Source: Pseudomonas sp. MM213 (GTDB taxonomy: Bacteria > Pseudomonadota > Gammaproteobacteria > Pseudomonadales > Pseudomonadaceae). From it: a stretch of DNA of 64,000 bases. The translations under genes were made by a program, and so were the position numbers. The notes under the pieces are model-generated. The model saw only the letters and a program-made list of their open reading frames with translations. It made no database searches and was not told where the DNA came from. Shown here one piece after another: positions 1 through 64,000 of this stretch (position 1 is the first letter of the stretch; each line of letters begins with the position of its first letter). The DNA lies in contig NZ_CP081943.1 in assembly GCF_020423045.1 (NCBI RefSeq), positions 4,898,001 to 4,962,000 on the forward strand. Reading direction: 5' to 3'.

Positions 1-764
1 CCGTGATTCGAACGCAGAATATCCACACCCGCCACCGCCAGTCCCATCACCTTCGCAGCGCGTAATGCAGTCATGCGTTCTTCCGGCGTGATCTTGATCA
101 GGCTGGCGCTGCCACCGCGATGCAGGTTGGAACGAAACTCCCCAGGCTTGGCCTGACGCTTCATCGCCGCAATCACCTTGTCACCGACCACGAAGCAGCG
201 GATGTCCGCACCGCCGGCTTCCTTGATGTATTCCTGAACCATGATGTTCTGCTTGAGGCCCATGAACGCCTCGATCACTGATTCCGCCGCCGTTGCGGTT
301 TCGCACAGCACCACGCCGATGCCCTGGGTGCCTTCCAGCACCTTGATCACCAGCGGCGCGCCGTTGACCATGTCGATCAGGTCGGGAATGTCATCCGGAG
401 AGTGGGCAAACCCGGTGACCGGCAAACCGATCCCACGGCGCGAGAGCAATTGCAGCGAACGCAGTTTGTCTCGCGAGCGGGCAATGGCCACCGATTCGTT
501 AAGCGGGAACACCCCCATCATTTCAAATTGACGCAGTACCGCGCAGCCATAGAACGTTACCGACGCACCGATCCGGGGGATCACCGCGTCGAAACCTTCC
601 AGCGGCTTGCCGCGGTAGTGGATCTGCGGTTTGTGGCTGGCAATGTTCATGTAGGCGCGCAGGGTGTCGATCACCACCATTTCATGGCCACGCTCGGTAC
701 CGGCTTCGACCAGACGACGAGTGGAATACAGACGCGGGTTCCGCGACAGCACAGCGATCTTCAT
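1..764 (-). CDS. rimK: RimK, ribosomal protein S6 glutamate ligase (C-terminus outside window)
   Basis: ATP-grasp ligase that adds glutamate residues to the C-terminus of ribosomal protein S6. Reading from ATG 764 the protein begins [15 protein letters not shown] and carries RimK/ATP-grasp landmarks: [35 protein letters not shown] and the RSNLHRGG segment. About 254 codons are inside the window. The family is about 300 residues, so roughly the last 45 lie beyond the left edge. Its ATG overlaps the stop of rimB by four bases (ATGA), so the two are translationally coupled. In P. fluorescens RimK is tied to c-di-GMP signalling and proteome remodelling, which is family knowledge rather than something seen here. 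Confidence 0.96.
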
Positions 765-1240
765 GCAACACCTGTGGAGGAGGTAGATACCGGGAACACC
801 GGCTTGTCTTGTACATACTTAATGCCCGGATTGACCACCAGTTGGCCGTCGATCAGGGCTTTGGAACCGAGAAGCAGGCGATAACGCATGGACTTGCGGC
901 AGGCGAGGGTGAACTCGACGGGCCAGACCCGATCACCGAGGGCCAGGGTGGTGCTGACCACGTAACGCTTCTGCGCCTGGCCGTTGGAGCTCTTGATGGA
1001 TTTCATCGTCACCAGCGGTGCTTCACAGCGTCGGTGTCGCAACTGCACTACCGTGCCCAGGTGCGCGGTGAAGCGCACCCACTGTTCGCCGTCGCGCTCG
1101 AACGGCTCGATGTCAGTGGCATGCAGGCTGGAGGTGCTGGCACCGGTGTCGATTTTTGCCCGCAGGCCCGCAACTCCCAAACCCGGGAGCGCCACCCACT
1201 CGCGCAGACCGACAACGGTCAAATGGTCAAATGTCTTCAA
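761..1240 (-). CDS. rimB: RimB, retropepsin-like protease-fold protein
   Basis: Protein of 159 residues of the 'ATP-dependent zinc protease' (RimB) family, really a retropepsin fold. The catalytic-type motif DTGAS is at residues 31-35, and the [13 protein letters not shown] segment is typical of the family C-terminus. It lies directly upstream of rimK with a four-base overlap, so both are probably on one transcript. In P. fluorescens RimB is reported to work with RimK on S6 modification. The apparent start is TTG 1240, because no ATG or GTG fits the conserved N-terminus; the exact start is uncertain. The rimA gene described for some P. fluorescens rim operons is not visible upstream; the next gene is divergent hslR. 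Confidence 0.88.
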
Positions 1241-1454
1241 AGGTACTCAACCGGTGGATACCGCTGGGGCCGCACGCGGCCGGATTCGCGGTATTCACGC
1301 AGAATAATGGTTAAAAGGCGACAGATATCTACAGCCCGGAATTCCACCCCTGCAAGCGAGGTGTGGCGTGCGCATTGTAGTACGGGTCGGTGGAAATCCT
1401 GGCACGACAGAAACGGTAGTACAGTTCACCAATATTTCAGAATGAGGAAATTCC

Positions 1455-1862
1455 ATGGCACAAAAAAGCGAAGAGGACGACAAGGTCCGTCTCGATAAGT
1501 GGTTGTGGGCCGCGCGTTTTTATAAAACACGTGCCTTGGCGAAAGCGGCGATTGAAAGTGGCAAGGTGCATTGCCGGGGTGAGCGTTGCAAGCCGGGCAA
1601 AGAGCCGCGGATCGGCGACGAGTTTCAGATTCGCGCAGGGTTCGAGGAGCGTACGGTGGTGGTCCAGGCGTTATCGATCGTGCGCCGTGGTGCGCCGGAA
1701 GCTCAGACCTTGTACGCCGAAACCGAGGCCAGCATCGCCAAGCGCGAAGCGGCTGCGGCGATGCGCAAGGCGGGCTCGCTGGGCGTGAGCACCGACGGCA
1801 AACCAAGCAAGAAGCAGCGGCGGGATCTGTTTAAATTTCGTGGGAGCAGCAACGACGAGTGA
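1455..1862 (+). CDS. hslR: HslR, ribosome-associated heat shock protein Hsp15
   Basis: RNA-binding protein of 135 residues with an N-terminal S4 domain (about residues 10-75, beginning VRLDKWLWAARFYKTRALA) and a basic tail ending near KKQRRDLFKF, as in Hsp15. Hsp15 binds 50S subunits carrying an unfinished nascent chain and helps recycle stalled ribosomes. The start ATG 1455 has a good ribosome-binding site (GAGGAA, about six bases upstream). hslR and the chaperone gene hslO lie in tandem but are separated by about 500 bases holding a REP pair and a broken small reading frame. Confidence 0.95.
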   Translation: MAQKSEEDDKVRLDKWLWAARFYKTRALAKAAIESGKVHCRGERCKPGKEPRIGDEFQIRAGFEERTVVVQALSIVRRGAPEAQTLYAETEASIAKREAAAAMRKAGSLGVSTDGKPSKKQRRDLFKFRGSSNDE

Positions 1863-1895
1863 GGCTGTTGCTTCTGCGTTGTCTGGGCTGACGCC

Positions 1896-1960
1896 TTCGC
1901 GGGCAAGCCCGCCCCCACAAGGGATACGCATTTCAATGTGGGAGCGAGCCTGCTCGCGAT
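1896..1960. repeat. REP pair (inverted, GCGGGCAAGC type)
   Basis: Two facing REP-like units after hslR, TTCGCGGGCAAGCCCG at 1896 and its inverted relative TGTGGGAGCGAGCCTGC at 1937, separated by 16 bases. Same family as the many other intergenic pairs in the core part of this window. Confidence 0.75.
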
Positions 1961-2069
1961 CGAGTGCGCAGCACTCGCCAGCCATCCCCGGATTCAGGCA
2001 CTACGCACCACACTTATCCGACCAGCAGTATCCCCCAGACCACCGCATCGAACGGTCGAAGACTTGCAA

Positions 2070-2262
2070 TTACCCGAATGCGCAGCCATATCGGGTGAAT
2101 CGCCAGCGGCGAATCGAGTGGATGGAAAGCCACTCGTCGAAAATCACACACAGCCTCTGACCTGTAGGCCATAACCAGAAGGCCAGCAGCACCAGCGGCA
2201 CAAAATTGCACAGCGCCACCGGCGACGTCCCACCTTGCTTGGAACAAAACCGGATTGTTCAT
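2070..2262 (-). pseudogene. Possible broken small membrane-protein gene
   Basis: In the 1863-2363 gap, a minus-strand frame starts MNNPVLFQARWDVAG at 2262. A second frame continues from about 2219 with a hydrophobic stretch (LCNFVPLVLLAFWLWPTG) followed by a polar tail DEWLSIHSIRRWRFTRYG and a stop at 2070. The two halves read as one short single-span membrane protein split by a frameshift, but I do not recognise the family and cannot exclude chance. The unshifted 82-codon frame (2014-2262) is the alternative. Confidence 0.25.
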
Positions 2263-2363
2263 AAAATGCCTCCCATGGCTGAACAGTGCGCACCAAAACG
2301 GTGCTGCAGAGGCGCAATTTTTCGTTTGTAACCTTTTATCATTTACTTCAGATACCCAGACCT

Positions 2364-3266
2364 ATGACCGATCTACCGGATACCGACTACACCCAACGCT
2401 TCATCTTCGATGACAGCGACACCCGCGGCGAGCTGGTTTCGTTGGAGCGCAGCTACGCCGAGGTCCTTGCCAAACACCCGTATCCGGAGCCGGTCGCGCA
2501 ACTGCTTGGCGAACTGATGGCCGCGGCATCGTTGCTGGTCGGCACCTTGAAGTTTGATGGTCTGCTGATTCTTCAGGCGCGGTCCGACGGCCCGATCCCG
2601 TTGCTGATGATCGAATGCTCCAGCGAACGTGATATCCGTGGTCTGGCCCGTTACGAGGCCGACCAGATCGCCCCCGACGCCACCCTCGCCGACCTGATGC
2701 CCAACGGCGTATTGGCGCTGACCGTCGACCCGACCGTGGGCCAGCGTTATCAGGGTATCGTGGACCTGGATGGCGAAACCCTGTCGGAGTGCTTCACTAA
2801 CTACTTCGTGATGTCGCAACAGGTGGGCACGCGTTTCTGGCTGTACGCCGATGGCCGTCGCGCCCGCGGCCTGTTGCTGCAGCAACTGCCCGCCGACCGC
2901 CTGAAAGACGAAGAAGAACGCGCCGCCAGCTGGCAGCACATCACCGCGTTGGGCAGTACCCTGACCGCCGATGAATTGCTCGGTCTGGACAACGAAACCG
3001 TGCTCCATCGTCTCTACCACGAAGAGCAGGTCCGGCTGTTCGATGTGCAGAAATTGCGCTTCCGTTGCAGCTGCTCGCGCGAACGTTCTGCCAATGCTCT
3101 GGTCAGTTTGGGTCTGGAAGATGCGCAGAGCCTGGTCGTCGAACACGGTGGCAACATCGAGGTCGACTGTCAGTTCTGCAATGAACGTTACCTGTTCGAC
3201 GCCGCCGATATTGTTCAATTATTCGCCGGTGCGGGCGTCGACACGCCGTCAGATACCCGTCACTAA
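2364..3266 (+). CDS. hslO: HslO, redox-regulated holdase chaperone Hsp33
   Basis: Cytoplasmic chaperone of 300 residues that is activated by oxidation and unfolding of its C-terminal zinc domain and then holds unfolding proteins. The four zinc cysteines are present as CSC (about residue 235) and CQFC (about residue 270), the family's C-X-C...C-X2-C pattern. Start ATG 2364 ([17 protein letters not shown]) fits the family N-terminus; the frame is open upstream to 2286 but that part is not conserved-looking. The gene follows hslR, as in many gammaproteobacteria, and precedes pckA by 180 bases. Confidence 0.97.
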
Positions 3267-3445
3267 AACGGTTCAGCGCAGGTAAATTCACTGGAAAGTG
3301 CCGGAATAACGCCGTTACGACGGGAGGGCCCTACTTTTTTTGGGCGTTTCTGGCATAATCCGGCCCACTTTTTTCGCGGTAGTAGTGCACGACTTTCTAC
3401 TACAAAACGTTTGGAGCACTCGGCCACTGGCCGACGGGGAACCTC

Positions 3446-4987
3446 ATGACGCAAGCCAATAACGCCGTGTACACCGATCTGAGTGTTGATGATCTGGTTA
3501 AAGAAGCCCTGAATCGCGGTGAAGGCGAGCTTGCCGATACCGGCGCGCTGGTTGTTCGCACCGGTCACCGTACCGGTCGCTCGCCAGTCGATCGTTTCAT
3601 CGTTGAAGAGCCGACCACCCAGGCCGCTATCGCCTGGGGCCCGATCAACCGCAAGTTCCCGGCCGACAAGTTCGATGCCCTGTGGGCTCGCGTCGAGGCC
3701 TTCAACAACGCGCAAGATCATTTCGTTTCCCACGTGCATGTAGGCGCGGCCGAAGATCACTACCTGGCCGTGAAGATGACCACCCAGACTGCCTGGCAGA
3801 ACCTGTTCGGTCGTTGCCTGTTCATCAACCCGGCCCAGTACAACCCGGCGGGTCGTGCTGAGTGGCAAGTGCTCAACGTTGCCAACTTCGAGTGCGTGCC
3901 AGAGCGTGACGGCACCAACTCCGACGGTTGCGTGATCATCAACTTCGCACAGAAGAAAGTGCTGATCGCCGGCATGCGTTACGCCGGTGAAATGAAGAAA
4001 GCCATGTTCTCGGTGCAGAACTTCCTGCTGCCGGCCGCTGACGTACTGCCGATGCACTGCGCCGCCAACATCGGCGAAGCGGGCGACGTGACCCTGTTCT
4101 TCGGCCTGTCCGGCACCGGTAAAACCACCCTGTCGGCTGACGAAAGCCGTTACCTGATCGGTGACGACGAACACGGCTGGGGCGAAGGCGTTGTCTTCAA
4201 CATCGAAGGCGGTTGCTATGCCAAGTGCATCGACCTGTCCGAGAAGAACGAGCCGGTCATCTGGAAAGCCATCAAGCACGGCGCAGTCCTGGAAAACGTC
4301 GTGATCGACGACGCCAAGCACGCCGACTACGCCGATGTCAGCCTGACCCAGAACAGCCGCGCCGCGTACCCGCTGGAGCACGTTGCCAAGCGTTCCGAGA
4401 AAAACCTCGGTGGCGAGCCAAACGCTGTGATCTTCCTGACCTGCGACCTGACCGGCGTACTGCCACCAGTGTCGATCCTCAGCGAAGAACAAGCGGCCTA
4501 CCACTTCCTGTCCGGCTACACCGCACTGGTGGGCTCGACCGAAATGGGTTCCGGCAGCGGCATCAAGTCAACCTTCTCCACCTGCTTCGGCGCACCGTTC
4601 TTCCCGCGTCCGGCCGGCGAATACGCAGAACTGCTGATCAAACGCATCCGCGGCTTCGGCTCCAAGGTCTACCTGGTCAACACCGGCTGGACCGGCGGCG
4701 GCTACGGCGTCGGCAAACGCTTCAACATCCCGACCACTCGCGGCGTGATCGCAGCGATCCAGAGCGGCGCGTTGATCGGTGCTGAAACCGAACACCTCGA
4801 CACCATCAACCTCGACGTGCCACTGGCCGTACCGGGCGTTGAAACTGGCCTGTTGAACCCACGTAACACCTGGGCTGACAAGGCTGCTTACGATGAAGCG
4901 GCTAAAGCACTGGCCGGGTTGTTCGTTGAGAACTTCAAGAAGTTCGAAGTGAGCGACGCGATCAAGGCTGCTGGGCCGAAGTTGTAA
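3446..4987 (+). CDS. pckA: Phosphoenolpyruvate carboxykinase (ATP)
   Basis: Enzyme of 513 residues converting oxaloacetate and ATP to phosphoenolpyruvate, CO2 and ADP, the first committed step of gluconeogenesis from TCA-cycle carbon. The kinase-1a P-loop [11 protein letters not shown] is at about residues 223-233, followed by the metal/substrate-site segment GDDEHGW, and the C-terminal [12 protein letters not shown] and [13 protein letters not shown] motifs are intact. Length is normal for the ATP-type enzyme. It is monocistronic: about 180 bases of upstream non-coding DNA, and an intrinsic terminator 25 bases after the stop. Confidence 0.98.
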
Positions 4988-5010
4988 GAGTTGGTTTGAT
5001 GTAATGAAAA

Positions 5011-5035
5011 AGCCGCCCTTTGGGGCGGCTTTTTT
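5011..5035 (+). terminator. Intrinsic terminator of pckA
   Basis: Perfect stem AGCCGCCC/GGGCGGCT with a four-base loop followed by a run of T, preceded by A residues on the other side, so it may also work for the opposite strand. Confidence 0.9.
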
Positions 5036-5050
5036 GTGGGTAACGCATTA

Positions 5051-5154
5051 CCTGTAGGAGCCAGCTTGCTGGCGATAAACTCAAGTGCGCCGCGTTTATC
5101 CAGACAGCACGCGTTATCGTTAACCACCATCGCCAGCAAGCTGGCTCCTACAGG
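5051..5154. repeat. REP pair (BIME-like)
   Basis: Perfect 26-base inverted copies beginning CCTGTAGGAGCCAGCTTGC at 5051 and reading back from 5154, separated by about 52 bases. Lies between the convergent genes pckA and the EamA transporter. Confidence 0.85.
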
Positions 5155-5192
5155 TATTGGATTCCGTAAGGTGCCTTTTTTGTGGGGGCGGC

Positions 5193-6059
5193 TCAGGTTT
5201 TCAGGTGCAAAACGAGCGCGCCCACCAACACCAGAACCACGCCAAGCACCTGTAACTTTGCCAGCCTTTCCTTGAAAAATACGTACCCCAGAATCGCCGC
5301 GATTCCTCCGGACAGTGTGCTGATCACCGTGACCACCGAAACCGATCCTGCCACCGCGCCCCAGGCGAAAGAAGAAAACCCACCCAGGTTCATCAAGCTA
5401 GCGCCGGTCAGCGTCATGCAGTTTTTCAACGGTGGAATTTTCAGTCCGTCCTCGATCCTCAGGACGATAACCACCAGCACGATCAGACCAACCAGATAAG
5501 CGAGCCAAAGCATCGTCACCGGACCAAGGACCGGAAGCACAAAGTGGCCTTGCAGCCAGAAACTGGTGCCATAGAAAAGGGCGGCCAACAGTGCGTAGGC
5601 GATCGAGCTGCTGGCTTGAGTGGTGTGTGGGATTTTCGAGTCGGAATGAATGCTGGAGAGAATCACCCCGATCACGCACAGAGCAATGCAAAGCAGCTGA
5701 ATCAGGCTGATCTGCTCACCTCCGGCCCAGGACAGCAACGTCGTCACAACGCCATAAGAAGTTACCAGCGGCGCAACGATGGACGCTTTGCCGAGGGCAA
5801 AGGCTTTGGACAACGCGAGGGCACCAGACACCGTCAGCACCGCGGCGACAATGCCGAACAGCCAGACAGTGAGTGACGCCGATATCGACTTAAGGATGAA
5901 CGCGGGGAAGGCGACCAACAGCAGGCTCATGATGCTGAAACCCAGCGCCTGACCGAAATACACGGCGCGTTTTACGCCCACTGCGCGGGCATTCAAACCC
6001 ACCAGAAAATCCGTGCCGCCCCACAGTAAGGCGGCGAGTAAACCCATCAGTACGTCCAC
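5193..6059 (-). CDS. EamA/DMT-family membrane transporter
   Basis: Inner-membrane protein of 288 residues with about ten hydrophobic segments in two repeated halves, the layout of EamA drug/metabolite transporters. The N-terminus (LMGLLAALLWGGTDFLVG) and the last segments (GYVFFKERLAKLQVLGVVLVLVG) match the usual start and end of such proteins. The substrate cannot be told from sequence. Start chosen at GTG 6059, because AAGGA lies six bases upstream; an internal ATG four codons on is the alternative. Convergent with pckA, with the REP pair between. Confidence 0.88.
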   Translation of the reverse strand: MDVLMGLLAALLWGGTDFLVGLNARAVGVKRAVYFGQALGFSIMSLLLVAFPAFILKSISASLTVWLFGIVAAVLTVSGALALSKAFALGKASIVAPLVTSYGVVTTLLSWAGGEQISLIQLLCIALCVIGVILSSIHSDSKIPHTTQASSSIAYALLAALFYGTSFWLQGHFVLPVLGPVTMLWLAYLVGLIVLVVIVLRIEDGLKIPPLKNCMTLTGASLMNLGGFSSFAWGAVAGSVSVVTVISTLSGGIAAILGYVFFKERLAKLQVLGVVLVLVGALVLHLKT

Positions 6060-6090
6060 GCTATGTCCTTATAGGTGTGTGCTGCGGACG

Positions 6091-6456
6091 TTAGAAGCCT
6101 TCCAGCGTCTGAGTGTCCCAGCGTCTGGCCTTGATGGCCTGGTAGAGCATGCCGATGGTAAGCGGGACTTTGTCGCCACGCCCCTTGGCCCTGCGTTTGA
6201 GGAAGACATCGTAGCCTTCGGGTTGGAAGTAGCGATAGGCGTCGTAATCGATGAGGTCGATGGCGAACTGTTCTTCCAGTGCTTCCATCAGGTTTTGAGC
6301 ATCGGCACCGTCGCAGCCCAGGTCGAAGTTGATCGAGGTGGTGAGGCTGATGGTTTTGCGTTCGGGCAGGCCGAGTTCCTCGTGCAGCAGCTGCATGAGC
6401 AGGTGCATGAGCAGGTGCATGGTTTGGTCGTCGGGGAAGTTGGAGGCGAGGTTCAT
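6091..6456 (-). CDS. DUF1493-like (acyl-carrier-protein-like) protein
   Basis: Small acidic protein of about 121 residues resembling DUF1493, a family with an acyl-carrier-like helical fold and unknown role (elements: SINFDLGCDGADAQNLMEALEEQF, then a YRYFQPEGYD region). Start ATG 6456 follows the stop of the upstream yhfG-like gene; the frame is open to 6519 but that part overlaps yhfG. The N-terminal helix contains a 12-base tandem duplication giving MHLLMHLLM, which looks recent. It may share a transcript with yhfG. Confidence 0.6.
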   Translation of the reverse strand: MNLASNFPDDQTMHLLMHLLMQLLHEELGLPERKTISLTTSINFDLGCDGADAQNLMEALEEQFAIDLIDYDAYRYFQPEGYDVFLKRRAKGRGDKVPLTIGMLYQAIKARRWDTQTLEGF

Positions 6457-6487
6457 TCGGGGGCGTCCGGTTGGGCTTGGGCGGATC

Positions 6488-6700
6488 TTATTGGTCGTCA
6501 GGTTTGGTGGGAAGGGCATGAGCAGATTGTGACGGATTGTCTTCCCGATATTTGGCGAGTGCTTCTTCTCGTGTCGGAAGCGGTTGGTCGAGATCTGCTG
6601 GTGACGTGTCGAATCCTGCGAGACGTAGGCTCGCCAAGTAGTTTGAGCGTCGGACTTTTTCGTAGTGTGCTTGTTTTTGTTTGAAGGTTAATTCGCTCAT
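6488..6700 (-). CDS. YhfG-family small protein (Fic-associated antitoxin type)
   Basis: Protein of 70 residues starting MSELTFKQKQAHYEKVRR and continuing SNYLASLRLAGFDTS, the signature of the YhfG (DUF2559) family. In enterobacteria and many Pseudomonas YhfG precedes a Fic AMP-transferase gene and acts as its antitoxin. Here no fic gene follows: the next gene on the strand is DUF1493-like, so this would be an orphan copy. Function here is inferred only from the family. Confidence 0.75.
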   Translation of the reverse strand: MSELTFKQKQAHYEKVRRSNYLASLRLAGFDTSPADLDQPLPTREEALAKYREDNPSQSAHALPTKPDDQ

Positions 6701-6757
6701 TACGATTTTCCGTGCTGCTAGCTGGCCTGTTCTGGGCCGGAATTATGCGTCGTGTTC

Positions 6758-6781
6758 ATCGCAGGCAAGCCAGCTCCCACA
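6758..6781. repeat. Single REP-like unit
   Basis: Sequence ATCGCAGGCAAGCCAGCTCC, a single imperfect copy of the REP core in the gap before the small paralog gene that ends at 6812. Confidence 0.6.
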
Positions 6782-6811
6782 AGGGCGCCGCTTGCCTGTT
6801 GGTACTTGGTG

Positions 6812-7108
6812 TCAGACAGGAGCTTTCCAGTCCATCATTCGTTGCTGGGCGACTTTTAGCAGGTCGCAGCCGTCCTGGGTCAGGAGGTAGAGCGCGTGGG
6901 TGATGTGGGGGATGTCTTCTAGATCGCCTTGCTCGAAGCTTTGGCAGTGCAGGGTTCGGAGCAGTTCGCTGGAGGCTCGGATGCGCTGGAGGGCGGCTTC
7001 GAGGATGTCTTGCGGGTTGGCTTCTGTGTCGATGATCAGGGGTAGGGAATCGGTGAGGTTGGTTTGGAGTGGGCGGTAGCGATCGGTGAGCGGGTTCCAG
7101 GTATTCAT
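6812..7108 (-). CDS. Small Pseudomonas-type protein, paralog of the gene at 7531-7806
   Basis: Protein of 98 residues (MNTWNPLTDRYRPLQTN start) of unknown function. It shares with the gene about 420 bases upstream the pattern DRYRPL, LIIDTEANPQDILEAALQRI, LY/LHC, IPHITHALYLLTQDGCDLL, so the two are diverged tandem duplicates; about half the positions appear identical by eye. No signal peptide or membrane segment. Its 5' side holds a long structured leader (7109-7400). General layout recalls small helical Pseudomonas families such as DUF3077, but I cannot assign one. Confidence 0.7.
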   Translation of the reverse strand: MNTWNPLTDRYRPLQTNLTDSLPLIIDTEANPQDILEAALQRIRASSELLRTLHCQSFEQGDLEDIPHITHALYLLTQDGCDLLKVAQQRMMDWKAPV

Positions 7109-7400
7109 TTGAATTTTCTCTTTTATGTAGCTGAAGACCCGCCACTATCGTGACCAAACGATGGGTGGCGGACTGTGTTCAGGTTGGTCAACCAGGGAGA
7201 GAAAACCCGGGTACGCAGAAGCGTCCCAAACACAGCCGCCATAAAGCGTGCCGACACAAAAGAAGTCGGCAGCATACAAGGGCATGCATAAGTTTTCTCT
7301 CAAATTCAGGTGACCAAACCTGAGTCGCTGAATTGGCAGCGACGGTCCGACTATAGATATGAGCTGCCGGTTGACGATAGGCGACAAGGTGTCTTGTGTT
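7109..7400 (-). promoter_or_regulatory. Structured leader RNA candidate upstream of the small paralog gene
   Basis: This gap has no convincing long gene but strong secondary structure. A stem of about 12 pairs, with bulges, lies at 7139-7171 (CCGCCAC...GTGGCGG), and a 7-bp stem at 7324-7343 (GTCGCTG/CAGCGAC). The motif TTTGGTCA, read on the minus strand, is next to both. Short overlapping minus-strand frames exist, one starting MPLYAADFFCVGTLYGG and ending WSR at 7145, which could be a leader peptide. The arrangement suggests post-transcriptional control of the downstream gene; this is inference. Confidence 0.4.
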
Positions 7401-7488
7401 GTAGGACCAGGATGAAGCTTTGATAGGGCGTTGCCTACGGACTTATCTCCAGCTGAAGTTTTTAGTCAGGTACACCGCGTTATCGTTC

Positions 7489-7514
7489 TTCGCGGGCAAG
7501 CCTCGCTCCTACAG
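7489..7514. repeat. Single REP-like unit
   Basis: TTCGCGGGCAAGCCTCGCTC followed by CTACAG, one unpaired copy of the GCGGGCAAGC-type REP just downstream of the paralog gene ending at 7531. Confidence 0.7.
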
Positions 7515-7530
7515 GGGATTGTGGTGGGCA

Positions 7531-7806
7531 TTAGCCGGCAGTGAGTTTCGGGAGGCGTTGGCGGGCGATTTCGAGGAGTTCGTTGCCGTCCTGGGTCAGC
7601 AGGTAGAGGGCGTTGACGATGTTGGGGATGTCGCTTGCGTCTGCCTGTTTGAAGCACAGGCAATACAGGGTTTCGAGCAGGTCGCTGGCGGCGTGGATGC
7701 GTTGGCGGGCGGCGTCGAGGATTTCGTGTGGGTCGGCCTCGGTGTCGATGACCAGGACCGGGGTGTCGCTGTAGCTGCTTTTGAGGGGGCGGTAGCGGTC
7801 TTGCAT
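7531..7806 (-). CDS. Small Pseudomonas-type protein, paralog of the gene at 6812-7108
   Basis: Protein of 91 residues (MQDRYRPLKSSYSD start) of unknown function, paralogous to the next gene on the strand: DRYRPL, VLVIDTEADPHEILDAARQRI, LYC, IPNIVNALYLLTQDGNELLEIARQRL. Start at ATG 7806 aligns with the paralog; the frame is open to 7893 but that part reads like leader sequence with a GCGGC/GCCGC hairpin. No transmembrane or export signal. Confidence 0.7.
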   Translation of the reverse strand: MQDRYRPLKSSYSDTPVLVIDTEADPHEILDAARQRIHAASDLLETLYCLCFKQADASDIPNIVNALYLLTQDGNELLEIARQRLPKLTAG

Positions 7807-8103
7807 CGGGGGCAGTCCTTTGGGAAGTCGGGCAGGCCGACACACTGTTTCAGCCGCGCCGAAAACTATGAAGGGGACGGCGGGCTGCGGCAATACAGCC
7901 GCAATCGACAGAATGTGTAGGGGATTTACTGGTCTTCGGGCATTAGCCCTACGCGTTTCCCGAGGTTTTTTTGATCGAAACCCCTACTGGTGAAATTTCC
8001 TACGTGTTTATCAGGCGCGACGCAGTAAACCTCTGTATGGTGCGCGCCAGAATCTGTAGGGCATTTCGAAAATGCCTGGTTAGGCACTTAAAGGGAATTA
8101 GGT

Positions 8104-8607
8104 ATGCAGTGGCTACGTATGGCCTCGGTTTTGTTGTTGTGGGCGGGTGTTTGTCGTTTGACGGGCGCGGCCGACGCTGGCAGTTCGATGATGTTGGCCA
8201 ACATGGCCCGCACCGGTTGGCCGGACGCCCTCACCACGCAGGCGAACATGGACACCGCGTCCCGTGCGGAGGTGTTGATGTTCGGCAAGGCGTTGCTGGC
8301 CAGCGAATCGCTGGACGAGCAGGGGCTGAAACAGCGTCTGGGCGTGCAGGCAGTGAAGCTCAAGTCTGTGCGACAAGTGCGTGACGGGTTGTGGGATAGG
8401 TTGCTGTCCACCTACCGCAACGCCAGTCAGAACTGCGACGGCGAACCGTTCTGCCCGCGTGTACGAAGCGTCGCTGATTTGCGTCAGTTGGCGGCGGCGT
8501 TCACCGGCGAAATCAGCCCGGCCCATGCGGTGTGGGCGAGCAAGAGCCAGGTGTTTCATGAGCAGATGTTGAATGAGCAGCTGCGGGTGGCGGTGTTGGT
8601 GCCCTGA
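8104..8607 (+). CDS. Exported hypothetical protein
   Basis: Protein of 167 residues with a signal peptide at about residues 1-23 (hydrophobic LRMASVLLLWAGVC, then TGAADAG), so probably periplasmic. The mature part is mostly helical, with two cysteines close together (NCDGEPFCPR) that could form a disulfide. I do not recognise the family. The 200-base upstream region carries several CCTAC-type motifs that look like response-regulator sites. Confidence 0.7.
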   Translation: MQWLRMASVLLLWAGVCRLTGAADAGSSMMLANMARTGWPDALTTQANMDTASRAEVLMFGKALLASESLDEQGLKQRLGVQAVKLKSVRQVRDGLWDRLLSTYRNASQNCDGEPFCPRVRSVADLRQLAAAFTGEISPAHAVWASKSQVFHEQMLNEQLRVAVLVP

Positions 8608-8646
8608 CGGGATCAATCATGATTTTTTGGTGAGGCTGCAGGCCTC

Positions 8647-8738
8647 ATCGCTGGCAAGCCAGCTCCTACAAGGGGCAGGTGCGCCTATAAAATCGCTGTC
8701 CGCCGAAGCTCAACTGTAGGAGCTGGCTTGCCAGCGAT
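8647..8738. repeat. REP pair (BIME-like)
   Basis: Perfect 24-base inverted copies, ATCGCTGGCAAGCCAGCTCC... at 8647 and its reverse at 8715-8738, separated by 44 bases, between the hypothetical gene and the RecQ-like gene. Confidence 0.85.
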
Positions 8739-8893
8739 GGCGATCTACCGGTCGCCATATTCCTCAACCCCCGCCATCCCCCCGCGCCATCCGCTGTATC
8801 ATCCCGTATCGTTTTTGCCCCCGACCTTTTCTCGACTCGCTGCGATCACCGGCTAGGCTTTGGGCTTCGCAGCGGTCAACGGAGTGACAGCTT

Positions 8894-10828
<1,935 letters not shown>

Positions 10829-10838
10829 ACCGTACCTG

Positions 10839-10924
10839 TGTAGGAGCCGGCTTGCTGGCGATGAGGCCATCAGCCATTGCGGTGACCTTGAGGACGCCTT
10901 CGCGGGCAAGCCTTGCTCCTACAG
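10839..10924. repeat. Two facing REP units of different subtypes
   Basis: TGTAGGAGCCGGCTTGCTGG at 10839 faces TTCGCGGGCAAGCCTTGC at 10899. The arms are related but not identical, showing that both REP subtypes of this genome can pair. Confidence 0.75.
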
Positions 10925-11051
10925 GGATGTCAGTGTCTGGCGGACGTGCATCCATCCGCTGAATGTCCCCCATCACAGGAATAAATTTCAAAAAAGCCGG
11001 GTGGCTGACTATGGTGGGGTCTGTCTTTGGATCGCCAATAAGAGAACAACT

Positions 11052-12278
11052 ATGAGCCAGACACCGTTCAACATTCAGCGCGCTGCGGTCATCGGTGCGG
11101 GCACCATGGGCCGTGGCATTGTCATGTGCCTGGCCAATGCCGGGGTGCCGGTGCAGTGGGTCGATAACAATCCGCAGATGCTTGAGCAGGCACTGGCCAC
11201 CGTGGCTGAGACCTACGCGCACAACGTGCGGCAGGGACGGATTGATCAGGCTGAAACGGATGCGCGCATTGCACGGGTCACGGCGGCTGCCGATTACGCA
11301 GCGATCCGCGAGGTCGATCTGGTGATCGAGGCGGTTTACGAAAACCTCGAGCTCAAGCAGAGAATCTTCCGCGAGCTGGATGGCCTGCTCAAGCCCGAAG
11401 CCATATTGGCCAGCAACACGTCGGCGCTGGATATCGACGCCATTGCTGCCGCCACCCGCCGCCCGAAACAAGTCCTGGGCCTGCACTTCTTCAGCCCGGC
11501 GCACATCATGAAACTGCTGGAAATCGTTCGTGGCGCACAGACTTCACCGGCGGTGCTGGAAGCCGCGCTGGACCTGGGCAAGCGCATGGGCAAGGTCAGT
11601 GTGGTATCGGGCAACTGCGAGGGTTTCATTGGCAACCGCATGCTCAAAACCTACGTGCTGGAAGCACGCAAGATGCTGCTTGAAGGCGCTTACCCCTATC
11701 AGGTGGATGCGGCGTTGCAGGGGTTCGGTTTCGCCATGGGGCCGTTCCGCATGTACGACGTGGTTGGTATCGACCTCGAATGGCGGGCTCGGGAGCTGGC
11801 CGGCAAGGGGCAGGATGCGCCGCAGGTTCAAGTGGATAACCGTCTGTGCGAACTGGGCCGTTTCGGGCAGAAGAGTGGCAACGGCTATTACCACTACGAA
11901 GCGGGCAGTCGCCAGGCTGAGCACGATGTGCAGGTGGATGCGCTGGTGCTGAAGGTCAGCGAAGGATTGGGTTTCCAGCGTCGCGAGATCGGGCCTGAGG
12001 AGATTCTGGAGCGTTGCTTGCTGGCACTGGTCAACGAGGGCGCGAAGATTCTTCAGGAAGGGATTGCGGCGTCGGCGCATGACATCGATCTGGTGTACCT
12101 CAACGGTTATGGTTTTCCGGCGGACAAGGGCGGGCCGATGGCCTGGGCGGATCAGCAGGGGTTGGTGGATATTCATCAGCGGCTACTGCAGCTGGAAACC
12201 AAACAGGGTGACCACTGGCAGCCGGCGCGGTTGATTGGGGAGTTGGCGGTGGTGGGCAAGGGGTTTGCTGATCGGTAA
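11052..12278 (+). CDS. 3-hydroxyacyl-CoA dehydrogenase
   Basis: NAD-dependent enzyme of 408 residues oxidising 3-hydroxyacyl-CoA to 3-ketoacyl-CoA. It has an N-terminal Rossmann fold with VIGAGTMGRGI at about residues 13-23, the LGLHFFSPAHIMKLLEIV catalytic-domain segment with the active-site His, and two C-terminal helical dehydrogenase domains (RMLKTYV...FGFAMGPFRMYDVVGID, then LNGYGFPADKGGPMAWAD). It is longer than single-domain 3-hydroxybutyryl-CoA dehydrogenases (about 285 residues) and resembles the C-terminal half of FadB-like proteins without the hydratase half. Start ATG 11052 has the family N-terminus; the frame is open upstream but that part contains REP sequence. Confidence 0.92.
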   Translation: MSQTPFNIQRAAVIGAGTMGRGIVMCLANAGVPVQWVDNNPQMLEQALATVAETYAHNVRQGRIDQAETDARIARVTAAADYAAIREVDLVIEAVYENLELKQRIFRELDGLLKPEAILASNTSALDIDAIAAATRRPKQVLGLHFFSPAHIMKLLEIVRGAQTSPAVLEAALDLGKRMGKVSVVSGNCEGFIGNRMLKTYVLEARKMLLEGAYPYQVDAALQGFGFAMGPFRMYDVVGIDLEWRARELAGKGQDAPQVQVDNRLCELGRFGQKSGNGYYHYEAGSRQAEHDVQVDALVLKVSEGLGFQRREIGPEEILERCLLALVNEGAKILQEGIAASAHDIDLVYLNGYGFPADKGGPMAWADQQGLVDIHQRLLQLETKQGDHWQPARLIGELAVVGKGFADR

Positions 12279-12303
12279 GTGGTGTATTGACCGTGGTGGC
12301 GCC

Positions 12304-12366
12304 ATCGCTGGCAAGCCAGCTCCTACAAGGTCCTCGCTATCCTGTAGGAGCTGGCTTGCCAGCGAT
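12304..12366. repeat. REP pair (BIME-like)
   Basis: Perfect 24-base inverted copies (ATCGCTGGCAAGCCAGCTCC...) only 15 bases apart, between the dehydrogenase and thioesterase genes. Confidence 0.85.
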
Positions 12367-12413
12367 GATAGCGACACGGTCTACTGGCCATCCAACTTCA
12401 GGAACCGACGCTG

Positions 12414-12833
12414 ATGCCCCAACGCACCGACTACCCGCACTTCCAGCCCATCACCACGCGCTGGCACGACAACGATGCCTACGGTCACGTCAACAACGTC
12501 ACCTACTACAGCTTCTTCGACACGGCGGTGAACACCTACCTGATCGAAGTCGGCGGCCTGGATATTCATGACGGCGAAGTCGTGGGTTTTGTGGTGAGTT
12601 CGGCTTGCGATTATTTTGCTTCAATCGCTTTCCCCGACCGGATCGAGATCGGTTTGCGCGTGGGTAAGTTGGGCAACAGCTCGGTGCAATACGAATTGGC
12701 GGTGTTCAAGGCCGGTGAAGACGAAGCCTGCGCCGCGGGGCGTTTCGTGCATGTGTTTGTGGACCGGGTGTCGAATCAGCCCGTGGCGATTCCTGCCGGG
12801 TTGCGCGGTGCGCTGGAGCGATTGGTGGTTTGA
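12414..12833 (+). CDS. Acyl-CoA thioesterase, 4HBT (hot-dog) family
   Basis: Hot-dog fold hydrolase of 139 residues. The catalytic region [24 protein letters not shown] (about residues 18-40) has the Asp/His-Val-Asn pattern of 4-hydroxybenzoyl-CoA thioesterase-like proteins. It sits 135 bases after the 3-hydroxyacyl-CoA dehydrogenase, suggesting joint action on a CoA-linked intermediate, though a REP pair lies between them. The substrate is not determined by the sequence. A strong terminator follows at once. Confidence 0.9.
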
Positions 12834-12840
12834 GGGGCAA

Positions 12841-12874
12841 AAAAAATCGCAGCCCTTGGGCTGCGATTTTTTTG
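12841..12874 (+). terminator. Intrinsic terminator after the thioesterase gene
   Basis: Stem TCGCAGCCC/GGGCTGCGA with a two-base loop, flanked by A-run and T-run, so it can serve both the thioesterase gene and the convergent glycine-zipper gene. Confidence 0.9.
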
Positions 12875-12903
12875 ATCTACCGGTAAACGAGGCGATTCAA
12901 GCC

Positions 12904-13389
12904 TCAGTCGTGATAGCGATGTTTGTGCTTGCGGTGGCCATAAGCATGGCCGCGACCCGGATGGTCATCCCGGTAATAGCGACGATCACCATGACCGCGA
13001 TAGGAACGACGATCATCGTCATCATCATCGCTTTTGTTGCCCATGTAGTTACCCAGCGCGCCACCGGCGCCGCCGCCTGCTGCGGAGCCGATCAGGCTGC
13101 CGGTGGTGCCGCCCATGCTGCGGCCGACCACGTTACCGCCTGCTGCGCCCAACGCACCGCCAATGGCCGCTTCGCCACGGCTGCGTTTGTCTGCGCCGAC
13201 TGCGCTACCACCCGCGCCGCCCAGGGCCGCGCCAATGGTTGAACCTGTGTTGCCGCCTAGCGATTGACCGACGACCGAGCCCAAAACCCCGCCCAATGCG
13301 CCGCCCACACCTGCTTCGGTGGTGCCTCCGGCAGAAGCGAAGCCACTGACCAGGCCAAGGGACAACAAGAGAATCGAGGAGAACTTCAT
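12904..13389 (-). CDS. Exported glycine-zipper protein with His/Arg/Asp-rich tail
   Basis: Protein of 161 residues with a signal peptide (MKFSSILLLSLGLVSGFASA), then two tandem glycine-zipper blocks (GGALGGVLGSVVGQSLGG and GGALGAAGGNVVGRSMGG type, about residues 28-120), and a charged tail with a run of six Asp and many His/Arg. Glycine-zipper proteins of this kind associate with the outer membrane or its lipids. Start ATG 13389 was chosen for the signal peptide and a TGAGG site eight bases upstream. The two blocks look like an internal duplication. Confidence 0.85.
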   Translation of the reverse strand: MKFSSILLLSLGLVSGFASAGGTTEAGVGGALGGVLGSVVGQSLGGNTGSTIGAALGGAGGSAVGADKRSRGEAAIGGALGAAGGNVVGRSMGGTTGSLIGSAAGGGAGGALGNYMGNKSDDDDDDRRSYRGHGDRRYYRDDHPGRGHAYGHRKHKHRYHD

Positions 13390-13548
13390 TTGAGGAACCT
13401 CAAGGGGATGACGGCGCGATCCTGAGGCTGTGTCGTAAGGCTGACAATCGAAATCCGACGAGTAACACGACTTCAGCACATTTCTATAAGTTACTGTTTT
13501 TTAGCTGGAACTTAAGTGTTTTTCGCCGGTCTTTAGTTACTTCGGAAT

Positions 13549-13578
13549 GGCCGTTTTTGTGAAAAAACGGCCTTTTTT
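13549..13578 (+). terminator. Terminator-like hairpin without an obvious gene
   Basis: GGCCGTTTTT/AAAAACGGCC stem followed by six T on the plus strand. The nearest plus-strand gene ends at 12833 behind its own terminator, so what this ends is unclear. Confidence 0.5.
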
Positions 13579-13636
13579 GTGGGCGATTGGAAAGTAATCG
13601 GGTGGTGCGGATACAGGTGTAGTCGTGTCGGATGCC

Positions 13637-13719
13637 TTCGCGGGCAAGCCTCGCTCCTACAGGTTTTGCCGTGACCGTGAGATCACTACTGATCTGTAGG
13701 AGCGAGGCTTGCCCGCGAA
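13637..13719. repeat. REP pair (GCGGGCAAGC type)
   Basis: Perfect 26-base inverted copies (TTCGCGGGCAAGCCTCGCTC...) separated by 31 bases, just after the 3' end of the molybdoenzyme gene. Confidence 0.85.
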
Positions 13720-13740
13720 GAGGCCAGACCTGCTGCCGAG

Positions 13741-16089
13741 TTAAGCAGACTTCGCCAAAATCAACCCGATCTCACTCGCCGCTTCCAACCGGATCGCCAC
13801 AAACTTCGACGTCGGCGTATGGCTGCCATCCCCAGTGCTCTCCAGCGGCACCAGCGGATTCACTTCCGGGTAATACGCTGCAGCCTGCCCCGCAGGAATA
13901 TCAAACGCCAGCAGTGTGAAGCCTTTCACCCGACGCTCACGACCATCGTCCCAGATCGAAACGATGTCGGCCTTCTGTCCCGGTTTGAACCCCAGGCGAA
14001 TAATATCCGCCTCGTTCACAAACAACACATCACGTTGACCTTTCACGCCGCGATAACGGTCGTCGAGGCCATAAATGGTGGTGTTGTACTGATCGTGGGA
14101 ACGCATCGACTGCATGATCAGGTCCGGCAACACGCCTGTGGAGCGCGTGCGCTCGTGCACCAGGTCCTTGGGCAGGACGTTCGCACGGAAATTCGCCCGG
14201 CCCGACGCGGTGTTCCAGCGACGGGAACCGGCACTGTTGCCGAGGTAGAAGCCGCCCGGATTCTTGATCTTCTCGTTGAAGTCCTTGAAGCCCGGAATCG
14301 TATCGGCAATCAGGTCACGGATGCGCGAGTAATCGGCCACCAGCCAGTTCCAGTCCACCGGCTTGCTGCCCAGAGTCGCGGCGGCGATACCGGCGATGAT
14401 CGCAGGCTCGGAGCGCATCTGGTTCGACAGCGCCTGCAACTGGCCGTTGGAGGCGTGGACCATGCTGAACGAATCTTCCACGGTCACCGCTTGCGGGCCT
14501 TCGGTCTGGATATCGATGTCGGTGCGGCCCAGGCACGGCAGGATCAGTGCTTCCTTGCCGTGAGCCAAATGGCTGCGGTTGAGCTTGGTGCTGATCTGTA
14601 CGGTCAGGTCGCAGTTGCTCAGAGCCTGGAAGGTACGCGTGCTGTCCGGAGTGGCCTGGGCGAAGTTACCGCCCAGAGCGATGAAGACTTTTGCACGACC
14701 TTCGGCCATGGCATGAATCGCCTCGACCACGTTATGACCGTTTTCGCGCGGCACCTTGAACTGGAAGCGACGTTCCAGGGAGTCGAGGAACGCCACCGGC
14801 GGACGCTCGTTGATGCCCATCGTACGGTCGCCCTGCACGTTACTGTGGCCACGCACCGGGCACAGGCCGGCGCCGGGCCGGCCAATGTTGCCGCGCAGTA
14901 GCATCAGGTTGGCGATTTCCTGGATGGTCGCGACCGAATGGCGATGTTGGGTGATACCCATCGCCCAGCACATGATCACGTTCTTGCCTTTGGCATACAT
15001 GCGCGCCGCTTGCTCGATTTCCACCAGCGTCAGGCCGGACTGCTCGACGATTTGCTCCCACGGCGTATCGTCGACAGTGCCCAGGTACTCCAGCACGTTG
15101 ACACTGTGTTCATTGAGGAAGTCGTGGTCGAACACGGCAGGCTCACCGGCTTTCTGCGCGTCGCGCTCCCATTGCAGCAGGAATTTCGCCATGCCGCGCA
15201 GAACCGCCATGTCGCCGCCCAAGGCCGGACGGAAATAGGCGGTGTTGGTCGGTTTGTCGCCGTTGGTGAGCATTTCGATCGGGTGTTGCGGGTGCTGGAA
15301 ACGTTCCAGGCCGCGTTCTTTGAGCGGATTGATGCACACCACTTGCGCGCCACGCTTCACGGCTTCACGCAGCGGCTCGAGCATCCGTGGGTGGTTGGTG
15401 CCGGGGTTCTGGCCCCAGACGAAAATCGCGTCGGCGTGTTCGAAGTCGTCGAAGGTCACGGTGCCTTTACCGACGCCAACGCTCTGCGCCAACGCGACAC
15501 CGCTGGCCTCGTGGCACATGTTCGAACAGTCGGGGAAATTATTGGTGCCATAGGCGCGCACGAACAACTGATAGAGAAACGCCGCTTCGTTGCTGGCACG
15601 TCCCGAGGTGTAGAACTCGGCTTGGTCCGGGCTCGACAAACCGCGCAGATGTTTGGCGATCAGGGTGAAGGCGTCATCCCAGCTGATCGGTTGGTAGCGA
15701 TCGGTTTCGGCGTTGTAGCGCATCGGCTCGGTCAGGCGCCCCTGATATTCAAGCCAGTAATCGCTTTGTTCCAGCAGCGAGGTGACGCTGTGTTTGGCGA
15801 AGAATGCCGGGTTGACGGCCCGTTTGGTCGCTTCCCAGTTCACCGCTTTGGCGCCGTTCTCGCAGAACATCACCATGCCCTTTTCCGGCGAATCGCCCCA
15901 GGCGCAACCCGGGCAGTCGAAGCCGCCGTTCTGGTTGGTCTTGAGCATGATGCGCAGGTTTTTCAGCGCGTTGTCGCTGGTCAACCAGGCCTGGGCGACG
16001 CTGATCAGTGCGCCCCAACCACCGGCTGGGCCCTTGTAGGGCTTATAGCGGGGGACAGGTTTCTGGTCGGCTTGACGGTGTTGACTCAC
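13741..16089 (-). CDS. FdhF/YdeP-family molybdopterin oxidoreductase
   Basis: Molybdopterin-dependent oxidoreductase of 782 residues, of the formate-dehydrogenase-alpha-like (YdeP, TIGR01701) type. It has FDCPGCAWGDS near residue 55, the SNMCHEASGVAL segment that supplies the cofactor-site Cys, VWGQNPGTNHPRML, and a C-terminal MopB domain ending near IRLEAASEIG. The substrate is unknown; E. coli YdeP is linked to acid resistance. Start GTG 16089 overlaps the fdhD stop by four bases (GTGA), which argues for translational coupling; the open frame further upstream lies inside fdhD. FdhD is the expected sulfuration partner. Confidence 0.92.
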   Translation of the reverse strand: MSQHRQADQKPVPRYKPYKGPAGGWGALISVAQAWLTSDNALKNLRIMLKTNQNGGFDCPGCAWGDSPEKGMVMFCENGAKAVNWEATKRAVNPAFFAKHSVTSLLEQSDYWLEYQGRLTEPMRYNAETDRYQPISWDDAFTLIAKHLRGLSSPDQAEFYTSGRASNEAAFLYQLFVRAYGTNNFPDCSNMCHEASGVALAQSVGVGKGTVTFDDFEHADAIFVWGQNPGTNHPRMLEPLREAVKRGAQVVCINPLKERGLERFQHPQHPIEMLTNGDKPTNTAYFRPALGGDMAVLRGMAKFLLQWERDAQKAGEPAVFDHDFLNEHSVNVLEYLGTVDDTPWEQIVEQSGLTLVEIEQAARMYAKGKNVIMCWAMGITQHRHSVATIQEIANLMLLRGNIGRPGAGLCPVRGHSNVQGDRTMGINERPPVAFLDSLERRFQFKVPRENGHNVVEAIHAMAEGRAKVFIALGGNFAQATPDSTRTFQALSNCDLTVQISTKLNRSHLAHGKEALILPCLGRTDIDIQTEGPQAVTVEDSFSMVHASNGQLQALSNQMRSEPAIIAGIAAATLGSKPVDWNWLVADYSRIRDLIADTIPGFKDFNEKIKNPGGFYLGNSAGSRRWNTASGRANFRANVLPKDLVHERTRSTGVLPDLIMQSMRSHDQYNTTIYGLDDRYRGVKGQRDVLFVNEADIIRLGFKPGQKADIVSIWDDGRERRVKGFTLLAFDIPAGQAAAYYPEVNPLVPLESTGDGSHTPTSKFVAIRLEAASEIGLILAKSA

Positions 16090-16925
16090 GCTTGATTCTC
16101 CAAAGCCGGGCTGTAGACCCGCGGCGCATTCTTCTGTGGCAGATGGATAAGGTTCAGGTTGTGACGACGGGCCCATTGCACGGCAAGGCCCGTGGGCGAC
16201 GACAGGCTGACCAGGGTCTGGATGCCTGCGCGCAGTACTTTCTGGATCAATTCGAGGCTGCAACGACTGGTGACAATCGCCAGGCCTCCAGTGGTCGGGA
16301 TCTTTTGTCGGATCAGCCCGCCAATCAGCTTGTCGAGCGCGTTGTGCCGGCCAATGTCCTCGCGGCCCAGCAGCAATTCACCCTTGGCGTTCATGAACAC
16401 CGCCGCATGCACCGCACCGCAATGCTGGCCGAGTGGCTGGAACGCGCCGATACGCTGGCGCAACCCGTCGAGCCATTCGGCGGGCGGCAATGGCGCACCG
16501 GGCAACACTTTGAGGTCTGGCAGAGCCTGCTCGACCGCTTCCACGCCGCAGAGCCCGCAACCGCTGGTGCCGGCCAGTTGCCGACGTTGCTGCTTGAGGT
16601 TCCAGAAGGCGCGGTTGGCGATGGTCACTTGCGCGTACTGCGCCGACCCTGAACCGCTCAGTTGCAGGTCATAAATGTCGGAGGCGTCTTCGATGATGCC
16701 GCTGCCGAGGCTGAAACCGACGATGAAGTCTTCCAGGTCCGTCGGCGTCACCAGCATCACTGCCTGACTGATACCGTTATAGGCAATCGCCAACGCAACT
16801 TCCTCGGCGAGCGCGGTGCTGGCCGATTCGGTGTATTGAAAATCGCTGTAACTGTACGTTTGGCTGGCGGCGGGCGCGGGCGTTTCGAGGGCTGGCGCCG
16901 CGCAAACAGGACGCTTGGCGTTCAT
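16086..16925 (-). CDS. fdhD: FdhD, molybdenum-cofactor sulfurtransferase
   Basis: Accessory protein of 279 residues that passes sulfur from a cysteine desulfurase to the molybdenum cofactor of formate-dehydrogenase-type enzymes. The essential loop Cys pair is GCGLCG (Cys123 and Cys126), and EDIGRHNALDK and FVTSRCSLE-type segments fit the family. Coupled to the downstream molybdoenzyme gene by a four-base overlap. The upstream gene on the strand is a LysR regulator, 95 bases away. Confidence 0.95.
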   Translation of the reverse strand: MNAKRPVCAAPALETPAPAASQTYSYSDFQYTESASTALAEEVALAIAYNGISQAVMLVTPTDLEDFIVGFSLGSGIIEDASDIYDLQLSGSGSAQYAQVTIANRAFWNLKQQRRQLAGTSGCGLCGVEAVEQALPDLKVLPGAPLPPAEWLDGLRQRIGAFQPLGQHCGAVHAAVFMNAKGELLLGREDIGRHNALDKLIGGLIRQKIPTTGGLAIVTSRCSLELIQKVLRAGIQTLVSLSSPTGLAVQWARRHNLNLIHLPQKNAPRVYSPALENQA

Positions 16926-17020
16926 GGGGGCATCACCGACGGTTTAGTCAGCTTTAAGCCTATGCGCGACAAGTTGTCGCGTCTAATCGCTATTACTGAT
17001 CTGCCGATAGATGGCGTCGA

Positions 17021-17908
17021 TCAAGAGCTTGTCATTGATTGTTGATAGATCGCGAAACAGGCCTCCGCCAACGCCGAGCGCGGTGCGCTGCGCCGCATGA
17101 TCAGCCCCAGCCGGCCGAGGGTCTGGGCGTTTTCGATCGGTTGCAGGCGCAGATGGTCAGTCAGGTTTTCCAGGCCGCCTTCGAGCGGCATCACGGCGCA
17201 ACACAACCCGCCATGAACAGCTTGTAACAGTTGATGCACGGCATCGGTTTGCAACAACGGCTGCGGAGTAAGGCCGCGGCTGTGGAAATTGTGGTCGATG
17301 GACTGGCGGAAATGCATGCCGCTGGTGAGCATGCCCAGCGGCAATTCGATCAGCGACTCCCAGCTCAGCGGCGCCTCGCCGAACGTGAAGAAGCGCTGGT
17401 CGTAGAGCAGGCCCATGCGCGTTTCGCTGAACGCCAGGGAATCGAAACGTTCGGCGTCCAGACGCTCCAGGTACGACACGCCAAGATCCAGGCGATTGTT
17501 CGCCAGTTGTTCGAGGATCTGCTCGGAGCTCAGCGCCGAGAGTTCGAAGCGCAGGTTCGGGTGTTCGCCGTGCAAGCGTTGCAGCAGCGGCAGCGGGTCG
17601 AAACTCGACAACGGCACCACGCCCAGACGCAGCGTACCGACCAGGTTACCGCGACAGGCGGCGGCTTCGGCCTGCAAGCCGTCGTAGGCCGCGAGCACCG
17701 TGCGCGCCCACGCCAGCACCCGTTCGCCCGGCGCGGTGAAGCCTTCGAAGCGCTGGCCACGGTTGACCAACGGTAACTCGAGTTCTTCTTCAAGGCTGCG
17801 CAAGCGCATGGACAGGGTCGGCTGAGTGACGTGACAACGTGCAGCGGCCTGACCGAAATGCCGGGTTTCGTCGAGGGCGATGAGGAATTTCAGCTGCTTG
17901 ATGTCCAT
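17021..17908 (-). CDS. LysR-type transcriptional regulator (OxyR-like layout)
   Basis: DNA-binding regulator of 295 residues: an N-terminal winged helix-turn-helix (MDIKQLKFLIALDETRHFG...TQPTLSMRLRSLEEEL, residues 1-60) and a substrate-binding domain from about residue 90. It resembles OxyR-like LysR proteins in its N-terminus, but the redox Cys pair of OxyR is not apparent (CC occurs only in GGLCCAV). It may regulate the fdhD-molybdoenzyme pair downstream on the same strand. Start ATG 17908 fits the family; the frame is open to 17956. Confidence 0.92.
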   Translation of the reverse strand: MDIKQLKFLIALDETRHFGQAAARCHVTQPTLSMRLRSLEEELELPLVNRGQRFEGFTAPGERVLAWARTVLAAYDGLQAEAAACRGNLVGTLRLGVVPLSSFDPLPLLQRLHGEHPNLRFELSALSSEQILEQLANNRLDLGVSYLERLDAERFDSLAFSETRMGLLYDQRFFTFGEAPLSWESLIELPLGMLTSGMHFRQSIDHNFHSRGLTPQPLLQTDAVHQLLQAVHGGLCCAVMPLEGGLENLTDHLRLQPIENAQTLGRLGLIMRRSAPRSALAEACFAIYQQSMTSS

Positions 17909-18043
17909 CTTCGCTCCAGGGCGCGGGTAGGCCGGGATTCTAGCGCCTGGGGGCAAGCGGCGTCATTGGTCGGGTAGGAGCCGGGTGTTGCAACCTTGGT
18001 CTAGGCTTTTGCGTCTGGAACCAAAAACCAAGGAGAGTGCACC

Positions 18044-18484
18044 ATGAGTATTTTTAGCTTTGTGAAGGAAGCAGGCGAAAAGCTTATCGATTTGCTGACG
18101 CCGGGTAACGCCAATGCCAGCGAGCAGTTGAAGGAACACATCAGCAAGGTCGGCCTGGGCAATCCGAATGTGCAGGCGACGGTCGATGGCGACAAAGTCA
18201 CGGTGACCGGTGAGGTGGCGACCCAGGAAGAGAAAGAAAAAATCCTGCTGGCGGTGGGCAATATCGCCGGCGTCGGTAGCGTGGATGATCAGATTGCGGT
18301 GACCGGGCCTGCGGTCGTCGCCGCGAAATTTGTCACGGTCGTGAAGGGCGACACCCTCAGCGCGATTTCATTGCGCGTGTATGGCGATGCTAATAAATAC
18401 AACAAGATTTTCGAGGCCAACAAGCCGCTGTTGTCCCATCCAGACAAGATTTATCCGGGGCAGTCGTTGCGGATTCCTGAGTAA
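18044..18484 (+). CDS. BON-LysM protein (YgaU/Kbp-like)
   Basis: Protein of 146 residues with a BON domain (about 25-88, VTVTGEVATQEEKEKILLAVGNIAGV) and a C-terminal LysM domain (about 95-145, FVTVVKGDTLSAISLRVYGDANKYNKIFEANKP...LRIPE). This is the layout of E. coli YgaU/Kbp, a cytoplasmic potassium-binding protein. No signal peptide, in agreement with that family. Often stress-induced. REP pair follows the stop. Confidence 0.93.
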   Translation: MSIFSFVKEAGEKLIDLLTPGNANASEQLKEHISKVGLGNPNVQATVDGDKVTVTGEVATQEEKEKILLAVGNIAGVGSVDDQIAVTGPAVVAAKFVTVVKGDTLSAISLRVYGDANKYNKIFEANKPLLSHPDKIYPGQSLRIPE

Positions 18485-18506
18485 GGCTCAAGACCGCGTT
18501 ATGGCC

Positions 18507-18589
18507 TTCGCGGGCAAGCCTCGCTCCTACAGGTTAGGTGTCGTTCGTGAACGATGCGATAACCTGTAGGAGCGAGGCTTGCCCGCGAA
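18507..18589. repeat. REP pair (GCGGGCAAGC type)
   Basis: Perfect 26-base inverted copies separated by 31 bases between the convergent LysM and yrfG genes; same unit as at 13637 and 31682. Confidence 0.85.
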
Positions 18590-18603
18590 AGGCGCGACTC
18601 GGT

Positions 18604-19266
18604 CTAAAGCCCCGCAATCAACTCCCGATAATCAACCACCGCCGCAAACTCCGCCGTGTCCTTCGGCCCCTTGCGGCTGTCCGGCTCCTTCACCGCCAAC
18701 AAATGCGCAACCCCAAAATCCCGCGCACTGCGCAGGATCGACAACGTATCGTCGATAAACAGGCTGCGCGCCGGATCAAACCCGATATCCGCCTGCAATG
18801 CCTGCCAGAACTGCGGATTCTCTTTGGGAAAACCGTAATCATGCGAGCTGATCAACCGCTCGAAATACGGCGCCAGTTCAATTCGTTCCAGTTTCAGTGA
18901 CAGCGAATCCCGATGTGCATTGGTGATCATCACCACCCGCTTGCCGGCCTGCTTGATCGCCTCCAGAAACGTATCCGCGTCCGGGCGCAACGCGATCAGG
19001 TGTGCGGTTTCAAGTTTCAGCTCGCGCACCGGCAGCTTCAGTTCGGCGCTCCAGAAATCCAGGCAATACCACTGCAACTGACCGGCATGGCGTTCAAACA
19101 GCGGCTGCAATTCCATCTCGGCCATGGCCCGGCTCACACCGTGCAATTCGGCGTAACGTTGGGGCAAGTGTTCCAGCCAGAAATGGTTGTCGAAGTGCAG
19201 GTCCAGCAGCGTGCCGTCCATATCGAGCAGAACGGTGTCGATGTCTCGCCAGGGCAGCAGGGACAT
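18604..19266 (-). CDS. yrfG: GMP/IMP nucleotidase YrfG
   Basis: HAD-superfamily phosphatase of 220 residues. Motif I is DMDGT (15-19) with the nucleophilic Asp15, motif II is MITNAH, motif III uses the Lys in FPKENPQF, and motif IV is FIDDTLSIL. The overall sequence follows YrfG, which hydrolyses GMP and IMP. Divergent from nudE, with 90 bases between their starts; in many gammaproteobacteria yrfG and nudE are neighbours. Confidence 0.92.
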   Translation of the reverse strand: MSLLPWRDIDTVLLDMDGTLLDLHFDNHFWLEHLPQRYAELHGVSRAMAEMELQPLFERHAGQLQWYCLDFWSAELKLPVRELKLETAHLIALRPDADTFLEAIKQAGKRVVMITNAHRDSLSLKLERIELAPYFERLISSHDYGFPKENPQFWQALQADIGFDPARSLFIDDTLSILRSARDFGVAHLLAVKEPDSRKGPKDTAEFAAVVDYRELIAGL

Positions 19267-19356
19267 AAAAAACTTCTCCAGCGGTAAAAGAGATATCCGA
19301 GGTCAACAATCAGGATAGGCCGGGTATAGTAACGCGTTCACGCCAAGGAGCTTTTC

Positions 19357-19923
19357 ATGCGCCAGAAACCCACCATCCTCGCCCGCGAGATCGTCGCCAC
19401 CAGCCGCTTGTTCTGCGTCGAAGAGCTGAAGTTGCGCTTTTCCAATGGCGTGGAGCGCACCTATGAGCGGCTGGTCGGCAAAGGCGCCGGGTATGGCGCG
19501 GTGATGATCGTGGCGATGCTCGATGCGGACCACGCGGTGCTGGTCGAGGAATATTGCGGCGGCACCGATGAATACGAGATGTCGCTGCCCAAAGGCTTGA
19601 TCGAGCCGGGTGAAGACGTGCTGGCGGCGGCCGAGCGTGAGCTCAAGGAAGAAGCCGGGTATGGCGCGCGGCAACTGGAACACCTCACCGAGCTGTCCTT
19701 GTCGCCGGGTTACATGAGCCAGAAAATTCAGGTGGTGCTGGCCACCGATCTGTACGAAGAGCGGCTTGAAGGCGACGAGCCTGAACCGATGCGCGTGGAC
19801 AAGATCAACCTGCGAGAGCTGTCGGCCCTGGCCCAGAACCCGAAATTCACCGAGGGCCGTGCCTTGGCGGCGCTGTACCTGACCCGAGATTTGCTGACCC
19901 AGCGCGGAGTGTTCCTGCCATGA
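19357..19923 (+). CDS. nudE: ADP compounds hydrolase NudE
   Basis: Nudix hydrolase of 188 residues acting on ADP-ribose, NADH and Ap3A-type substrates. The Nudix box is complete: a Gly in KGLIEPGEDV, then RELKEEAGYG with the metal-binding REXXEE core. The stop overlaps the cysQ start by four bases (ATGA), so the pair is co-translated; both remove nucleotide by-products of metabolism. Confidence 0.94.
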   Translation: MRQKPTILAREIVATSRLFCVEELKLRFSNGVERTYERLVGKGAGYGAVMIVAMLDADHAVLVEEYCGGTDEYEMSLPKGLIEPGEDVLAAAERELKEEAGYGARQLEHLTELSLSPGYMSQKIQVVLATDLYEERLEGDEPEPMRVDKINLRELSALAQNPKFTEGRALAALYLTRDLLTQRGVFLP

Positions 19924-20747
19924 TTTTCCCTCATCCATTGATGGCGCCGGTGATTGAACTGGCATTGAAGGCTGGCGACGCGATCCTGCCGTTCTGGCGC
20001 ACCGGTACGACCGTGACCGCCAAGGCCGACGATTCACCGGTCACCGCTGCCGACCTGGCCGCTCATCATCTGATTCTGGCCGGGCTGACCGCGCTGGACC
20101 CGAGCATCCCGGTGTTGTCTGAAGAAGACGCCAACATTCCGCAGAGCGTGCGTGCCGGCTGGCAGCGCTGGTGGCTGGTCGATCCGTTGGACGGCACCAA
20201 GGAATTCATCTCCGGCAGCGAAGAGTTCACCGTCAACATTGCGTTGATCGAGCAGGGGCGAGTGGTGTTTGGCGTTGTGTCGATGCCGACCAATGGGCGT
20301 TTCTACGTCGGTGGTGCCGGTCTGGGCGCATGGCGTGGTGATAAGGACGCCGAGCCGCTGCCGATTCAGGTTCGCACCGTGCCCGCCCCGGGCGAGGCCT
20401 TCACGGTCGTCGCCAGCCGTCGGCATTCGAGCCCTGAGCAAGAGCGCTTGCTCGCCGGGTTGAGCGACAGCCTGGGTGAGCTGCAACTGGCCAACATCGG
20501 CAGTTCGCTGAAGTTTTGTTTGTTGGCGGAAGGGGCGGCGGATTGTTACCCGCGTCTGGCGCCGACTTCGCAGTGGGATACGGCGGCGGCCCAGGGTGTG
20601 CTGGAAGGGGCGGGCGGTGAAGTGCTGGAGTTGAGCGGCGTGCCGTTTACCTACCCCGCGCGGGAATCTTTACGGAATAACTATTTCATTGCGTTGCCAG
20701 CCAACGCGTCTTGGCGGGAACAGTTATTATTGTTGAGCTCAAAGTAA
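19920..20747 (+). CDS. cysQ: 3'(2'),5'-bisphosphate nucleotidase CysQ
   Basis: Magnesium-dependent, lithium-sensitive phosphatase of 275 residues that converts 3'-phosphoadenosine-5'-phosphate (from sulfate assimilation) to AMP. The metal-site motifs are SEED (67-70) and DPLDGTKEF (88-96), and the C-terminal site is APTSQWDTAAA. Overlaps nudE by four bases. Confidence 0.95.
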   Translation: MIFPHPLMAPVIELALKAGDAILPFWRTGTTVTAKADDSPVTAADLAAHHLILAGLTALDPSIPVLSEEDANIPQSVRAGWQRWWLVDPLDGTKEFISGSEEFTVNIALIEQGRVVFGVVSMPTNGRFYVGGAGLGAWRGDKDAEPLPIQVRTVPAPGEAFTVVASRRHSSPEQERLLAGLSDSLGELQLANIGSSLKFCLLAEGAADCYPRLAPTSQWDTAAAQGVLEGAGGEVLELSGVPFTYPARESLRNNYFIALPANASWREQLLLLSSK

Positions 20748-20965
20748 TCAGTTGGCTGTAAACAGGGCTGTAGTGCTACTGCTTTTTCATATGTTGCAAT
20801 GTTTTAAAAGTTTTAGATTTTTGGCGGGGTGCTAGTATTCAATTGTCAACTTGCATTGGTTGGCGCAAGAAAAAACGATACTTTTCGTTTGGTTGTCAGC
20901 ATGTATTTCTTTCTGTTGAGTTATATGTGGCAGTCTTGTAATTGATGCAGTGGGAAACTTTTAGA

Positions 20966-21403
20966 ATGAATATTAAATATGTTGCTTTGTTCGTCGGGCT
21001 TTCATTTTGTATGGGGAGTGTTTCTGCCGGGACAGTAACGATCAAGTCCCCTCCAGAAGGTATGATATTGTTGAAGGTCAACGGGCAAATCAATCATGGT
21101 GATGAGGATTTGGTGATCACCTCGACGGAAAATTTTGATATCAACGTTTGGCCTTTAATCGAAGTAGCAGGCCAACAAGAATTATTAGGTGTTACGTCAG
21201 TCACTCATCAGCCGCGGGCCACCGGACAGGCATTTAGCAATCAAACTCATTGTTCGATGCGACAAGAAGCTTACGGCTACAGAGTGACGATTGAACTGGG
21301 TGGCTCTGATTCGGTTTTCTGTAGGAGCGGGGAGTATAAAGTGAATAACCAACGTGCTTTAGATGGCATCTCGGATGTGGTTGTTACATACGAAAAACTT
21401 TAG
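20966..21403 (+). CDS. Small exported hypothetical protein, AT-rich gene
   Basis: Protein of 145 residues with a signal peptide (MNIKYVALFVGLSFCMGSVSAG) and a beta-rich mature part containing two well-separated cysteines (THCSMRQE and SVFCRSGEY) that may form a disulfide. Family not recognised. Its base composition and codon use are clearly more AT-rich than the flanking genes, suggesting it was acquired. The 200-base upstream gap is also AT-rich. Start chosen for the signal peptide; a start eight codons earlier is possible. Confidence 0.65.
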   Translation: MNIKYVALFVGLSFCMGSVSAGTVTIKSPPEGMILLKVNGQINHGDEDLVITSTENFDINVWPLIEVAGQQELLGVTSVTHQPRATGQAFSNQTHCSMRQEAYGYRVTIELGGSDSVFCRSGEYKVNNQRALDGISDVVVTYEKL

Positions 21404-21454
21404 CGTTGGCTGGCCAGCGATGCGGTGTCTCTGATACACCGCGTTGTCTGGATC

Positions 21455-21476
21455 GACAGCAAGCTGGCTCCTACAG
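21455..21476. repeat. Single REP-like unit
   Basis: GACAGCAAGCTGGCTCCTAC, one degenerate copy between the hypothetical gene and the convergent thioesterase gene; a decayed partner (GGCTGGCCAGCGATGCGG) lies about 45 bases to the left. Confidence 0.55.
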
Positions 21477-21480
21477 AGGC

Positions 21481-21936
21481 TTACCGGTGCAGGACGTACT
21501 GCCCGGTAAAGGTTACCGCATCCTCTTCACTTCCTGCATTCACAATCCGCGAATGCAGCGTCAACCGCGCTCTTCCATAACGCTGATACATCGCCAGAAA
21601 CTTCTTCCACACCGCCGCACTCGGCGCCTGGCAAATCGCGGTCGCGTCCATGGTCACCGGCAGCGGATAGCTGATTTGCCCTTCGTGAATCACGATGTGC
21701 CCGTCTTCAATGCCTTCTTCGCGCAAACGCAAATGCAGCCAGCCCCAACCCGCCAGTACCGCGCCGCAGTACAGACTGCCGCCGAACATGGTGCTCTTGT
21801 GATTGACGTTGGCTTCCAGCGGCAAGTGCAGGCGCAGTTGCTGGTCGTGCCAGTCGAGCACTTTGATGCCCATGGCTTGCGTCAGGGGAATGTCGCGGTG
21901 GAGGACTGATTCCAGGTGACGACTGTCGCGGCTCAT
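21481..21936 (-). CDS. Putative thioesterase, YiiD C-terminal type
   Basis: Hot-dog fold protein of 151 residues resembling the C-terminal thioesterase domain of YiiD/TIGR02447 (NHKSTMFGGSLYCGAVLAGWGWLHLRL, residues about 44-72). Members are found alone in Pseudomonas. The substrate is unknown. Start ATG 21936 was chosen by family length; the open frame further upstream overlaps dctD. It lies 31 bases after the dctD stop on the same strand. Confidence 0.85.
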   Translation of the reverse strand: MSRDSRHLESVLHRDIPLTQAMGIKVLDWHDQQLRLHLPLEANVNHKSTMFGGSLYCGAVLAGWGWLHLRLREEGIEDGHIVIHEGQISYPLPVTMDATAICQAPSAAVWKKFLAMYQRYGRARLTLHSRIVNAGSEEDAVTFTGQYVLHR

Positions 21937-21967
21937 GCAGGGCCCCTTGTTTGAAGTGATGACGGAT

Positions 21968-23362
21968 TCAATCGAGTTCGTCGGTGTGGCTACTGGCGCC
22001 GCTGTCGGCGAAGTTGAGGCCGTGCTTGCGCAGTTTGTCGTGCAAGGTTTTGCGCGGAATGCCGAGGGCTTCGGCGAGGCTGCGCACCGAGCTGTGAGAG
22101 CGCGCCAGTTCGGCGGCAATCAGCGTTTTCTCGAAGTTTTCCACCTGCTCGCTCAAGCCGCCGCTGACCGGTTCAACCGTTGTGCCCACCGTGCCATCCG
22201 GCGCGTTGTTGTCCAGCGCCAGTTCGAGGCCCAGGGCGAAACGTTCGGCGGCGTTTTGCAGTTCCCGCACGTTGCCCGGCCAGGTGTGACGCAGCAGCAG
22301 CGCTCGTTGCCCAGGTTGCAGTTCGTGGGGCGGCAAGCCATGGCGAGCACTGGCTTCATCGGCGAAGTGCTGGAACAGCATCAACGCATCTTCACCACGT
22401 TCGCGCAGCGGCGGAATGCGCAGCGGGGCGACGTTCAGGCGGTAATACAAGTCGGCGCGGAAGCGGCCCTGATCGGCGGCCTGGCGCAGGTCTTCCTTGG
22501 TCGCGGCGATGATGCGGATGTCCAGCGGGATCAACTGATTACCGCCCAGACGCTCGACCACACGTTCTTGCAGCAAACGCAGCAATTTCACCTGCACGTC
22601 CAGGCTCATGCTTTCGATTTCATCGAGGAAAACCGTACCGCCGCTGGCAAATTCGAACTTGCCGATACGGCGCTTCTGCGCACCGGTAAACGCGCCCGGC
22701 TCGTGACCGAACAACTCGCTTTCCACCACGGATTCGGCCAGAGCCCCGGCGTTGATCGCCACGAACGGGCCGTTACGCCGGTTCGACAAATCGTGCAGCG
22801 CCCGCGCCACGACTTCTTTGCCGGCGCCGGTTTCGCCGAGGATCAGCACATCGGCCTTGGTCGCCGCCAGTGCGCCGATCTGCTCGCGTAGACGCAGCAT
22901 TGGTGCCGATTGCCCGACCAGTCTTGTGCTCAGTTCATTGCGGTCGCTGAGGGCCAGACGCAAGCTGCGGTTGTCCAGCACCAGTCGGCGCAGGGCCAGC
23001 GCGCGGCGCACGCTGTCGAGCAAGGCGTCGCTGGCGAAGGGTTTTTCCAGAAAGTCATAAGCCCCGGCACGCATGGCTTGCACTGCCAGCGGCACGTCGC
23101 CGTGACCGGTGATCAGCAGCACCGGCAGTTCCGGGTCCTGGGCGTGCAGTTCAGTCAGCAGTTCCAGACCGTCCATGCCGGGCATGCGGATATCGCTGAC
23201 CACCACGCCCGGCCAGTCGCGCTCCAGTTGCCCGGCCAGGCCCTTGGCTTCGGCAAGCGGCAGGATTTTCAGGCCGGCCAGATCCAGCGTCTGGCTCAGG
23301 GCCTGGCGCAGATGGGGATCATCGTCGATCAGCACGACCTGGATGCGGTTGTCGATGGTCAT
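21968..23362 (-). CDS. dctD: DctD-type sigma-54 response regulator
   Basis: NtrC-family activator of 464 residues: receiver domain with phospho-Asp57 (VVVSDIRMPGMDG), AAA+ domain with Walker A GETGAGKE (176-183) and the sigma-54-contacting GAFTGA loop (223-228), and a C-terminal Fis-type helix-turn-helix (SVRSLAEALGIPRKTLHDKLRKHG). It activates genes for C4-dicarboxylate uptake in response to its kinase. The start overlaps the dctB stop by four bases. The target transporter gene is not in this window. A related paralog (AauR-type) is the alternative. Confidence 0.9.
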   Translation of the reverse strand: MTIDNRIQVVLIDDDPHLRQALSQTLDLAGLKILPLAEAKGLAGQLERDWPGVVVSDIRMPGMDGLELLTELHAQDPELPVLLITGHGDVPLAVQAMRAGAYDFLEKPFASDALLDSVRRALALRRLVLDNRSLRLALSDRNELSTRLVGQSAPMLRLREQIGALAATKADVLILGETGAGKEVVARALHDLSNRRNGPFVAINAGALAESVVESELFGHEPGAFTGAQKRRIGKFEFASGGTVFLDEIESMSLDVQVKLLRLLQERVVERLGGNQLIPLDIRIIAATKEDLRQAADQGRFRADLYYRLNVAPLRIPPLRERGEDALMLFQHFADEASARHGLPPHELQPGQRALLLRHTWPGNVRELQNAAERFALGLELALDNNAPDGTVGTTVEPVSGGLSEQVENFEKTLIAAELARSHSSVRSLAEALGIPRKTLHDKLRKHGLNFADSGASSHTDELD

Positions 23363-25173
23363 GCACTTCGGTCCTCGGACGGTTGCAGGCTCACGCCAGG
23401 TGCGCCTGCGCGCAGTTTCAGGGTAATCAGGGCGCCGCCTTCCTTGTGGTTGGCGAACGACAGTTCACCGCCGAAGGCGCGCATCAGGGTCTCGCAAATC
23501 GCCAGCCCCAGACCGAGCCCCTGCGTGCGGGTCTTGGTGGTGTAGAAGGGCTCGCTGGCGCGGCCAAGGGCTTCCATGCAAAAGCCGGGGCCGTTGTCGC
23601 GAATGTACAGATTGACGCCGTCGGCGGTGGATTGGGCACTCAACCAGAGTTTACGCGGCGGGCCTTTTTCCGTCAGCGCGTCCAGTGCGTTGGCCAGCAG
23701 GTTGCCGAGCACCTGGCGCAGACGGGTTTCCCCGGCCTCGACCCACAGCGTGGCGGCGGGCAAATCGCGGATCAGCTCGACTTCCATGCTCCGCCGACGC
23801 TTGGCCAGCAGCGCCAGCGCGTCGTCGAGCGCCGGTTGCAACGCGACGCTTTCCGGCGCGTGACGATCACGCCGGGCAAAGGCGCGCAGGTGCGCGATGA
23901 TCGAAGCCATGCGGCCGGTCAGTTCGCTGATCAGTTTGAGGTTGCCGCGCGCATCGTCGGTGCGCTGATGATCGAGCAGCACTTCAGCGTTTTCCGCGTA
24001 GCTGCGGATGGCGGCCAGCGGTTGATTCAGTTCATGGCTGATGCTTGCCGACATGGTCCCGAGCGCCGACAGCTTGCCGGCTTGCACCAGGTCATCCTGG
24101 GCGCGTACCAGTTCCTGCTGGGCGTGCTCGCGCTCCAGCACTTCCTGTTTCAGTCGGCGGTTGAGGCCTTCGAGGTCGCTGGTTCGTTCAGCGACCCGGC
24201 CTTCCAGTTCGCGCCGGGCCTTGGCTTCGAAGGCGATCCGTTCGAGGTAGTGACGGCGCCGTTGCATCATCAGGCCGAGCAGCAGCATTAACACCAACAG
24301 CGTCGCGCCGCCGATGGCGACCACCGTGCGCACCGGGCGATCGATCAAAGTGCGCGGCGCAAGAATGCTGACGCTCCAGCCGGTTTCGTCGATTTGCCGG
24401 GTCTGGGTCAGCCAGGCGTCAGGATTGAGATTCAACGGTTTCGGGTCGCGGGTCGGATAGGGTTGAATCGCAGTGATTGCCTCGCGCTCGCCCTCGCCCA
24501 GTGGCCGGGTCGCGCGGAATCGCCATTCTGCCCGCGAGGTGAGGATAACTACGCCGTTGTGGTCGGTGACCAGCAGTTGTTCCGGGGTTTTACCCCAAAG
24601 GCTTTCGGTGTGGTCCAGGTCGACCTTGACCACCAGCACGCCGAGGATTTTTTCACCGTCGCGCACGGCCGCCGCAAAGAAGTAACCGCGTTTGGCCGAG
24701 GTGGTGCCCAGCCCGAAAAACCGCCCGAGACGCCCGGCCATGGCTTCGCTGAAGTAGGGGCGAAACGAAAAATTCCGGCCGACGAAGCTGTCGTGTTTGT
24801 CCCAGTTGGACGCCGCGAGGGTCTTGCCGGTGGTGTCCATCAGGTACATGACTTCGGCACCGGTCTGCGCGCTGATGTTCTTCAGCAGGCGGTTGGCATT
24901 GCCTTGGGTCACACCGTCGTCGGGGGCCCCGAGCGTGGCGCGCAGGGCCGGCAGGTCGCCGAGGATCTGCGGCAGCACTTCATAACGGTGCAGGGTGCCC
25001 AGCAGGTTGGCGACGTACAGGTCGAGGGTCTGCCGGTTTTGCCCGGCCAGTTCGCTGCGGTAATAACGCTCGGCCAGATGCTCCAGCGGCCACAGCAACG
25101 GCGCCAGGCACAGCGCCAGCAGGGCGAGGCTACGCCAACGGGGTCTGCGGGGGAGGGTCGGAGTCATGAGCAT
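23359..25173 (-). CDS. dctB: DctB-type sensor histidine kinase
   Basis: Membrane kinase of 604 residues. The first transmembrane helix is near 15-33, a periplasmic double-PAS-type sensor region runs to about 285, a second helix (VVAIGGATLLVLMLLLGLMM) is near 290-308, then a coiled coil, the HisKA box SISHELNQPLAAIRSYAENA (about 375) and an HATPase domain (NLLANALDAL, DNGPGF, GLGLGLAICETLM). This is the layout of DctB, sensor of succinate, fumarate and malate. Coupled to dctD. Start 25173 assumed; ATG 25167 is equally possible. Confidence 0.9.
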   Translation of the reverse strand: MLMTPTLPRRPRWRSLALLALCLAPLLWPLEHLAERYYRSELAGQNRQTLDLYVANLLGTLHRYEVLPQILGDLPALRATLGAPDDGVTQGNANRLLKNISAQTGAEVMYLMDTTGKTLAASNWDKHDSFVGRNFSFRPYFSEAMAGRLGRFFGLGTTSAKRGYFFAAAVRDGEKILGVLVVKVDLDHTESLWGKTPEQLLVTDHNGVVILTSRAEWRFRATRPLGEGEREAITAIQPYPTRDPKPLNLNPDAWLTQTRQIDETGWSVSILAPRTLIDRPVRTVVAIGGATLLVLMLLLGLMMQRRRHYLERIAFEAKARRELEGRVAERTSDLEGLNRRLKQEVLEREHAQQELVRAQDDLVQAGKLSALGTMSASISHELNQPLAAIRSYAENAEVLLDHQRTDDARGNLKLISELTGRMASIIAHLRAFARRDRHAPESVALQPALDDALALLAKRRRSMEVELIRDLPAATLWVEAGETRLRQVLGNLLANALDALTEKGPPRKLWLSAQSTADGVNLYIRDNGPGFCMEALGRASEPFYTTKTRTQGLGLGLAICETLMRAFGGELSFANHKEGGALITLKLRAGAPGVSLQPSEDRSA

Positions 25174-25203
25174 CAGGCGCCTGAGGGTACAGGCGCATTA
25201 TGC

Positions 25204-26085
25204 CTAGGCTTGCCCGGCAAGACACTCGCGCAGCGCGGTTTGCCAGTCTGGCTGACTGACGCCCCATTCGCGGAGCAGCCGACTGCAATCGAGGCGCGAA
25301 TTCAACGGGCGGACGGCAGGCGTCGGGTATTCGCTGGAAGGGATGGGCAACAGGTGTGCGCAAGGCTTGCCCTGTTTGCGCAGCGCTTCTCCGATGGCCT
25401 GGGCGAAACCGAACCATGAGGTTTCACCTTGAGCGGTCAGGTGATAAGTGCCCCAGGCGCCCCGCTCACCGGCCTGCCAGCGCTCGATCAGCGCGAGGGT
25501 GCTGTTGGCGATCGTGCCGGCCCAGGTGGGCGCGCCGATCTGATCGGCAACGATGCGCAACTCGGGTTTTTCTTGCAGCAGACGCTGCATCGTCAGCAGG
25601 AAATTGCTGCCACTGGCCGAGTAGACCCAACTGGTCCGCAGAATCAGATGCATGCCTCCCACTGCCGTGATGGCTTGTTCGCCGGCCAGTTTGCTCTGGC
25701 CGTAGACCCCCAGCGGCTTGGGCGCGTCGGCTTCGTTGTAAGGCTCGCCCTTGCTGCCGTCGAACACGTAATCGGTGGAGTAGTGAATCAGCGGGATGCC
25801 CAGCGCCAGTGCTTCTTCGGCCAGAATTCCCGGGCCCGTCGCGTTGATGGCGAACGCCAGCTCAGGTTCGCTTTCTGCCCGATCGACCGCCGTGTGGGCG
25901 GCGGCGTTGATGATCAGGTCGGGACGAACGCGCCGGACCTGCTGACGAATCTGCTCCGGTTGAGCCAGATCGAGTTGATCGCGCCCCAGCACCATGAGTT
26001 CATCAGCCGCGCTCAAGCGGCGCTGCAGTTCGCGGGCGACCTGGCCGTGCTGGCCAATGATGAGAATTCGCAAAGGGATTTTCAT
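25204..26085 (-). CDS. rfbD: dTDP-4-dehydrorhamnose reductase
   Basis: Last enzyme of dTDP-L-rhamnose synthesis, 293 residues, NADPH-dependent. N-terminal Rossmann motif IIGQHGQVARELQRRL, STDYVFDG at about residue 100 and the catalytic YGQSKLAGEQ (Tyr-X3-Lys). Fourth gene of the rfbB-rfbA-rfbC-rfbD operon, overlapping rfbC by four bases. Confidence 0.96.
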   Translation of the reverse strand: MKIPLRILIIGQHGQVARELQRRLSAADELMVLGRDQLDLAQPEQIRQQVRRVRPDLIINAAAHTAVDRAESEPELAFAINATGPGILAEEALALGIPLIHYSTDYVFDGSKGEPYNEADAPKPLGVYGQSKLAGEQAITAVGGMHLILRTSWVYSASGSNFLLTMQRLLQEKPELRIVADQIGAPTWAGTIANSTLALIERWQAGERGAWGTYHLTAQGETSWFGFAQAIGEALRKQGKPCAHLLPIPSSEYPTPAVRPLNSRLDCSRLLREWGVSQPDWQTALRECLAGQA

Positions 26086-26627
26086 GGAAGCAGTTCAGAT
26101 TCCTGCCAGCTTTTACCGTGTTGGTCCTTTTCTGACAGTTGAGGCGCTTCTTCCAGTTCCCAGTCGATGGCCAGTGTCGGATCGTCCCAGCGAATGCAGC
26201 GATCTGACGCAGGGTCGTAATAGTCGGTGGTTTTGTAGAGAAACTCGGCGTACTCGCTCAGTACCAGGAAGCCATGGGCGAAGCCTTCCGGTATCCACAA
26301 CTGACGATTGTTCTGTGCGGACAAACGCACACTGGCCCAGCGTCCGAAGTTTGGCGAACTGCGGCGGACATCAAGGGCCACATCGAGCACTTCCCCAGCA
26401 GTCACCCGAACCAGCTTGCCCTGGGTGTGTTGCACCTGATAGTGCATGCCACGCAGCACGCCTTTTCGCGAACGCGAGTGGTTGTCTTGAACGAATGCTT
26501 TCTTGAGGCCGGTGGCGTTTTCAAACTCACGGACATTGAAGCTTTCATAGAAAAACCCACGTTCGTCACCAAACACCTTCGGCTCGATAATCAGCACACC
26601 TGGTAACTGGGTGGGGGTGACTTTCAT
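26082..26627 (-). CDS. rfbC: dTDP-4-dehydrorhamnose 3,5-epimerase
   Basis: Cupin-fold epimerase of 181 residues. Landmarks are FGDERGFFYESFN, the catalytic-His region VLRGMHYQ, and the YKTTDYYDPASDRCIRWDDP segment with the active-site Tyr. Starts in the stop codon of rfbA (one-base overlap) and overlaps rfbD by four bases. Confidence 0.96.
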   Translation of the reverse strand: MKVTPTQLPGVLIIEPKVFGDERGFFYESFNVREFENATGLKKAFVQDNHSRSRKGVLRGMHYQVQHTQGKLVRVTAGEVLDVALDVRRSSPNFGRWASVRLSAQNNRQLWIPEGFAHGFLVLSEYAEFLYKTTDYYDPASDRCIRWDDPTLAIDWELEEAPQLSEKDQHGKSWQESELLP

Positions 26628-27499
26628 TACGCTTCTCCGGCAATCGTGTAGAGATACTGGCCATAACCGGTCTTGCCGAAATACTTCGCTCGCTCAAGCA
26701 AGTGCTCGCGATCGATCCAGCCATTCATGTAGGCAATTTCTTCGAGACAGGCCACTTTCAGTCCCTGGCGGTGCTCGATGGTTTGCACATATTGCGACGC
26801 TTCGAGCAGGCTGTCGTGAGTGCCGGTATCGAGCCAGGCGAAACCGCGGGTAAAACGCTCGACCTGAAGATCGCCGCGTTGCAGATAGGCGTTGTTCACA
26901 TCGGTGATTTCCAGCTCGCCGCGCGGTGACGGTTTGACGGCCTTGGCAATGCGGATAACGTCGTTATCGTAGAAATACAGCCCGGTGACCGCATAGCTGG
27001 ACTTTGGCTTGAGCGGTTTTTCTTCGATCGAGATGGCGCGGCCTTCTGTATCGAAGTCGATCACGCCAAAGCGCTCCGGGTCCTTGACCCAGTAGCCGAA
27101 TACCGTCGCTCCGCTGGTTTGCTGCGCAGCTCTTTGCAACTGGGCACCGAAATGCTGACCATGGAAGATGTTGTCACCGAGGATCAGGCACACCGGGTCG
27201 TCGCCGATGAATTCTTCACCAATCAGAAACGCCTGGGCCAGGCCATCCGGCGTAGGCTGTTCGGCGTAGCTGAAATGGACACCGAACTGACTGCCGTCAC
27301 CCAGCAGGTTGCGGTACTGCGGCAGATCCTGCGGGGTGGAAATCACCAGGATTTCCTTGATGCCAGCCAGCATCAACACCGAGATCGGGTAGTAGATCAT
27401 CGGCTTGTCGTAGATCGGCAACAGCTGTTTGGAAACGCCTAGCGTGATCGGGTGCAGGCGCGTGCCCGACCCTCCAGCCAACACAATTCCTTTCATCAT
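26627..27499 (-). CDS. rfbA: Glucose-1-phosphate thymidylyltransferase
   Basis: First enzyme of the dTDP-rhamnose pathway, 290 residues, making dTDP-glucose from dTTP and glucose-1-phosphate. The nucleotide-binding signature is [14 protein letters not shown] (4-17), with [15 protein letters not shown] following. Overlaps rfbB by four bases. Of the two adjacent ATG codons (27499 and 27496) either could serve. Confidence 0.97.
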
Positions 27500-28578
27500 G
27501 CGAGTAACTCCTTGATATCGGTGGAGCCTAGTCGTTCACCCTGATAACTGCCATCTTGAACGCGGCGGCACCATTCCAGGTTTTCCAGATACCACTGAAC
27601 GGTTTTGCGCAGGCCGGTTTCGAAGGTCTCTTCAGGCACCCAACCCAGGTCGCGCTCGATTTTGCCGGCATCGATCGCGTAACGCAGATCGTGCCCGGGG
27701 CGGTCCTGGACGAAGGTGATCAAGTCGGCATACCGAGTAACACCGGCTGGTTTGACCGGGGCGAGTTCTTCGAGCAGGGCACAGATGCTGCGTACCACGT
27801 CGATGTTCGTCTGTTCGTTGTGTCCGCCAATGTTGTACGTCTCGCCGACGACACCTTCGGTGACTACTTTGAGCAGCGCTCGTGCGTGATCCTCGACGAA
27901 CAGCCAGTCGCGGATCTGCAGGCCGTTTCCGTAGACCGGCAGCGGCTTGCCGGCCAGTGCGTTGAGAATCACCAGCGGAATCAATTTTTCGGGGAAGTGG
28001 AATGGGCCATAGTTGTTCGAGCAGTTGGTCAGCAATACCGGCAGCCCGTAGGTACGCTGCCATGCGCGGACGAGGTGGTCCGAGGCCGCTTTGCTGGCGG
28101 AGTACGGCGAGCTTGGCGCGTACGAAGTCGTTTCGGTGAACAGATCATCGACACCGTGCAGGTCGCCGTAGACTTCATCGGTGGAGATATGGTGGAAGCG
28201 GAAGGCGCTTTTTTCCGGCTCGGCCAGCGTGTGCCAGTAGGCGCGAGTGGCCTCCAGCAGGCTGTAGGTGCCGACGATATTGGTTTGAATGAAGTCCGAA
28301 GGCCCATCGATAGAGCGGTCGACATGGGACTCTGCCGCCAGGTGCATGATGGCGTGTGGCTGGAAACGTGTCAGTACGGCGCTCACGGTGGCTTGATCGA
28401 CAATATCGGCCTGCACGAACTCGTAGCGAGTGTCGGTGGCAATGCTGGTCAGCGATTCGAGATTGCCCGCATAGGTCAGTTTGTCCAGGTTGAGCACTTC
28501 ATGCTCGGTGTGCCGAATCAGCTGGCGAACCAGAGCAGAGCCGATGAAGCCGGCGCCGCCGGTGATGAGAATACGCAT
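27496..28578 (-). CDS. rfbB: dTDP-glucose 4,6-dehydratase
   Basis: NAD-dependent short-chain-type dehydratase of 360 residues giving dTDP-4-keto-6-deoxyglucose. [10 protein letters not shown] (7-16) binds [15 protein letters not shown] is intact, and the active site is [15 protein letters not shown] with the Tyr-X3-Lys pair. First gene of the four-gene operon. Its product is also the substrate of the WecE-type aminotransferase at 49536, which links the core operon to the island block, by inference. Confidence 0.97.
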
Positions 28579-28754
28579 GTGGGCCAGCCTTTTTTCCGTC
28601 AGACGATATAGCGAATGATCATAGCTTGTCGGCAGGAGAGTGGTGGTGCAATAGGGTTGTGTCTCAATTTGGGTTTTGTGGCGTAAACAGGGGGTTGATT
28701 ATCGATCGATGCAGTGGCGATATAAGCGCCTAATAACATTTCAGGGGTTGTTGT

Positions 28755-31667
28755 ATGCCGCTCGCCACGTTGATTCATCGCGCCAGTTTGCCCAGCCCGC
28801 AAGTGTCTGCGGCGCAAGCGCTTGAGCTGCTCGAGGGGCATTACGGGCTGAGCGCAAAGCTGCAGGCGCTCGGCAGCCAGCAAGACCTCAACTTCCGCGT
28901 TGACAGTAAGCATGGGCGTTTCGTCCTGAAAATCTGCCGGGGCGACTATTCGGTGCTGGAGCTGCAAGCCCAGCATGCCGGGCTCAAGCATCTGGCCGAA
29001 CACTCCGGTGTGCCGGTGCCGCGAGTGATTGCCGCGCAAAGCGGCGCCGATTTGCTGTCACTGGAAATCGGCGGGCAAGCGGTGCACGTACGCCTGCTCG
29101 AATACATCGAGGGCCAGTCGCTTACGCATCTCGATCATCTGCCCGGATCCGTGGTGGCCGGTTTCGGCCGGCTCTGCGGCGAAATGGACCTGGCGCTGGC
29201 CGCTTTCGATCATGCGGGCCTTGAGCGCACCCTTCAGTGGGACGCCCGCCACGCGAATGCATTGATCGCGCATTTGTTGCCGGTGATTGCAGATGACCGG
29301 CAACGCGCGTTGATCGCCGAAGTGGCCGAACAGGCCGAGCGGCATTTGCAGCCGCTGGTGGACAAGTTGCCGGTGCAGGCCATTCACATGGATATCACCG
29401 ACGACAACGCGGTCTGGCAGCGCGATGCGCAACGCCAGTGGCAATTGCAGGGCGTGATCGATTTTGGCGATCTGGTCCGCACGTGGCGCATTACCGACCT
29501 GTCGGTGACCTGCGCGGCGCTGCTGCACCATGCCGGTGGCGATCCGTTCTACATTTTGCCGGCGGTTCAGGCTTATCACGCGGTCAATCCGTTGCAACAC
29601 GAAGAGCTGCTGGCGCTGTGGCCATTGATCGTTGCGCGGGCGGCGGTGCTGGTGCTCAGCGGCGAGCAGCAGGTCAGCATCGACCCGGGTAATGCCTACA
29701 GTCGCGACAACCTGACCCATGAGTGGGAGATTTTCCGCGTGGCCACGTCGGTGCCGTTGGCGTTGATGGAAGCGGCGATCCTCACCTCGGTGGGTCACAG
29801 CCTGCCGGACATCGGCAGCGAAGGCTTCGCACCGCTGCTGCCGAGCCTGGTCGGGCGTGAATTTGCCTTGATCGATCTGGGCGTATTGAGCCCGCATTTC
29901 GAGGCCGGCAACTGGGAACAGGAGGGGATCGATCAGCGTCTGCTGAGCGAAGCGGCTGCGGCCCACGGCTTGGCAGCGAGCCGTTACGGACAATACCGTT
30001 TGTCCCGCACCCGCCCGGACAGTGCAACGGAACCAGACACCTGCCCGTTGCACGTCGAGCTGCGGGTGCCTCATGGCACTGCGGTCGAATCGCCGTTTGC
30101 CGGGGTTGTTCATCAACCGGCGCCGGGTGTGCTGCAACTGGACGGCCCGCAGTTGAGCGTGCGGCTGTGGGGTGTGACACCGTCGCTGCACACCGGTGCG
30201 GCACTGGTCAAAGGCCAGGTGTTGGGTTCGGTCAGCGCCCCGTTGCGGGTGCAGTTATGCCGAGGCGCGGCGCTCGATGCGCCGTTGTTTTGCACGCCTT
30301 CGCGCGCGGCGGCCTGGCAAGCGTTGTGCCCGTCACCGGCGGCGTTGCTGGGGCTGGCGTGCGATGCCGAAGCAGAGCTTGATGCGCAGACTTTGCTGGC
30401 GCGCCGCGACGCCAGTTTCGCCCGGACCCAGAAGCACTATTACGTCGACCCGCCGCGCATCGAGCGCGGCTGGCGCAATCACTTGATCGACATGCAGGGT
30501 CGCTCCTATCTCGACATGCTCAACAACGTCGCGGTGCTTGGCCATGGTCACCCGCGCATGGCCGCGGTCGCCAGTCGTCAGTGGTCGCTGCTCAACACCA
30601 ACTCGCGGTTCAACTACGCAGCGGTTGCCGAGTTTTCCGAGCGCTTGCTGAAACTGTCGCCGGAGGGCATGGACCGGGTGTTCCTGGTCAACAGCGGCAG
30701 CGAGGCCAACGACCTGGCGATCCGTCTGGCGTGGGCCTACAGCGGTGGTCGCGACATCATCAGCGTGCTGGAGGCGTATCACGGCTGGACCGTGGGCGCG
30801 GACGCGGTCTCGACCTCGATCGCCGACAACCCCAAGGCCTTGAGCAGCCGTCCCGACTGGGTGCACCCGGTGACAGCGCCGAACACCTATCGCGGCGAAT
30901 TCCGTGGCCCGGACAGTGCGCCGGATTATGTGCGCAGCGTCGAACACAACCTGGCGAAAATCGCCGAGCAAGGTCGCCCGCTGGCCGGTTTCATCTGCGA
31001 GCCGGTGTATGGCAATGCCGGTGGTATTTCGCTGCCGCCGGGTTACCTGAAACAGGTCTATGCAATGGTCCGTGCGCAGGGCGGCGTGTGCATCGCCGAC
31101 GAAGTGCAGGTGGGTTACGGACGCATGGGCCATTTCTTCTGGGGCTTCGAAGAACAGGGCGTGGTGCCGGACATCATCACCATGGCCAAAGGCATGGGTA
31201 ACGGCCAGCCGCTGGGCGCGGTGATCACCCGTCGGGAAATCGCCGAAGCGCTGGAGGCCGAGGGCTACTTCTTCTCGTCGGCGGGTGGCAGCCCGGTCAG
31301 TTGCCAGATCGGCATGGCCGTTCTGGATGTGATGGAAGAGGAAAAACTCTGGGAAAACGCCCAGGTCGTGGGCGGGTATTTCAAAGAGCGTCTTGAGGCG
31401 CTGATCGACCGTCATCCGCTGGTGGGCGCGGTGCACGGTTCCGGTTTTTATCTGGGCGTGGAGTTGATCCGCAACCGCGAGACCCTGGAGCCGGCGACCG
31501 AGGAAACGACGGCGCTGTGTGACCGGCTGCGCGAGCTGGGGATTTTAATGCAGCCGACCGGTGATTTCCTGAACGTCCTCAAGATCAAACCGCCGATGGT
31601 TACGTCGCGCCAGAGTGTGGATTTCTTTGTCGACATGCTGGCGAAGGTGTTGGGGGAGGGGTTGTAA
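28755..31667 (+). CDS. Three-domain kinase-like / M23-like / class III aminotransferase fusion
   Basis: Protein of 970 residues in three parts. An aminoglycoside-phosphotransferase-like kinase domain spans about 30-330 (HMDITDDNAVW, then GVIDFGDLVRTWRI, the Brenner-type and metal-binding motifs). A central part near 400-520 recalls the M23/lipoyl-like beta fold (PHGTAVESPFAGVVHQPAPG). A class III PLP aminotransferase domain spans about 545-970, with the PLP lysine in ITMAKGMGNGQ (Lys812) and the SGSEANDLAIRLA cofactor loop. The aminotransferase part resembles ethanolamine-phosphate phospho-lyase (AGXT2L-like). A kinase feeding a phospho-lyase in one chain is plausible, but the substrate is not known. 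Start ATG 28755. Confidence 0.88.
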   Translation: MPLATLIHRASLPSPQVSAAQALELLEGHYGLSAKLQALGSQQDLNFRVDSKHGRFVLKICRGDYSVLELQAQHAGLKHLAEHSGVPVPRVIAAQSGADLLSLEIGGQAVHVRLLEYIEGQSLTHLDHLPGSVVAGFGRLCGEMDLALAAFDHAGLERTLQWDARHANALIAHLLPVIADDRQRALIAEVAEQAERHLQPLVDKLPVQAIHMDITDDNAVWQRDAQRQWQLQGVIDFGDLVRTWRITDLSVTCAALLHHAGGDPFYILPAVQAYHAVNPLQHEELLALWPLIVARAAVLVLSGEQQVSIDPGNAYSRDNLTHEWEIFRVATSVPLALMEAAILTSVGHSLPDIGSEGFAPLLPSLVGREFALIDLGVLSPHFEAGNWEQEGIDQRLLSEAAAAHGLAASRYGQYRLSRTRPDSATEPDTCPLHVELRVPHGTAVESPFAGVVHQPAPGVLQLDGPQLSVRLWGVTPSLHTGAALVKGQVLGSVSAPLRVQLCRGAALDAPLFCTPSRAAAWQALCPSPAALLGLACDAEAELDAQTLLARRDASFARTQKHYYVDPPRIERGWRNHLIDMQGRSYLDMLNNVAVLGHGHPRMAAVASRQWSLLNTNSRFNYAAVAEFSERLLKLSPEGMDRVFLVNSGSEANDLAIRLAWAYSGGRDIISVLEAYHGWTVGADAVSTSIADNPKALSSRPDWVHPVTAPNTYRGEFRGPDSAPDYVRSVEHNLAKIAEQGRPLAGFICEPVYGNAGGISLPPGYLKQVYAMVRAQGGVCIADEVQVGYGRMGHFFWGFEEQGVVPDIITMAKGMGNGQPLGAVITRREIAEALEAEGYFFSSAGGSPVSCQIGMAVLDVMEEEKLWENAQVVGGYFKERLEALIDRHPLVGAVHGSGFYLGVELIRNRETLEPATEETTALCDRLRELGILMQPTGDFLNVLKIKPPMVTSRQSVDFFVDMLAKVLGEGL

Positions 31668-31681
31668 GGTTTGAAATCGCT

Positions 31682-31770
31682 TTCGCGGGCAAGCCTCGCT
31701 CCTACAGGTTCGTGTCATACGCAATTTTTGCGACCGACCCGGACCCGTAGGAGCGAGGCTTGCCCGCGAA
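31682..31770. repeat. REP pair in the 312-base gap before aguB
   Basis: Inverted copies of TTCGCGGGCAAGCCTCGCTC at 31682 and 31746-31770. The rest of the 31668-31979 gap contains an AT-rich stretch with two copies of CGAT(T/A)TTTATCGG-like sequence (near 31796 and 31861) that probably hold the aguB promoter or operator. Confidence 0.8.
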
Positions 31771-31979
31771 AGCGTCCATCAACACACCGATAAATACCGA
31801 TTGTTATCGGGTTTAAGCGCTGTTGTTTTCGACAGAAGGAAGATTAATCGCTTTTAAAGCCGATTTTTATCGGCTATAAAGTCGCCATTGCCGCGGCGTG
31901 TCTCTTCACGTCCGGCGCTTCCCTTTCTGTCATCGGTCGATGCCAAACTCGACCCACAGCACTTGCCCGGAGATGATTC

Positions 31980-32858
31980 ATGAGTCGTATCGTTACCGTC
32001 GCCGCCACCCAGATGGCCTGTTCCTGGGACCTTGAAGCCAACCTCGAAACCGCTGAAAGGCTGGTCCGTGAGGCTGCGGCCAAAGGCGCGCAGATCATCC
32101 TGATCCAGGAACTGTTCGAGGCGCCGTACTTCTGCCAGAAGCCGAACCCGGATTACCTGCAACTGGCCACGACGGTTGAAGACAACGTCGCCATCAAGCA
32201 TTTCCAGAAAATCGCCAAAGAACTGCAAGTAGTGCTGCCGATCAGCTTCTACGAACTGGCCGGCCGCGCACGTTTCAACAGCATCGCGATCATCGATGCC
32301 GACGGCTCCAACCTCGGGATTTATCGTAAAAGCCACATCCCGGACGGCCCTGGCTATCACGAAAAGTATTACTTCAACCCGGGCGATACCGGCTTCAAAG
32401 TCTGGAATACCCGCTACGCGAAAATCGGCGTGGGCATCTGCTGGGATCAGTGGTTCCCGGAATGCGCGCGCAGCATGGCGTTGCTGGGTGCGGAAATTCT
32501 GTTCTACCCGACCGCCATCGGCAGCGAGCCGCACGACAAGACCATTTCGTCCCGTGACCATTGGCAGCGTGTGCAACAGGGCCATGCCGGTGCCAACCTG
32601 ATGCCGCTGATCGCCAGTAACCGCATCGGCAATGAGGAGCAGGACGGGTACGACATCACCTTCTACGGCTCGTCGTTCATCGCCAACCAGTTCGGCGAGA
32701 AGGTTCAGGAACTCAATAAAACCGAAGAAGGCATATTGGTTCATCGTTTCGACCTCGACGAGCTGGAGCACATTCGCAGTGCGTGGGGCTCGTTCCGTGA
32801 TCGCCGCCCGAACCTATACAATGCGCTCAAAACCCTCGACGGTTCCCTGGAGTCCTGA
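31980..32858 (+). CDS. aguB: N-carbamoylputrescine amidase
   Basis: Nitrilase-superfamily hydrolase of 292 residues that converts N-carbamoylputrescine to putrescine, CO2 and ammonia. The catalytic Glu-Lys-Cys triad is visible: the Glu in [10 protein letters not shown], the Lys in [12 protein letters not shown] and Cys154 in [10 protein letters not shown]. Start ATG 31980 with a GGAG site. Only four bases separate it from aguA, which makes its substrate. Confidence 0.96.
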
Positions 32859-32862
32859 CTGC

Positions 32863-33969
32863 ATGACCACTTTAAACAGCACCCCGCGCGCCGACGGCTT
32901 CTACATGCCCGCCGAGTGGGCGGCACAAACCCAAACCTGGATGATCTGGCCAGAGCGTCCGGACAACTGGCGCCTGGGCGGCAAACCGGCGCAAGCCGCA
33001 CACGTGGCGGTGGCCAAGGCCATCGCGCGTTTCGAACCAGTGACCGTGGCGGTGTCCGCCGGCCAATACGAAAACGCTCGGGCGCGTCTCGATGTGCCGA
33101 ATATTCGTGTGGTCGAGATGTCCAGCGACGATGCCTGGGTCCGCGACACCGGCCCGACATTCGTCATCAATAACAGCGGTGAAGTCCGCGGCGTGAACTG
33201 GGATTTCAACTCCTGGGGCGGCTTTGACGGTGGGTTGTATTCGCCTTGGAACCGCGACTCGCAGGTCGGCGGCAAGATCCTCGAGATCGAGCGCAGCCCG
33301 CGTTATCGCACCGAGGGTTTTGTGCTCGAGGGCGGTTCGATTCACGTGGATGGCGAAGGCACGCTGATCACCACTGAAGAATGCCTGCTCAACCGCAATC
33401 GCAACCCGCACATGAACCGCGCGGAAATTGAAGCGATGCTCAGCGCGAATCTGGCTGTGGATAAAATCATCTGGCTGCCGGACGGTTTGTTCAACGACGA
33501 AACCGACGGCCATGTGGATAACTTCTGCTGCTACGTGCGTCCGGGCGAAGTATTGCTGGCCTGGACCGACGACCCGCAAGACCCGAATTACCCGCGCTGC
33601 CAGGCGGCGATGAAAGTGCTGGAAAGCAGCACCGACGCCAAGGGTCGCCCATTCACGGTGCACAAGATGCCGATTCCCGGGCCGCTGTATGCGACCGAAG
33701 AAGAGTGCGCCGGTGTCGACCCGGTGGACGGCACCCAGGAACGCAACCCGACCGTTCGTCTGGCCGGTTCTTACGTGAACTTTCTCATCGTCAACGGCGG
33801 CATCATCGCGCCAAGTTTCGACGATCCGCTGGATGGTCCGGCCAAAGAGATTTTGCAGAACCTGTTCCCGCAACACGAAGTGGTGATGGTACCGGGCCGC
33901 GAACTGTTACTGGGAGGCGGTAACATCCACTGCCTTACCCAACAACAGCCCGCGCCGCACAAGGAGTGA
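32863..33969 (+). CDS. aguA: Agmatine deiminase
   Basis: Guanidino-group deiminase of 368 residues turning agmatine into N-carbamoylputrescine. The catalytic Cys357 lies in [12 protein letters not shown], and substrate-site segments [10 protein letters not shown] and [12 protein letters not shown] (with the active-site His) are present. Start ATG 32863, just after aguB; the open frame further upstream lies inside aguB. Ends before a strong terminator. Confidence 0.97.
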
Positions 33970-34040
33970 GTGGGGTTGTAACAGCTTGAGTTGATTGCTA
34001 AATCGCTCAGGCAAACGTTTTCCCCGTACGCCTTACAGAA

Positions 34041-34075
34041 AGCCCGCAGCCCGTCAGGACTGCGGGCTTTTTTTG
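34041..34075 (+). terminator. Intrinsic terminator of aguBA
   Basis: Stem AGCCCGCAG/CTGCGGGCT with a ten-base loop followed by seven or more T. Confidence 0.9.
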
Positions 34076-34214
34076 TATCCGCTCGTCGACCATCCAGACA
34101 CATTGGCACAGCTCTTGTATCTCACCAGGTGTAGACAGGGAGGGGGAGGACTTCGATGTTCTGTCATAAACCTTGGATAAGTTAGCCGCTCACAAACCAG
34201 GAGAGAGCGCGGAA

Positions 34215-34430
34215 ATGAACGCCGAAATGAATGTGGTGAGCGAGCGGGCATTGCATCCCCTGGCAGTAAAGAACAGCGATTCGCTCCAGATTCTGGCGCA
34301 CTGGTTGAAGTCCAATGGAACGCGTCAGATCAGGGAACCTGATCCGCGCCGGATGATGATCGAGCGTTACCCCGCTGGTTTATTCAGCGAAGCGGAACTG
34401 GAAGCGTTGTGGGATGTGATGGAAGGATAA
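34215..34430 (+). CDS. Small hypothetical protein
   Basis: Protein of 71 residues starting MNAEMNVVSERALHPLAVK and ending FSEAELEALWDVMEG. No signal peptide or membrane segment; a mixed charged helical protein whose family I do not recognise. Start ATG 34215 has a purine-rich GGAGAGAG site; the frame opens earlier at TTG 34173. It has its own terminator, which supports a real short gene. Confidence 0.65.
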   Translation: MNAEMNVVSERALHPLAVKNSDSLQILAHWLKSNGTRQIREPDPRRMMIERYPAGLFSEAELEALWDVMEG

Positions 34431-34451
34431 GAAGAAAAACAACGGATTGAT

Positions 34452-34482
34452 AAAAGCGCTGCCGGGAGGGCGGCGCTTTTTT
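34452..34482 (+). terminator. Intrinsic terminator after the small hypothetical gene
   Basis: Stem AAAAGCGCTGCC/GGCGGCGCTTTT-type pairing with T-run, 20 bases after the stop codon. Confidence 0.85.
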
Positions 34483-34515
34483 ATGGGCGATGGTTTTGTG
34501 GGCATTACGCAGAAC

Positions 34516-34626
34516 CCCGTGTAGGAGCCGGCTTGCTGGCGATAGCGGCTTAACATTCAACAATTACGCTGACTGTTACACCGCAATCGTCGGAACGCCG
34601 CCCGCAGCAAGCCGGCTCCTACACGG
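34516..34626. repeat. REP pair
   Basis: CCCCGTGTAGGAGCCGGCTT at 34516 faces GCAAGCCGGCTCCTACACGG ending near 34626, about 60 bases apart, just beyond the 3' end of the TonB receptor gene. Confidence 0.85.
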
Positions 34627-34654
34627 GGCGGCGTGATGCCGGAGTCCGGGGTGT

Positions 34655-36748
34655 TTAGAAGCTGTAAGTCCCGGTCACCACCACGCTGCGCGGTTCACCC
34701 GGTTGAATCTGCGCCGCGCTGGTGGCCGACGAGTAATAGGTTTTGTCGCTGATGTTGTTCAGCGCCGCACGCAAATCCCAATCCTTCTGACGGAACCCGG
34801 CCAACGCATCCCAACGGCCATAACCCGGTAGCACGGTGGTGTTGAGGTTGTCGGCGTAACGCTGGCCCACCAGGGTCAAACCGGTTTCGGCGTACCAGCC
34901 CATTTCCGGTTTCCAGGTCAGGAACAGGCTGCCGTTGTGCTTGGCCACGTTGCTGATGCGCTTGCCTTCAAAGCCGTTGTTGTCCTTCTCGACCGTCGCG
35001 TCCTGAATGCCCACGCCACCGCGCACGTACCAGTTGCCGACAATTTTGCCGGTACCGGTCAGCTCGATCCCGCGGGAACGTTGCAGGCCCGAAAGCAAGG
35101 TAATGGTCGGGTTGAGCGGATCGCTGGTGCGACGGTTGTAAAGCTCCAGTTCGTAGACCGCCAGCGTGGTGCTCAGGCGATCGTCGAGCCAGTCGCTCTT
35201 CACGCCGATTTCCTTCTGCTTGGTCAGCTCGGGGCTCAGGTCGTTGGTGTTGCCGGCAGCGCCAGGCGTGATGCCGATCAAGCCACCGCCCACCGGGGAA
35301 AAGGTCTTGGTCCATGACGCATAGAAGGAGTGATTCTGCAGTGGCGTCCAGACCAGTCCTACACGTGGGCTGGTGCTGTGGCTGTCGCGGTCCTCGGAAA
35401 TGTCCCGCAGGTTGTTGGTCGATTCGATGTCGAAGGTGTCGTAACGCAGACCGCCCAACAGTTGCCATTCATCGTTCAGGCGCAGTTGGTCCTGCACGTA
35501 CACCGCACGGCTTTCGACTTCGGTGTGGTTGTCGCTGGACACCTGCATGCGTCCGGTGTGACGCAAATTGCGATTAGGGCTGTTCAGGTTCAGCGCCGGA
35601 ACGGGCCGACTGCCGGGGCCGGTCGTGGCGGCGGTGTACAGGATCGGGTCGCGGCGCTGGCTGCCGATTTCGATGCCGGTCAGCAATCGATGCTCAAGGC
35701 CGAAGGTATCGAAACCACCCTCCAGCTCAACGTTGTTAAACACGTTGCGGGTATTCAGGTCCTGCTGCCAGTGCTGGCGCGTGACCGAGTTGGTCGCCGG
35801 GGTGTAGCCGATCAGGTAGGTGTTGTCGAAATCGCTGTTGAGCTTGAACACACCCAAGGTCTGACGCAGCTGCCAGTTCTCGTTGATGTCATAGCTGAGT
35901 TTCGAGCGCAGGGATTGCGACTTGTCATCGATGAAATCGTTATCGCTGCCGTAGGTCGTATCCCGTCCGACATCGGCCGGGCGTCCGTTGACACCGGGGA
36001 TTCCGCGATCCGGCGTACGGTTGTAGCGGCTGTATTCGTACTGCACCAACCAGTTCAGGTCGGGTGTCAGTTGCCAGCTCATCGACGGTGCGAACAACTG
36101 GCGATTGCCGCTGACGCCATCGCGGAAACTGTTCTGATCCATGTTGCCCATGTTCAGGCGCAGGCTGATGTTATCGCTGGGGTCAGTGCTCAGGTCCGCG
36201 TAAAGGCTGCGCAGATCGTTGCTGCCGCCCTGGGCTTCGATGGTCGAACGGCGGCCGAATTCCGGCAGCTTGCTGACCCGGTTGACGATCCCGCCCTGGC
36301 TGCCACGGCCGTACAACACCGCCGCCGGCCCCTTGAGGACTTCGATGCGTTCGATGTTGTGCAGGTCGCGCACGTACTGGCTGTCGTCCCGAATACCGTC
36401 CAGGTAAAAGTCGTTGCTGGCGTCGAAACCGCGAATGCGCAAGCTGTCGAAGCGGGTGTCGGCGCCGCTGCTGACGTTGGGCATTCCGCTCAGCGCCGTG
36501 CCCAGATCGTTGGTCCCGTAATCGACGACGTTCGAGGTTTTTATCGAGTCGATGGCTTGTGGCACGTAGCGTACCGGCGTGGCCGTGCGGGTCGCTGTGC
36601 TGGTTTCTTTCACACGTGGATCGTCAGCCTCTGCTTCGGCGCTGATCGAAGTAGCCGGCAGGGTTGTAGGCGCGGCGTAGGAAAAACCGGCAGATAGCAA
36701 GGCAGAGAGCCCGAGACTGAAGGGCGTAAGACGAAATGGAGCAGGCAT
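34655..36748 (-). CDS. TonB-dependent siderophore receptor
   Basis: Outer-membrane ferric-siderophore receptor of 697 residues. Signal peptide (about 1-25, ends SYAA), N-terminal plug domain (RYVPQAIDSIKTSNVVDYG...RIRGFDASNDFYLDGIRDDSQYVRDL...ERIEVLKGPAAVLYGRG), then a beta barrel closing with the terminal Phe motif VTGTYSF. It resembles Fiu/CirA-FhuA-like catecholate or hydroxamate receptors; the ligand cannot be fixed. A Fur-box-like sequence lies 45-70 bases upstream. It lacks the extra N-terminal signalling domain of FecA/FpvA types. Confidence 0.94.
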   Translation of the reverse strand: MPAPFRLTPFSLGLSALLSAGFSYAAPTTLPATSISAEAEADDPRVKETSTATRTATPVRYVPQAIDSIKTSNVVDYGTNDLGTALSGMPNVSSGADTRFDSLRIRGFDASNDFYLDGIRDDSQYVRDLHNIERIEVLKGPAAVLYGRGSQGGIVNRVSKLPEFGRRSTIEAQGGSNDLRSLYADLSTDPSDNISLRLNMGNMDQNSFRDGVSGNRQLFAPSMSWQLTPDLNWLVQYEYSRYNRTPDRGIPGVNGRPADVGRDTTYGSDNDFIDDKSQSLRSKLSYDINENWQLRQTLGVFKLNSDFDNTYLIGYTPATNSVTRQHWQQDLNTRNVFNNVELEGGFDTFGLEHRLLTGIEIGSQRRDPILYTAATTGPGSRPVPALNLNSPNRNLRHTGRMQVSSDNHTEVESRAVYVQDQLRLNDEWQLLGGLRYDTFDIESTNNLRDISEDRDSHSTSPRVGLVWTPLQNHSFYASWTKTFSPVGGGLIGITPGAAGNTNDLSPELTKQKEIGVKSDWLDDRLSTTLAVYELELYNRRTSDPLNPTITLLSGLQRSRGIELTGTGKIVGNWYVRGGVGIQDATVEKDNNGFEGKRISNVAKHNGSLFLTWKPEMGWYAETGLTLVGQRYADNLNTTVLPGYGRWDALAGFRQKDWDLRAALNNISDKTYYSSATSAAQIQPGEPRSVVVTGTYSF

Positions 36749-36792
36749 TAAGGACGCATCCGTAGGATTTTGGGTAGTATCGTGAAGGGTGC

Positions 36793-36815
36793 GAATGGTA
36801 ATGCTTGCTATTTAC
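36793..36815 (-). promoter_or_regulatory. Fur-box-like sequence upstream of the siderophore receptor
   Basis: Read on the minus strand it is AAATAGCAAGCATTACCATT, a partial match to the Fur consensus (AT-rich, central ATNATT-like symmetry). Position about 45 bases from the start codon fits iron repression. Confidence 0.4.
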
Positions 36816-37006
36816 TTTCGTGAATTATTCCTGAGAAGTTCCTTTGTTTGATTGTTTCAATTTGTGTCGAGGTTGTTACAGGAAGGATTTGCAGCATTCG
36901 ACCGATTCATGAAACAGACTGAAAGCCATTCCGGCGTTTTTCAGAAACTGTCGCAGGGCTAACCTGTCGGCATTGATTTTTCCTACCTTTTTGCCGGAGC
37001 CTTCCC

Positions 37007-37678
37007 ATGATCCTTCACTACATTTACGACCCGTTGTGCGGCTGGTGCTACGGCGCAAAACCACTGGTGCAAGCCGCTCAGGCCGTTCTGCCGGTGATTG
37101 CCCATGGCGGCGGCATGATGACCGGCGCCAACCGCCAGAGGGTCTCGCCACGTTTGCGTGACTACGTGATGCCCCACGACCGGCGCATCGCCGAGTACAC
37201 CGGTCAGCCATTCGGCGAAGCGTATTTCGAAGGGTTGCTGCGTGACGAAACGGCGGTGTTCGACTCCGCTCCGCCGATTGCCACCGTGCTCGCGGCGCAG
37301 CAGATCGCTGGCCGTGGGCTGGAGTTGTTAGGCCGTTTGCAGAGCGCGCATTACGTGGAAGGGCGGCGTATCGCCGATGAAACCGTGTTGATCGAGCTCG
37401 CCAACGACATCGGCCTGGAAGCCGAAGCCTTCTTGTCAGCGTTTGAAAACGCCGACACCGATGGCCACATCAAAGCCAGCCGCGCCTTGTTGGCCAACGT
37501 CGGCGGCCATGGTTTCCCGACCTTCGCCCTGGAGCAGGATGGCCAGTTCACGTTGATCGACATCAGCCCGTGGCTCGGCAAGCCGCAAGCCTTCGCGGCA
37601 TGGCTGAGTCAATCGCTTCCCGCAGACGCCGCGACATCCGAGTTTCAGGCCTGCGGCCTCAACGGCTGCGCCCACTGA
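37007..37678 (+). CDS. DsbA-family thioredoxin-fold protein
   Basis: Cytoplasmic thioredoxin-fold protein of 223 residues with CGWC at residues 11-14 and no signal peptide, so closer to FrnE/2-hydroxychromene-isomerase-like DsbA relatives than to periplasmic DsbA. The cis-Pro segment is GGHGFPTFALEQ. A cysteine-containing tail (QACGLNGCAH) is unusual and could bind metal. 18 bases before the SnoaL-like gene, probably in one transcript. Confidence 0.88.
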   Translation: MILHYIYDPLCGWCYGAKPLVQAAQAVLPVIAHGGGMMTGANRQRVSPRLRDYVMPHDRRIAEYTGQPFGEAYFEGLLRDETAVFDSAPPIATVLAAQQIAGRGLELLGRLQSAHYVEGRRIADETVLIELANDIGLEAEAFLSAFENADTDGHIKASRALLANVGGHGFPTFALEQDGQFTLIDISPWLGKPQAFAAWLSQSLPADAATSEFQACGLNGCAH

Positions 37679-37696
37679 ATTCTCCCGGAGCCTTTC

Positions 37697-38092
37697 ATGG
37701 ATAACCTGAGCCTGATCAAAAGCACCTACGAAGGCGCCAACTCCCAGGAAAATGCGCGCAACACCGCCGCAGCCCTGGCCGATGACGTTCGCTGGACCGA
37801 AGCCGCAGGCTTTCCTTACGCCGGCACCTACGTTGGTTTTGACGCCATCGTCGAGAACGTCTTCAAGCGTCTGGCCACCGAATGGGAAGGTTTTCAGCTG
37901 AAGATCGAGGACTACGTCGCACAGGGAGACAAGGTGTTTGCCTACGGCAATTACAGCGGAGTCTACAAAGCCACCGGCCGCTCGATGAATGCTCGCGTCG
38001 CCCATTTGTGGACCATCGCCAATGGCAAAGTTACCCATTTCGAACAATTCGTCGACAGCCACACCGTGCAGCTGGCAATCGTAGACAAGTAA
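37697..38092 (+). CDS. SnoaL/NTF2-like protein
   Basis: Protein of 131 residues with the cone-shaped alpha+beta NTF2 fold: helical N-terminus MDNLSLIKSTYEGANSQENAR, then DDVRWTEAAGFPYAGTYVG and a beta-sheet ending HLWTIANGKVTHFEQFVDS. Such proteins are small-molecule binders or isomerases; the role is unknown. Follows the DsbA-like gene by 18 bases and ends before a terminator. Confidence 0.88.
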   Translation: MDNLSLIKSTYEGANSQENARNTAAALADDVRWTEAAGFPYAGTYVGFDAIVENVFKRLATEWEGFQLKIEDYVAQGDKVFAYGNYSGVYKATGRSMNARVAHLWTIANGKVTHFEQFVDSHTVQLAIVDK

Positions 38093-38208
38093 TTTCTTAG
38101 ACGATTTTCACCTAATCACAGACGATTCATGAAATTGACACATGGTTAAGGGCGCGGATAGGATTCGCCCCAACGCCTGTGGCTAACCGCCATGACTCAA
38201 AAAAATAA

Positions 38209-38248
38209 AAAGGCCCGCTCCGCGATTTATCGTGGGCGGGCCTTTTTG
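38209..38248 (+). terminator. Intrinsic terminator after the SnoaL-like gene
   Basis: Stem AAGGCCCGC/GCGGGCCTT (imperfect near the loop) with a T-run, preceded by A-run; could act in both directions. Confidence 0.85.
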
Positions 38249-38332
38249 TTTTCGGGTGAAAAAAGAGTGCGATAGCGCCGTTTCAGCCGTTCGACACAGC
38301 GCGTATCAACCCGAAATAAGGAAAAGAACAAA

Positions 38333-39619
38333 ATGTTGAATAAGCGAATCAGCCTGATCGCTCTGGGGATGTTGAGCGCGACACAGGCCATGGCTAACGA
38401 CCAGGCCGAATCCAAGGGTTTTGTTGAAGACAGCAGCCTAAAAGTGCTGCTGCGCAACGCCTACATCAATCGTGACTACAAAGACGGTCGTGCGGACAAA
38501 GCCGAGTGGGGCCAAGCGGCCATCGGCACGTTCTCGTCCGGTTTCACCCAAGGCACCGTCGGTGTGGGTGTGGACGCGTTCGGTCTGTACGCACTGCGTC
38601 TGGACGGCGGCAAGGGTCGCACCGGCGCGCAAGGCATCGACTTCTTCAAGAAAGGCGACAGTGGCAACGCGGCTGACGACCTGTCGAAGGGCGGCGCAGC
38701 GGTCAAATTCCGTCTCTCCAGCACCACGCTGACTTACGGTGACCAGATGCCGGCCCTGCCGGTGTTGAGCTACGACAACGTGCGCCTGCTGCCGGAAAGC
38801 TATACCGGCACGCTGATCACCTCCAAGGAGATCAAAGGCCTGGAACTGAACGCCGGTCGCTTCACCGCCGAATCGCGCAAAAGCGCGGAAGGCCGTGACA
38901 GCGGTGGCTTGAAGTCGATCAACGTATTGGGCGGTAGCTACCAGTTCACCGAGCAGTTCAAGGCGGCGGTGTACGCGTCTGACGTTGAAGACGTGTTGAA
39001 GAAGCAATACGTGAACGCCAACTACGTGTTCCCGATCGACAAGGATCAGTCCCTGACCCTCGACTTCAACGGCTACCGCACCAAGCTGGACGATTCCTAC
39101 GTCCGCGAAAGCGGTGCCACCGGCGATGACAACAAGATCTGGAGCCTGGCAGCCACCTTCGCCACCGGCCCGCACTCGTTCACCGTCGCTCACCAGCGCA
39201 GCACCGGCGACAGCAACCTGGGCTACGCCTACGGCGGCTATCAGAAGGATCAAGGTCGCGTCGGTGACGGTGGTAACACCATCTACCTGGCGAACTCCTA
39301 CTGGTCCGACTTCAACGCTGAAGACGAGCGCAGCTGGCAGGTCGGCTACGGTCTGGACTTCAGCACGTTCGGCGTTCCGGGCCTGAGCTACAACGTGGCT
39401 TACGTGCGCGGCGACAACATCACCACCTCCACCAGCGAAGGCGGTACCGAGCGCGAAATCTTCAACCAGTTCAAGTACGTCGTGCAAAGCGGCCCGGCCA
39501 AAGACCTGAGCGTGAAACTGCGCAGCTCGATCCTGCGTGTTTCGCAGAAGTCGAGCGAGTACAACGTCAGCGGCAACGAAGTCCGTGTATTCGTCGACTA
39601 CCCGATCAACATTTTCTGA
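38333..39619 (+). CDS. OprD-family outer-membrane porin
   Basis: Outer-membrane channel of 428 residues: signal peptide MLNKRISLIALGMLSATQAMA (cut after Ala22), mature start NDQAESKGFVEDSSLKVLLRNAYINRDYKD typical of OprD/OprE/OpdB members, barrel strands throughout, and terminal Phe (VFVDYPINIF). OprD members admit basic amino acids, peptides or small organic acids; the substrate is not decided by sequence. Monocistronic between two terminators. Confidence 0.95.
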   Translation: MLNKRISLIALGMLSATQAMANDQAESKGFVEDSSLKVLLRNAYINRDYKDGRADKAEWGQAAIGTFSSGFTQGTVGVGVDAFGLYALRLDGGKGRTGAQGIDFFKKGDSGNAADDLSKGGAAVKFRLSSTTLTYGDQMPALPVLSYDNVRLLPESYTGTLITSKEIKGLELNAGRFTAESRKSAEGRDSGGLKSINVLGGSYQFTEQFKAAVYASDVEDVLKKQYVNANYVFPIDKDQSLTLDFNGYRTKLDDSYVRESGATGDDNKIWSLAATFATGPHSFTVAHQRSTGDSNLGYAYGGYQKDQGRVGDGGNTIYLANSYWSDFNAEDERSWQVGYGLDFSTFGVPGLSYNVAYVRGDNITTSTSEGGTEREIFNQFKYVVQSGPAKDLSVKLRSSILRVSQKSSEYNVSGNEVRVFVDYPINIF

Positions 39620-39664
39620 TGATCGGTTGCCGTATCGAGGCCTGATTAGAGGCTGAGAACGAAG

Positions 39665-39691
39665 AAGCCCCGACTGGTTCGGGGCTTTTTT
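39665..39691 (+). terminator. Intrinsic terminator of the porin gene
   Basis: AGCCCCGA/TCGGGGCT stem followed by T-run, about 45 bases after the stop. Confidence 0.9.
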
Positions 39692-39820
39692 GTGGGCGGC
39701 GCGAGGCTCTAGGTCGCGGCAAGCGCATCAGGTGCTCAACGACTACCGACGCAAAATGATCAAAACGAGCACTCAGAATGATTGATTTGCGCAATTTGTA
39801 AGGGTGGCATAAGATTATTT

Positions 39821-39856
39821 TGACTGATTCAATCACTATTGTGATCGGTTCAGTCA
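39821..39856. promoter_or_regulatory. Palindromic operator candidate before the acid-sugar operon
   Basis: Inverted repeat TGACTGATTCAATCAC-TATT-GTGATCGGTTCAGTCA, 13 of 16 positions paired, 50 bases upstream of the kdgT-like gene. Size and place fit an operator for the DeoR-type repressor encoded at the end of the same operon. Confidence 0.6.
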
Positions 39857-39905
39857 GTTTCGAGGTGAAACACGTCTTACCCCACAATTATAAAAGGAGA
39901 CCCTC

Positions 39906-40919
39906 GTGGCCCAATTTCCTATCAAGCGCACCATAGAACGCATTCCGGGCGGCATGATGATCGTGCCCCTGCTGATCGGTTCGCTGGTCGCCACCTTCAT
40001 GCCTGATACGCCCAAGTTTTTCGGCTCCTTCACCAACGCGCTGTTCACCGGAGCGTTGCCTATCCTCGCGGTGTTCTATGTGTGCATGGGCGCGAGCATC
40101 AACATCAAGGCCACGCCTTACCTGCTGAAGAAGGGCGGCACGCTGCTGATTACCAAAGTCGGCATCGCCGTGCTCATCGGTATCGTGCTCGGGCATTTCC
40201 TGGGCGAGCAGCCGATTTCGTCAGGCCTGTTCGCCGGCATCTCGACGTTGGCGGTGGTCGCCGCGATGAACGACACCAACGGCGGTTTGTACATGGCGCT
40301 GATGGGGCAGTACGGTCGCTCCGAAGACGTCGGTGCCTACTCGGTCATGTCCCTGGAGTCCGGCCCGTTCCTGACCATGGTCACCCTTGGCATCGCCGGC
40401 CTGTCGGCGTTCCCGTGGCCGACGCTGGTGGGCAGCATCCTGCCGCTGGCGCTGGGCATGTTGCTGGGCAATCTCGACCGCGACATGCGCGACTTCCTGG
40501 CCAAGGCCGTTCCGGTGATGATCCCGTTTTTCGCTTTGGCGCTGGGCGCAAGTCTGGATCTGCACAACGTCTGGCAGGCTGGCTTGCTCGGTCTCGGTAT
40601 GGGTGTTGCGGTGGTCGTGTTGACCGGCATTCCGCTGTTCTTCGCTGATCGTTTGACCGGTGGCACGGGCGTCGCCGGTGTCGCTGCGGCTACCACCGCC
40701 GGGAACGCCGCAGCCGTTCCTGCGCTGATCGCGGCGGCCAATCCGGTGTACGCCGAAGCGGCCAAGAGCGCGACCATATTGGTAGCCGCCTGCGTGGTGG
40801 TCACCGCGATTCTTGCGCCGATACTCACTGCAGCCGTCGCCAAGCGCGTACAAAAGCGCAACCCTGTCGTCGTCTCTGAGCAGGAGATCGAACCTCAAAA
40901 GCAGGAGGCGTTGCGATGA
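39906..40919 (+). CDS. kdgT: 2-keto-3-deoxygluconate permease family transporter
   Basis: Inner-membrane transporter of 337 residues with about ten hydrophobic helices, following KdgT ([23 protein letters not shown], GAGxxx-type glycine-rich helices, [19 protein letters not shown] near residue 260). GTG start 39906 with AAGGAG seven bases upstream. The operon context (acid-sugar kinase and PdxA2) suggests the substrate is a C4 sugar acid such as D-threonate or D-erythronate rather than ketodeoxygluconate; that is inference. Overlaps the kinase gene by four bases. Confidence 0.9.
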
Positions 40920-42196
40920 GGATTCTGATCATCGCCGATGATCTGTCCGGCGCGGCGGATTGCGCCATTGGTTTCGCGAGCGTGGGGCTACAAACCGTCG
41001 TCACGCTCGATCCCTTGAACGACTCGGCCGATGCTCAGGTGATCGCTGCTGATACGGACACTCGCCGCCTCTCTGCGGAGCAGGCTGCCGAGCGCACCGT
41101 TGCCGCGTTCAAGGCGCTGCATCAGCCTGGGCAGCGGTTGTACAAGAAAATCGATTCGACCCTGCGCGGTAACTGGGCAGCGGAAGTTGCTGCCCTGCAA
41201 CCCTTGGCCGGCCTGGCGATCGTCGCCCCGGCATTCCCTGCTACGGGGCGCACGTTGCGCGGCGGTCGGGTCTTCGTGAACGGTCAACCGCTGGAAACCA
41301 CCGATACCTGGAAGCTCGAAAACGCTGATCGCCCAGCTGACGTAGAAGCGATGCTCATCGCCGCCGGCCTGAGTACCGCGAGGCTGGATCTCGAGACCTT
41401 GCGCGGCAACGAAAATGCGCTCGCGCAGCACATCACCCAAGTCGCCCGCAGCGGCACGCAAGCGCTGATCGTCGATGCACAAATCGAAGACGATTTGCTG
41501 ACCCTCGCTCGCCTGACCGCGTCGATGGATCAGCCGCTGTTCTGGATCGGTTCGGGAGGCCTGGCGCGGGAAATCGCCAGCCTTCCGGATTTTTCAGAAA
41601 CACGGTTCACGGCCATCGAACCGACCGCGCAGGAAAAAAATCAGGCGCCGATTCTGATCCTCGTCGGCAGCCTGTCCGGCGTCTGCGAGCGGCAATGCGC
41701 GCTGCTCAAGGAGCGCGGCGGTGTCAGCGAACTGGTCGTCCCGCCCGAGGTCCTTCGCCAGGGCGTCGCCCATGAAGATTGGGCAACCTGGCAGGCGCGC
41801 ATTGGCGAGCAACTCGATGGCTGGAGCGACCTGCTGCTGCGCATCGGTCGCGATGATGCGTTCGATCCGCAAGAGGGCGCGCAACTTTCAAGCATGCTGG
41901 CTGTGCTGGTCGAACCGCACTTCGCCAAGGTCGGCGGTCTGATCGCCACCGGCGGCGAGACGGCCCGGGCCATATTGACCACTGTCGGCATCGACAGCCT
42001 GCAACTCATCACTGAAATCGAGGCCGGCGTTGCCTTCGCCCGCCCGACTGTTTCCCGGCAAGGCCATCGTCCCGGCATCGTGACCAAGGCCGGCGCGTTC
42101 GGCACCGATCACGCTTTGTATGCGGCATGGCAACACCTGAGCGACAGCGCCGATCGCTCCTCGCCCCAACGCACACGAATCCAAGGACTCGAATGA
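40916..42196 (+). CDS. Four-carbon acid-sugar kinase (DtnK/OtnK type)
   Basis: DUF1537-family kinase of 426 residues phosphorylating a C4 sugar acid. The N-terminal domain begins [20 protein letters not shown], with [10 protein letters not shown] at about residue 76. The C-terminal nucleotide-binding domain has [15 protein letters not shown] and [15 protein letters not shown] ends. With PdxA2 next to it the predicted substrate is D-threonate (DtnK) or D-erythronate (DenK). Four-base overlaps on both sides make a tightly coupled operon. Confidence 0.9.
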
Positions 42197-43203
42197 ACAC
42201 TATGAGCAATTACCTCCCTATCATCGGCATCACCATGGGCGACGCCTCGGGTGTCGGTCCGGAAATCGTGGTCAAGAGCCTGACTCACGACATCGTCTAT
42301 CAACAGTGCCGACCGCTGGTGATTGGCGATGCGCGCCGTCTCGAACAAGCCAATGTGATCGTCGGCGGCAGCGCCAAAGTGCGCCGCATCAAGGACGCTT
42401 CCGAGGCACGCTACGAGACCGGCGTGATCGACTGCATCGACCTCGACCTGATCCCCGACGACCTGCCATTCGGCGAACTCTCGCCCATTGCTGGTGACGC
42501 CGCTTACCAATACATCGCTCGTGCCGTGGAGCTGGCGCAGGCCAACCAGATTGACGCGATCTGCACCGCGCCGCTGAACAAGGAAGCGCTGCACGCCGGC
42601 GGCCACAAATACCCCGGCCACACCGAAATGCTCGCGCACCTGACCAACGTCGATGAAGTTTCCATGATGCTGGTGGCACCGCAGCTGCGGGTGATTCACG
42701 TCACGACGCACATCGGCATCATCGATGCGATCCGCAAGATCGAGCCGGGCCTGGTCCAGCGCACCATCGAGCGCGGCAACGCGACGCTGATCAAGGCCGG
42801 CATCGCCCGCCCGCGCATTGGCGTGTGCGGGATCAACCCGCATGCCGGTGAAAACGGCCTGTTCGGTTACGGCGAAGAGGAAGAAAAAATCATCCCGGCG
42901 GTGAAGCTGTTGCAGGAACGCGGCCTCGACGTCACCGGCCCGCTGCCGGCCGACACCCTGTTCTTCCGCGCCGGACGCGGCGACTTCGATCTGGTGGTCG
43001 CGATGTATCACGACCAGGGCCACGGTCCGGTCAAAGTGCTCGGCCTGGAGGCAGGCGTGAACGTCACCGTCGGCCTCGACGTGATCCGCACCTCGGTCGA
43101 CCACGGCACCGCGTTCGACATCGCCGGCAAAGGCATCGCCGATGAGCGCAGCCTGCTCGAAGCACTGCGCCAGGGCGCGGAACTGGCCACGCGACGGGGA
43201 TGA
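42193..43203 (+). CDS. pdxA2: PdxA2-type 4-phospho-D-threonate/erythronate dehydrogenase
   Basis: PdxA-fold dehydrogenase of 336 residues that oxidises and decarboxylates a phosphorylated C4 acid to dihydroxyacetone phosphate. IGITMGDASGVGPEIVVKSL at the N-terminus, metal-site HTEMLAHL near residue 140 and VAMYHDQGHGPVKVLG near 270. Its place after an acid-sugar kinase separates it from the vitamin B6 PdxA. Start ATG 42193 overlaps the kinase stop. Confidence 0.9.
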   Translation: MNTMSNYLPIIGITMGDASGVGPEIVVKSLTHDIVYQQCRPLVIGDARRLEQANVIVGGSAKVRRIKDASEARYETGVIDCIDLDLIPDDLPFGELSPIAGDAAYQYIARAVELAQANQIDAICTAPLNKEALHAGGHKYPGHTEMLAHLTNVDEVSMMLVAPQLRVIHVTTHIGIIDAIRKIEPGLVQRTIERGNATLIKAGIARPRIGVCGINPHAGENGLFGYGEEEEKIIPAVKLLQERGLDVTGPLPADTLFFRAGRGDFDLVVAMYHDQGHGPVKVLGLEAGVNVTVGLDVIRTSVDHGTAFDIAGKGIADERSLLEALRQGAELATRRG

Positions 43204-43258
43204 GCCGCAGGGGCGCTGTCGTGTAAGATCGACCACCGTCCACCGTGCGAGACCCGCC

Positions 43259-44032
43259 ATGAAAGCCTCCGAACGCCACCGCGCCATCCTCGACCTCGTA
43301 CGCATCGGCGATGCCAACGTCGAGCAATTGAGCGCGGCCCTCGGGGTTTCGGAAGCCACGGTGCGACGCGACCTGACCATGCTCGCCAAACAACGGCACC
43401 TGGTGCGCACCTACGGCGGCGCCACCGCCGTGGTCGGCGTGCATGAACCGGAAGCCTCCCTCGAAGAACGCAAAACCAGCCAGTGGGAACAGAAAGACGC
43501 CATCGCCCAAGCGGCGGCGGCGCATGTCCAGGACGGCGACACCGTCCTGCTCGACGGCGGCACCACCTGCGCCGCGCTGGCCCATCACCTGTGCTCGCGA
43601 CAAGACGTGCACGTGGTCACCAACAACCTGCTGGCAGTGATGACCCTGGCCAATGCGCCGGGCATTCGCCTGACCCTGATCGGCGGCGACTTGCGCGGTT
43701 CGAGCATGAGCACGTTGGGGCCGTTGGCGGAGTTGACCTTGAGCCGGTTGAGCGTCGACAAAGCCTTCCTCGGCGCGGATGGCGTGGTCGCGGAATTTGG
43801 CTTGTGCGAAGCGAGCGCGCAGCAGGCCTATCTCAAGGAATGCATCATCAAACGGGCGGCGCAGATTGTGGTGCTCGCCGACACCGACAAACTCGGTCGT
43901 GCGCGGCAACAGCACTGGACGCCGATTGAGCGGGAGTGGCGGTTGATTACCGGGGCTACCGCCGATGAAGCTGCTCTCGCACCGTTTCACGCGCTCAAGC
44001 AAATCACCGTAGAAACCGTGATCGTCGATTAA
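43259..44032 (+). CDS. DeoR-family transcriptional repressor
   Basis: Regulator of 257 residues: N-terminal DeoR helix-turn-helix (RHRAILDLVRIGDANVEQLSAALGVSEATVRRDL, residues 5-39) and a phosphosugar-sensing DeoRC domain (DGDTVLLDGGTTCAALAHHL, then GLCEASAQQAYLKECIIKRA). Last gene of the acid-sugar operon, 55 bases after pdxA2. Likely represses the operon through the palindrome at 39821 and is released by a phosphorylated intermediate. Confidence 0.93.
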   Translation: MKASERHRAILDLVRIGDANVEQLSAALGVSEATVRRDLTMLAKQRHLVRTYGGATAVVGVHEPEASLEERKTSQWEQKDAIAQAAAAHVQDGDTVLLDGGTTCAALAHHLCSRQDVHVVTNNLLAVMTLANAPGIRLTLIGGDLRGSSMSTLGPLAELTLSRLSVDKAFLGADGVVAEFGLCEASAQQAYLKECIIKRAAQIVVLADTDKLGRARQQHWTPIEREWRLITGATADEAALAPFHALKQITVETVIVD

Positions 44033-44040
44033 GCCCCGAA

Positions 44041-44106
44041 CTGTAGGAGCCGGCTTGCTGGCGATGGCGTCCTTAAAATCGCCATCGCCGGCAAGCCGGC
44101 TCCTAC
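44041..44106. repeat. REP pair
   Basis: CTGTAGGAGCCGGCTTGCTG at 44041 faces ATCGCCGGCAAGCCGGCTCC ending about 44106, 15 bases apart, at the 3' end of the DeoR gene. Confidence 0.85.
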
Positions 44107-44148
44107 GAAAAGCGATCTCCGCTCTGTCGGCGAATTCTGTTTCCAAGA

Positions 44149-44179
44149 CGTGTCGCAAAAAGTGAAAAATTGCGACACG
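44149..44179. promoter_or_regulatory. Perfect palindrome upstream of the tautomerase operon
   Basis: CGTGTCGCAA and TTGCGACACG, perfect 10-base arms with an 11-base AT-rich spacer. Looks like a binding site for a dimeric regulator; the TGTCGCA/TGCGACA form recalls sites of sigma-54 activators, but I see no clear -24/-12 promoter. Confidence 0.55.
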
Positions 44180-44183
44180 TTTT

Positions 44184-44201
44184 GGTGTCATGCATTACAC
44201 C
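44184..44201. promoter_or_regulatory. Second palindrome upstream of the tautomerase operon
   Basis: GGTGTCATGCATTACACC, five-base perfect arms around an ATGCAT core, four bases after the first palindrome. Operator-like; regulator not identified. Confidence 0.45.
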
Positions 44202-44313
44202 ACGTAACTAATGATGTTCCCGCCCCCACCTTTATCCCCACCCCCCAAACTCCTACATTGAGCTCCAACACCTACCCATCATCCCGATGAGCAGGTCACT
44301 GGAGATCTTCCTC

Positions 44314-44535
44314 ATGCCTTTTGTAAGCGTACGCATTACCCGCGATGGCGTTACCTCTGAGCAGAAAGCTCAGGTGATCGCTGAAATCACTGAAACACTG
44401 GAACGCGTCCTCAAGAAGGACCCGCACCTGACCCACATCGTGATCGAAGAAGTCGACACCGATAACTGGGGCTACGCCGGGATCACTACCACCCAGTACC
44501 GCAAGCAACTGGCTGAGAAGGAGGGCAAGTCGTGA
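44314..44535 (+). CDS. 4-oxalocrotonate-tautomerase-family protein
   Basis: Small enzyme of 73 residues of the tautomerase superfamily. After removal of Met the N-terminal Pro (MPFVSVRITRDGV) is the catalytic base, so ATG 44314 is the start rather than the earlier in-frame codon at 44287. Larger than the classic 62-residue 4-OT and with the HIVIEEVDTDNWGYAG segment seen in Pseudomonas paralogs. Overlaps the DsbA-like gene by four bases; first gene of a three-gene operon. Confidence 0.9.
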   Translation: MPFVSVRITRDGVTSEQKAQVIAEITETLERVLKKDPHLTHIVIEEVDTDNWGYAGITTTQYRKQLAEKEGKS

Positions 44536-45188
44536 CTGCGTCGGTCTCCATCGATTTCGTCTCCGACGTGGTGTGCCCTTGGTGTGCACTGGGCGCGACG
44601 GCGTTAGAGCAGGCGATTGAGAACGTGTCGGGTGAAGTCTCGGTGGATCTGACCTACAAGCCGTTCGAGTTGAACCCGAACATGCCACTTGAAGGCGAGA
44701 AAGCCGTCGAGCACCTGATGCGCAAATACGGGCGCACCGCTGAAGACGTCGCCGCCGGCAAAGCGATGCAAATCGCTCGTGGTGAAGCACTCGGTTTCAA
44801 GTTTGACCTGGAGAAGCGCACCCACTTCTACAACACCTTCGATGCTCACCGTCTGCTGTTGTGGGCGTTACAGCAAGGGCGGCAAGTTGCGCTGAAGAAG
44901 ATCCTGCTACGCGGTTACTTCACCGACGGCCAGAACCCGAGTGATCGCGAGACGCTGGTTCGACTGGCAGCCGAAGCGGGGCTGGATGCAGCGGCGGCGC
45001 AAGAGGTGTTGGCGTCCGGAGCGTTCGCCAAAGAAGTGCGTGAGCTGGAAGCTTTTTACCAGCAGCACGGCATCAATTCGGTACCGGCCATGATCCTCAA
45101 CGGTCGGCACCTGGTGTCCGGTTCGCAGTCGGTCGAGTACTACGAGCAAATGTTGAGACAAATGGCGAAGGAACCCGCCGAAGCCTGA
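44532..45188 (+). CDS. FrnE-like DsbA-family oxidoreductase
   Basis: Cytoplasmic thioredoxin-fold protein of 218 residues with CPWC (15-18), a helical insertion with THFYNTFDAHRLLLWA, and the cis-Pro loop INSVPAMILNGRHLVSG. This is the FrnE/YwbO-type DsbA branch. GTG start 44532. Sits between the tautomerase and SDR genes, suggesting a small redox or detoxification operon. Confidence 0.92.
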   Translation: MTASVSIDFVSDVVCPWCALGATALEQAIENVSGEVSVDLTYKPFELNPNMPLEGEKAVEHLMRKYGRTAEDVAAGKAMQIARGEALGFKFDLEKRTHFYNTFDAHRLLLWALQQGRQVALKKILLRGYFTDGQNPSDRETLVRLAAEAGLDAAAAQEVLASGAFAKEVRELEAFYQQHGINSVPAMILNGRHLVSGSQSVEYYEQMLRQMAKEPAEA

Positions 45189-45231
45189 TTCATTACTTTT
45201 TCAAACCATCATTTATTAGTAGAGGTTCATC

Positions 45232-45942
45232 ATGAGCAATTCGAAAAAAGTCATCGTAATTACTGGCGCTTCCCAAGGTCTCGGCGCCGGCATGGTTAAA
45301 GCGTTCCGTGATCTGGATTACAAAGTTGTCGCCACTTCCCGTTCGATCAAGCCATCCACCGATCCGGACATCCTCACCGTGGCCGGCGACATCGGCAACC
45401 CGGAAGTCGCTCAACAAGTGATCCGCGAAGCCATAGCACGTTTTGGCCGCGTCGACACCCTGGTCAACAACGCCGGTATCTTCGTCGCTAAACCATTCAC
45501 GCAGTACACCGCTGAAGACTACGCCAATGTGCTGTCGGTGAACCTGAATGGCTTCTTCTACATCACCCAACTCGCGATCACCGAGATGGAAAAACAAGGC
45601 AGCGGCCACGTCGTCAACATCACCACCAGCCTGGTCGACCACGCTATCGACGGCGTGCCATCGGTACTGGCTTCGCTGACCAAAGGTGGCTTGAACGCGG
45701 CGACCAAATCCCTGGCCATCGAATACGCCAAGCGCGGGATTCGGGTGAACGCGGTCTCCCCAGGCATCATCAAGACGCCGATGCATGGCGAAGAGACTCA
45801 CGCAGCGCTGGGCGCTCTGCACCCGGTCGGGCACATGGGCGAGATCAGCGACATTGCTCAGGCGGTTGTTTATCTGGATAGCGCCAACTTTGTTACCGGC
45901 GAAATCCTGCACGTTGATGGTGGGCAGAGCGCGGGTCACTAA
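45232..45942 (+). CDS. SDR-family protein lacking the catalytic Tyr
   Basis: Short-chain dehydrogenase/reductase fold of 236 residues with the NAD(P) motif TGASQGLGAG (about 11-20), NNAG in LVNNAGIFVAKP, and the C-terminal VNAVSPGIIKTPMH. The usual Tyr-X3-Lys is ALA-SLT-Lys: Lys151 is kept but the position of the catalytic Tyr is Ala147. Either catalysis is changed or the protein is a binder. Third gene of the tautomerase operon, ended by a terminator. Confidence 0.9.
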   Translation: MSNSKKVIVITGASQGLGAGMVKAFRDLDYKVVATSRSIKPSTDPDILTVAGDIGNPEVAQQVIREAIARFGRVDTLVNNAGIFVAKPFTQYTAEDYANVLSVNLNGFFYITQLAITEMEKQGSGHVVNITTSLVDHAIDGVPSVLASLTKGGLNAATKSLAIEYAKRGIRVNAVSPGIIKTPMHGEETHAALGALHPVGHMGEISDIAQAVVYLDSANFVTGEILHVDGGQSAGH

Positions 45943-45971
45943 GACCGGCTTTTCCAAACTGCGAAAACAAC

Positions 45972-46002
45972 AAAACCCTCGTCGTGCGGCGAGGGTTTTT
46001 TT
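45972..46002 (+). terminator. Intrinsic terminator of the tautomerase operon
   Basis: AAACCCTCG/CGAGGGTTT stem with a seven-base loop and seven T. Marks the end of the contiguous core genome in this window. Confidence 0.9.
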
Positions 46003-46116
46003 ATTTGCCCGCCACATAAATCAGCCAGTTAGCTGGTGTTATCGTGGGTGATGTCGTAATAGTGGCTCGCAATAATTATCCCTGCCACAGCGCCCAAAAG
46101 GAGTTGAGTTAATTTT

Positions 46117-46845
46117 ATGAGTTTCTTCACCATCGACGGTTTCAACACAGAACATTTCGCACACGATGAGCATATCCAGCAGTTGTTGCAGGGGTGGAAA
46201 AAGTCGATTGACCGCTACCTGCGCAATGTTGAAAAGGCGACTGGAGAATCCTGCTGTGATGCACCCTGGTGGTACAACGAGAGGACTAGCATCAGTGTTC
46301 TGGCGGGCGCGGCGTGGATCAATCAGTGGGCGGCGCTTGAGGAGTACAGCACGACCAAGCGCGGGGCCCCTGATGAAAACCTTGAGAAAAACCATCGCAT
46401 CGGTCGTGCCGATCTGATGGTGCAAACACCCGAGGTTTCCTTTGCATTCGAAGCCAAGCAGGCATGGCAGCGAATTGGCACACGCACCACAGCAGGTGCT
46501 CGTAGCAAGAACATCCTCAAGAAAAAGAAATCTGCCTGGAAGGATGTTAGAGAGTTGAGCGTGCAGGAAGCGGACTACCGATTTTCAGCTACTTTCGCCG
46601 CGCCTTTCTTTCCCGATTCCGATTTCGAGAAGCTGCTGGAAAACTCAGGCAAGAAACCGGTCACGGCCTACATCAAGGCTTGGTACGAAGAGCTTCATGA
46701 GCAGTTGAGTAGCCAGACACGTGGGCGGACCCATTACATGGCCGCCTACTTTCCGGATCCAGAGGGTGGTTTGGTTACCAGTACGTCCGGGTTTCATTAT
46801 CCGGGGGCTGTTCTCATTCTTGAGCAGTGCCAGAAGGGTAATTAG
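46117..46845 (+). CDS. Hypothetical protein with PD-(D/E)XK nuclease-like motif
   Basis: Protein of 242 residues that I cannot assign to a named family. It contains RIGRADLMVQ...FAFEAKQAW, i.e. Asp99 followed 13 residues on by Glu112-Ala-Lys114, the D...ExK core of PD-(D/E)XK nucleases, and an upstream Glu55 in a helix (WWYNERTSISVLAGAAW) at the place of the fold's helix-1 Glu. No methyltransferase or other partner is adjacent. It sits at the core/island boundary, consistent with a solitary restriction or defence-type gene. AAAAGGAG lies 12 bases upstream of ATG 46117. Confidence 0.65.
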   Translation: MSFFTIDGFNTEHFAHDEHIQQLLQGWKKSIDRYLRNVEKATGESCCDAPWWYNERTSISVLAGAAWINQWAALEEYSTTKRGAPDENLEKNHRIGRADLMVQTPEVSFAFEAKQAWQRIGTRTTAGARSKNILKKKKSAWKDVRELSVQEADYRFSATFAAPFFPDSDFEKLLENSGKKPVTAYIKAWYEELHEQLSSQTRGRTHYMAAYFPDPEGGLVTSTSGFHYPGAVLILEQCQKGN

Positions 46846-46884
46846 AGCGTCGCGTGAGTCACTAAGGCCTGCGTTTTTAAACCG

Positions 46885-46932
46885 CAGAAACAACAAAGCC
46901 CTCGTATTTCTACGAGGGCTTTGTTGTTTCTG
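46885..46932 (-). terminator. Perfect 22-bp inverted repeat, terminator of the lost tRNA-Thr gene (copy 1)
   Basis: CAGAAACAACAAAGCCCTCG... pairs perfectly over 22 bases around a TTTC loop. It sits directly 3' of the decayed tRNA on the minus strand, where Pseudomonas tRNA genes normally have such a terminator. The same hairpin recurs at 50891. Confidence 0.75.
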
Positions 46933-47000
46933 GTACAGGGAATCGAGCCTCGAAACTGCTGATTACGAAAGAAGTGCTTCATACCTATAAAGCTCACCGA
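46931..47000 (-). pseudogene. Decayed tRNA-Thr (CGT-like) remnant, att-site relic copy 1
   Basis: Read on the minus strand the segment has GTGAGCTTTATAGG, an anticodon-loop-like TTTCGTAATCAG, a T-loop-like CTCGATTCC and terminal CCA. This matches a Pseudomonas tRNA-Thr in order, but the acceptor stem and anticodon stem no longer pair, so it is not a working tRNA. It is a typical footprint of repeated integration at a tRNA gene. Confidence 0.6.
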
Positions 47001-47092
47001 AAAAATGATTGGGGTCCGTGGAGTTCCTCTTTTTAAGAGGCAGGAAATCCACGGAGCTTGAACGTGGCTTTTTGCGTGCAGCGTTCTATTCA

Positions 47093-47340
47093 ATCGAGTC
47101 GAGTTGGTCCAGCGCCCGGTTCACCGAGAGTTCTGCCATCATCAGAATCTGGTGAACGCCCAGCAGGGAGTTGCGACTTGGTCCCGTCTCTCGGTCTCCC
47201 ACATCCATGGTGATTACGCTGGTGGATGCCAGATGGACTTGACCACCCATTTGCATTGTCACTGACCAGCACATCCTGTAGTGACGACTGGCAGAGAACG
47301 GCCCATAGACGAGATTTCTCATGGAGCGCGTCGCGATCAC
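47093..47340 (-). pseudogene. DUF6124-type protein remnant
   Basis: Only the C-terminal end is recognisable: LLGVHQILMMAELSVNRALD followed by QLDSIE, ending at 47093, matches the conserved end of the small Pseudomonas DUF6124 proteins (...QQVIMLGELAVNRALD). The N-terminal part reads as unrelated sequence, so the gene is broken. Confidence 0.55.
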
Positions 47341-47372
47341 ACTTGGACGCTATGACTTCAAGAATCAGGCCT

Positions 47373-47777
47373 TCATTGTGAGAGCACCGCAGGGCGTCGT
47401 GACGGGCCCTTCCCGGCTGCCTTTTTCAGGAATATTGGTGTTCCTGGTTTGGTGCGTGGGTCTGGCTCCAGCAGCTTTGAGCTAACCGTTTTTGCAACAA
47501 GAGACATCAGAAAGTGAGGCGTAACGAAAAACACCACGGCACCAGATGAGGATATGCCTTGTTGAATTGCCGTAACGATGGTCTCACCATAATCAATATT
47601 GATTTTGTCATACCAAACAGGCTGGCCCTCGTTTGTCAGATATGGGGTAACGTCCTCAATAACTGGCTTGTCATCCGAGCGCCTGCCATCAAAGACTAAT
47701 CGCCTCGAAAGACCGTTGCAGCCTGCGCGCGCGTGGTTGGCAGCTTCGCCAACACCCGCCCACGACTGGAAAAGCAC
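47373..47777 (-). pseudogene. TIR-domain protein fragment
   Basis: Frame of 134 residues whose middle is TIR-like: RRSDDKPVIEDVTPYLTNEG, then QPVWYDKINIDYGETIVTAI, then SSSGAVVFFVTPHFLMS. The WYD and ISxS/VTPHFL elements and spacing fit TIR domains of bacterial defence proteins. The usual N-terminal strand (FISY/SS) is replaced by unrelated sequence, and the sequence after FLMS has no further domain, so this is most likely a truncated remnant. Confidence 0.55.
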
Positions 47778-47986
47778 GATGAATCAATTCGCCATTCTCT
47801 ACGAGGAGCGCTTCACCAGGCCGTACTTCATAGACTATGATTGCGCTGCCGCCTGACCGTAATCTTCTATACTACGGGCCATTCCCCCGATCGCTACCCG
47901 ATTCTACTTCGTTTGGCAGCAAATGCCGCGTTGGGCCTCCCGCACTGGCACCAACTATCCCAAGCTTATTGCGAATATTAGAAAAG

Positions 47987-49252
47987 ATGATCTTTATAAG
48001 AAATAATAAGTTTTTCTGCTGCTTATACTTGCTGGCAGTCGTCATAACCATCGGCATGGTGTACGCACTGGGCTTTCGGGCAGCGCTAGGCCAGATTGTG
48101 AACGCGCCTGAGCGCCTGAGAAACATCACGTTCCCCATCTGGGATCAACACGCTTTTTCGCAGCACGGTTTCCTCGTCTTCTATTCGATGGAGCACTACG
48201 CAAATAAGATCGCGTATTCCAACCATTCCACGGCTTATCTGTTCTACATGTACGCCCTCTATAAAGTGGAAATGTGTGTGTCGGCATTGCCGATGAGAAT
48301 GACAGGGGCTTTCCTGAATATCATTTCGCTGGCAGGCGTTACGTTCTTTTTTCTGTCCCGTCTGGTGGAAAAGCGCCTGGCATTCGGTCAGGGACTGCTG
48401 ATTCTGTTATCGGTCGTATTCATGGTGTCGATGCCGGGATTCTGGATTTCTTCGGCCAGATTCAACGTCGACTATCCGTTCCCATTGATATTTGCGCTCC
48501 AGGCGCTGGCTGCGTTCTTGATCTGGAAAAATCAGGAACGGTCCGGAGCGGTCATGACAGTGATCGTGTTATTTGCCTTGTTTTCTCCGATCTCGGCGGG
48601 GTTGCTGGGCATCGCCTTGCTGGTTTGGGCATGCCGCAGCGACGGTCTCGACAGACGGATGTGTCGTCTGGCACTGGTGGCCCTCGTTGCGGCCGTTGCC
48701 TTCTATCTGCCGTCCCCACTGATATCGAAGGCACTGGGTTTCACCACGTCCAACAGCGGCTATATGTTTCGCTCTGGCCTGGATGGCGACACCACTTATT
48801 TCACCAACATCTTGAAGTCGGTACTTGATCCGGCGGACCCGCGGCCAATTCCGACCATTGCCGTGCCGATCCTGTTCCTGGTAGCCCAGTTGGCCTATTT
48901 CCGCATGATCAAACGGCGTGAACCTGCCGGCGTTGCGGCACCGGCGGGGACCTCCCCGTTTGCCGGCATCCGCATGTTCTACTACCTGCTTTTTTCGCAA
49001 TACTTGATGACCTGCCTGCTGTGGCCGCAGGCCATTACCATTCATCCGTACCTGTATGACTACCTGCTGACGGCACCGGTTTTCGTCGCGATTGTTCTGA
49101 ATTTTGCGTACAAACCTTCACCGGCTGCGTTGCGTTTCTGGGTACTGGCGCTGTTGTTCTGCATTTCTTTCCATTTCCAGCAGGTCGCGCAGGCAAAATG
49201 TCCAGGGTGTGTCTACCCGAGCGCCTGGGAACCTAGCGGCAAGCACTCATGA
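47987..49252 (+). CDS. Polytopic membrane protein, GT-C glycosyltransferase-like
   Basis: Inner-membrane protein of about 421 residues with ten or more hydrophobic helices and a large first extracytoplasmic loop (NITFPIWDQHAFSQHGFLVFYSMEHYANKIAYSNHST). This recalls GT-C-fold lipid-linked glycosyltransferases or O-antigen-related membrane proteins, but the DxD-type site is not certain. Start ATG 47987 is chosen just before the first helix; the frame opens earlier at 47837. A sugar aminotransferase gene follows 280 bases on, so a surface-glycan role is likely. Confidence 0.65.
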   Translation: MIFIRNNKFFCCLYLLAVVITIGMVYALGFRAALGQIVNAPERLRNITFPIWDQHAFSQHGFLVFYSMEHYANKIAYSNHSTAYLFYMYALYKVEMCVSALPMRMTGAFLNIISLAGVTFFFLSRLVEKRLAFGQGLLILLSVVFMVSMPGFWISSARFNVDYPFPLIFALQALAAFLIWKNQERSGAVMTVIVLFALFSPISAGLLGIALLVWACRSDGLDRRMCRLALVALVAAVAFYLPSPLISKALGFTTSNSGYMFRSGLDGDTTYFTNILKSVLDPADPRPIPTIAVPILFLVAQLAYFRMIKRREPAGVAAPAGTSPFAGIRMFYYLLFSQYLMTCLLWPQAITIHPYLYDYLLTAPVFVAIVLNFAYKPSPAALRFWVLALLFCISFHFQQVAQAKCPGCVYPSAWEPSGKHS

Positions 49253-49535
49253 AGACCGTCGCCAACTGCTGCCGGCGATGATGATTTCACGCGGCGCCAA
49301 GAAGCTACAGTGGTGCAATGCTAGCGAGACCGCCGAATTAGTGGTACCCAAGGCTCTCAATGTGCTGTTTGGTTTCGTGATGTGGCTGGAGTGTTTGCTC
49401 ATCAAGGTGGGAGTGAGCTTTCCGGTCGGTGCTTCCAGGCTACTTGTCGTCCGGAAAAAGAGTGGATGCCCCCCACGTTGCATAACGACGTGATGTCTAG
49501 TTCGACCCGATTAAAATTTGCGTGCGAAGGCTCAA
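49253..49535. other. Gap between membrane protein and aminotransferase genes
   Basis: No convincing gene, terminator or repeat; an open plus-strand frame here has no recognisable content. Probably a remnant left by rearrangement plus the promoter of the aminotransferase gene. Confidence 0.4.
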
Positions 49536-50681
49536 ATGATGGAAGACAAAACGATCCAGTTCAATCGCCCCTACATGACGGGGAAAGAGCTTTATTACAT
49601 CGCTGAAGCCAAGTTCGGAAATATCCTCGCCGGCGATGGCCCGTTCACCAAGCGGTGCCATGAGTGGTTGACCGAACGCACGGGTTCGAGCAAGGCCTTG
49701 CTGACCCACTCGTGCACGGCAGCGCTGGAAATGTCCGCGTTGTTGTTGGACATCCAGCCGGGTGACGAGGTCATCATGCCCTCGTTCACGTTCGTTTCCA
49801 CGGCCAATGCCTTCGTTTTGCGCGGCGGCGTTCCCGTGTTCGTCGATATCCGTCCGGATACCCTGAACCTGGATGAGACGCTGATCGAGGCGGCCATCAC
49901 ACCGCGCACCAAGGCAATCGTGCCGGTTCATTATGCGGGCGTGAGTTGCGAGATGGATACGATCATGGAGATTGCCCGGCGTCACAACCTGAAGGTGGTC
50001 GAGGACGCGGCGCAGGGGGTCATGGCCGCTTACAAGGGCCGTGCTCTGGGCAGTATCGGGGACTTCGGCGCCTTCAGCTTCCATGAGACCAAGAACGTCA
50101 TTTCGGGCGAGGGCGGCGCATTGCTCGTCAATGATCCTGAGTATGTGTTGCGCGCAGAAATCATCCGCGAAAAAGGCACTGACCGTAGCCGTTTCTTCCG
50201 CGGCGAGGTCGACAAATACACTTGGCAGGAAGTCGGGTCGTCATTCCTTCCAGGGGACATGATTGCCGCGTTTCTCTGGGCGCAGTTGGAAGAGGCCGAA
50301 CAGATCACGCAGGCGCGGCTTGCCATCTGGCAGCGGTATCACGAATTGCTGGCGCCGCTGGAAACCAGCGGGGCACTGCGCCGCCCTATCGTGCCGGCCG
50401 ACTGCCAGCACAACGCGCACATGTACTACGTGCTGCTGCCCGCAGATGTGCCGCGACAGCCGGTGCTCGATGGTCTCAAGCGAGAGGGAATCAATTCGGT
50501 CTTCCATTACGTGCCGCTGCACTCCTCGCCGGCTGGCAAGCGATACGGCCGTGTCCATGGCACCATGGACAACACGGTGAGCCTCTCGGAGCGCTTGCTG
50601 CGACTGCCGCTGTGGGTAGGCATGTCGATCGAGCAGCAGGAGCGTGTGGTGGAAGTCTTGCGGGGCGAACTGTTTCGCTGA
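49536..50681 (+). CDS. wecE: WecE-type dTDP-4-keto-6-deoxyglucose aminotransferase
   Basis: DegT/DnrJ/EryC1-family PLP enzyme of 381 residues. The PLP Lys186 is in FSFHETKNVISGEGGAL, VEDAAQGVMAAYKG is the cofactor-site Asp region, and MPSFTFVSTANAFVLRGGVPVFVDI is typical of WecE/RffA, which makes dTDP-4-amino-4,6-dideoxygalactose from the product of RfbA and RfbB. Start ATG 49536 with GAAGG five bases upstream. Its substrate could come from the rfbBACD operon 20 kb away. With the preceding membrane protein it forms a glycan-modification block inside the island. Confidence 0.9.
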   Translation: MMEDKTIQFNRPYMTGKELYYIAEAKFGNILAGDGPFTKRCHEWLTERTGSSKALLTHSCTAALEMSALLLDIQPGDEVIMPSFTFVSTANAFVLRGGVPVFVDIRPDTLNLDETLIEAAITPRTKAIVPVHYAGVSCEMDTIMEIARRHNLKVVEDAAQGVMAAYKGRALGSIGDFGAFSFHETKNVISGEGGALLVNDPEYVLRAEIIREKGTDRSRFFRGEVDKYTWQEVGSSFLPGDMIAAFLWAQLEEAEQITQARLAIWQRYHELLAPLETSGALRRPIVPADCQHNAHMYYVLLPADVPRQPVLDGLKREGINSVFHYVPLHSSPAGKRYGRVHGTMDNTVSLSERLLRLPLWVGMSIEQQERVVEVLRGELFR

Positions 50682-50890
50682 TTCGACAAGCACTCTTGCC
50701 GGACGTTTGAAACGTCCCCCCGCCGAAACAAGATCATCTTGCTCCCACCACAAAATATGCGCCCCAATCCCCTGAGGGAAGGGCGCATCAATGGGCAGTG
50801 CAGCGAGGCGCCAGCCAACAAGGCTGCCGCCAGCTCCCAATCAGCTGAGAAGCTGTGACAAGAGCTGTGACCAAATCGGGTATGAAACCC
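50682..50890. other. Gap after wecE
   Basis: No gene recognised. Moderately GC-rich sequence leading into the second tRNA-Thr/att relic. Confidence 0.4.
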
Positions 50891-51075
50891 CAGAAACAAC
50901 AAAGCCCTCGTATTTCTACGAGGGCTTTGTTTTGTATGGTGCCGGCACCAGACGAACGGTAGTGGTCGGCGGGGCTAGGTTTTCTGCGGGTCTGGAAGTC
51001 TGTGGAAAATTTGGCGTACCCCAACTAGTAACTATAAATAAATCAGCTAGTTATGGCTTTCAGTGGAATCGAACC
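50891..51075 (-). repeat. att-like relic copy 2: tRNA-Thr terminator, 3' end and element tail
   Basis: Starts with the same hairpin as at 46885 (CAGAAACAACAAAGCCCTCG), then TGGTGCCGGCACCA, which is the complement of a tRNA-Thr 3' end including CCA, then about 130 bases (GACGAACGGTAGTGGTCGGC ... AATCAGCTAGTTATGG) shared with copy 3 at 57585. The shared tail ends near a T-loop-like GGAATCGAACC. Confidence 0.7.
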
Positions 51076-51184
51076 GGGGCCAGCAATTCTCGACCGTGGG
51101 TAGTCGTCAAAATATTGATACGGATGCTAAATCCTAGGTCCGAATATCTTTGACTAACACCAAGGGGAACGGCACGCCAAAAAT

Positions 51185-51352
51185 GCTCGCCGATCGAATC
51201 GACCGATCAAGGAAGCGGCGCAGATCTGGGCGATGAACGAGCTGGAGCCGATTCAGGCCCGATTGCAGCAGGTCAATGACTGGCTGGGCGAAGAAATTAT
51301 TCGGTTCGAATCCTTTGAGTTAGGACAGGGTAGTAAGTGTGCCCCTAGCTAA
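51185..51352 (+). pseudogene. Coding fragment of unknown gene
   Basis: A frame without its own start reads NRPIKEAAQIWAMNELEPI, then QARLQQVNDWLGEEIIRFES and stops at 51352. It has coding-like composition (amphipathic helix) and looks like the C-terminal end of a larger protein cut by the repeat to its left. Family not recognised. Confidence 0.35.
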
Positions 51353-51380
51353 CAGGACAGTGGCGTTATTTGATTTAGGT

Positions 51381-52295
51381 TTATAGCATTCCAATTAGCT
51401 TGGAAATACCTTTCCAGAGAATAGTAAATAAAGTCGGGATGAGTAGCAGATAGATTATAAAAACAGGTATGCGACCAATCAGCGGGTGTGATGCAAGTAG
51501 CAGCATGAAGCTTGATTTCGGCTTGTGTTCATCCCACGCTGATGGAACTATTTGTTCATCTTGAATCAGGGGGCGCCAATACTTTTCAGCATGGTTGTTT
51601 TTAAGTTCGAAAAAATCGCTGTGTTCATAATCAAAGTAACGATCTGTTACACTGCCGTTTTGAAATCCTCTACGACCAGAGCTGCCATAGCCAAGCGTTG
51701 TAATTGTAGCAACTATCGGCCATATATCTCTTGTCCCCACGTCATTGACTATTGCCTCTTTGCGCATACCCTTAGCATAAAGCGCCCAAGGAAAGTCTCT
51801 GCGAATAATAGAACCGCACAATATTATTTTTTCGAAAGAAATGTCAGGGTGTTCTGCGAGTATTTTGCTAGTTATATACGTGCCAAAGCTGTGAGCTATC
51901 ACAAAAATTTTTGCCATTGGCTCTTCGCTTTTTATTATTCTAATATCTCTGACGACTTTGTTAATTGGGCCGGACCGAAATGGACACGCAAGCTGTATTC
52001 CCGTTACTACGTCGTAACCCAAATCGTGGACCTGCAGGTTCGGCACCGTTTTCATTTGTGCCTGGATCTGTTTTTGCCACGACCCATCAGTATGTATACC
52101 GTGGATTAAAACAAGAATTTTAGAGTTTGGGCTGTCTTGCAAACCATTTCTCTTGTTGTCTACTAGACCATCAAATAAAGTTAGATGCTCTGGTGGTACT
52201 GTAGTTCTTAAATATTTAAAAACTTCCCTTCTTTGATTGGGTACTGTGGCGTGCCAGAATTTCTCTACAAGCTCAATAACTTTAGTGCAGTCCAT
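51381..52295 (-). CDS. Membrane-anchored alpha/beta hydrolase (third gene of unknown operon)
   Basis: Protein of 304 residues. The core is an alpha/beta-hydrolase: oxyanion motif VLIHGIHTDGSW (61-72), nucleophile elbow AHSFG with Ser136, and a candidate catalytic His in FFELKNNHAEKYW near residue 240. A C-terminal transmembrane helix (VFIIYLLLIPTLFTILWKG, about 277-296) would hold it at the inner membrane facing the cytoplasm. A lipase or esterase acting on membrane lipids is possible. Overlaps the middle gene by 14 bases. Gene is AT-rich compared with the core genome. Confidence 0.8.
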   Translation of the reverse strand: MDCTKVIELVEKFWHATVPNQRREVFKYLRTTVPPEHLTLFDGLVDNKRNGLQDSPNSKILVLIHGIHTDGSWQKQIQAQMKTVPNLQVHDLGYDVVTGIQLACPFRSGPINKVVRDIRIIKSEEPMAKIFVIAHSFGTYITSKILAEHPDISFEKIILCGSIIRRDFPWALYAKGMRKEAIVNDVGTRDIWPIVATITTLGYGSSGRRGFQNGSVTDRYFDYEHSDFFELKNNHAEKYWRPLIQDEQIVPSAWDEHKPKSSFMLLLASHPLIGRIPVFIIYLLLIPTLFTILWKGISKLIGML

Positions 52296-52668
52296 CTTTT
52301 ACCACGCTATACATGGTTTCAAGGTCGTTATCACTAACTTCCATTGTTACATCTCGGAGCGGGTCATAAACTGAAAGTGGGCAGTCGTACCAACTGTCGA
52401 CTTCCATAATGGCTGGGCCGAGCGGGGATCTAATTACATACTTTCGCTCTAAAATGCCAGCCTGTATCAATATAGTTGTGACTTTCGCAAATCGCGCGGA
52501 GCTTCCTGCTTGAGACACGTCAAACAGCCGTCCTGGATTCATCTCAACGTCGAGAACTCGAATCCCATCACGCAATTCAATGCTGCCAAAGTGCTCGGCA
52601 ACCCTTCTAATTGCGTCTGCCTCCTGTGGGAAGGCATTAATTAAGGGAGAGAATCTGTCCGCAAACAT
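52282..52668 (-). CDS. Small protein of unknown family (middle gene of unknown operon)
   Basis: Protein of 128 residues, mixed alpha/beta, with a helix-turn-helix-like central part (VSQAGSSARFAKVTTILIQA, then GILERKYVIRSP) that could be a winged helix. No signal peptide or membrane helix. Overlaps the upstream gene by 32 bases and the hydrolase gene by 14, so the three are translated as a unit. Start ATG 52668 with GGAG nine bases upstream. Could be a regulator or adaptor; unknown. Confidence 0.75.
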   Translation of the reverse strand: MFADRFSPLINAFPQEADAIRRVAEHFGSIELRDGIRVLDVEMNPGRLFDVSQAGSSARFAKVTTILIQAGILERKYVIRSPLGPAIMEVDSWYDCPLSVYDPLRDVTMEVSDNDLETMYSVVKDGLH

Positions 52669-53785
52669 ATGAATATTCTCCAGGAGTACAAGCCGCAGTC
52701 ACCGCAAACTCATTAATTTCACCATTCAAAAGAACATGAATTTGCCGTTCTTCCTCGCCATTGATTATAAACCAAATATTGCTACCCGTCACAAAGCCTT
52801 TTTGTGCTAAAAATTCCTTCATCGCCGCTGATGAGCCATCATCTTCAGAAAGGTTCTGAGACAGGTTTGACGCTGCAAGGTTCATTGCGATGCCATAATC
52901 ATTTCTAGCAGTTGTGCTGCTGTAACGAATAATGCCTTCGAATTCTTCCTTTTTCAAAAACAAGGTGTCTTTAGCCTTGCTGAGCGACAGGATTTCAAAA
53001 GAATCCATTGGGAAGAATTTGCTTGCCATTCTAATGACATCTGAAACTTGCTCGTGATACTTGGTTGAGTTATCTCGTGACGCAATGCGTATTTCAAGAA
53101 GCCCATCTAGAGTCAATGTTGCAATGTTAATCGCGCGCTTTTTAGTTACTTTGTAAGTTTTCGTACGAGAACTGGTTACTGGGTCGTAATCATCATTGAC
53201 AAGTTTGCTGGTTTCGCGACATTCACTGATCTTTACGGTAAGAGAGACGGGGCCGGTACCGTTCGGGGCCTCTGGAAGTCGAATGTCGACAATCTTGGCC
53301 TCTTCAGGCATTTCTATGTGCAGTGGGTGGGACAGCAACTCTGCAACTCCAAGGTCTTTAGCTATGGAGTGAATGCGCATTTTGTTAAGTATTGCGCGTG
53401 CATCTGCAGGGCTGCACTTATACAGAAAAATATGCTGTCTACCGTGCTCTTCTACATCTTGTAGCAATGTTGCAAGATCTACTAGGCTAAGCTTTTTAGA
53501 TTGAAGCGCAGGCAATATCCGATTGGAATATAGCTCGTCCCAGTTGGGTGCGGTAATTGCTATATCTTTTTCTCGCAAAAACTCACGAACAACTGTTTGG
53601 CTAGTTGCTTCTTTTAGCAGATTGAAAATTACCTGCGCTTGTTTCTCTTCCGCCTCACTCAGCACTTCTTCACTCCAATAGGGGACGTTTAATACTTTGC
53701 TCTCAACTATGTTGTAAGCATTATAAAGAAGGCTTGGGAGCATGCAGGGACTAAAACAAATAAAGCATCCTGCTGAACGATCCAT
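52637..53785 (-). CDS. Large protein of unknown family (first gene of unknown operon)
   Basis: Protein of 382 residues that I do not recognise. The N-terminal third is helical with NWDELYSNRILPALQSKKLS, then LVDLATLLQDVEEHGRQHIF, then LYKC; the middle and C-terminal parts are beta-rich (VSLTVKISECRETSK, KKRAINIATLTLDGLLEIRI) and may be a sensor or ligand-binding fold. Cytoplasmic. Start ATG 53785 has AAGGAAGG just upstream and is preferred to GTG 53818. It heads the operon with the small protein and the hydrolase. Confidence 0.75.
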   Translation of the reverse strand: MDRSAGCFICFSPCMLPSLLYNAYNIVESKVLNVPYWSEEVLSEAEEKQAQVIFNLLKEATSQTVVREFLREKDIAITAPNWDELYSNRILPALQSKKLSLVDLATLLQDVEEHGRQHIFLYKCSPADARAILNKMRIHSIAKDLGVAELLSHPLHIEMPEEAKIVDIRLPEAPNGTGPVSLTVKISECRETSKLVNDDYDPVTSSRTKTYKVTKKRAINIATLTLDGLLEIRIASRDNSTKYHEQVSDVIRMASKFFPMDSFEILSLSKAKDTLFLKKEEFEGIIRYSSTTARNDYGIAMNLAASNLSQNLSEDDGSSAAMKEFLAQKGFVTGSNIWFIINGEEERQIHVLLNGEINEFAVTAACTPGEYSYVCGQILSLN

Positions 53786-54735
53786 GACCTTCCTTAGACG
53801 CCCAGTTTCGCCTTTCACACGATTTTCTACAATGGCACATAGTGGCTTTTTGCTTTGAATATTCCTTTTCGTCCGGGCATTCGTCGGATGGGGAAGTGAC
53901 GTGCTTCAAGATATGTGTAGCACCATAATGGTGCGTGCAAAGGAAGTTCTACACCTGGCGCGCGCCGTCGTCCCCCCGCCACGGCTGCGGGCTAAATGTG
54001 TCGTTTTTTCTGCACCCCTGCACTCAGTTCAAGCCGGCCCAGCCTGGGGGCTGTGTGCGCGAATGTAGGGCGGAAAAAGCCTGCGAATCCCTGCGAGAGT
54101 GGGGCGATTCTGAGAGATGGCTCGGGAAAAGGGTTAGTTTTTGAAAATGGGGGGAGAGGTACCTTGCAGGCTCCGTTTTTGCTGGGCTTGAAGTCTAACT
54201 TTGGGAGGTTAGTTATGGTTAGGTTTAAGGTTAGTAAATCGTAGTTTACTGATTTATAAGGGTTTTATTCACTGTTTTTTAACAGTTATAAAGGTTAGGA
54301 AATTACCTCTCATAACCCTAGAGCTAACCTAGGACGCCGACCGCAAAGCCGCACAGCACAAGGCTTTCAGAGTGATTAGCAAAAAACTAACCTTCCTAAC
54401 CTCTTTCCCGTGGGTCAACATGAAAAGCCGAAGGCACCTAGGGGGTGGGTGCTGGCAAAGGTCCATCTGCTGTTTGTGCGTGCAAACACACAAACGGACA
54501 CCGCATCTGCACTGCATAGAGTCCGCTACATTCGCTCTTCGGGTCCTGGATGGTAACCCTGCGCGCACAACTTCCCGGCCAAACACAGGGGGTGAATGCC
54601 CGGGCGCGTCACCGACAGTCAGCGGCCATTTGATTTTGGCAATAGGACGCCTACCGTTTCTACTCGCGGCCTCTTGCGTCGGTTACCCCATAAGCTCGAT
54701 AGACCGCGTGCTTCATCCAATTGAGGAGCACTATC
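53786..54735. other. 950-base gene-poor region
   Basis: No convincing gene on either strand. The left part holds the promoter of the hydrolase operon; the right part contains the GGTTAG repeat cluster (54132-54401) and the start region of the tachylectin-like gene. AT-rich in 54180-54310. Confidence 0.5.
54132..54401. repeat. Cluster of GGTTAG hexamers (iteron-like)
   Basis: Five GGTTAG copies on the plus strand (54132, 54207, 54217, 54229, 54293) followed by three CTAACC copies (54324, 54387, 54396), so the two groups face each other around an AT-rich centre. Several are spaced 9-12 bases, about one helical turn. Such arrays bind replication initiators or dimeric regulators. Confidence 0.55.
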
Positions 54736-56502
54736 ATGTCTGAAGAGCTTAAAGGTGATGAGGTCTACGTCACGGTCGCAACAGCGATTCCCTATGTGCA
54801 ATACGTCGCCAAAGCGTACGAAATCATCATGGAGATGTGGCAGTTCGGGCGCGAGAGCGAGACCGACAAAGCAATCCGGCTTTTAAATGACCGAGTCGGG
54901 AAGCTTGAGCAGAACGTCAGAGTGTTGGACGACCGGCTCAGTGAACTCGAAGTACGGGTGGCACAGGGCGAGAACCGCGCTCGGCTAAACCGGATTAGGG
55001 AACATACAATCGAGTTAGTCGCTTCGGCTCGCATGCTCTTGAGTCATCCGGAGGATGCCGCGGACGTCGCCAATAACACGCTCGACCGCCTTCGAGCCAT
55101 GATCGAGGACGACGATCTGTGGATGTGGAGCGATGCCATCCGCAAGCCCGATGATGCCGCACCGGACTGGCGGCAGGCCGCACCGCGGTTCAAGGGTATG
55201 CCACTGTCGTCATTCGCAGTCGGAACGATGCTGTGGGCGTTTGCCGCGCAGGCGGCAATCACTGCGGGTGGATCGCGTGCCACCTACGTCGCGAATGCCG
55301 AAGAGATACTGCGATGGGTGTCGACTCGTACTGACTTCGTCCGCTATGAAACGCCGCCTGTGTCTATCGCCGAAAGATTCCGTGATGCTGTGCGGGTCGA
55401 GATCGATATCCTGACCCGCTACGTAAACCCAGCGGGCAACTGCGAGTACGGGTTCGCCGCAGTCAACGACATCGACCGAAGCCGCAAGCTGATTCGCAAT
55501 GTCGATATCCACGTCGGGCCGGGGCCGGTGGCGGCATTGTGCATGCCCGACCCACGCATCGCTGAAGTAGACGAGGCGATCCTGGAAGACGAAACGCCCG
55601 AGATCCGAACGCTCATGTTGGTCGAGGAGGCGGTCTCGCGCATCAAGAACCGCGGCAGTCTCGCCGACCCGTGGATCGGGGAGTTCCCCGGTTGGACAGC
55701 GCACCGATTGACACTGTACGGCATCGAACCCAACGGAAACCTTCGTCGCTTTGAAATCGAAACGACAACTGCGCTCGTCGAGCCACCCCCTGTCGCCAAG
55801 ATCGGGGAAGTTGTGGGCATCGGTTGGCAGAACTTCGCTGATGTTTTCTGCACCTACAACACGGTGATGTATGCCTTCTTGGACGACGGCGCCATCGACT
55901 GGTATCGCGAGGACGACGTTGCCGAGGGGCCCGCCGGATGGGCAGGTCCCACGCGCGTTCGCCCACCACGGGGCTTCATGCCGTTGGGGTCCTCCAGTAC
56001 ATATATCAATGGCGGTGGGGGGAGCTTCTACAACGTGTGGGTGCGCAGCAATAACCTACAGATTAAGCGCTCACTGGAGCGGATGGTTCATGGTGATCCG
56101 CGCAACGGCAACGGCTTGTTCGGTGACGGCGTCGTGGTTGTACCCGAATGGCCCGGCTACACGGCCGTGTTCGGCGGCGACGACGGTGTGATCTACGGGA
56201 TCGACGAAACTGGCGATCTGTACTGGCACAAGCACTCGCAGGAGCTTAACAAGCTCGACGGACCGGTGAAGATTGGCAATGGGTGGAACGGCTTCGCCCG
56301 TGTTTTCGCGTTCGGCGAAGGTTTTATCGCGGGACAGTATGCGAACGGTGAGATGATGCTCTACCACTTTCAGCAGTGGCGATGGGGGCCCAAGGGTGAG
56401 GCACCTGTGTGGCACGGACCCGTGCGGGTAGGGGGCACGCAGTGGAGAGGGTTTCAGCGCCTGATCCCGATGATCGGCGATGCACCGCCCATCATCGCCT
56501 GA
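54736..56502 (+). CDS. Coiled-coil protein with tachylectin-like beta-propeller
   Basis: Protein of 588 residues, no signal peptide. N-terminal helix (VATAIPYVQYVAKAYEIIMEMW), then a heptad coiled coil at about 40-85 (IRLLNDRVGKLEQNVRVLDD type), a helical middle, and a C-terminal part from about 340 with repeated W..F..VF / GxIYxxDExGDLYWHKH / W.GFARVF units typical of tachylectin-2-like propellers, which bind GlcNAc-type sugars. High GC, unlike the AT-rich flanks, so it probably came from elsewhere. Start ATG 54736 with GAGGAGC. Could be a sugar-binding toxin or defence effector; role unknown. Confidence 0.75.
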   Translation: MSEELKGDEVYVTVATAIPYVQYVAKAYEIIMEMWQFGRESETDKAIRLLNDRVGKLEQNVRVLDDRLSELEVRVAQGENRARLNRIREHTIELVASARMLLSHPEDAADVANNTLDRLRAMIEDDDLWMWSDAIRKPDDAAPDWRQAAPRFKGMPLSSFAVGTMLWAFAAQAAITAGGSRATYVANAEEILRWVSTRTDFVRYETPPVSIAERFRDAVRVEIDILTRYVNPAGNCEYGFAAVNDIDRSRKLIRNVDIHVGPGPVAALCMPDPRIAEVDEAILEDETPEIRTLMLVEEAVSRIKNRGSLADPWIGEFPGWTAHRLTLYGIEPNGNLRRFEIETTTALVEPPPVAKIGEVVGIGWQNFADVFCTYNTVMYAFLDDGAIDWYREDDVAEGPAGWAGPTRVRPPRGFMPLGSSSTYINGGGGSFYNVWVRSNNLQIKRSLERMVHGDPRNGNGLFGDGVVVVPEWPGYTAVFGGDDGVIYGIDETGDLYWHKHSQELNKLDGPVKIGNGWNGFARVFAFGEGFIAGQYANGEMMLYHFQQWRWGPKGEAPVWHGPVRVGGTQWRGFQRLIPMIGDAPPIIA

Positions 56503-56960
56503 GTGGCGGGCCTTCTGTATCAGCCGGGCGTCTAGGCTTGCACCGTTCATGACGTGATCGTGGACGGTGCTGCGTTAGCCGGGCTTCAATCTTGCCTTTG
56601 TCGAAGGCGATGGCGGCGATCAGCTCCTTGGCCTGCTGGGCTATCCTCTGGTCAGTTGTTATAAATCTGAACTTGGCGTCAGAGATGGCGAGGGAGGCTA
56701 GCGTGTGCTTGCGGCACATACGGTGCTAGAAGGCGAAGCCGGTTTGCGTCGGGGCGCTGAGGTAGGATCCGAGGTCACCGCAATCTAGGTCCTTGGCCTC
56801 CCGGCCGCGCTAGGATCTGCCCCTGTACCTTGAGGTGTTCAACGTGCACCGGGCCGCACTGTCGCATTCCTGGAACGCGAGCTCGGCATCGAGCTTCGGC
56901 TTTTGGTCGCCGCTACACCACACAGCAGTTTCCTAAGCGTCGGAAACGGGAAGGGCGCTG
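56503..56960. other. Gap with possible decayed coding sequence
   Basis: No intact gene. A minus-strand frame (56510-56719) reads LASLAISDAKFRFITTDQRI, then AQQAKELIAAIAFDKGKIEA, which looks like the remains of a protein of unknown family. The plus strand near 56835 (LEVFNVHRAAL) faintly recalls an IS3 transposase end. Both are too weak to call. Confidence 0.3.
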
Positions 56961-57533
56961 TCAGGCTTCGGCGGAATTCGGAGGCAACGCTGCATTCAGT
57001 CGCTCTATCAGCCAGGAGCATGATCCCCACATCATCGCGGCGTCCTGGTACTCCATCTCCCGATCCGTCAGGTGCACTGCATCGTTTCGAACTTTGGACA
57101 GCTGTAGAAAGGTTGTGTAGATCAAAGGGTCGATGACTCGCTCATCGTGCAGCGCTCGCATCTTCACTACGGTGCTGGCTTTCGCCGAAAACTCGTAGCC
57201 CAGTTCGTTAGCCAACAGGTCTACGGTCGCCTCTACTTCAAGCCATGAATGCAGGATGGCGCCACGTGGCGATACTGCAGCAAGTTGAAGAGCAACAGGC
57301 GTCGGAAGGGGAGCTTTTTCATCACCAGGAAGTTCCTGAGCCTTGCTCGGGAGACTCTCCTGGACTGCCCTCAACTCCTCGGTGAGATCGACATGAAGCT
57401 CGCCGTATTTGAAACTACGGATTTTGGGAATGAGCCCTAAGATCGGATCTTTTAGCAGACAAACGACCGTTACCACAGCGGCTGGCCATGCGATGGCGGA
57501 CGCTAGCGCCGAAACAAACTGCATCCAATCCAT
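56961..57533 (-). CDS. Membrane-anchored HEPN-like protein
   Basis: Protein of 190 residues: one N-terminal transmembrane helix (about 8-28, ALASAIAWPAAVVTVVCLL), a linker, then a helical domain with AILHSWLEVEATVDLLANEL and LSKVRNDAVH. The latter is a Rx4H motif (Arg149 to His154) with a polar residue after Arg, the mark of HEPN ribonuclease domains; the layout resembles DUF4145-type HEPN proteins. Start ATG 57533 is preferred; the frame opens earlier inside the att-like repeat. No nucleotidyltransferase antitoxin partner is next to it. Confidence 0.65.
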   Translation of the reverse strand: MDWMQFVSALASAIAWPAAVVTVVCLLKDPILGLIPKIRSFKYGELHVDLTEELRAVQESLPSKAQELPGDEKAPLPTPVALQLAAVSPRGAILHSWLEVEATVDLLANELGYEFSAKASTVVKMRALHDERVIDPLIYTTFLQLSKVRNDAVHLTDREMEYQDAAMMWGSCSWLIERLNAALPPNSAEA

Positions 57534-57584
57534 GGGGCTCGCACCTTTGAAGTAGCGCTTATTACGTCGCTTGTTACGTATAGC

Positions 57585-57763
57585 GCAAAAACAAAAGGCC
57601 CGCATTGCTGCGAGCCTTTGTTTTGTATGGTGCGGCACCAGCCGAACGGTAATGGTCGACGGGGCCAGGCTTTCTGCGGGTCTGGAATTCGGTGGAAAAT
57701 TTTCCATACCCAAACTAATAATTATAAAAAAATCAGCTAGTTATGGTTTTCACTGGAATCGAA
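57585..57763 (-). repeat. att-like relic copy 3: tRNA-Thr terminator, 3' end and element tail
   Basis: Diverged copy of 50891-51075: hairpin with GCGAGCCTTTGTTTTGTATG, then GGTGCGGCACCA (tRNA 3' end with a one-base loss), then the shared tail (CGAACGGTAATGGTCGACGG ... AATCAGCTAGTTATGG) and GGAATCGAA. Orientation is the same as in copies 1 and 2, so copies 2 and 3 are direct repeats around the 51.1-57.5 kb block. Confidence 0.7.
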
Positions 57764-58217
57764 TCAGGGATTTTTAAGACGTCAGAGCGCTGTCGGTCTG
57801 CACGTAAAACATCCAGAGCAGCATACGGCATGGTAAACCATGAGAGCTTGAGCGTTGCCGATTATTTCCCATGGATAATAGGCAGGAGTCGGCCAACAGT
57901 GGACACCCCCATCGACTGTATCGAACCAATTGCTCGCGCTAGACTTGGCACCTATCAGATATCGAGAGCCGCGATCCAATTATATTACATGTTTACCTGC
58001 ACACATTGATGAGCCTATAGCTACCCGTCTTACCCACGCTTATGGCGAATGAGAATCTTCCCAAAATTTATATTTTCTGATACTGCAGGGACTCCCGCCT
58101 TAAAGTTCGGATTTGTCCATGGATGACGGCGACGAGATTAGCCACAGATTAATCGTGATTTCCTACGTTGATTACAGTACCGTTGTACTATAACGTTTAC
58201 ATGGTATGGAGCGAGTA
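57764..58217. other. AT-rich gap before the first kinase gene
   Basis: No gene recognised; increasingly AT-rich toward 58217 and probably holds the kinase promoter. Confidence 0.4.
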
Positions 58218-59546
58218 ATGAGCTATAGTACAGGCGATTTAATTGACGATCGATATATAGTTTCCGGTGTTTGCAGTGATAGTGGGGGGATGGGGCAGAT
58301 CTTATTTGTAGAGGATGCCACAAAGGAGAACAGCGGTAGGTTGGTTTTGAAATATTGTCGCGAAGAGGACGATGAGTACATCAAACGGTTTCGAAGAGAA
58401 GTTAGGCTTTTGGAGGGGTTTGCGGGGAACTCCAAGGTTGTTAGCGTCCTAGACAGTAATGTGCGCCACGAGCCTCCATACTTCGTGATGGACTACTACC
58501 ATAATGGCGATTTAACAAGAATTATCGATGAAATTGCGGGTAGCCCTGAAAAGCAAGAATCTATATTCAATCAGATGATTGATTGCATTTCCGAGCTTCA
58601 TTCCCAGGGCGTATATCACAGAGATATAAAGCCACAGAATTTCTTAATAGGTAAGAGGGGCATCGTCGTATCGGATTTCGGGCTTGGCATGGAGCCCGGG
58701 TCCTCGTCCAGGTTTACGAGTAGCTCAATGTTCTGGGGGACTCAGGGATATCTGCCGCCCGAGTTTGGGAACGGTGGATTTAAAGGTGCAGATGAAACCG
58801 GCGACATATTTATGCTCGGCAAGAGCTTATATGTTCTACTTACCAGACAAAATCCTACTTATCTGATGGAGGGGGTAATACATCCAGCGTTATTTCACGT
58901 GATTGAAAGGGCGTGCGAGCTTGATAAGAAGAGACGATATCAAAATCTATCGGATATGAAACAGGCGCTCCAGATGGCCTACGACGTTATCATCGGACGT
59001 GGAGGGAGACTGGGGCAGGTCAATCAATTGATATCATCAATATCTGACCGGCTGGCTAATGAGAACAAATTCAGTTCGGCCAAAGTTATTGAGTTCATCA
59101 ATAGTTTAGGGTTGCTCGACGACGATGATAAAATACGAATTTGCCTAGAGATTGATCGTGATTTCATTTCTTTGCTAGTACTTCCGAAACTGGTGAGTTA
59201 CGTACCATCATTCTTAAAAATTTATTCTTTGATGGTCGCCGATGCGCAGTACAGTTGGGCTTTTGCTGAAGTGATTGCTAAAAACATGAAGGTGATATTT
59301 GAAGGGGAAGATGTTTCCCATCGAGCTAGAGCTAGAGCGCTTGAGCTGGCTATTGATAGTGCCCATCAGATGAACAGATTTGCAGCTATGAACACCTGTG
59401 AGTCAATGATAGCGTCTGTCACTGATGAAGAGCTAGCTGTTTATATTGTGGATGTGATGCAAAGGAATAATCACAGTTTTATTGAGGAGATTGAACCGTC
59501 GCAGTGTAAGTCAAGTGCCATTAAAAAATATCTGAAGTCATTGTAG
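58218..59546 (+). CDS. Ser/Thr protein kinase with C-terminal helical domain
   Basis: Eukaryotic-like protein kinase of 442 residues. Elements in order: glycine loop SDSGGMGQILF (20-30), Lys45 in VLKY, helix-C Glu61, catalytic loop HRDIKPQNF (134-142), DFG (153-155), a PPE in GYLPPEFG (178-184) and ADETGDIFMLGKSLYVLL. All catalytic residues are present. The region after about 260 is helical without a recognised domain and no transmembrane helix, so it is cytoplasmic. AT-rich codon use. Start ATG 58218 with a GGAGCGAG site. Convergent with a second kinase gene. Confidence 0.88.
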   Translation: MSYSTGDLIDDRYIVSGVCSDSGGMGQILFVEDATKENSGRLVLKYCREEDDEYIKRFRREVRLLEGFAGNSKVVSVLDSNVRHEPPYFVMDYYHNGDLTRIIDEIAGSPEKQESIFNQMIDCISELHSQGVYHRDIKPQNFLIGKRGIVVSDFGLGMEPGSSSRFTSSSMFWGTQGYLPPEFGNGGFKGADETGDIFMLGKSLYVLLTRQNPTYLMEGVIHPALFHVIERACELDKKRRYQNLSDMKQALQMAYDVIIGRGGRLGQVNQLISSISDRLANENKFSSAKVIEFINSLGLLDDDDKIRICLEIDRDFISLLVLPKLVSYVPSFLKIYSLMVADAQYSWAFAEVIAKNMKVIFEGEDVSHRARARALELAIDSAHQMNRFAAMNTCESMIASVTDEELAVYIVDVMQRNNHSFIEEIEPSQCKSSAIKKYLKSL

Positions 59547-59838
59547 TATGCGTGTCATGATAGTCAGTGACGAGAGTTTGCAGCTTTGCGTAATGGGTTG
59601 GGGTTCTCCACTGAGCTACTCGGCACTGTCATACGCTTGATTCCAGGTCTCGCTGTCACGGGCGGGGGATGGCAGCCCGTTGTAATCGAGGTCATGGAGG
59701 GTTCGAACAGAAAGCCTAGGATGCCTTCGGAAGATCCCCTTTTCGCCGCTTATTTGGGACGGACACGCTGCTCTTGGCCGATTTCTGCCTGTCGCTACCG
59801 GCCGAAATCGGCCGGCAGAGGAGGGTCGCGAATGGCTG
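59547..59838. other. Gap between the convergent kinase genes
   Basis: GC-rich compared with both kinase genes. Contains an 18-base palindrome CCGGCCGAAATCGGCCGG at 59798-59815 and a related GGCCGATTTCTGCC at 59776. It reads like a dispersed Pseudomonas repeat rather than a gene and may end transcription from both sides. Confidence 0.4.
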
Positions 59839-60966
59839 TCAGAAATAATCGAAGGGCTCAGAGTCGAAGTGTTTCCACTCAACTTCATCAAAATAATTAG
59901 GTGCGTCAAGAAATCTCTGAATCATGCCAAAATCTGACGGCATAAAGTCCTCTACCAAGATAAACCACAGCGCATTTCTTGCTTCCTGAATAAACATCCG
60001 ATCTTTAGGATCCTTCCGCAGCAATCGCACAATAAGCTTGGATAGTATTGGCGCCGCGCTCGTCGCATACGTAGAAAGATCAAACAAGCCAAACTTAACC
60101 TCCCATTCAATCCGTTTCTGCGCCGCAGCATATTCCCCAATATTTTTGAAAGAGAACAGGTCTTTCCCGGTTACCAATTTATACAATAGCAGCCCCATAG
60201 CCCAAGAATCATACTTATTGTACTCAGATCCCGAAGCCTCCCAGTCGATAAAGGTCTCGGGAGGTAGATTATAGAACGAGTTGGTTATCTCTCGCCCGAT
60301 GCCATTATGAATGGTGACCATGTCGTCACTATCATTTTCGCTGTACTCGAAGTGCATTCTGCTATATGACTGACCCCAGTCCAAAATGATGGTTTTATAA
60401 TCTGGCCGCTTAGAATGTAAATCGATATCTTCATTTAGAAGAATAATGTTTCCTGGATGCAAGTCTCGGTGAGTTACGAACATGCTAAAATGTTCGGCGG
60501 CCCCAAATACTCGGTACGCTACCGTGAGCCGATCTTTCAGAGACGCATTGCAAAACTTTTCTCCAAACCAGTCTAACAGAAGTGTTCCATGAATCCTTTC
60601 CGTGACCAAGTAGAGGATCTTTCCATCAAACAGTTCACCGCCTGCCAAATATTCCGGTGTCTTTTTTATAATTCCGTTGAAAAGAGCTTGCCCCTTCAGA
60701 AAACTCGCCTCATTTCTAAATCTTGCTCGTTCCAGCTCAGAGCGAGGAAAGATACAAAACTTAACGAATACATCTCTGCCTGTTTCTTCATCTACACCAA
60801 AGAACCCTGTCGAGCTTTTTCCGCCTGAGACTTCCTTGTGAAGTCTATACCTTCCCTCTAGAAGGGAAAGGCCTGTCATGTCAAAGAAATTTTTTTCTTT
60901 GACGGCATTACTGGTGCCGGTTAGCATGCGTGCGAAAGCCTCAAATAGGAAACGGAATGCCTTCAT
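59839..60966 (-). CDS. Protein-kinase-like protein with DWG motif
   Basis: Kinase-fold protein of about 375 residues. VFVKF holds Lys69, Glu86 is in RFRNEASFL, the catalytic loop is HRDLHPGNI (166-174) and the metal motif is DWG (196-198) instead of DFG. The HRDLHPGN form is common in bacterial small-molecule or atypical protein kinases. GRYRLHKEVSGGKSSTGFFG is the glycine loop. A C-terminal acidic tail follows. Start ATG 60966 is assumed; GTG 60990 and ATG 60927 are alternatives. Its 5' end overlaps that of the divergent ART-like gene. Confidence 0.82.
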   Translation of the reverse strand: MKAFRFLFEAFARMLTGTSNAVKEKNFFDMTGLSLLEGRYRLHKEVSGGKSSTGFFGVDEETGRDVFVKFCIFPRSELERARFRNEASFLKGQALFNGIIKKTPEYLAGGELFDGKILYLVTERIHGTLLLDWFGEKFCNASLKDRLTVAYRVFGAAEHFSMFVTHRDLHPGNIILLNEDIDLHSKRPDYKTIILDWGQSYSRMHFEYSENDSDDMVTIHNGIGREITNSFYNLPPETFIDWEASGSEYNKYDSWAMGLLLYKLVTGKDLFSFKNIGEYAAAQKRIEWEVKFGLFDLSTYATSAAPILSKLIVRLLRKDPKDRMFIQEARNALWFILVEDFMPSDFGMIQRFLDAPNYFDEVEWKHFDSEPFDYF

Positions 60967-61394
60967 TATATCGGGGCTTCGCTGAGCCACTGAGTTCGGC
61001 CGAACAAGTTAATATTTTTCGCCATTCCCCTCGCATCCCTCGCGAAACTAGCTTGCAAGTCCACGATCACGCTGATGCATGGTTTCTCAAGCGATTTGGT
61101 ATCAAAGCCAGAAGCACAACCATAATCTGCTCTACAGATTTCTCTCAAGCCAGATCCTACGGCCCAACCTATCGTATTACGCCCTCTGAGCCCTCTGCAA
61201 TATTTTATAGCCCACTAGTCAGGGATTTTCTAGAGCACGAGACCGAATTGAGCTCAACATCTCAAGCGGACGTATGGGCTTGGCTGGAGAAGAAGCAATA
61301 CACCGTTGTCTCGAACATCGAAAACATAAAATCGGACTTTTTAGGTGAGGTAATGGTCTGCTGCACGAACTTTTTGGCAGTCCCCCTAATTTAA
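60957..61394 (+). CDS. Small protein, possibly ADP-ribosyltransferase-like
   Basis: Protein of 145 residues, no signal peptide. It has LYRGF near the N-terminus (Arg6), HDHADAWFLKRFGIKARS, then IICSTDFSQARSYG (Ser59-Thr60) and FLGEVMVCC (Glu131). The order Arg, Ser-Thr, Glu resembles the R-S-E signature of mono-ADP-ribosyltransferases, with YRG and GEVM at the typical places, but similarity is faint and the call is inference. Start ATG 60957 (AGGAAACGGA upstream) lies inside the 5' end of the divergent kinase gene. Confidence 0.6.
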   Translation: MPSLYRGFAEPLSSAEQVNIFRHSPRIPRETSLQVHDHADAWFLKRFGIKARSTTIICSTDFSQARSYGPTYRITPSEPSAIFYSPLVRDFLEHETELSSTSQADVWAWLEKKQYTVVSNIENIKSDFLGEVMVCCTNFLAVPLI

Positions 61395-61589
61395 GAAGCC
61401 TAGGGCGAGTCCCGTGCTTCAGGCAACCACTCGAACACAATATCCCCGATTCTCCTTAGAGTCAGTGCTTGGTTAAAAGAGAATCGTTGTGTCGCGATAT
61501 GCTTCAACAATCTCGGGAAAGCAGGCTGTTCAGTTGGATTGCGCAGTGTGATATCAACGACAACCACTTGTTACCCTGAAAGTAGTATG

Positions 61590-61892
61590 TCAGCTATGGT
61601 TGTTTTCTGATCTTCGCTTGGCGGTGAACTTCCAGGATTTTCCTAGGCGATGAGTGAGTAATTGCATGGTCAGCAAATAGTAATAGCGCGTCGATTCAGT
61701 GTGCTGGATTAGGTGGTGATTCAAAAACCACGCAAGGTGTTTTCTCTGCCAAGTCCATGGATTGTCGCGTTGCCAGCGCTCAGCGATTGCTGTTTGGATA
61801 GCCTTCGCCTGACGCAGGTGGCGTTGGCGCGTGGTATGCGACCCGGTCAGGACACCCGCCAGGAACAGATTCATATCGAATGCCGTGCTCAT
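61590..61892 (-). CDS. Small helical protein coupled to the integrase
   Basis: Protein of 100 residues rich in Arg, His, Trp and Gln (LRQAKAIQTAIAERWQRDNP, then WTWQRKHLAWFLNHHLIQHT, then ESTRYYYLLTMQLLTHRL). The central part looks like the SAM-like core-binding domain of tyrosine recombinases. Starts inside the integrase stop codon (ATGA overlap), so it is co-translated and may be an accessory recombination factor. Confidence 0.7.
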   Translation of the reverse strand: MSTAFDMNLFLAGVLTGSHTTRQRHLRQAKAIQTAIAERWQRDNPWTWQRKHLAWFLNHHLIQHTESTRYYYLLTMQLLTHRLGKSWKFTAKRRSENNHS

Positions 61893-62869
61893 GCTCGACC
61901 ACCAATGTAAGCGGCCACCACGACGATACGGTTGTGCCCCAGCTCATAGCTGATTTGTACTCGGGCATCCTGATCTAGGCGTCGGTCGAGTTGATAGCAA
62001 TGGCCACCGTTGATGGGAGCGGTATGGTGGGTGATTTGCTCATAGCGTTCGCACGCATAGGCTGCCCGCAATTCGTGGAAGCCTTTGAGGTTGTGCTTAT
62101 GGAGGATGTCCCGTGCGGCGCGGACGATTTCCCGTTGGAAATCGAGGTAGCTTTCGTTCGGCGTAAGCAGGTTGTGGCTGCCGTCGGGTAAGACCTGTTC
62201 GGCGAATCTCAGCGCTTCGCGAATATGATCATCCACCCTGATCCAGCGAGGTGCCGAGGCACCTGAGCGGCCCCCTTTGGTGCCATCCTGGATATTGATC
62301 TTGCCGCAGTGTTCGGCCTCACGTTTTAAGCGCGGTAAGTCGGCCAAAATGGCCTCGCGCAAGCGCATGCCGGCGGCTCGCGCCAACTGAGCGATGGCGG
62401 CGGCGCGTGGCATTTGGTGTTCGCAGAGTACGTCGACGACCCGTTTCACCTGTTTGCGGTCTTGGCCTTGCGGCACCGATTGACGAACACAGGTGCGCCG
62501 CATTCCCAACGCCTTGCTCGGACTCACGATCTTCACATACTGATCACCGCGAAGCGCAGCCAGGGTCCGGTTCACGCTGGACAATCGGTTTTGCGCGGTG
62601 GCGATGCCTATAGCGCTTTGTTCAACTTGTTGACGCAGATATCCGGCGTAGTCCAGCAAGGTCTGCCGATCAATTTGTCGCGCATCGTTAAATCCTGGTC
62701 CATGCTCCGATCGACACCACCGAACAAACGCCTGCCAGCGATCACTGTGCGCTTTGACCGTGCCGTAGTGCCCGCCGCCAAACAGATCGCGCAATGCCTG
62801 CGGTCCGGCATAGCTCAATTGCCGCCCATAGCCAAAGTTCCGCCCGTCACGTCTACCGACCAGTGCCAT
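61889..62869 (-). CDS. Integrase_1-type tyrosine recombinase
   Basis: Site-specific recombinase of 326 residues with an N-terminal core-binding domain (SDRWQAFVRWCRSEHG) and a C-terminal catalytic domain: Arg169 in ARAAGMRLREAIL, His265 and Arg268 in GFHELRAAYACE, Gly-His at 311-312 in SYELGHNRIVV, and Tyr321 as nucleophile. The order Arg...His-X-X-Arg...His...Tyr is complete, so it is probably active. This type is found with integrative elements in Pseudomonas. Good site GAGGAG seven bases before ATG 62869. Confidence 0.88.
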   Translation of the reverse strand: MALVGRRDGRNFGYGRQLSYAGPQALRDLFGGGHYGTVKAHSDRWQAFVRWCRSEHGPGFNDARQIDRQTLLDYAGYLRQQVEQSAIGIATAQNRLSSVNRTLAALRGDQYVKIVSPSKALGMRRTCVRQSVPQGQDRKQVKRVVDVLCEHQMPRAAAIAQLARAAGMRLREAILADLPRLKREAEHCGKINIQDGTKGGRSGASAPRWIRVDDHIREALRFAEQVLPDGSHNLLTPNESYLDFQREIVRAARDILHKHNLKGFHELRAAYACERYEQITHHTAPINGGHCYQLDRRLDQDARVQISYELGHNRIVVVAAYIGGRA

Positions 62870-63570
62870 GATCGAACTCCTCTCGAAGCCAAAACTTTTA
62901 AAACCTTCCCCACGTCATCCCGCCACGGATGTTGAGTGTTATCAGGGATCAAGGCCCCTGCGACCTGTGAGGGATGTCCACTAACGCGGGACTGACGGCT
63001 CCTTACGACCGGGAGCTTGGGCATCTCATGATCTGGCCTCCTGAACACCTCCGAAGAAGTGGGCGGGTAGAGGCTGCACTGGCTGACGAGACCGGTGCCG
63101 TGAGATCCTGAGTCGGGTGAAGGCAGTGATGCAATGGCTGGGGCATGCCTGACTGTCAGTCAGGTGCAGCCCATTCCGTGGGCTGCGGCACCATCATCTG
63201 CATCGCTGTTGCTGGTGACTTCGGTGTTTGTCACGCCGATTGTCACGAGGGGGAATGCCGCAAAGCCTTGTACGAGCTGGGCTGCAGCAGCGGTAGGAGC
63301 GCCCGTCTCTTTCCAGAAGAAAGAGACGGGCGCAGGTTGGCGCAGTGAAATGGCCAAGCGGAAAGGTTGCTGCAGGGCAGCTGGGTAGGGGGATGTATTT
63401 GCCGCAATGGCAACGATCTGAAGTAGGCATCCATCACTCGGTGAGCGACCGTGCGAGCCGCCGGACGCTAATCGCACTTTGGGAGAACCACCACGGTGTG
63501 GCGTAGCCTTAAAGGTTCTGGCTACCTGGGTTGCTGTCAACGACAGCACTTGCCCGATCTTTTCTACGCC

Positions 63571-63660
63571 TGTGGATAATTCGGGTCAAGGCTCGAATTT
63601 TCGGGAGTTCTGCGGCTGTGGATGAAATTATCCACCGGTGGAAATCAGTGGTTTTCCACA
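63571..63660. promoter_or_regulatory. DnaA-box-like cluster
   Basis: TGTGGATAA at 63571 (perfect complement of TTATCCACA), TGTGGATGA at about 63617, TTATCCACC at 63628 and TTTTCCACA at 63652, all within 90 bases. Confidence 0.55.
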
Positions 63661-63694
63661 GACAGTTTGCGTGGGCTTTAGATTTTTTAAGTGA

Positions 63695-63739
63695 GGTCCA
63701 TCCAAGCGGGGCGGCTTTGCAGCCCCGCTTGGATGGACC
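63695..63739. repeat. Perfect 18-bp inverted repeat
   Basis: GGTCCATCCAAGCGGGGC and its exact reverse complement, with a nine-base loop, between the DnaA-like boxes and the partial integrase gene. No T-run follows on the plus strand, so it is not a standard terminator. Confidence 0.8.
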
Positions 63740-63774
63740 CGCGTGGAAGGGCGGGCTGCGGTGATCTCATTGGC

Positions 63775-64000
63775 TTACCCATGTTTGGATGCGCCACGGC
63801 TATTTTGTAGGGCGGTGATGTTGTCGCCGACTGGATGAGCGAATTCGTGGGGCGTCACATGCCCATGGCGGTTAGCATCGATGTAGTTGCTCCACCACGC
63901 CATGATCAGCCGACGCTGCTCCAGAAATTCAGCTTTGTGGATATACGCGGCGCGCACGCGGTTGCGTTCCTTGTGGCTCATTTGTCTTTCGATGGCTGCG
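63775..64000 (-). CDS. Tyrosine-type integrase, C-terminal end (partial)
   Basis: The last 75 codons of a gene that begins beyond the right edge. They read IERQMSHKERNRVRAAYIHK, then AEFLEQRRLIMAWWSNYIDA, the typical C-terminal tail of P4-like/phage integrases after the catalytic Tyr (ER-MSHKE-N-VRAAYIHKAE). A second integrase at this place suggests an end or junction of an integrated element. Stop at 63775. Confidence 0.85.
   Translation of the reverse strand, partial: AAIERQMSHKERNRVRAAYIHKAEFLEQRRLIMAWWSNYIDANRHGHVTPHEFAHPVGDNITALQNSRGASKHG

Follow-up and report, generated by a model that had tools for sequence, protein, structure and literature searches.

A probably mobile three-gene operon of Pseudomonas with a predicted RdgC-like fold and an exchanged membrane protein: a candidate anti-phage module

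Three overlapping genes in a low-GC island of Pseudomonas sp. MM213 probably form a mobile conflict module with a membrane effector, a reading to which we give a probability of about 0.8. We lean, with somewhat better than even confidence, toward a more specific version in which the operon is an abortive-infection defense: the first protein (g1) would sense a state of DNA, the second (g2) would act as an adaptor and the third (g3) would kill the cell, the DNA-sensing step being the weakest part of the proposal. The operon was analyzed within a stretch of 64,000 nucleotides of contig NZ_CP081943.1, hereafter called the window, from the first letter of which all positions are counted.

The operon and its predicted proteins

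All three reading frames are present on the minus strand where a sequence-only reading of the window had placed them: g1 at 52637..53665 once its start is revised as described below, g2 (128 aa) at 52282..52668 and g3 (304 aa) at 51381..52295. The overlaps of 32 bases between g1 and g2 and of 14 bases between g2 and g3 are exact. Among relatives, in a table of 42 rows that includes duplicates and the window's own locus, a possible g2 start lies 32 or 35 bases ahead of the end of g1 in 40 rows and the g3 start lies 14 bases ahead of the end of g2 in 23. The genes had been called AT-rich, in agreement with a GC fraction of 0.448 in 52001-54000 against about 0.55-0.65 across most of the window. 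The 382-residue frame originally attributed to g1 (52637-53785, minus strand) exists and starts at 53785. The GTG at 53665 is most likely the true start, giving a protein of 342 aa, because that is the length of 20 of the 27 g1 homologs listed first and the aligned ones begin there. The 40 additional N-terminal residues are shared, among two long homologs, only by P0001, a near-copy that is 98% identical.

As the earlier description of g1 as a protein of unrecognized family implied, neither g1 nor g2 reaches the cut-off of any Pfam or NCBIfam family, and g1 matches no housekeeping lipid family in these two collections. At E 0.01 none of the three proteins has a family in PHROGs. Nor did PADLOC match any of them in a meaningful way: g1 hit SduA at E 0.027 and g2 hit BrxHI at E 0.01, weak scores that were taken as chance.

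The AlphaFold model of g1 (pLDDT 93) has an RdgC/CENP-L-N fold preceded by an N-terminal helical domain of four helices. On this predicted structure, which is that of a monomer, g1 has the RdgC fold at modest TM-scores. An hhalign comparison of g1 (alignment A2) with 28 RdgC sequences yielded a probability of 0.06 and E 0.72, and thus no detectable sequence or profile homology, and g1 was rejected as a true member of the RdgC family (PF04381); a search for a sequence relative among solved structures also found none. Because g1 has no sequence link to RdgC, DNA binding by g1 is only putative. It differs from RdgC, moreover, by its extra N-terminal helical domain and by an operon setting that includes g2 and a membrane protein, and the genome of the window encodes a separate RdgC of its own. 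Between g1 and the eukaryotic kinetochore proteins CENP-L, CENP-N and Iml3 there is a weak likeness, confined to structure and close to what unrelated rows give, and for the helical domain of CENP-N it is read solely from where the alignments start. A likeness between CENP-N/L, RdgC and TBP is already in print (PMC4080450). One protein, P0186, appears by eye to be a fusion, g1-like in its N-terminal half and continuing as a g3-like hydrolase; it may be an assembly error and was given no weight.

The proposed adaptor, g2, is probably a winged-helix protein: a fold-only comparison ranks DNA-binding winged helices, Fur among them, as its best matches.

The proposed effector, g3, belongs to the alpha/beta hydrolase superfamily (Pfam Abhydrolase_1, E 2.5e-7, above cut-off) and combines an N-terminal docking-like region with a C-terminal hydrophobic helix. 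The nucleophile elbow that had been assigned to Ser136 is borne out: the residue sits within AHSFGT, and an alignment of 51 hydrolases shows no exception to it, nor to Asp190 and His225. These three residues may form the catalytic triad. The suggested C-terminal membrane helix fits a hydrophobic stretch at residues 263-281; at the chosen threshold such a helix is present in 64 and absent in 17 of the 81 hydrolases that were long enough, 8 of the 89 having been left out. A single-sequence search for a solved structure close to g3 gave a best E of only 0.25. An effector-associated domain suspected by eye in P0178 was not shown by Pfam.

A constant gene pair and an exchanged third gene

With the window's own proteins counted, protein searches returned 82 matches for g1, 16 for g2 and 89 for g3. 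Scanning 84,980 species (one genome each) with the g1 alignment yielded 26 loci, and the same scan of IMG/VR viral contigs yielded 14; in these scans, as in the hydrolase scan below, a sequence is detected only if it has two short peptide patterns, so loci have been missed. The three genes stand in order by profile in 18 of the 26 genome loci (12 in Pseudomonas, 5 in Burkholderiales-type genomes and one in a Methylococcaceae bin) and in all 14 viral loci, g1 being cut short in one of them (L088). Clustering at 95% g1 identity reduces the 40 loci to 34 groups, L004/L078 and L012/L083 being near-identical pairs.

By profile, the other 8 genome loci have g1 with a weak g2 match (4) or g1 only (4); they come from three Acidobacteria, two Rhizobium/Agrobacterium, and Hyphomicrobiales, Phycisphaerales and Kiritimatiellales bins. 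Each has a g2-sized gene after g1, whose product shows 14-24% identity when aligned with g2, followed by a gene for a protein of 119-174 aa with one to three hydrophobic helices. The third gene thus encodes a membrane protein in every case read, though it is exchanged. Since the order is kept in 18 of 26 and 14 of 14 loci, and a small membrane protein stands third in the other 8, g1 and g2 look like a constant core served by a swappable membrane effector.

Scanning viral contigs with the hydrolase alignment gave 23 loci. Sixteen of these have g1, g2 and g3 (L081 and L088 as read from the g1 viral-contig data), and in the fetched flank of the remaining 7 neither g1 nor g2 was found. In L121 (4228-6678), a gene that by eye resembles a phage RdgC adjoins a hydrolase with a nucleotidyltransferase-like N-terminal part, and similar fusions occur in L119 and L120.

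The distribution of g1 is rare and patchy. A full-length match was found in 7 of 398 genomes of the genus, with weak matches in 8 more, and in 1 of 398 genomes of the phylum, which is the window's own. Searches of 50,697 phage records and 72,556 plasmids gave no match to g1, plasmids being negative at the DNA level too, and g3 was not found in deposited phages. From the loci at hand, the module appears to be mobile and often phage-carried, in Pseudomonas and some other bacteria.

The two kinds of third protein share a feature at their N-termini. By hhalign, the N-termini of 67 of the 89 hydrolases (22 left out) match the first 75 residues of 6 of the 8 small membrane proteins (those of L020 and L023 left out), with E 6.6e-5 over 34 columns and, in reverse, 2.3e-4 over 30, at probabilities of 64 and 45; none of 150 column-shuffled controls reached this score. 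No match was found between g2 and either the hydrolase N-terminus or the small membrane proteins. A distant two-gene relative, found as the weak g1 matches in 8 of the 398 same-genus genomes and read in six loci (L039-L044), consists of g1', homologous to g1 over 294 columns (probability 91.8, E 7e-7), and a hydrolase whose N-terminal part aligns with g2 over 83 columns (E 0.0026, probability 12, 0 of 150 shuffles). Cys pairs in this g2-like part resemble, by eye, a zinc ribbon. The N-terminus common to hydrolases and small membrane proteins, together with the g2-like part fused into the variant hydrolase, suggests a single signaling path that includes both g2 and the N-terminal part of the third protein. 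The variant lies in shared chromosomal flanks of several Pseudomonas (4 of the 6 loci read, probably 5, with flank genes labeled by eye) and, in L040, near matches to Avs4 (E 3.7e-150) and PDC-S06 (E 2.6e-66).

Prophage remnants and genomic surroundings

Just beyond g3, at 51206..51334 on the plus strand, the window retains a piece of gpQ, the portal gene of P2-like phages, from its 3' end; the sequence-only reading had not recognized it. The remnant corresponds to the last 38-43 residues of the portal and was compared with the portals beside the operon in L003, L004, L075-L078 and L088 (tblastn, 61-84% identity over 38-43 aa, E 5.6e-10 to 1.3e-15). The gpQ gene adjoins the operon in L003 and L004, and adjoins it or lies within about 1.1 kb of it in L075-L078 and L088. 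On the other side, DNA at 53927..54492 is homologous to the g1 upstream flank of relatives (76% over 604 columns to L004/L028/L078), and 53946-54022 is about 90% identical to L076/L077. In P2-like phages of E. coli, the gpA-gpQ interval is a tested reservoir of anti-phage genes (PMC9122126). Next to gpQ, the Pseudomonas P2-like phages Dobby and Sirocco carry hypothetical genes that differ in size. On the simplest reading, the window operon would be cargo of a decayed prophage at the gpQ position.

The block that holds the operon had been described as bounded by att-like repeats, and these are indeed a 137-nt pair that is 87% identical, with a left copy at 50925..51079 and a right copy at 57616..57769. 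The 25-nt core of the repeat matches the 3' end of tRNA-Thr(TGT), and in L004, L005, L007, L012 and L083 between 23 and 25 of its positions match this 3' end and the bases that follow it. Repeated terminator-like hairpins lie beside the repeats (46879-46939 and 50885-50945) and perhaps reflect several past integrations at one site. A tyrosine recombinase of the island (Integrase_1, E 1.7e-8) is encoded at 61889..62869 on the minus strand.

Tachylectin-like and HEPN genes had been named as neighbors. The first label is supported by Pfam (E 4.7e-15): the next gene upstream of the operon, on the opposite strand at 54721-56502, encodes a 593-aa protein with a C-terminal tachylectin domain, which was not found in the fetched related loci. 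The second gene, farther upstream at 56961..57533 on the minus strand, has no Pfam match, but RNDAVH, which we take to be the HEPN motif, is visible in its translation. Its relatives precede g1 in the viral contigs L081 (82%, same orientation) and L080 (39%). The same low-GC island holds two protein kinases (58206-59546 and 59839-60990) with PADLOC likeness to the PD-T4-6 and Mad6 kinases, and at the island's left a 242-aa gene (46117-46845) has a sub-threshold PD-(D/E)XK match.

Phage, recombinase, transposase or defense genes were recognized in the fetched flank of 15 of the 26 genome loci, a figure that is neither a rate nor complete because neighbors were scanned selectively, chosen as interesting-looking. 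The scans were run in batches of 9 locus proteins plus the window integrase, 8, 3 phage-type, 10 and 7 proteins (L006 twice). Labels outside the scanned neighbors were given by eye, gene calls in the fetched loci were mechanical and composition-trained, and the flank was short on at least one side in L006, L011, L018, L021 and L023. Phage-type neighbors include an integrase, an S24 repressor and DnaB (L002), portal and terminase (L003), portal (L004), baseplate (L005, L007, L012), tape measure (L016) and integrase (L021); the baseplate label comes from a PHROGs profile for L005 only and from likeness to L005 for the other two, and Pfam gave nothing for the L005 or L012 neighbor. Other loci have a transposase with a methyltransferase (L008) or with a PDC-S20 match (L009), a transposase (L020), a resolvase (L025), ThsB (L015) or a TIR effector (L024), and in L014 (5014-13925) the operon sits inside a type I restriction locus between hsdS and hsdR, with HsdM and HsdS before it and HsdR after. 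PADLOC matched 10 of 14 different neighbor proteins at E 1e-4 and left 4 without a match; one of the 10, in L019, is a weak match to Csa3/CARF models and was not counted as context. In a hand-picked, non-random control set, 0 of 10 window core genes matched. The viral contig L077 also carries, at 1177-3066, a gene with NsnB- and AriA-like PADLOC matches.

Homologs in stable core loci had been named as an observation that would speak against a defense role. The survey bears this objection out in part: mobile or defense surroundings were recognized at 15 of the 26 loci, but the other 11 have no phage, transposon, recombinase or defense gene recognized in the fetched flank, and the two-gene variant occupies shared chromosomal flanks. 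Among the 7 genus genomes with full-length g1, 3 have gpP-like terminase matches: G131 and G263, each with a single match about 4 kb from g1, and G332, where both matches are on contigs other than that of g1. Integrase (PF00589) matches number 7 to 23 per genome, none within 10 kb of the operon; the nearest, about 10.1 kb away, is in the window's own genome.

Candidate mechanism, alternatives and known systems

The plan of sensor, adaptor and membrane effector proposed from the sequence is favored by the constancy of g1 and g2, the exchangeable membrane protein in third position, and the prophage or defense surroundings in genomes and viral contigs; from these we infer both the defense role and its mechanism. 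In such a mechanism g1, with the predicted fold of the DNA-encircling RdgC, would watch for a state of the DNA that a rival phage creates, such as phage DNA in the course of replication or recombination. From there the signal would pass through the N-terminal helical domain of g1 and the probable winged-helix protein g2 to the docking region at the N-terminus of g3, which, anchored at the inner membrane, would hydrolyze a membrane ester (a lipid or lipid-like substrate). Growth would then stop, or the cell would die, before the phage matures. Against this reading stand the 11 loci where no mobile or defense gene was recognized, the integrase distances, the chromosomal flanks of the two-gene variant, the negative g1 searches of phage records and plasmids, the modest TM-scores, the missing sequence link to RdgC and the 17 hydrolases that lack a C-terminal helix at the chosen threshold.

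The operon might instead be a prophage maintenance or lysogeny-conversion cassette that serves only its own prophage, with g1 acting as RdgC does, in DNA repair or by keeping incoming relatives from recombining, g2 as an ordinary regulator, and g3 changing the envelope (superinfection exclusion) without suicide. Carriage inside prophages would suit this, phages do encode RdgC proteins, and the Fur-like matches of g2 are what a regulator would give. We nonetheless regard it as unlikely, as g1 and g2 also occur beside restriction and TIR genes where no phage gene was recognized, the hydrolase gives way to membrane proteins that are otherwise unrelated to it, and fusion of a g2-like part to the variant hydrolase suits an adaptor better than a repressor. 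The tight overlapping operon, its patchy, phage-linked distribution and the membrane location of the third protein would also be expected of an addiction module resembling toxin-antitoxin systems, in which g1 and g2 hold a membrane toxin, g3, that is freed when the element is lost, phage protection being a by-product. Three genes with a folded component of 342 aa are unusual for such modules, and g1 was absent from the plasmids searched, which makes this improbable. A host lipid or envelope enzyme operon that rides on mobile DNA by chance would accord with a hydrolase bearing a membrane helix, the shared chromosomal flanks of the variant and the 11 loci with no recognized mobile or defense gene, and is very improbable given the rarity of g1 and the exchange of the third gene.

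As the sequence-only reading had stated, the candidate abortive-infection operon could not be matched to a named defense system. For g1-g3, Pfam, NCBIfam and PADLOC gave neither a match to a cyclase (CD-NTase), as in CBASS, nor an ATPase domain, as in ABC-3C. With the cargo of the P2 gpA-gpQ hotspot (old, tin and others) the operon shares its position beside or near gpQ, judged on the gpQ side alone, whereas the genes differ. If the defense reading is right, it would account for what some Pseudomonas P2-like prophages carry beside gpQ.

PDC-M60 is likewise made of three genes. On plasmids of Enterobacter hormaechei and Klebsiella variicola, genes 1 and 2 match PADLOC PDC-M60A and PDC-M60B, and the third joins an N-terminal part that matches PDC-M60C to a hydrolase of the g3 family. 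PDC-M60 itself differs in having a large first protein and receiver domains, and PADLOC gave no PDC-M60 match for the window's g1, g2 or g3. If our reading holds, two or more kinds of candidate system would draw on one membrane hydrolase family as their plug-in effector. A hydrolase relative from Klebsiella pneumoniae has DUF6932 and a PDC-M63A match (E 1.6e-8) in its N-terminal part, and this counts against the defense reading, because a PDC-M63AB pair was tested and no defense was seen, as far as the accessible text of PMC12409345 goes.

Full-text literature on RdgC and RdgC-like proteins in anti-phage or abortive-infection contexts did not describe the present system or link the DNA-ring fold of RdgC to immunity, and the part of PMC13092281 at hand held nothing relevant. 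Among published plans, the closest that we came across is that of the RdgC-histone operons in Bacillus and Halobacteria. In the accessible part of PMC11390915, these comprise a histone, an RdgC-like protein with extra small domains and a membrane protein with a winged helix, and that part proposes no defense role for them. The likeness lies in the RdgC-like protein, with its additional domains, and in its neighbor, a membrane protein bearing a winged helix; the difference is the histone gene in first place, g1, g2 and g3 having no histone match. It is possible, though we would not bet on it, that proteins with the RdgC/CENP-L-N fold and an extra helical domain form an unrecognized class of prokaryotic immune DNA sensors, working with winged-helix adaptors and interchangeable membrane effectors, to which the Bacillus and haloarchaeal operons would also belong and with which CENP-L and CENP-N would share the fold, CENP-N also the domain order. 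Should the defense reading prove right, the window operon would represent a new defense family whose sensor uses a DNA-ring fold, and the RdgC-like/membrane operons of Bacillus and haloarchaea would gain a testable function.
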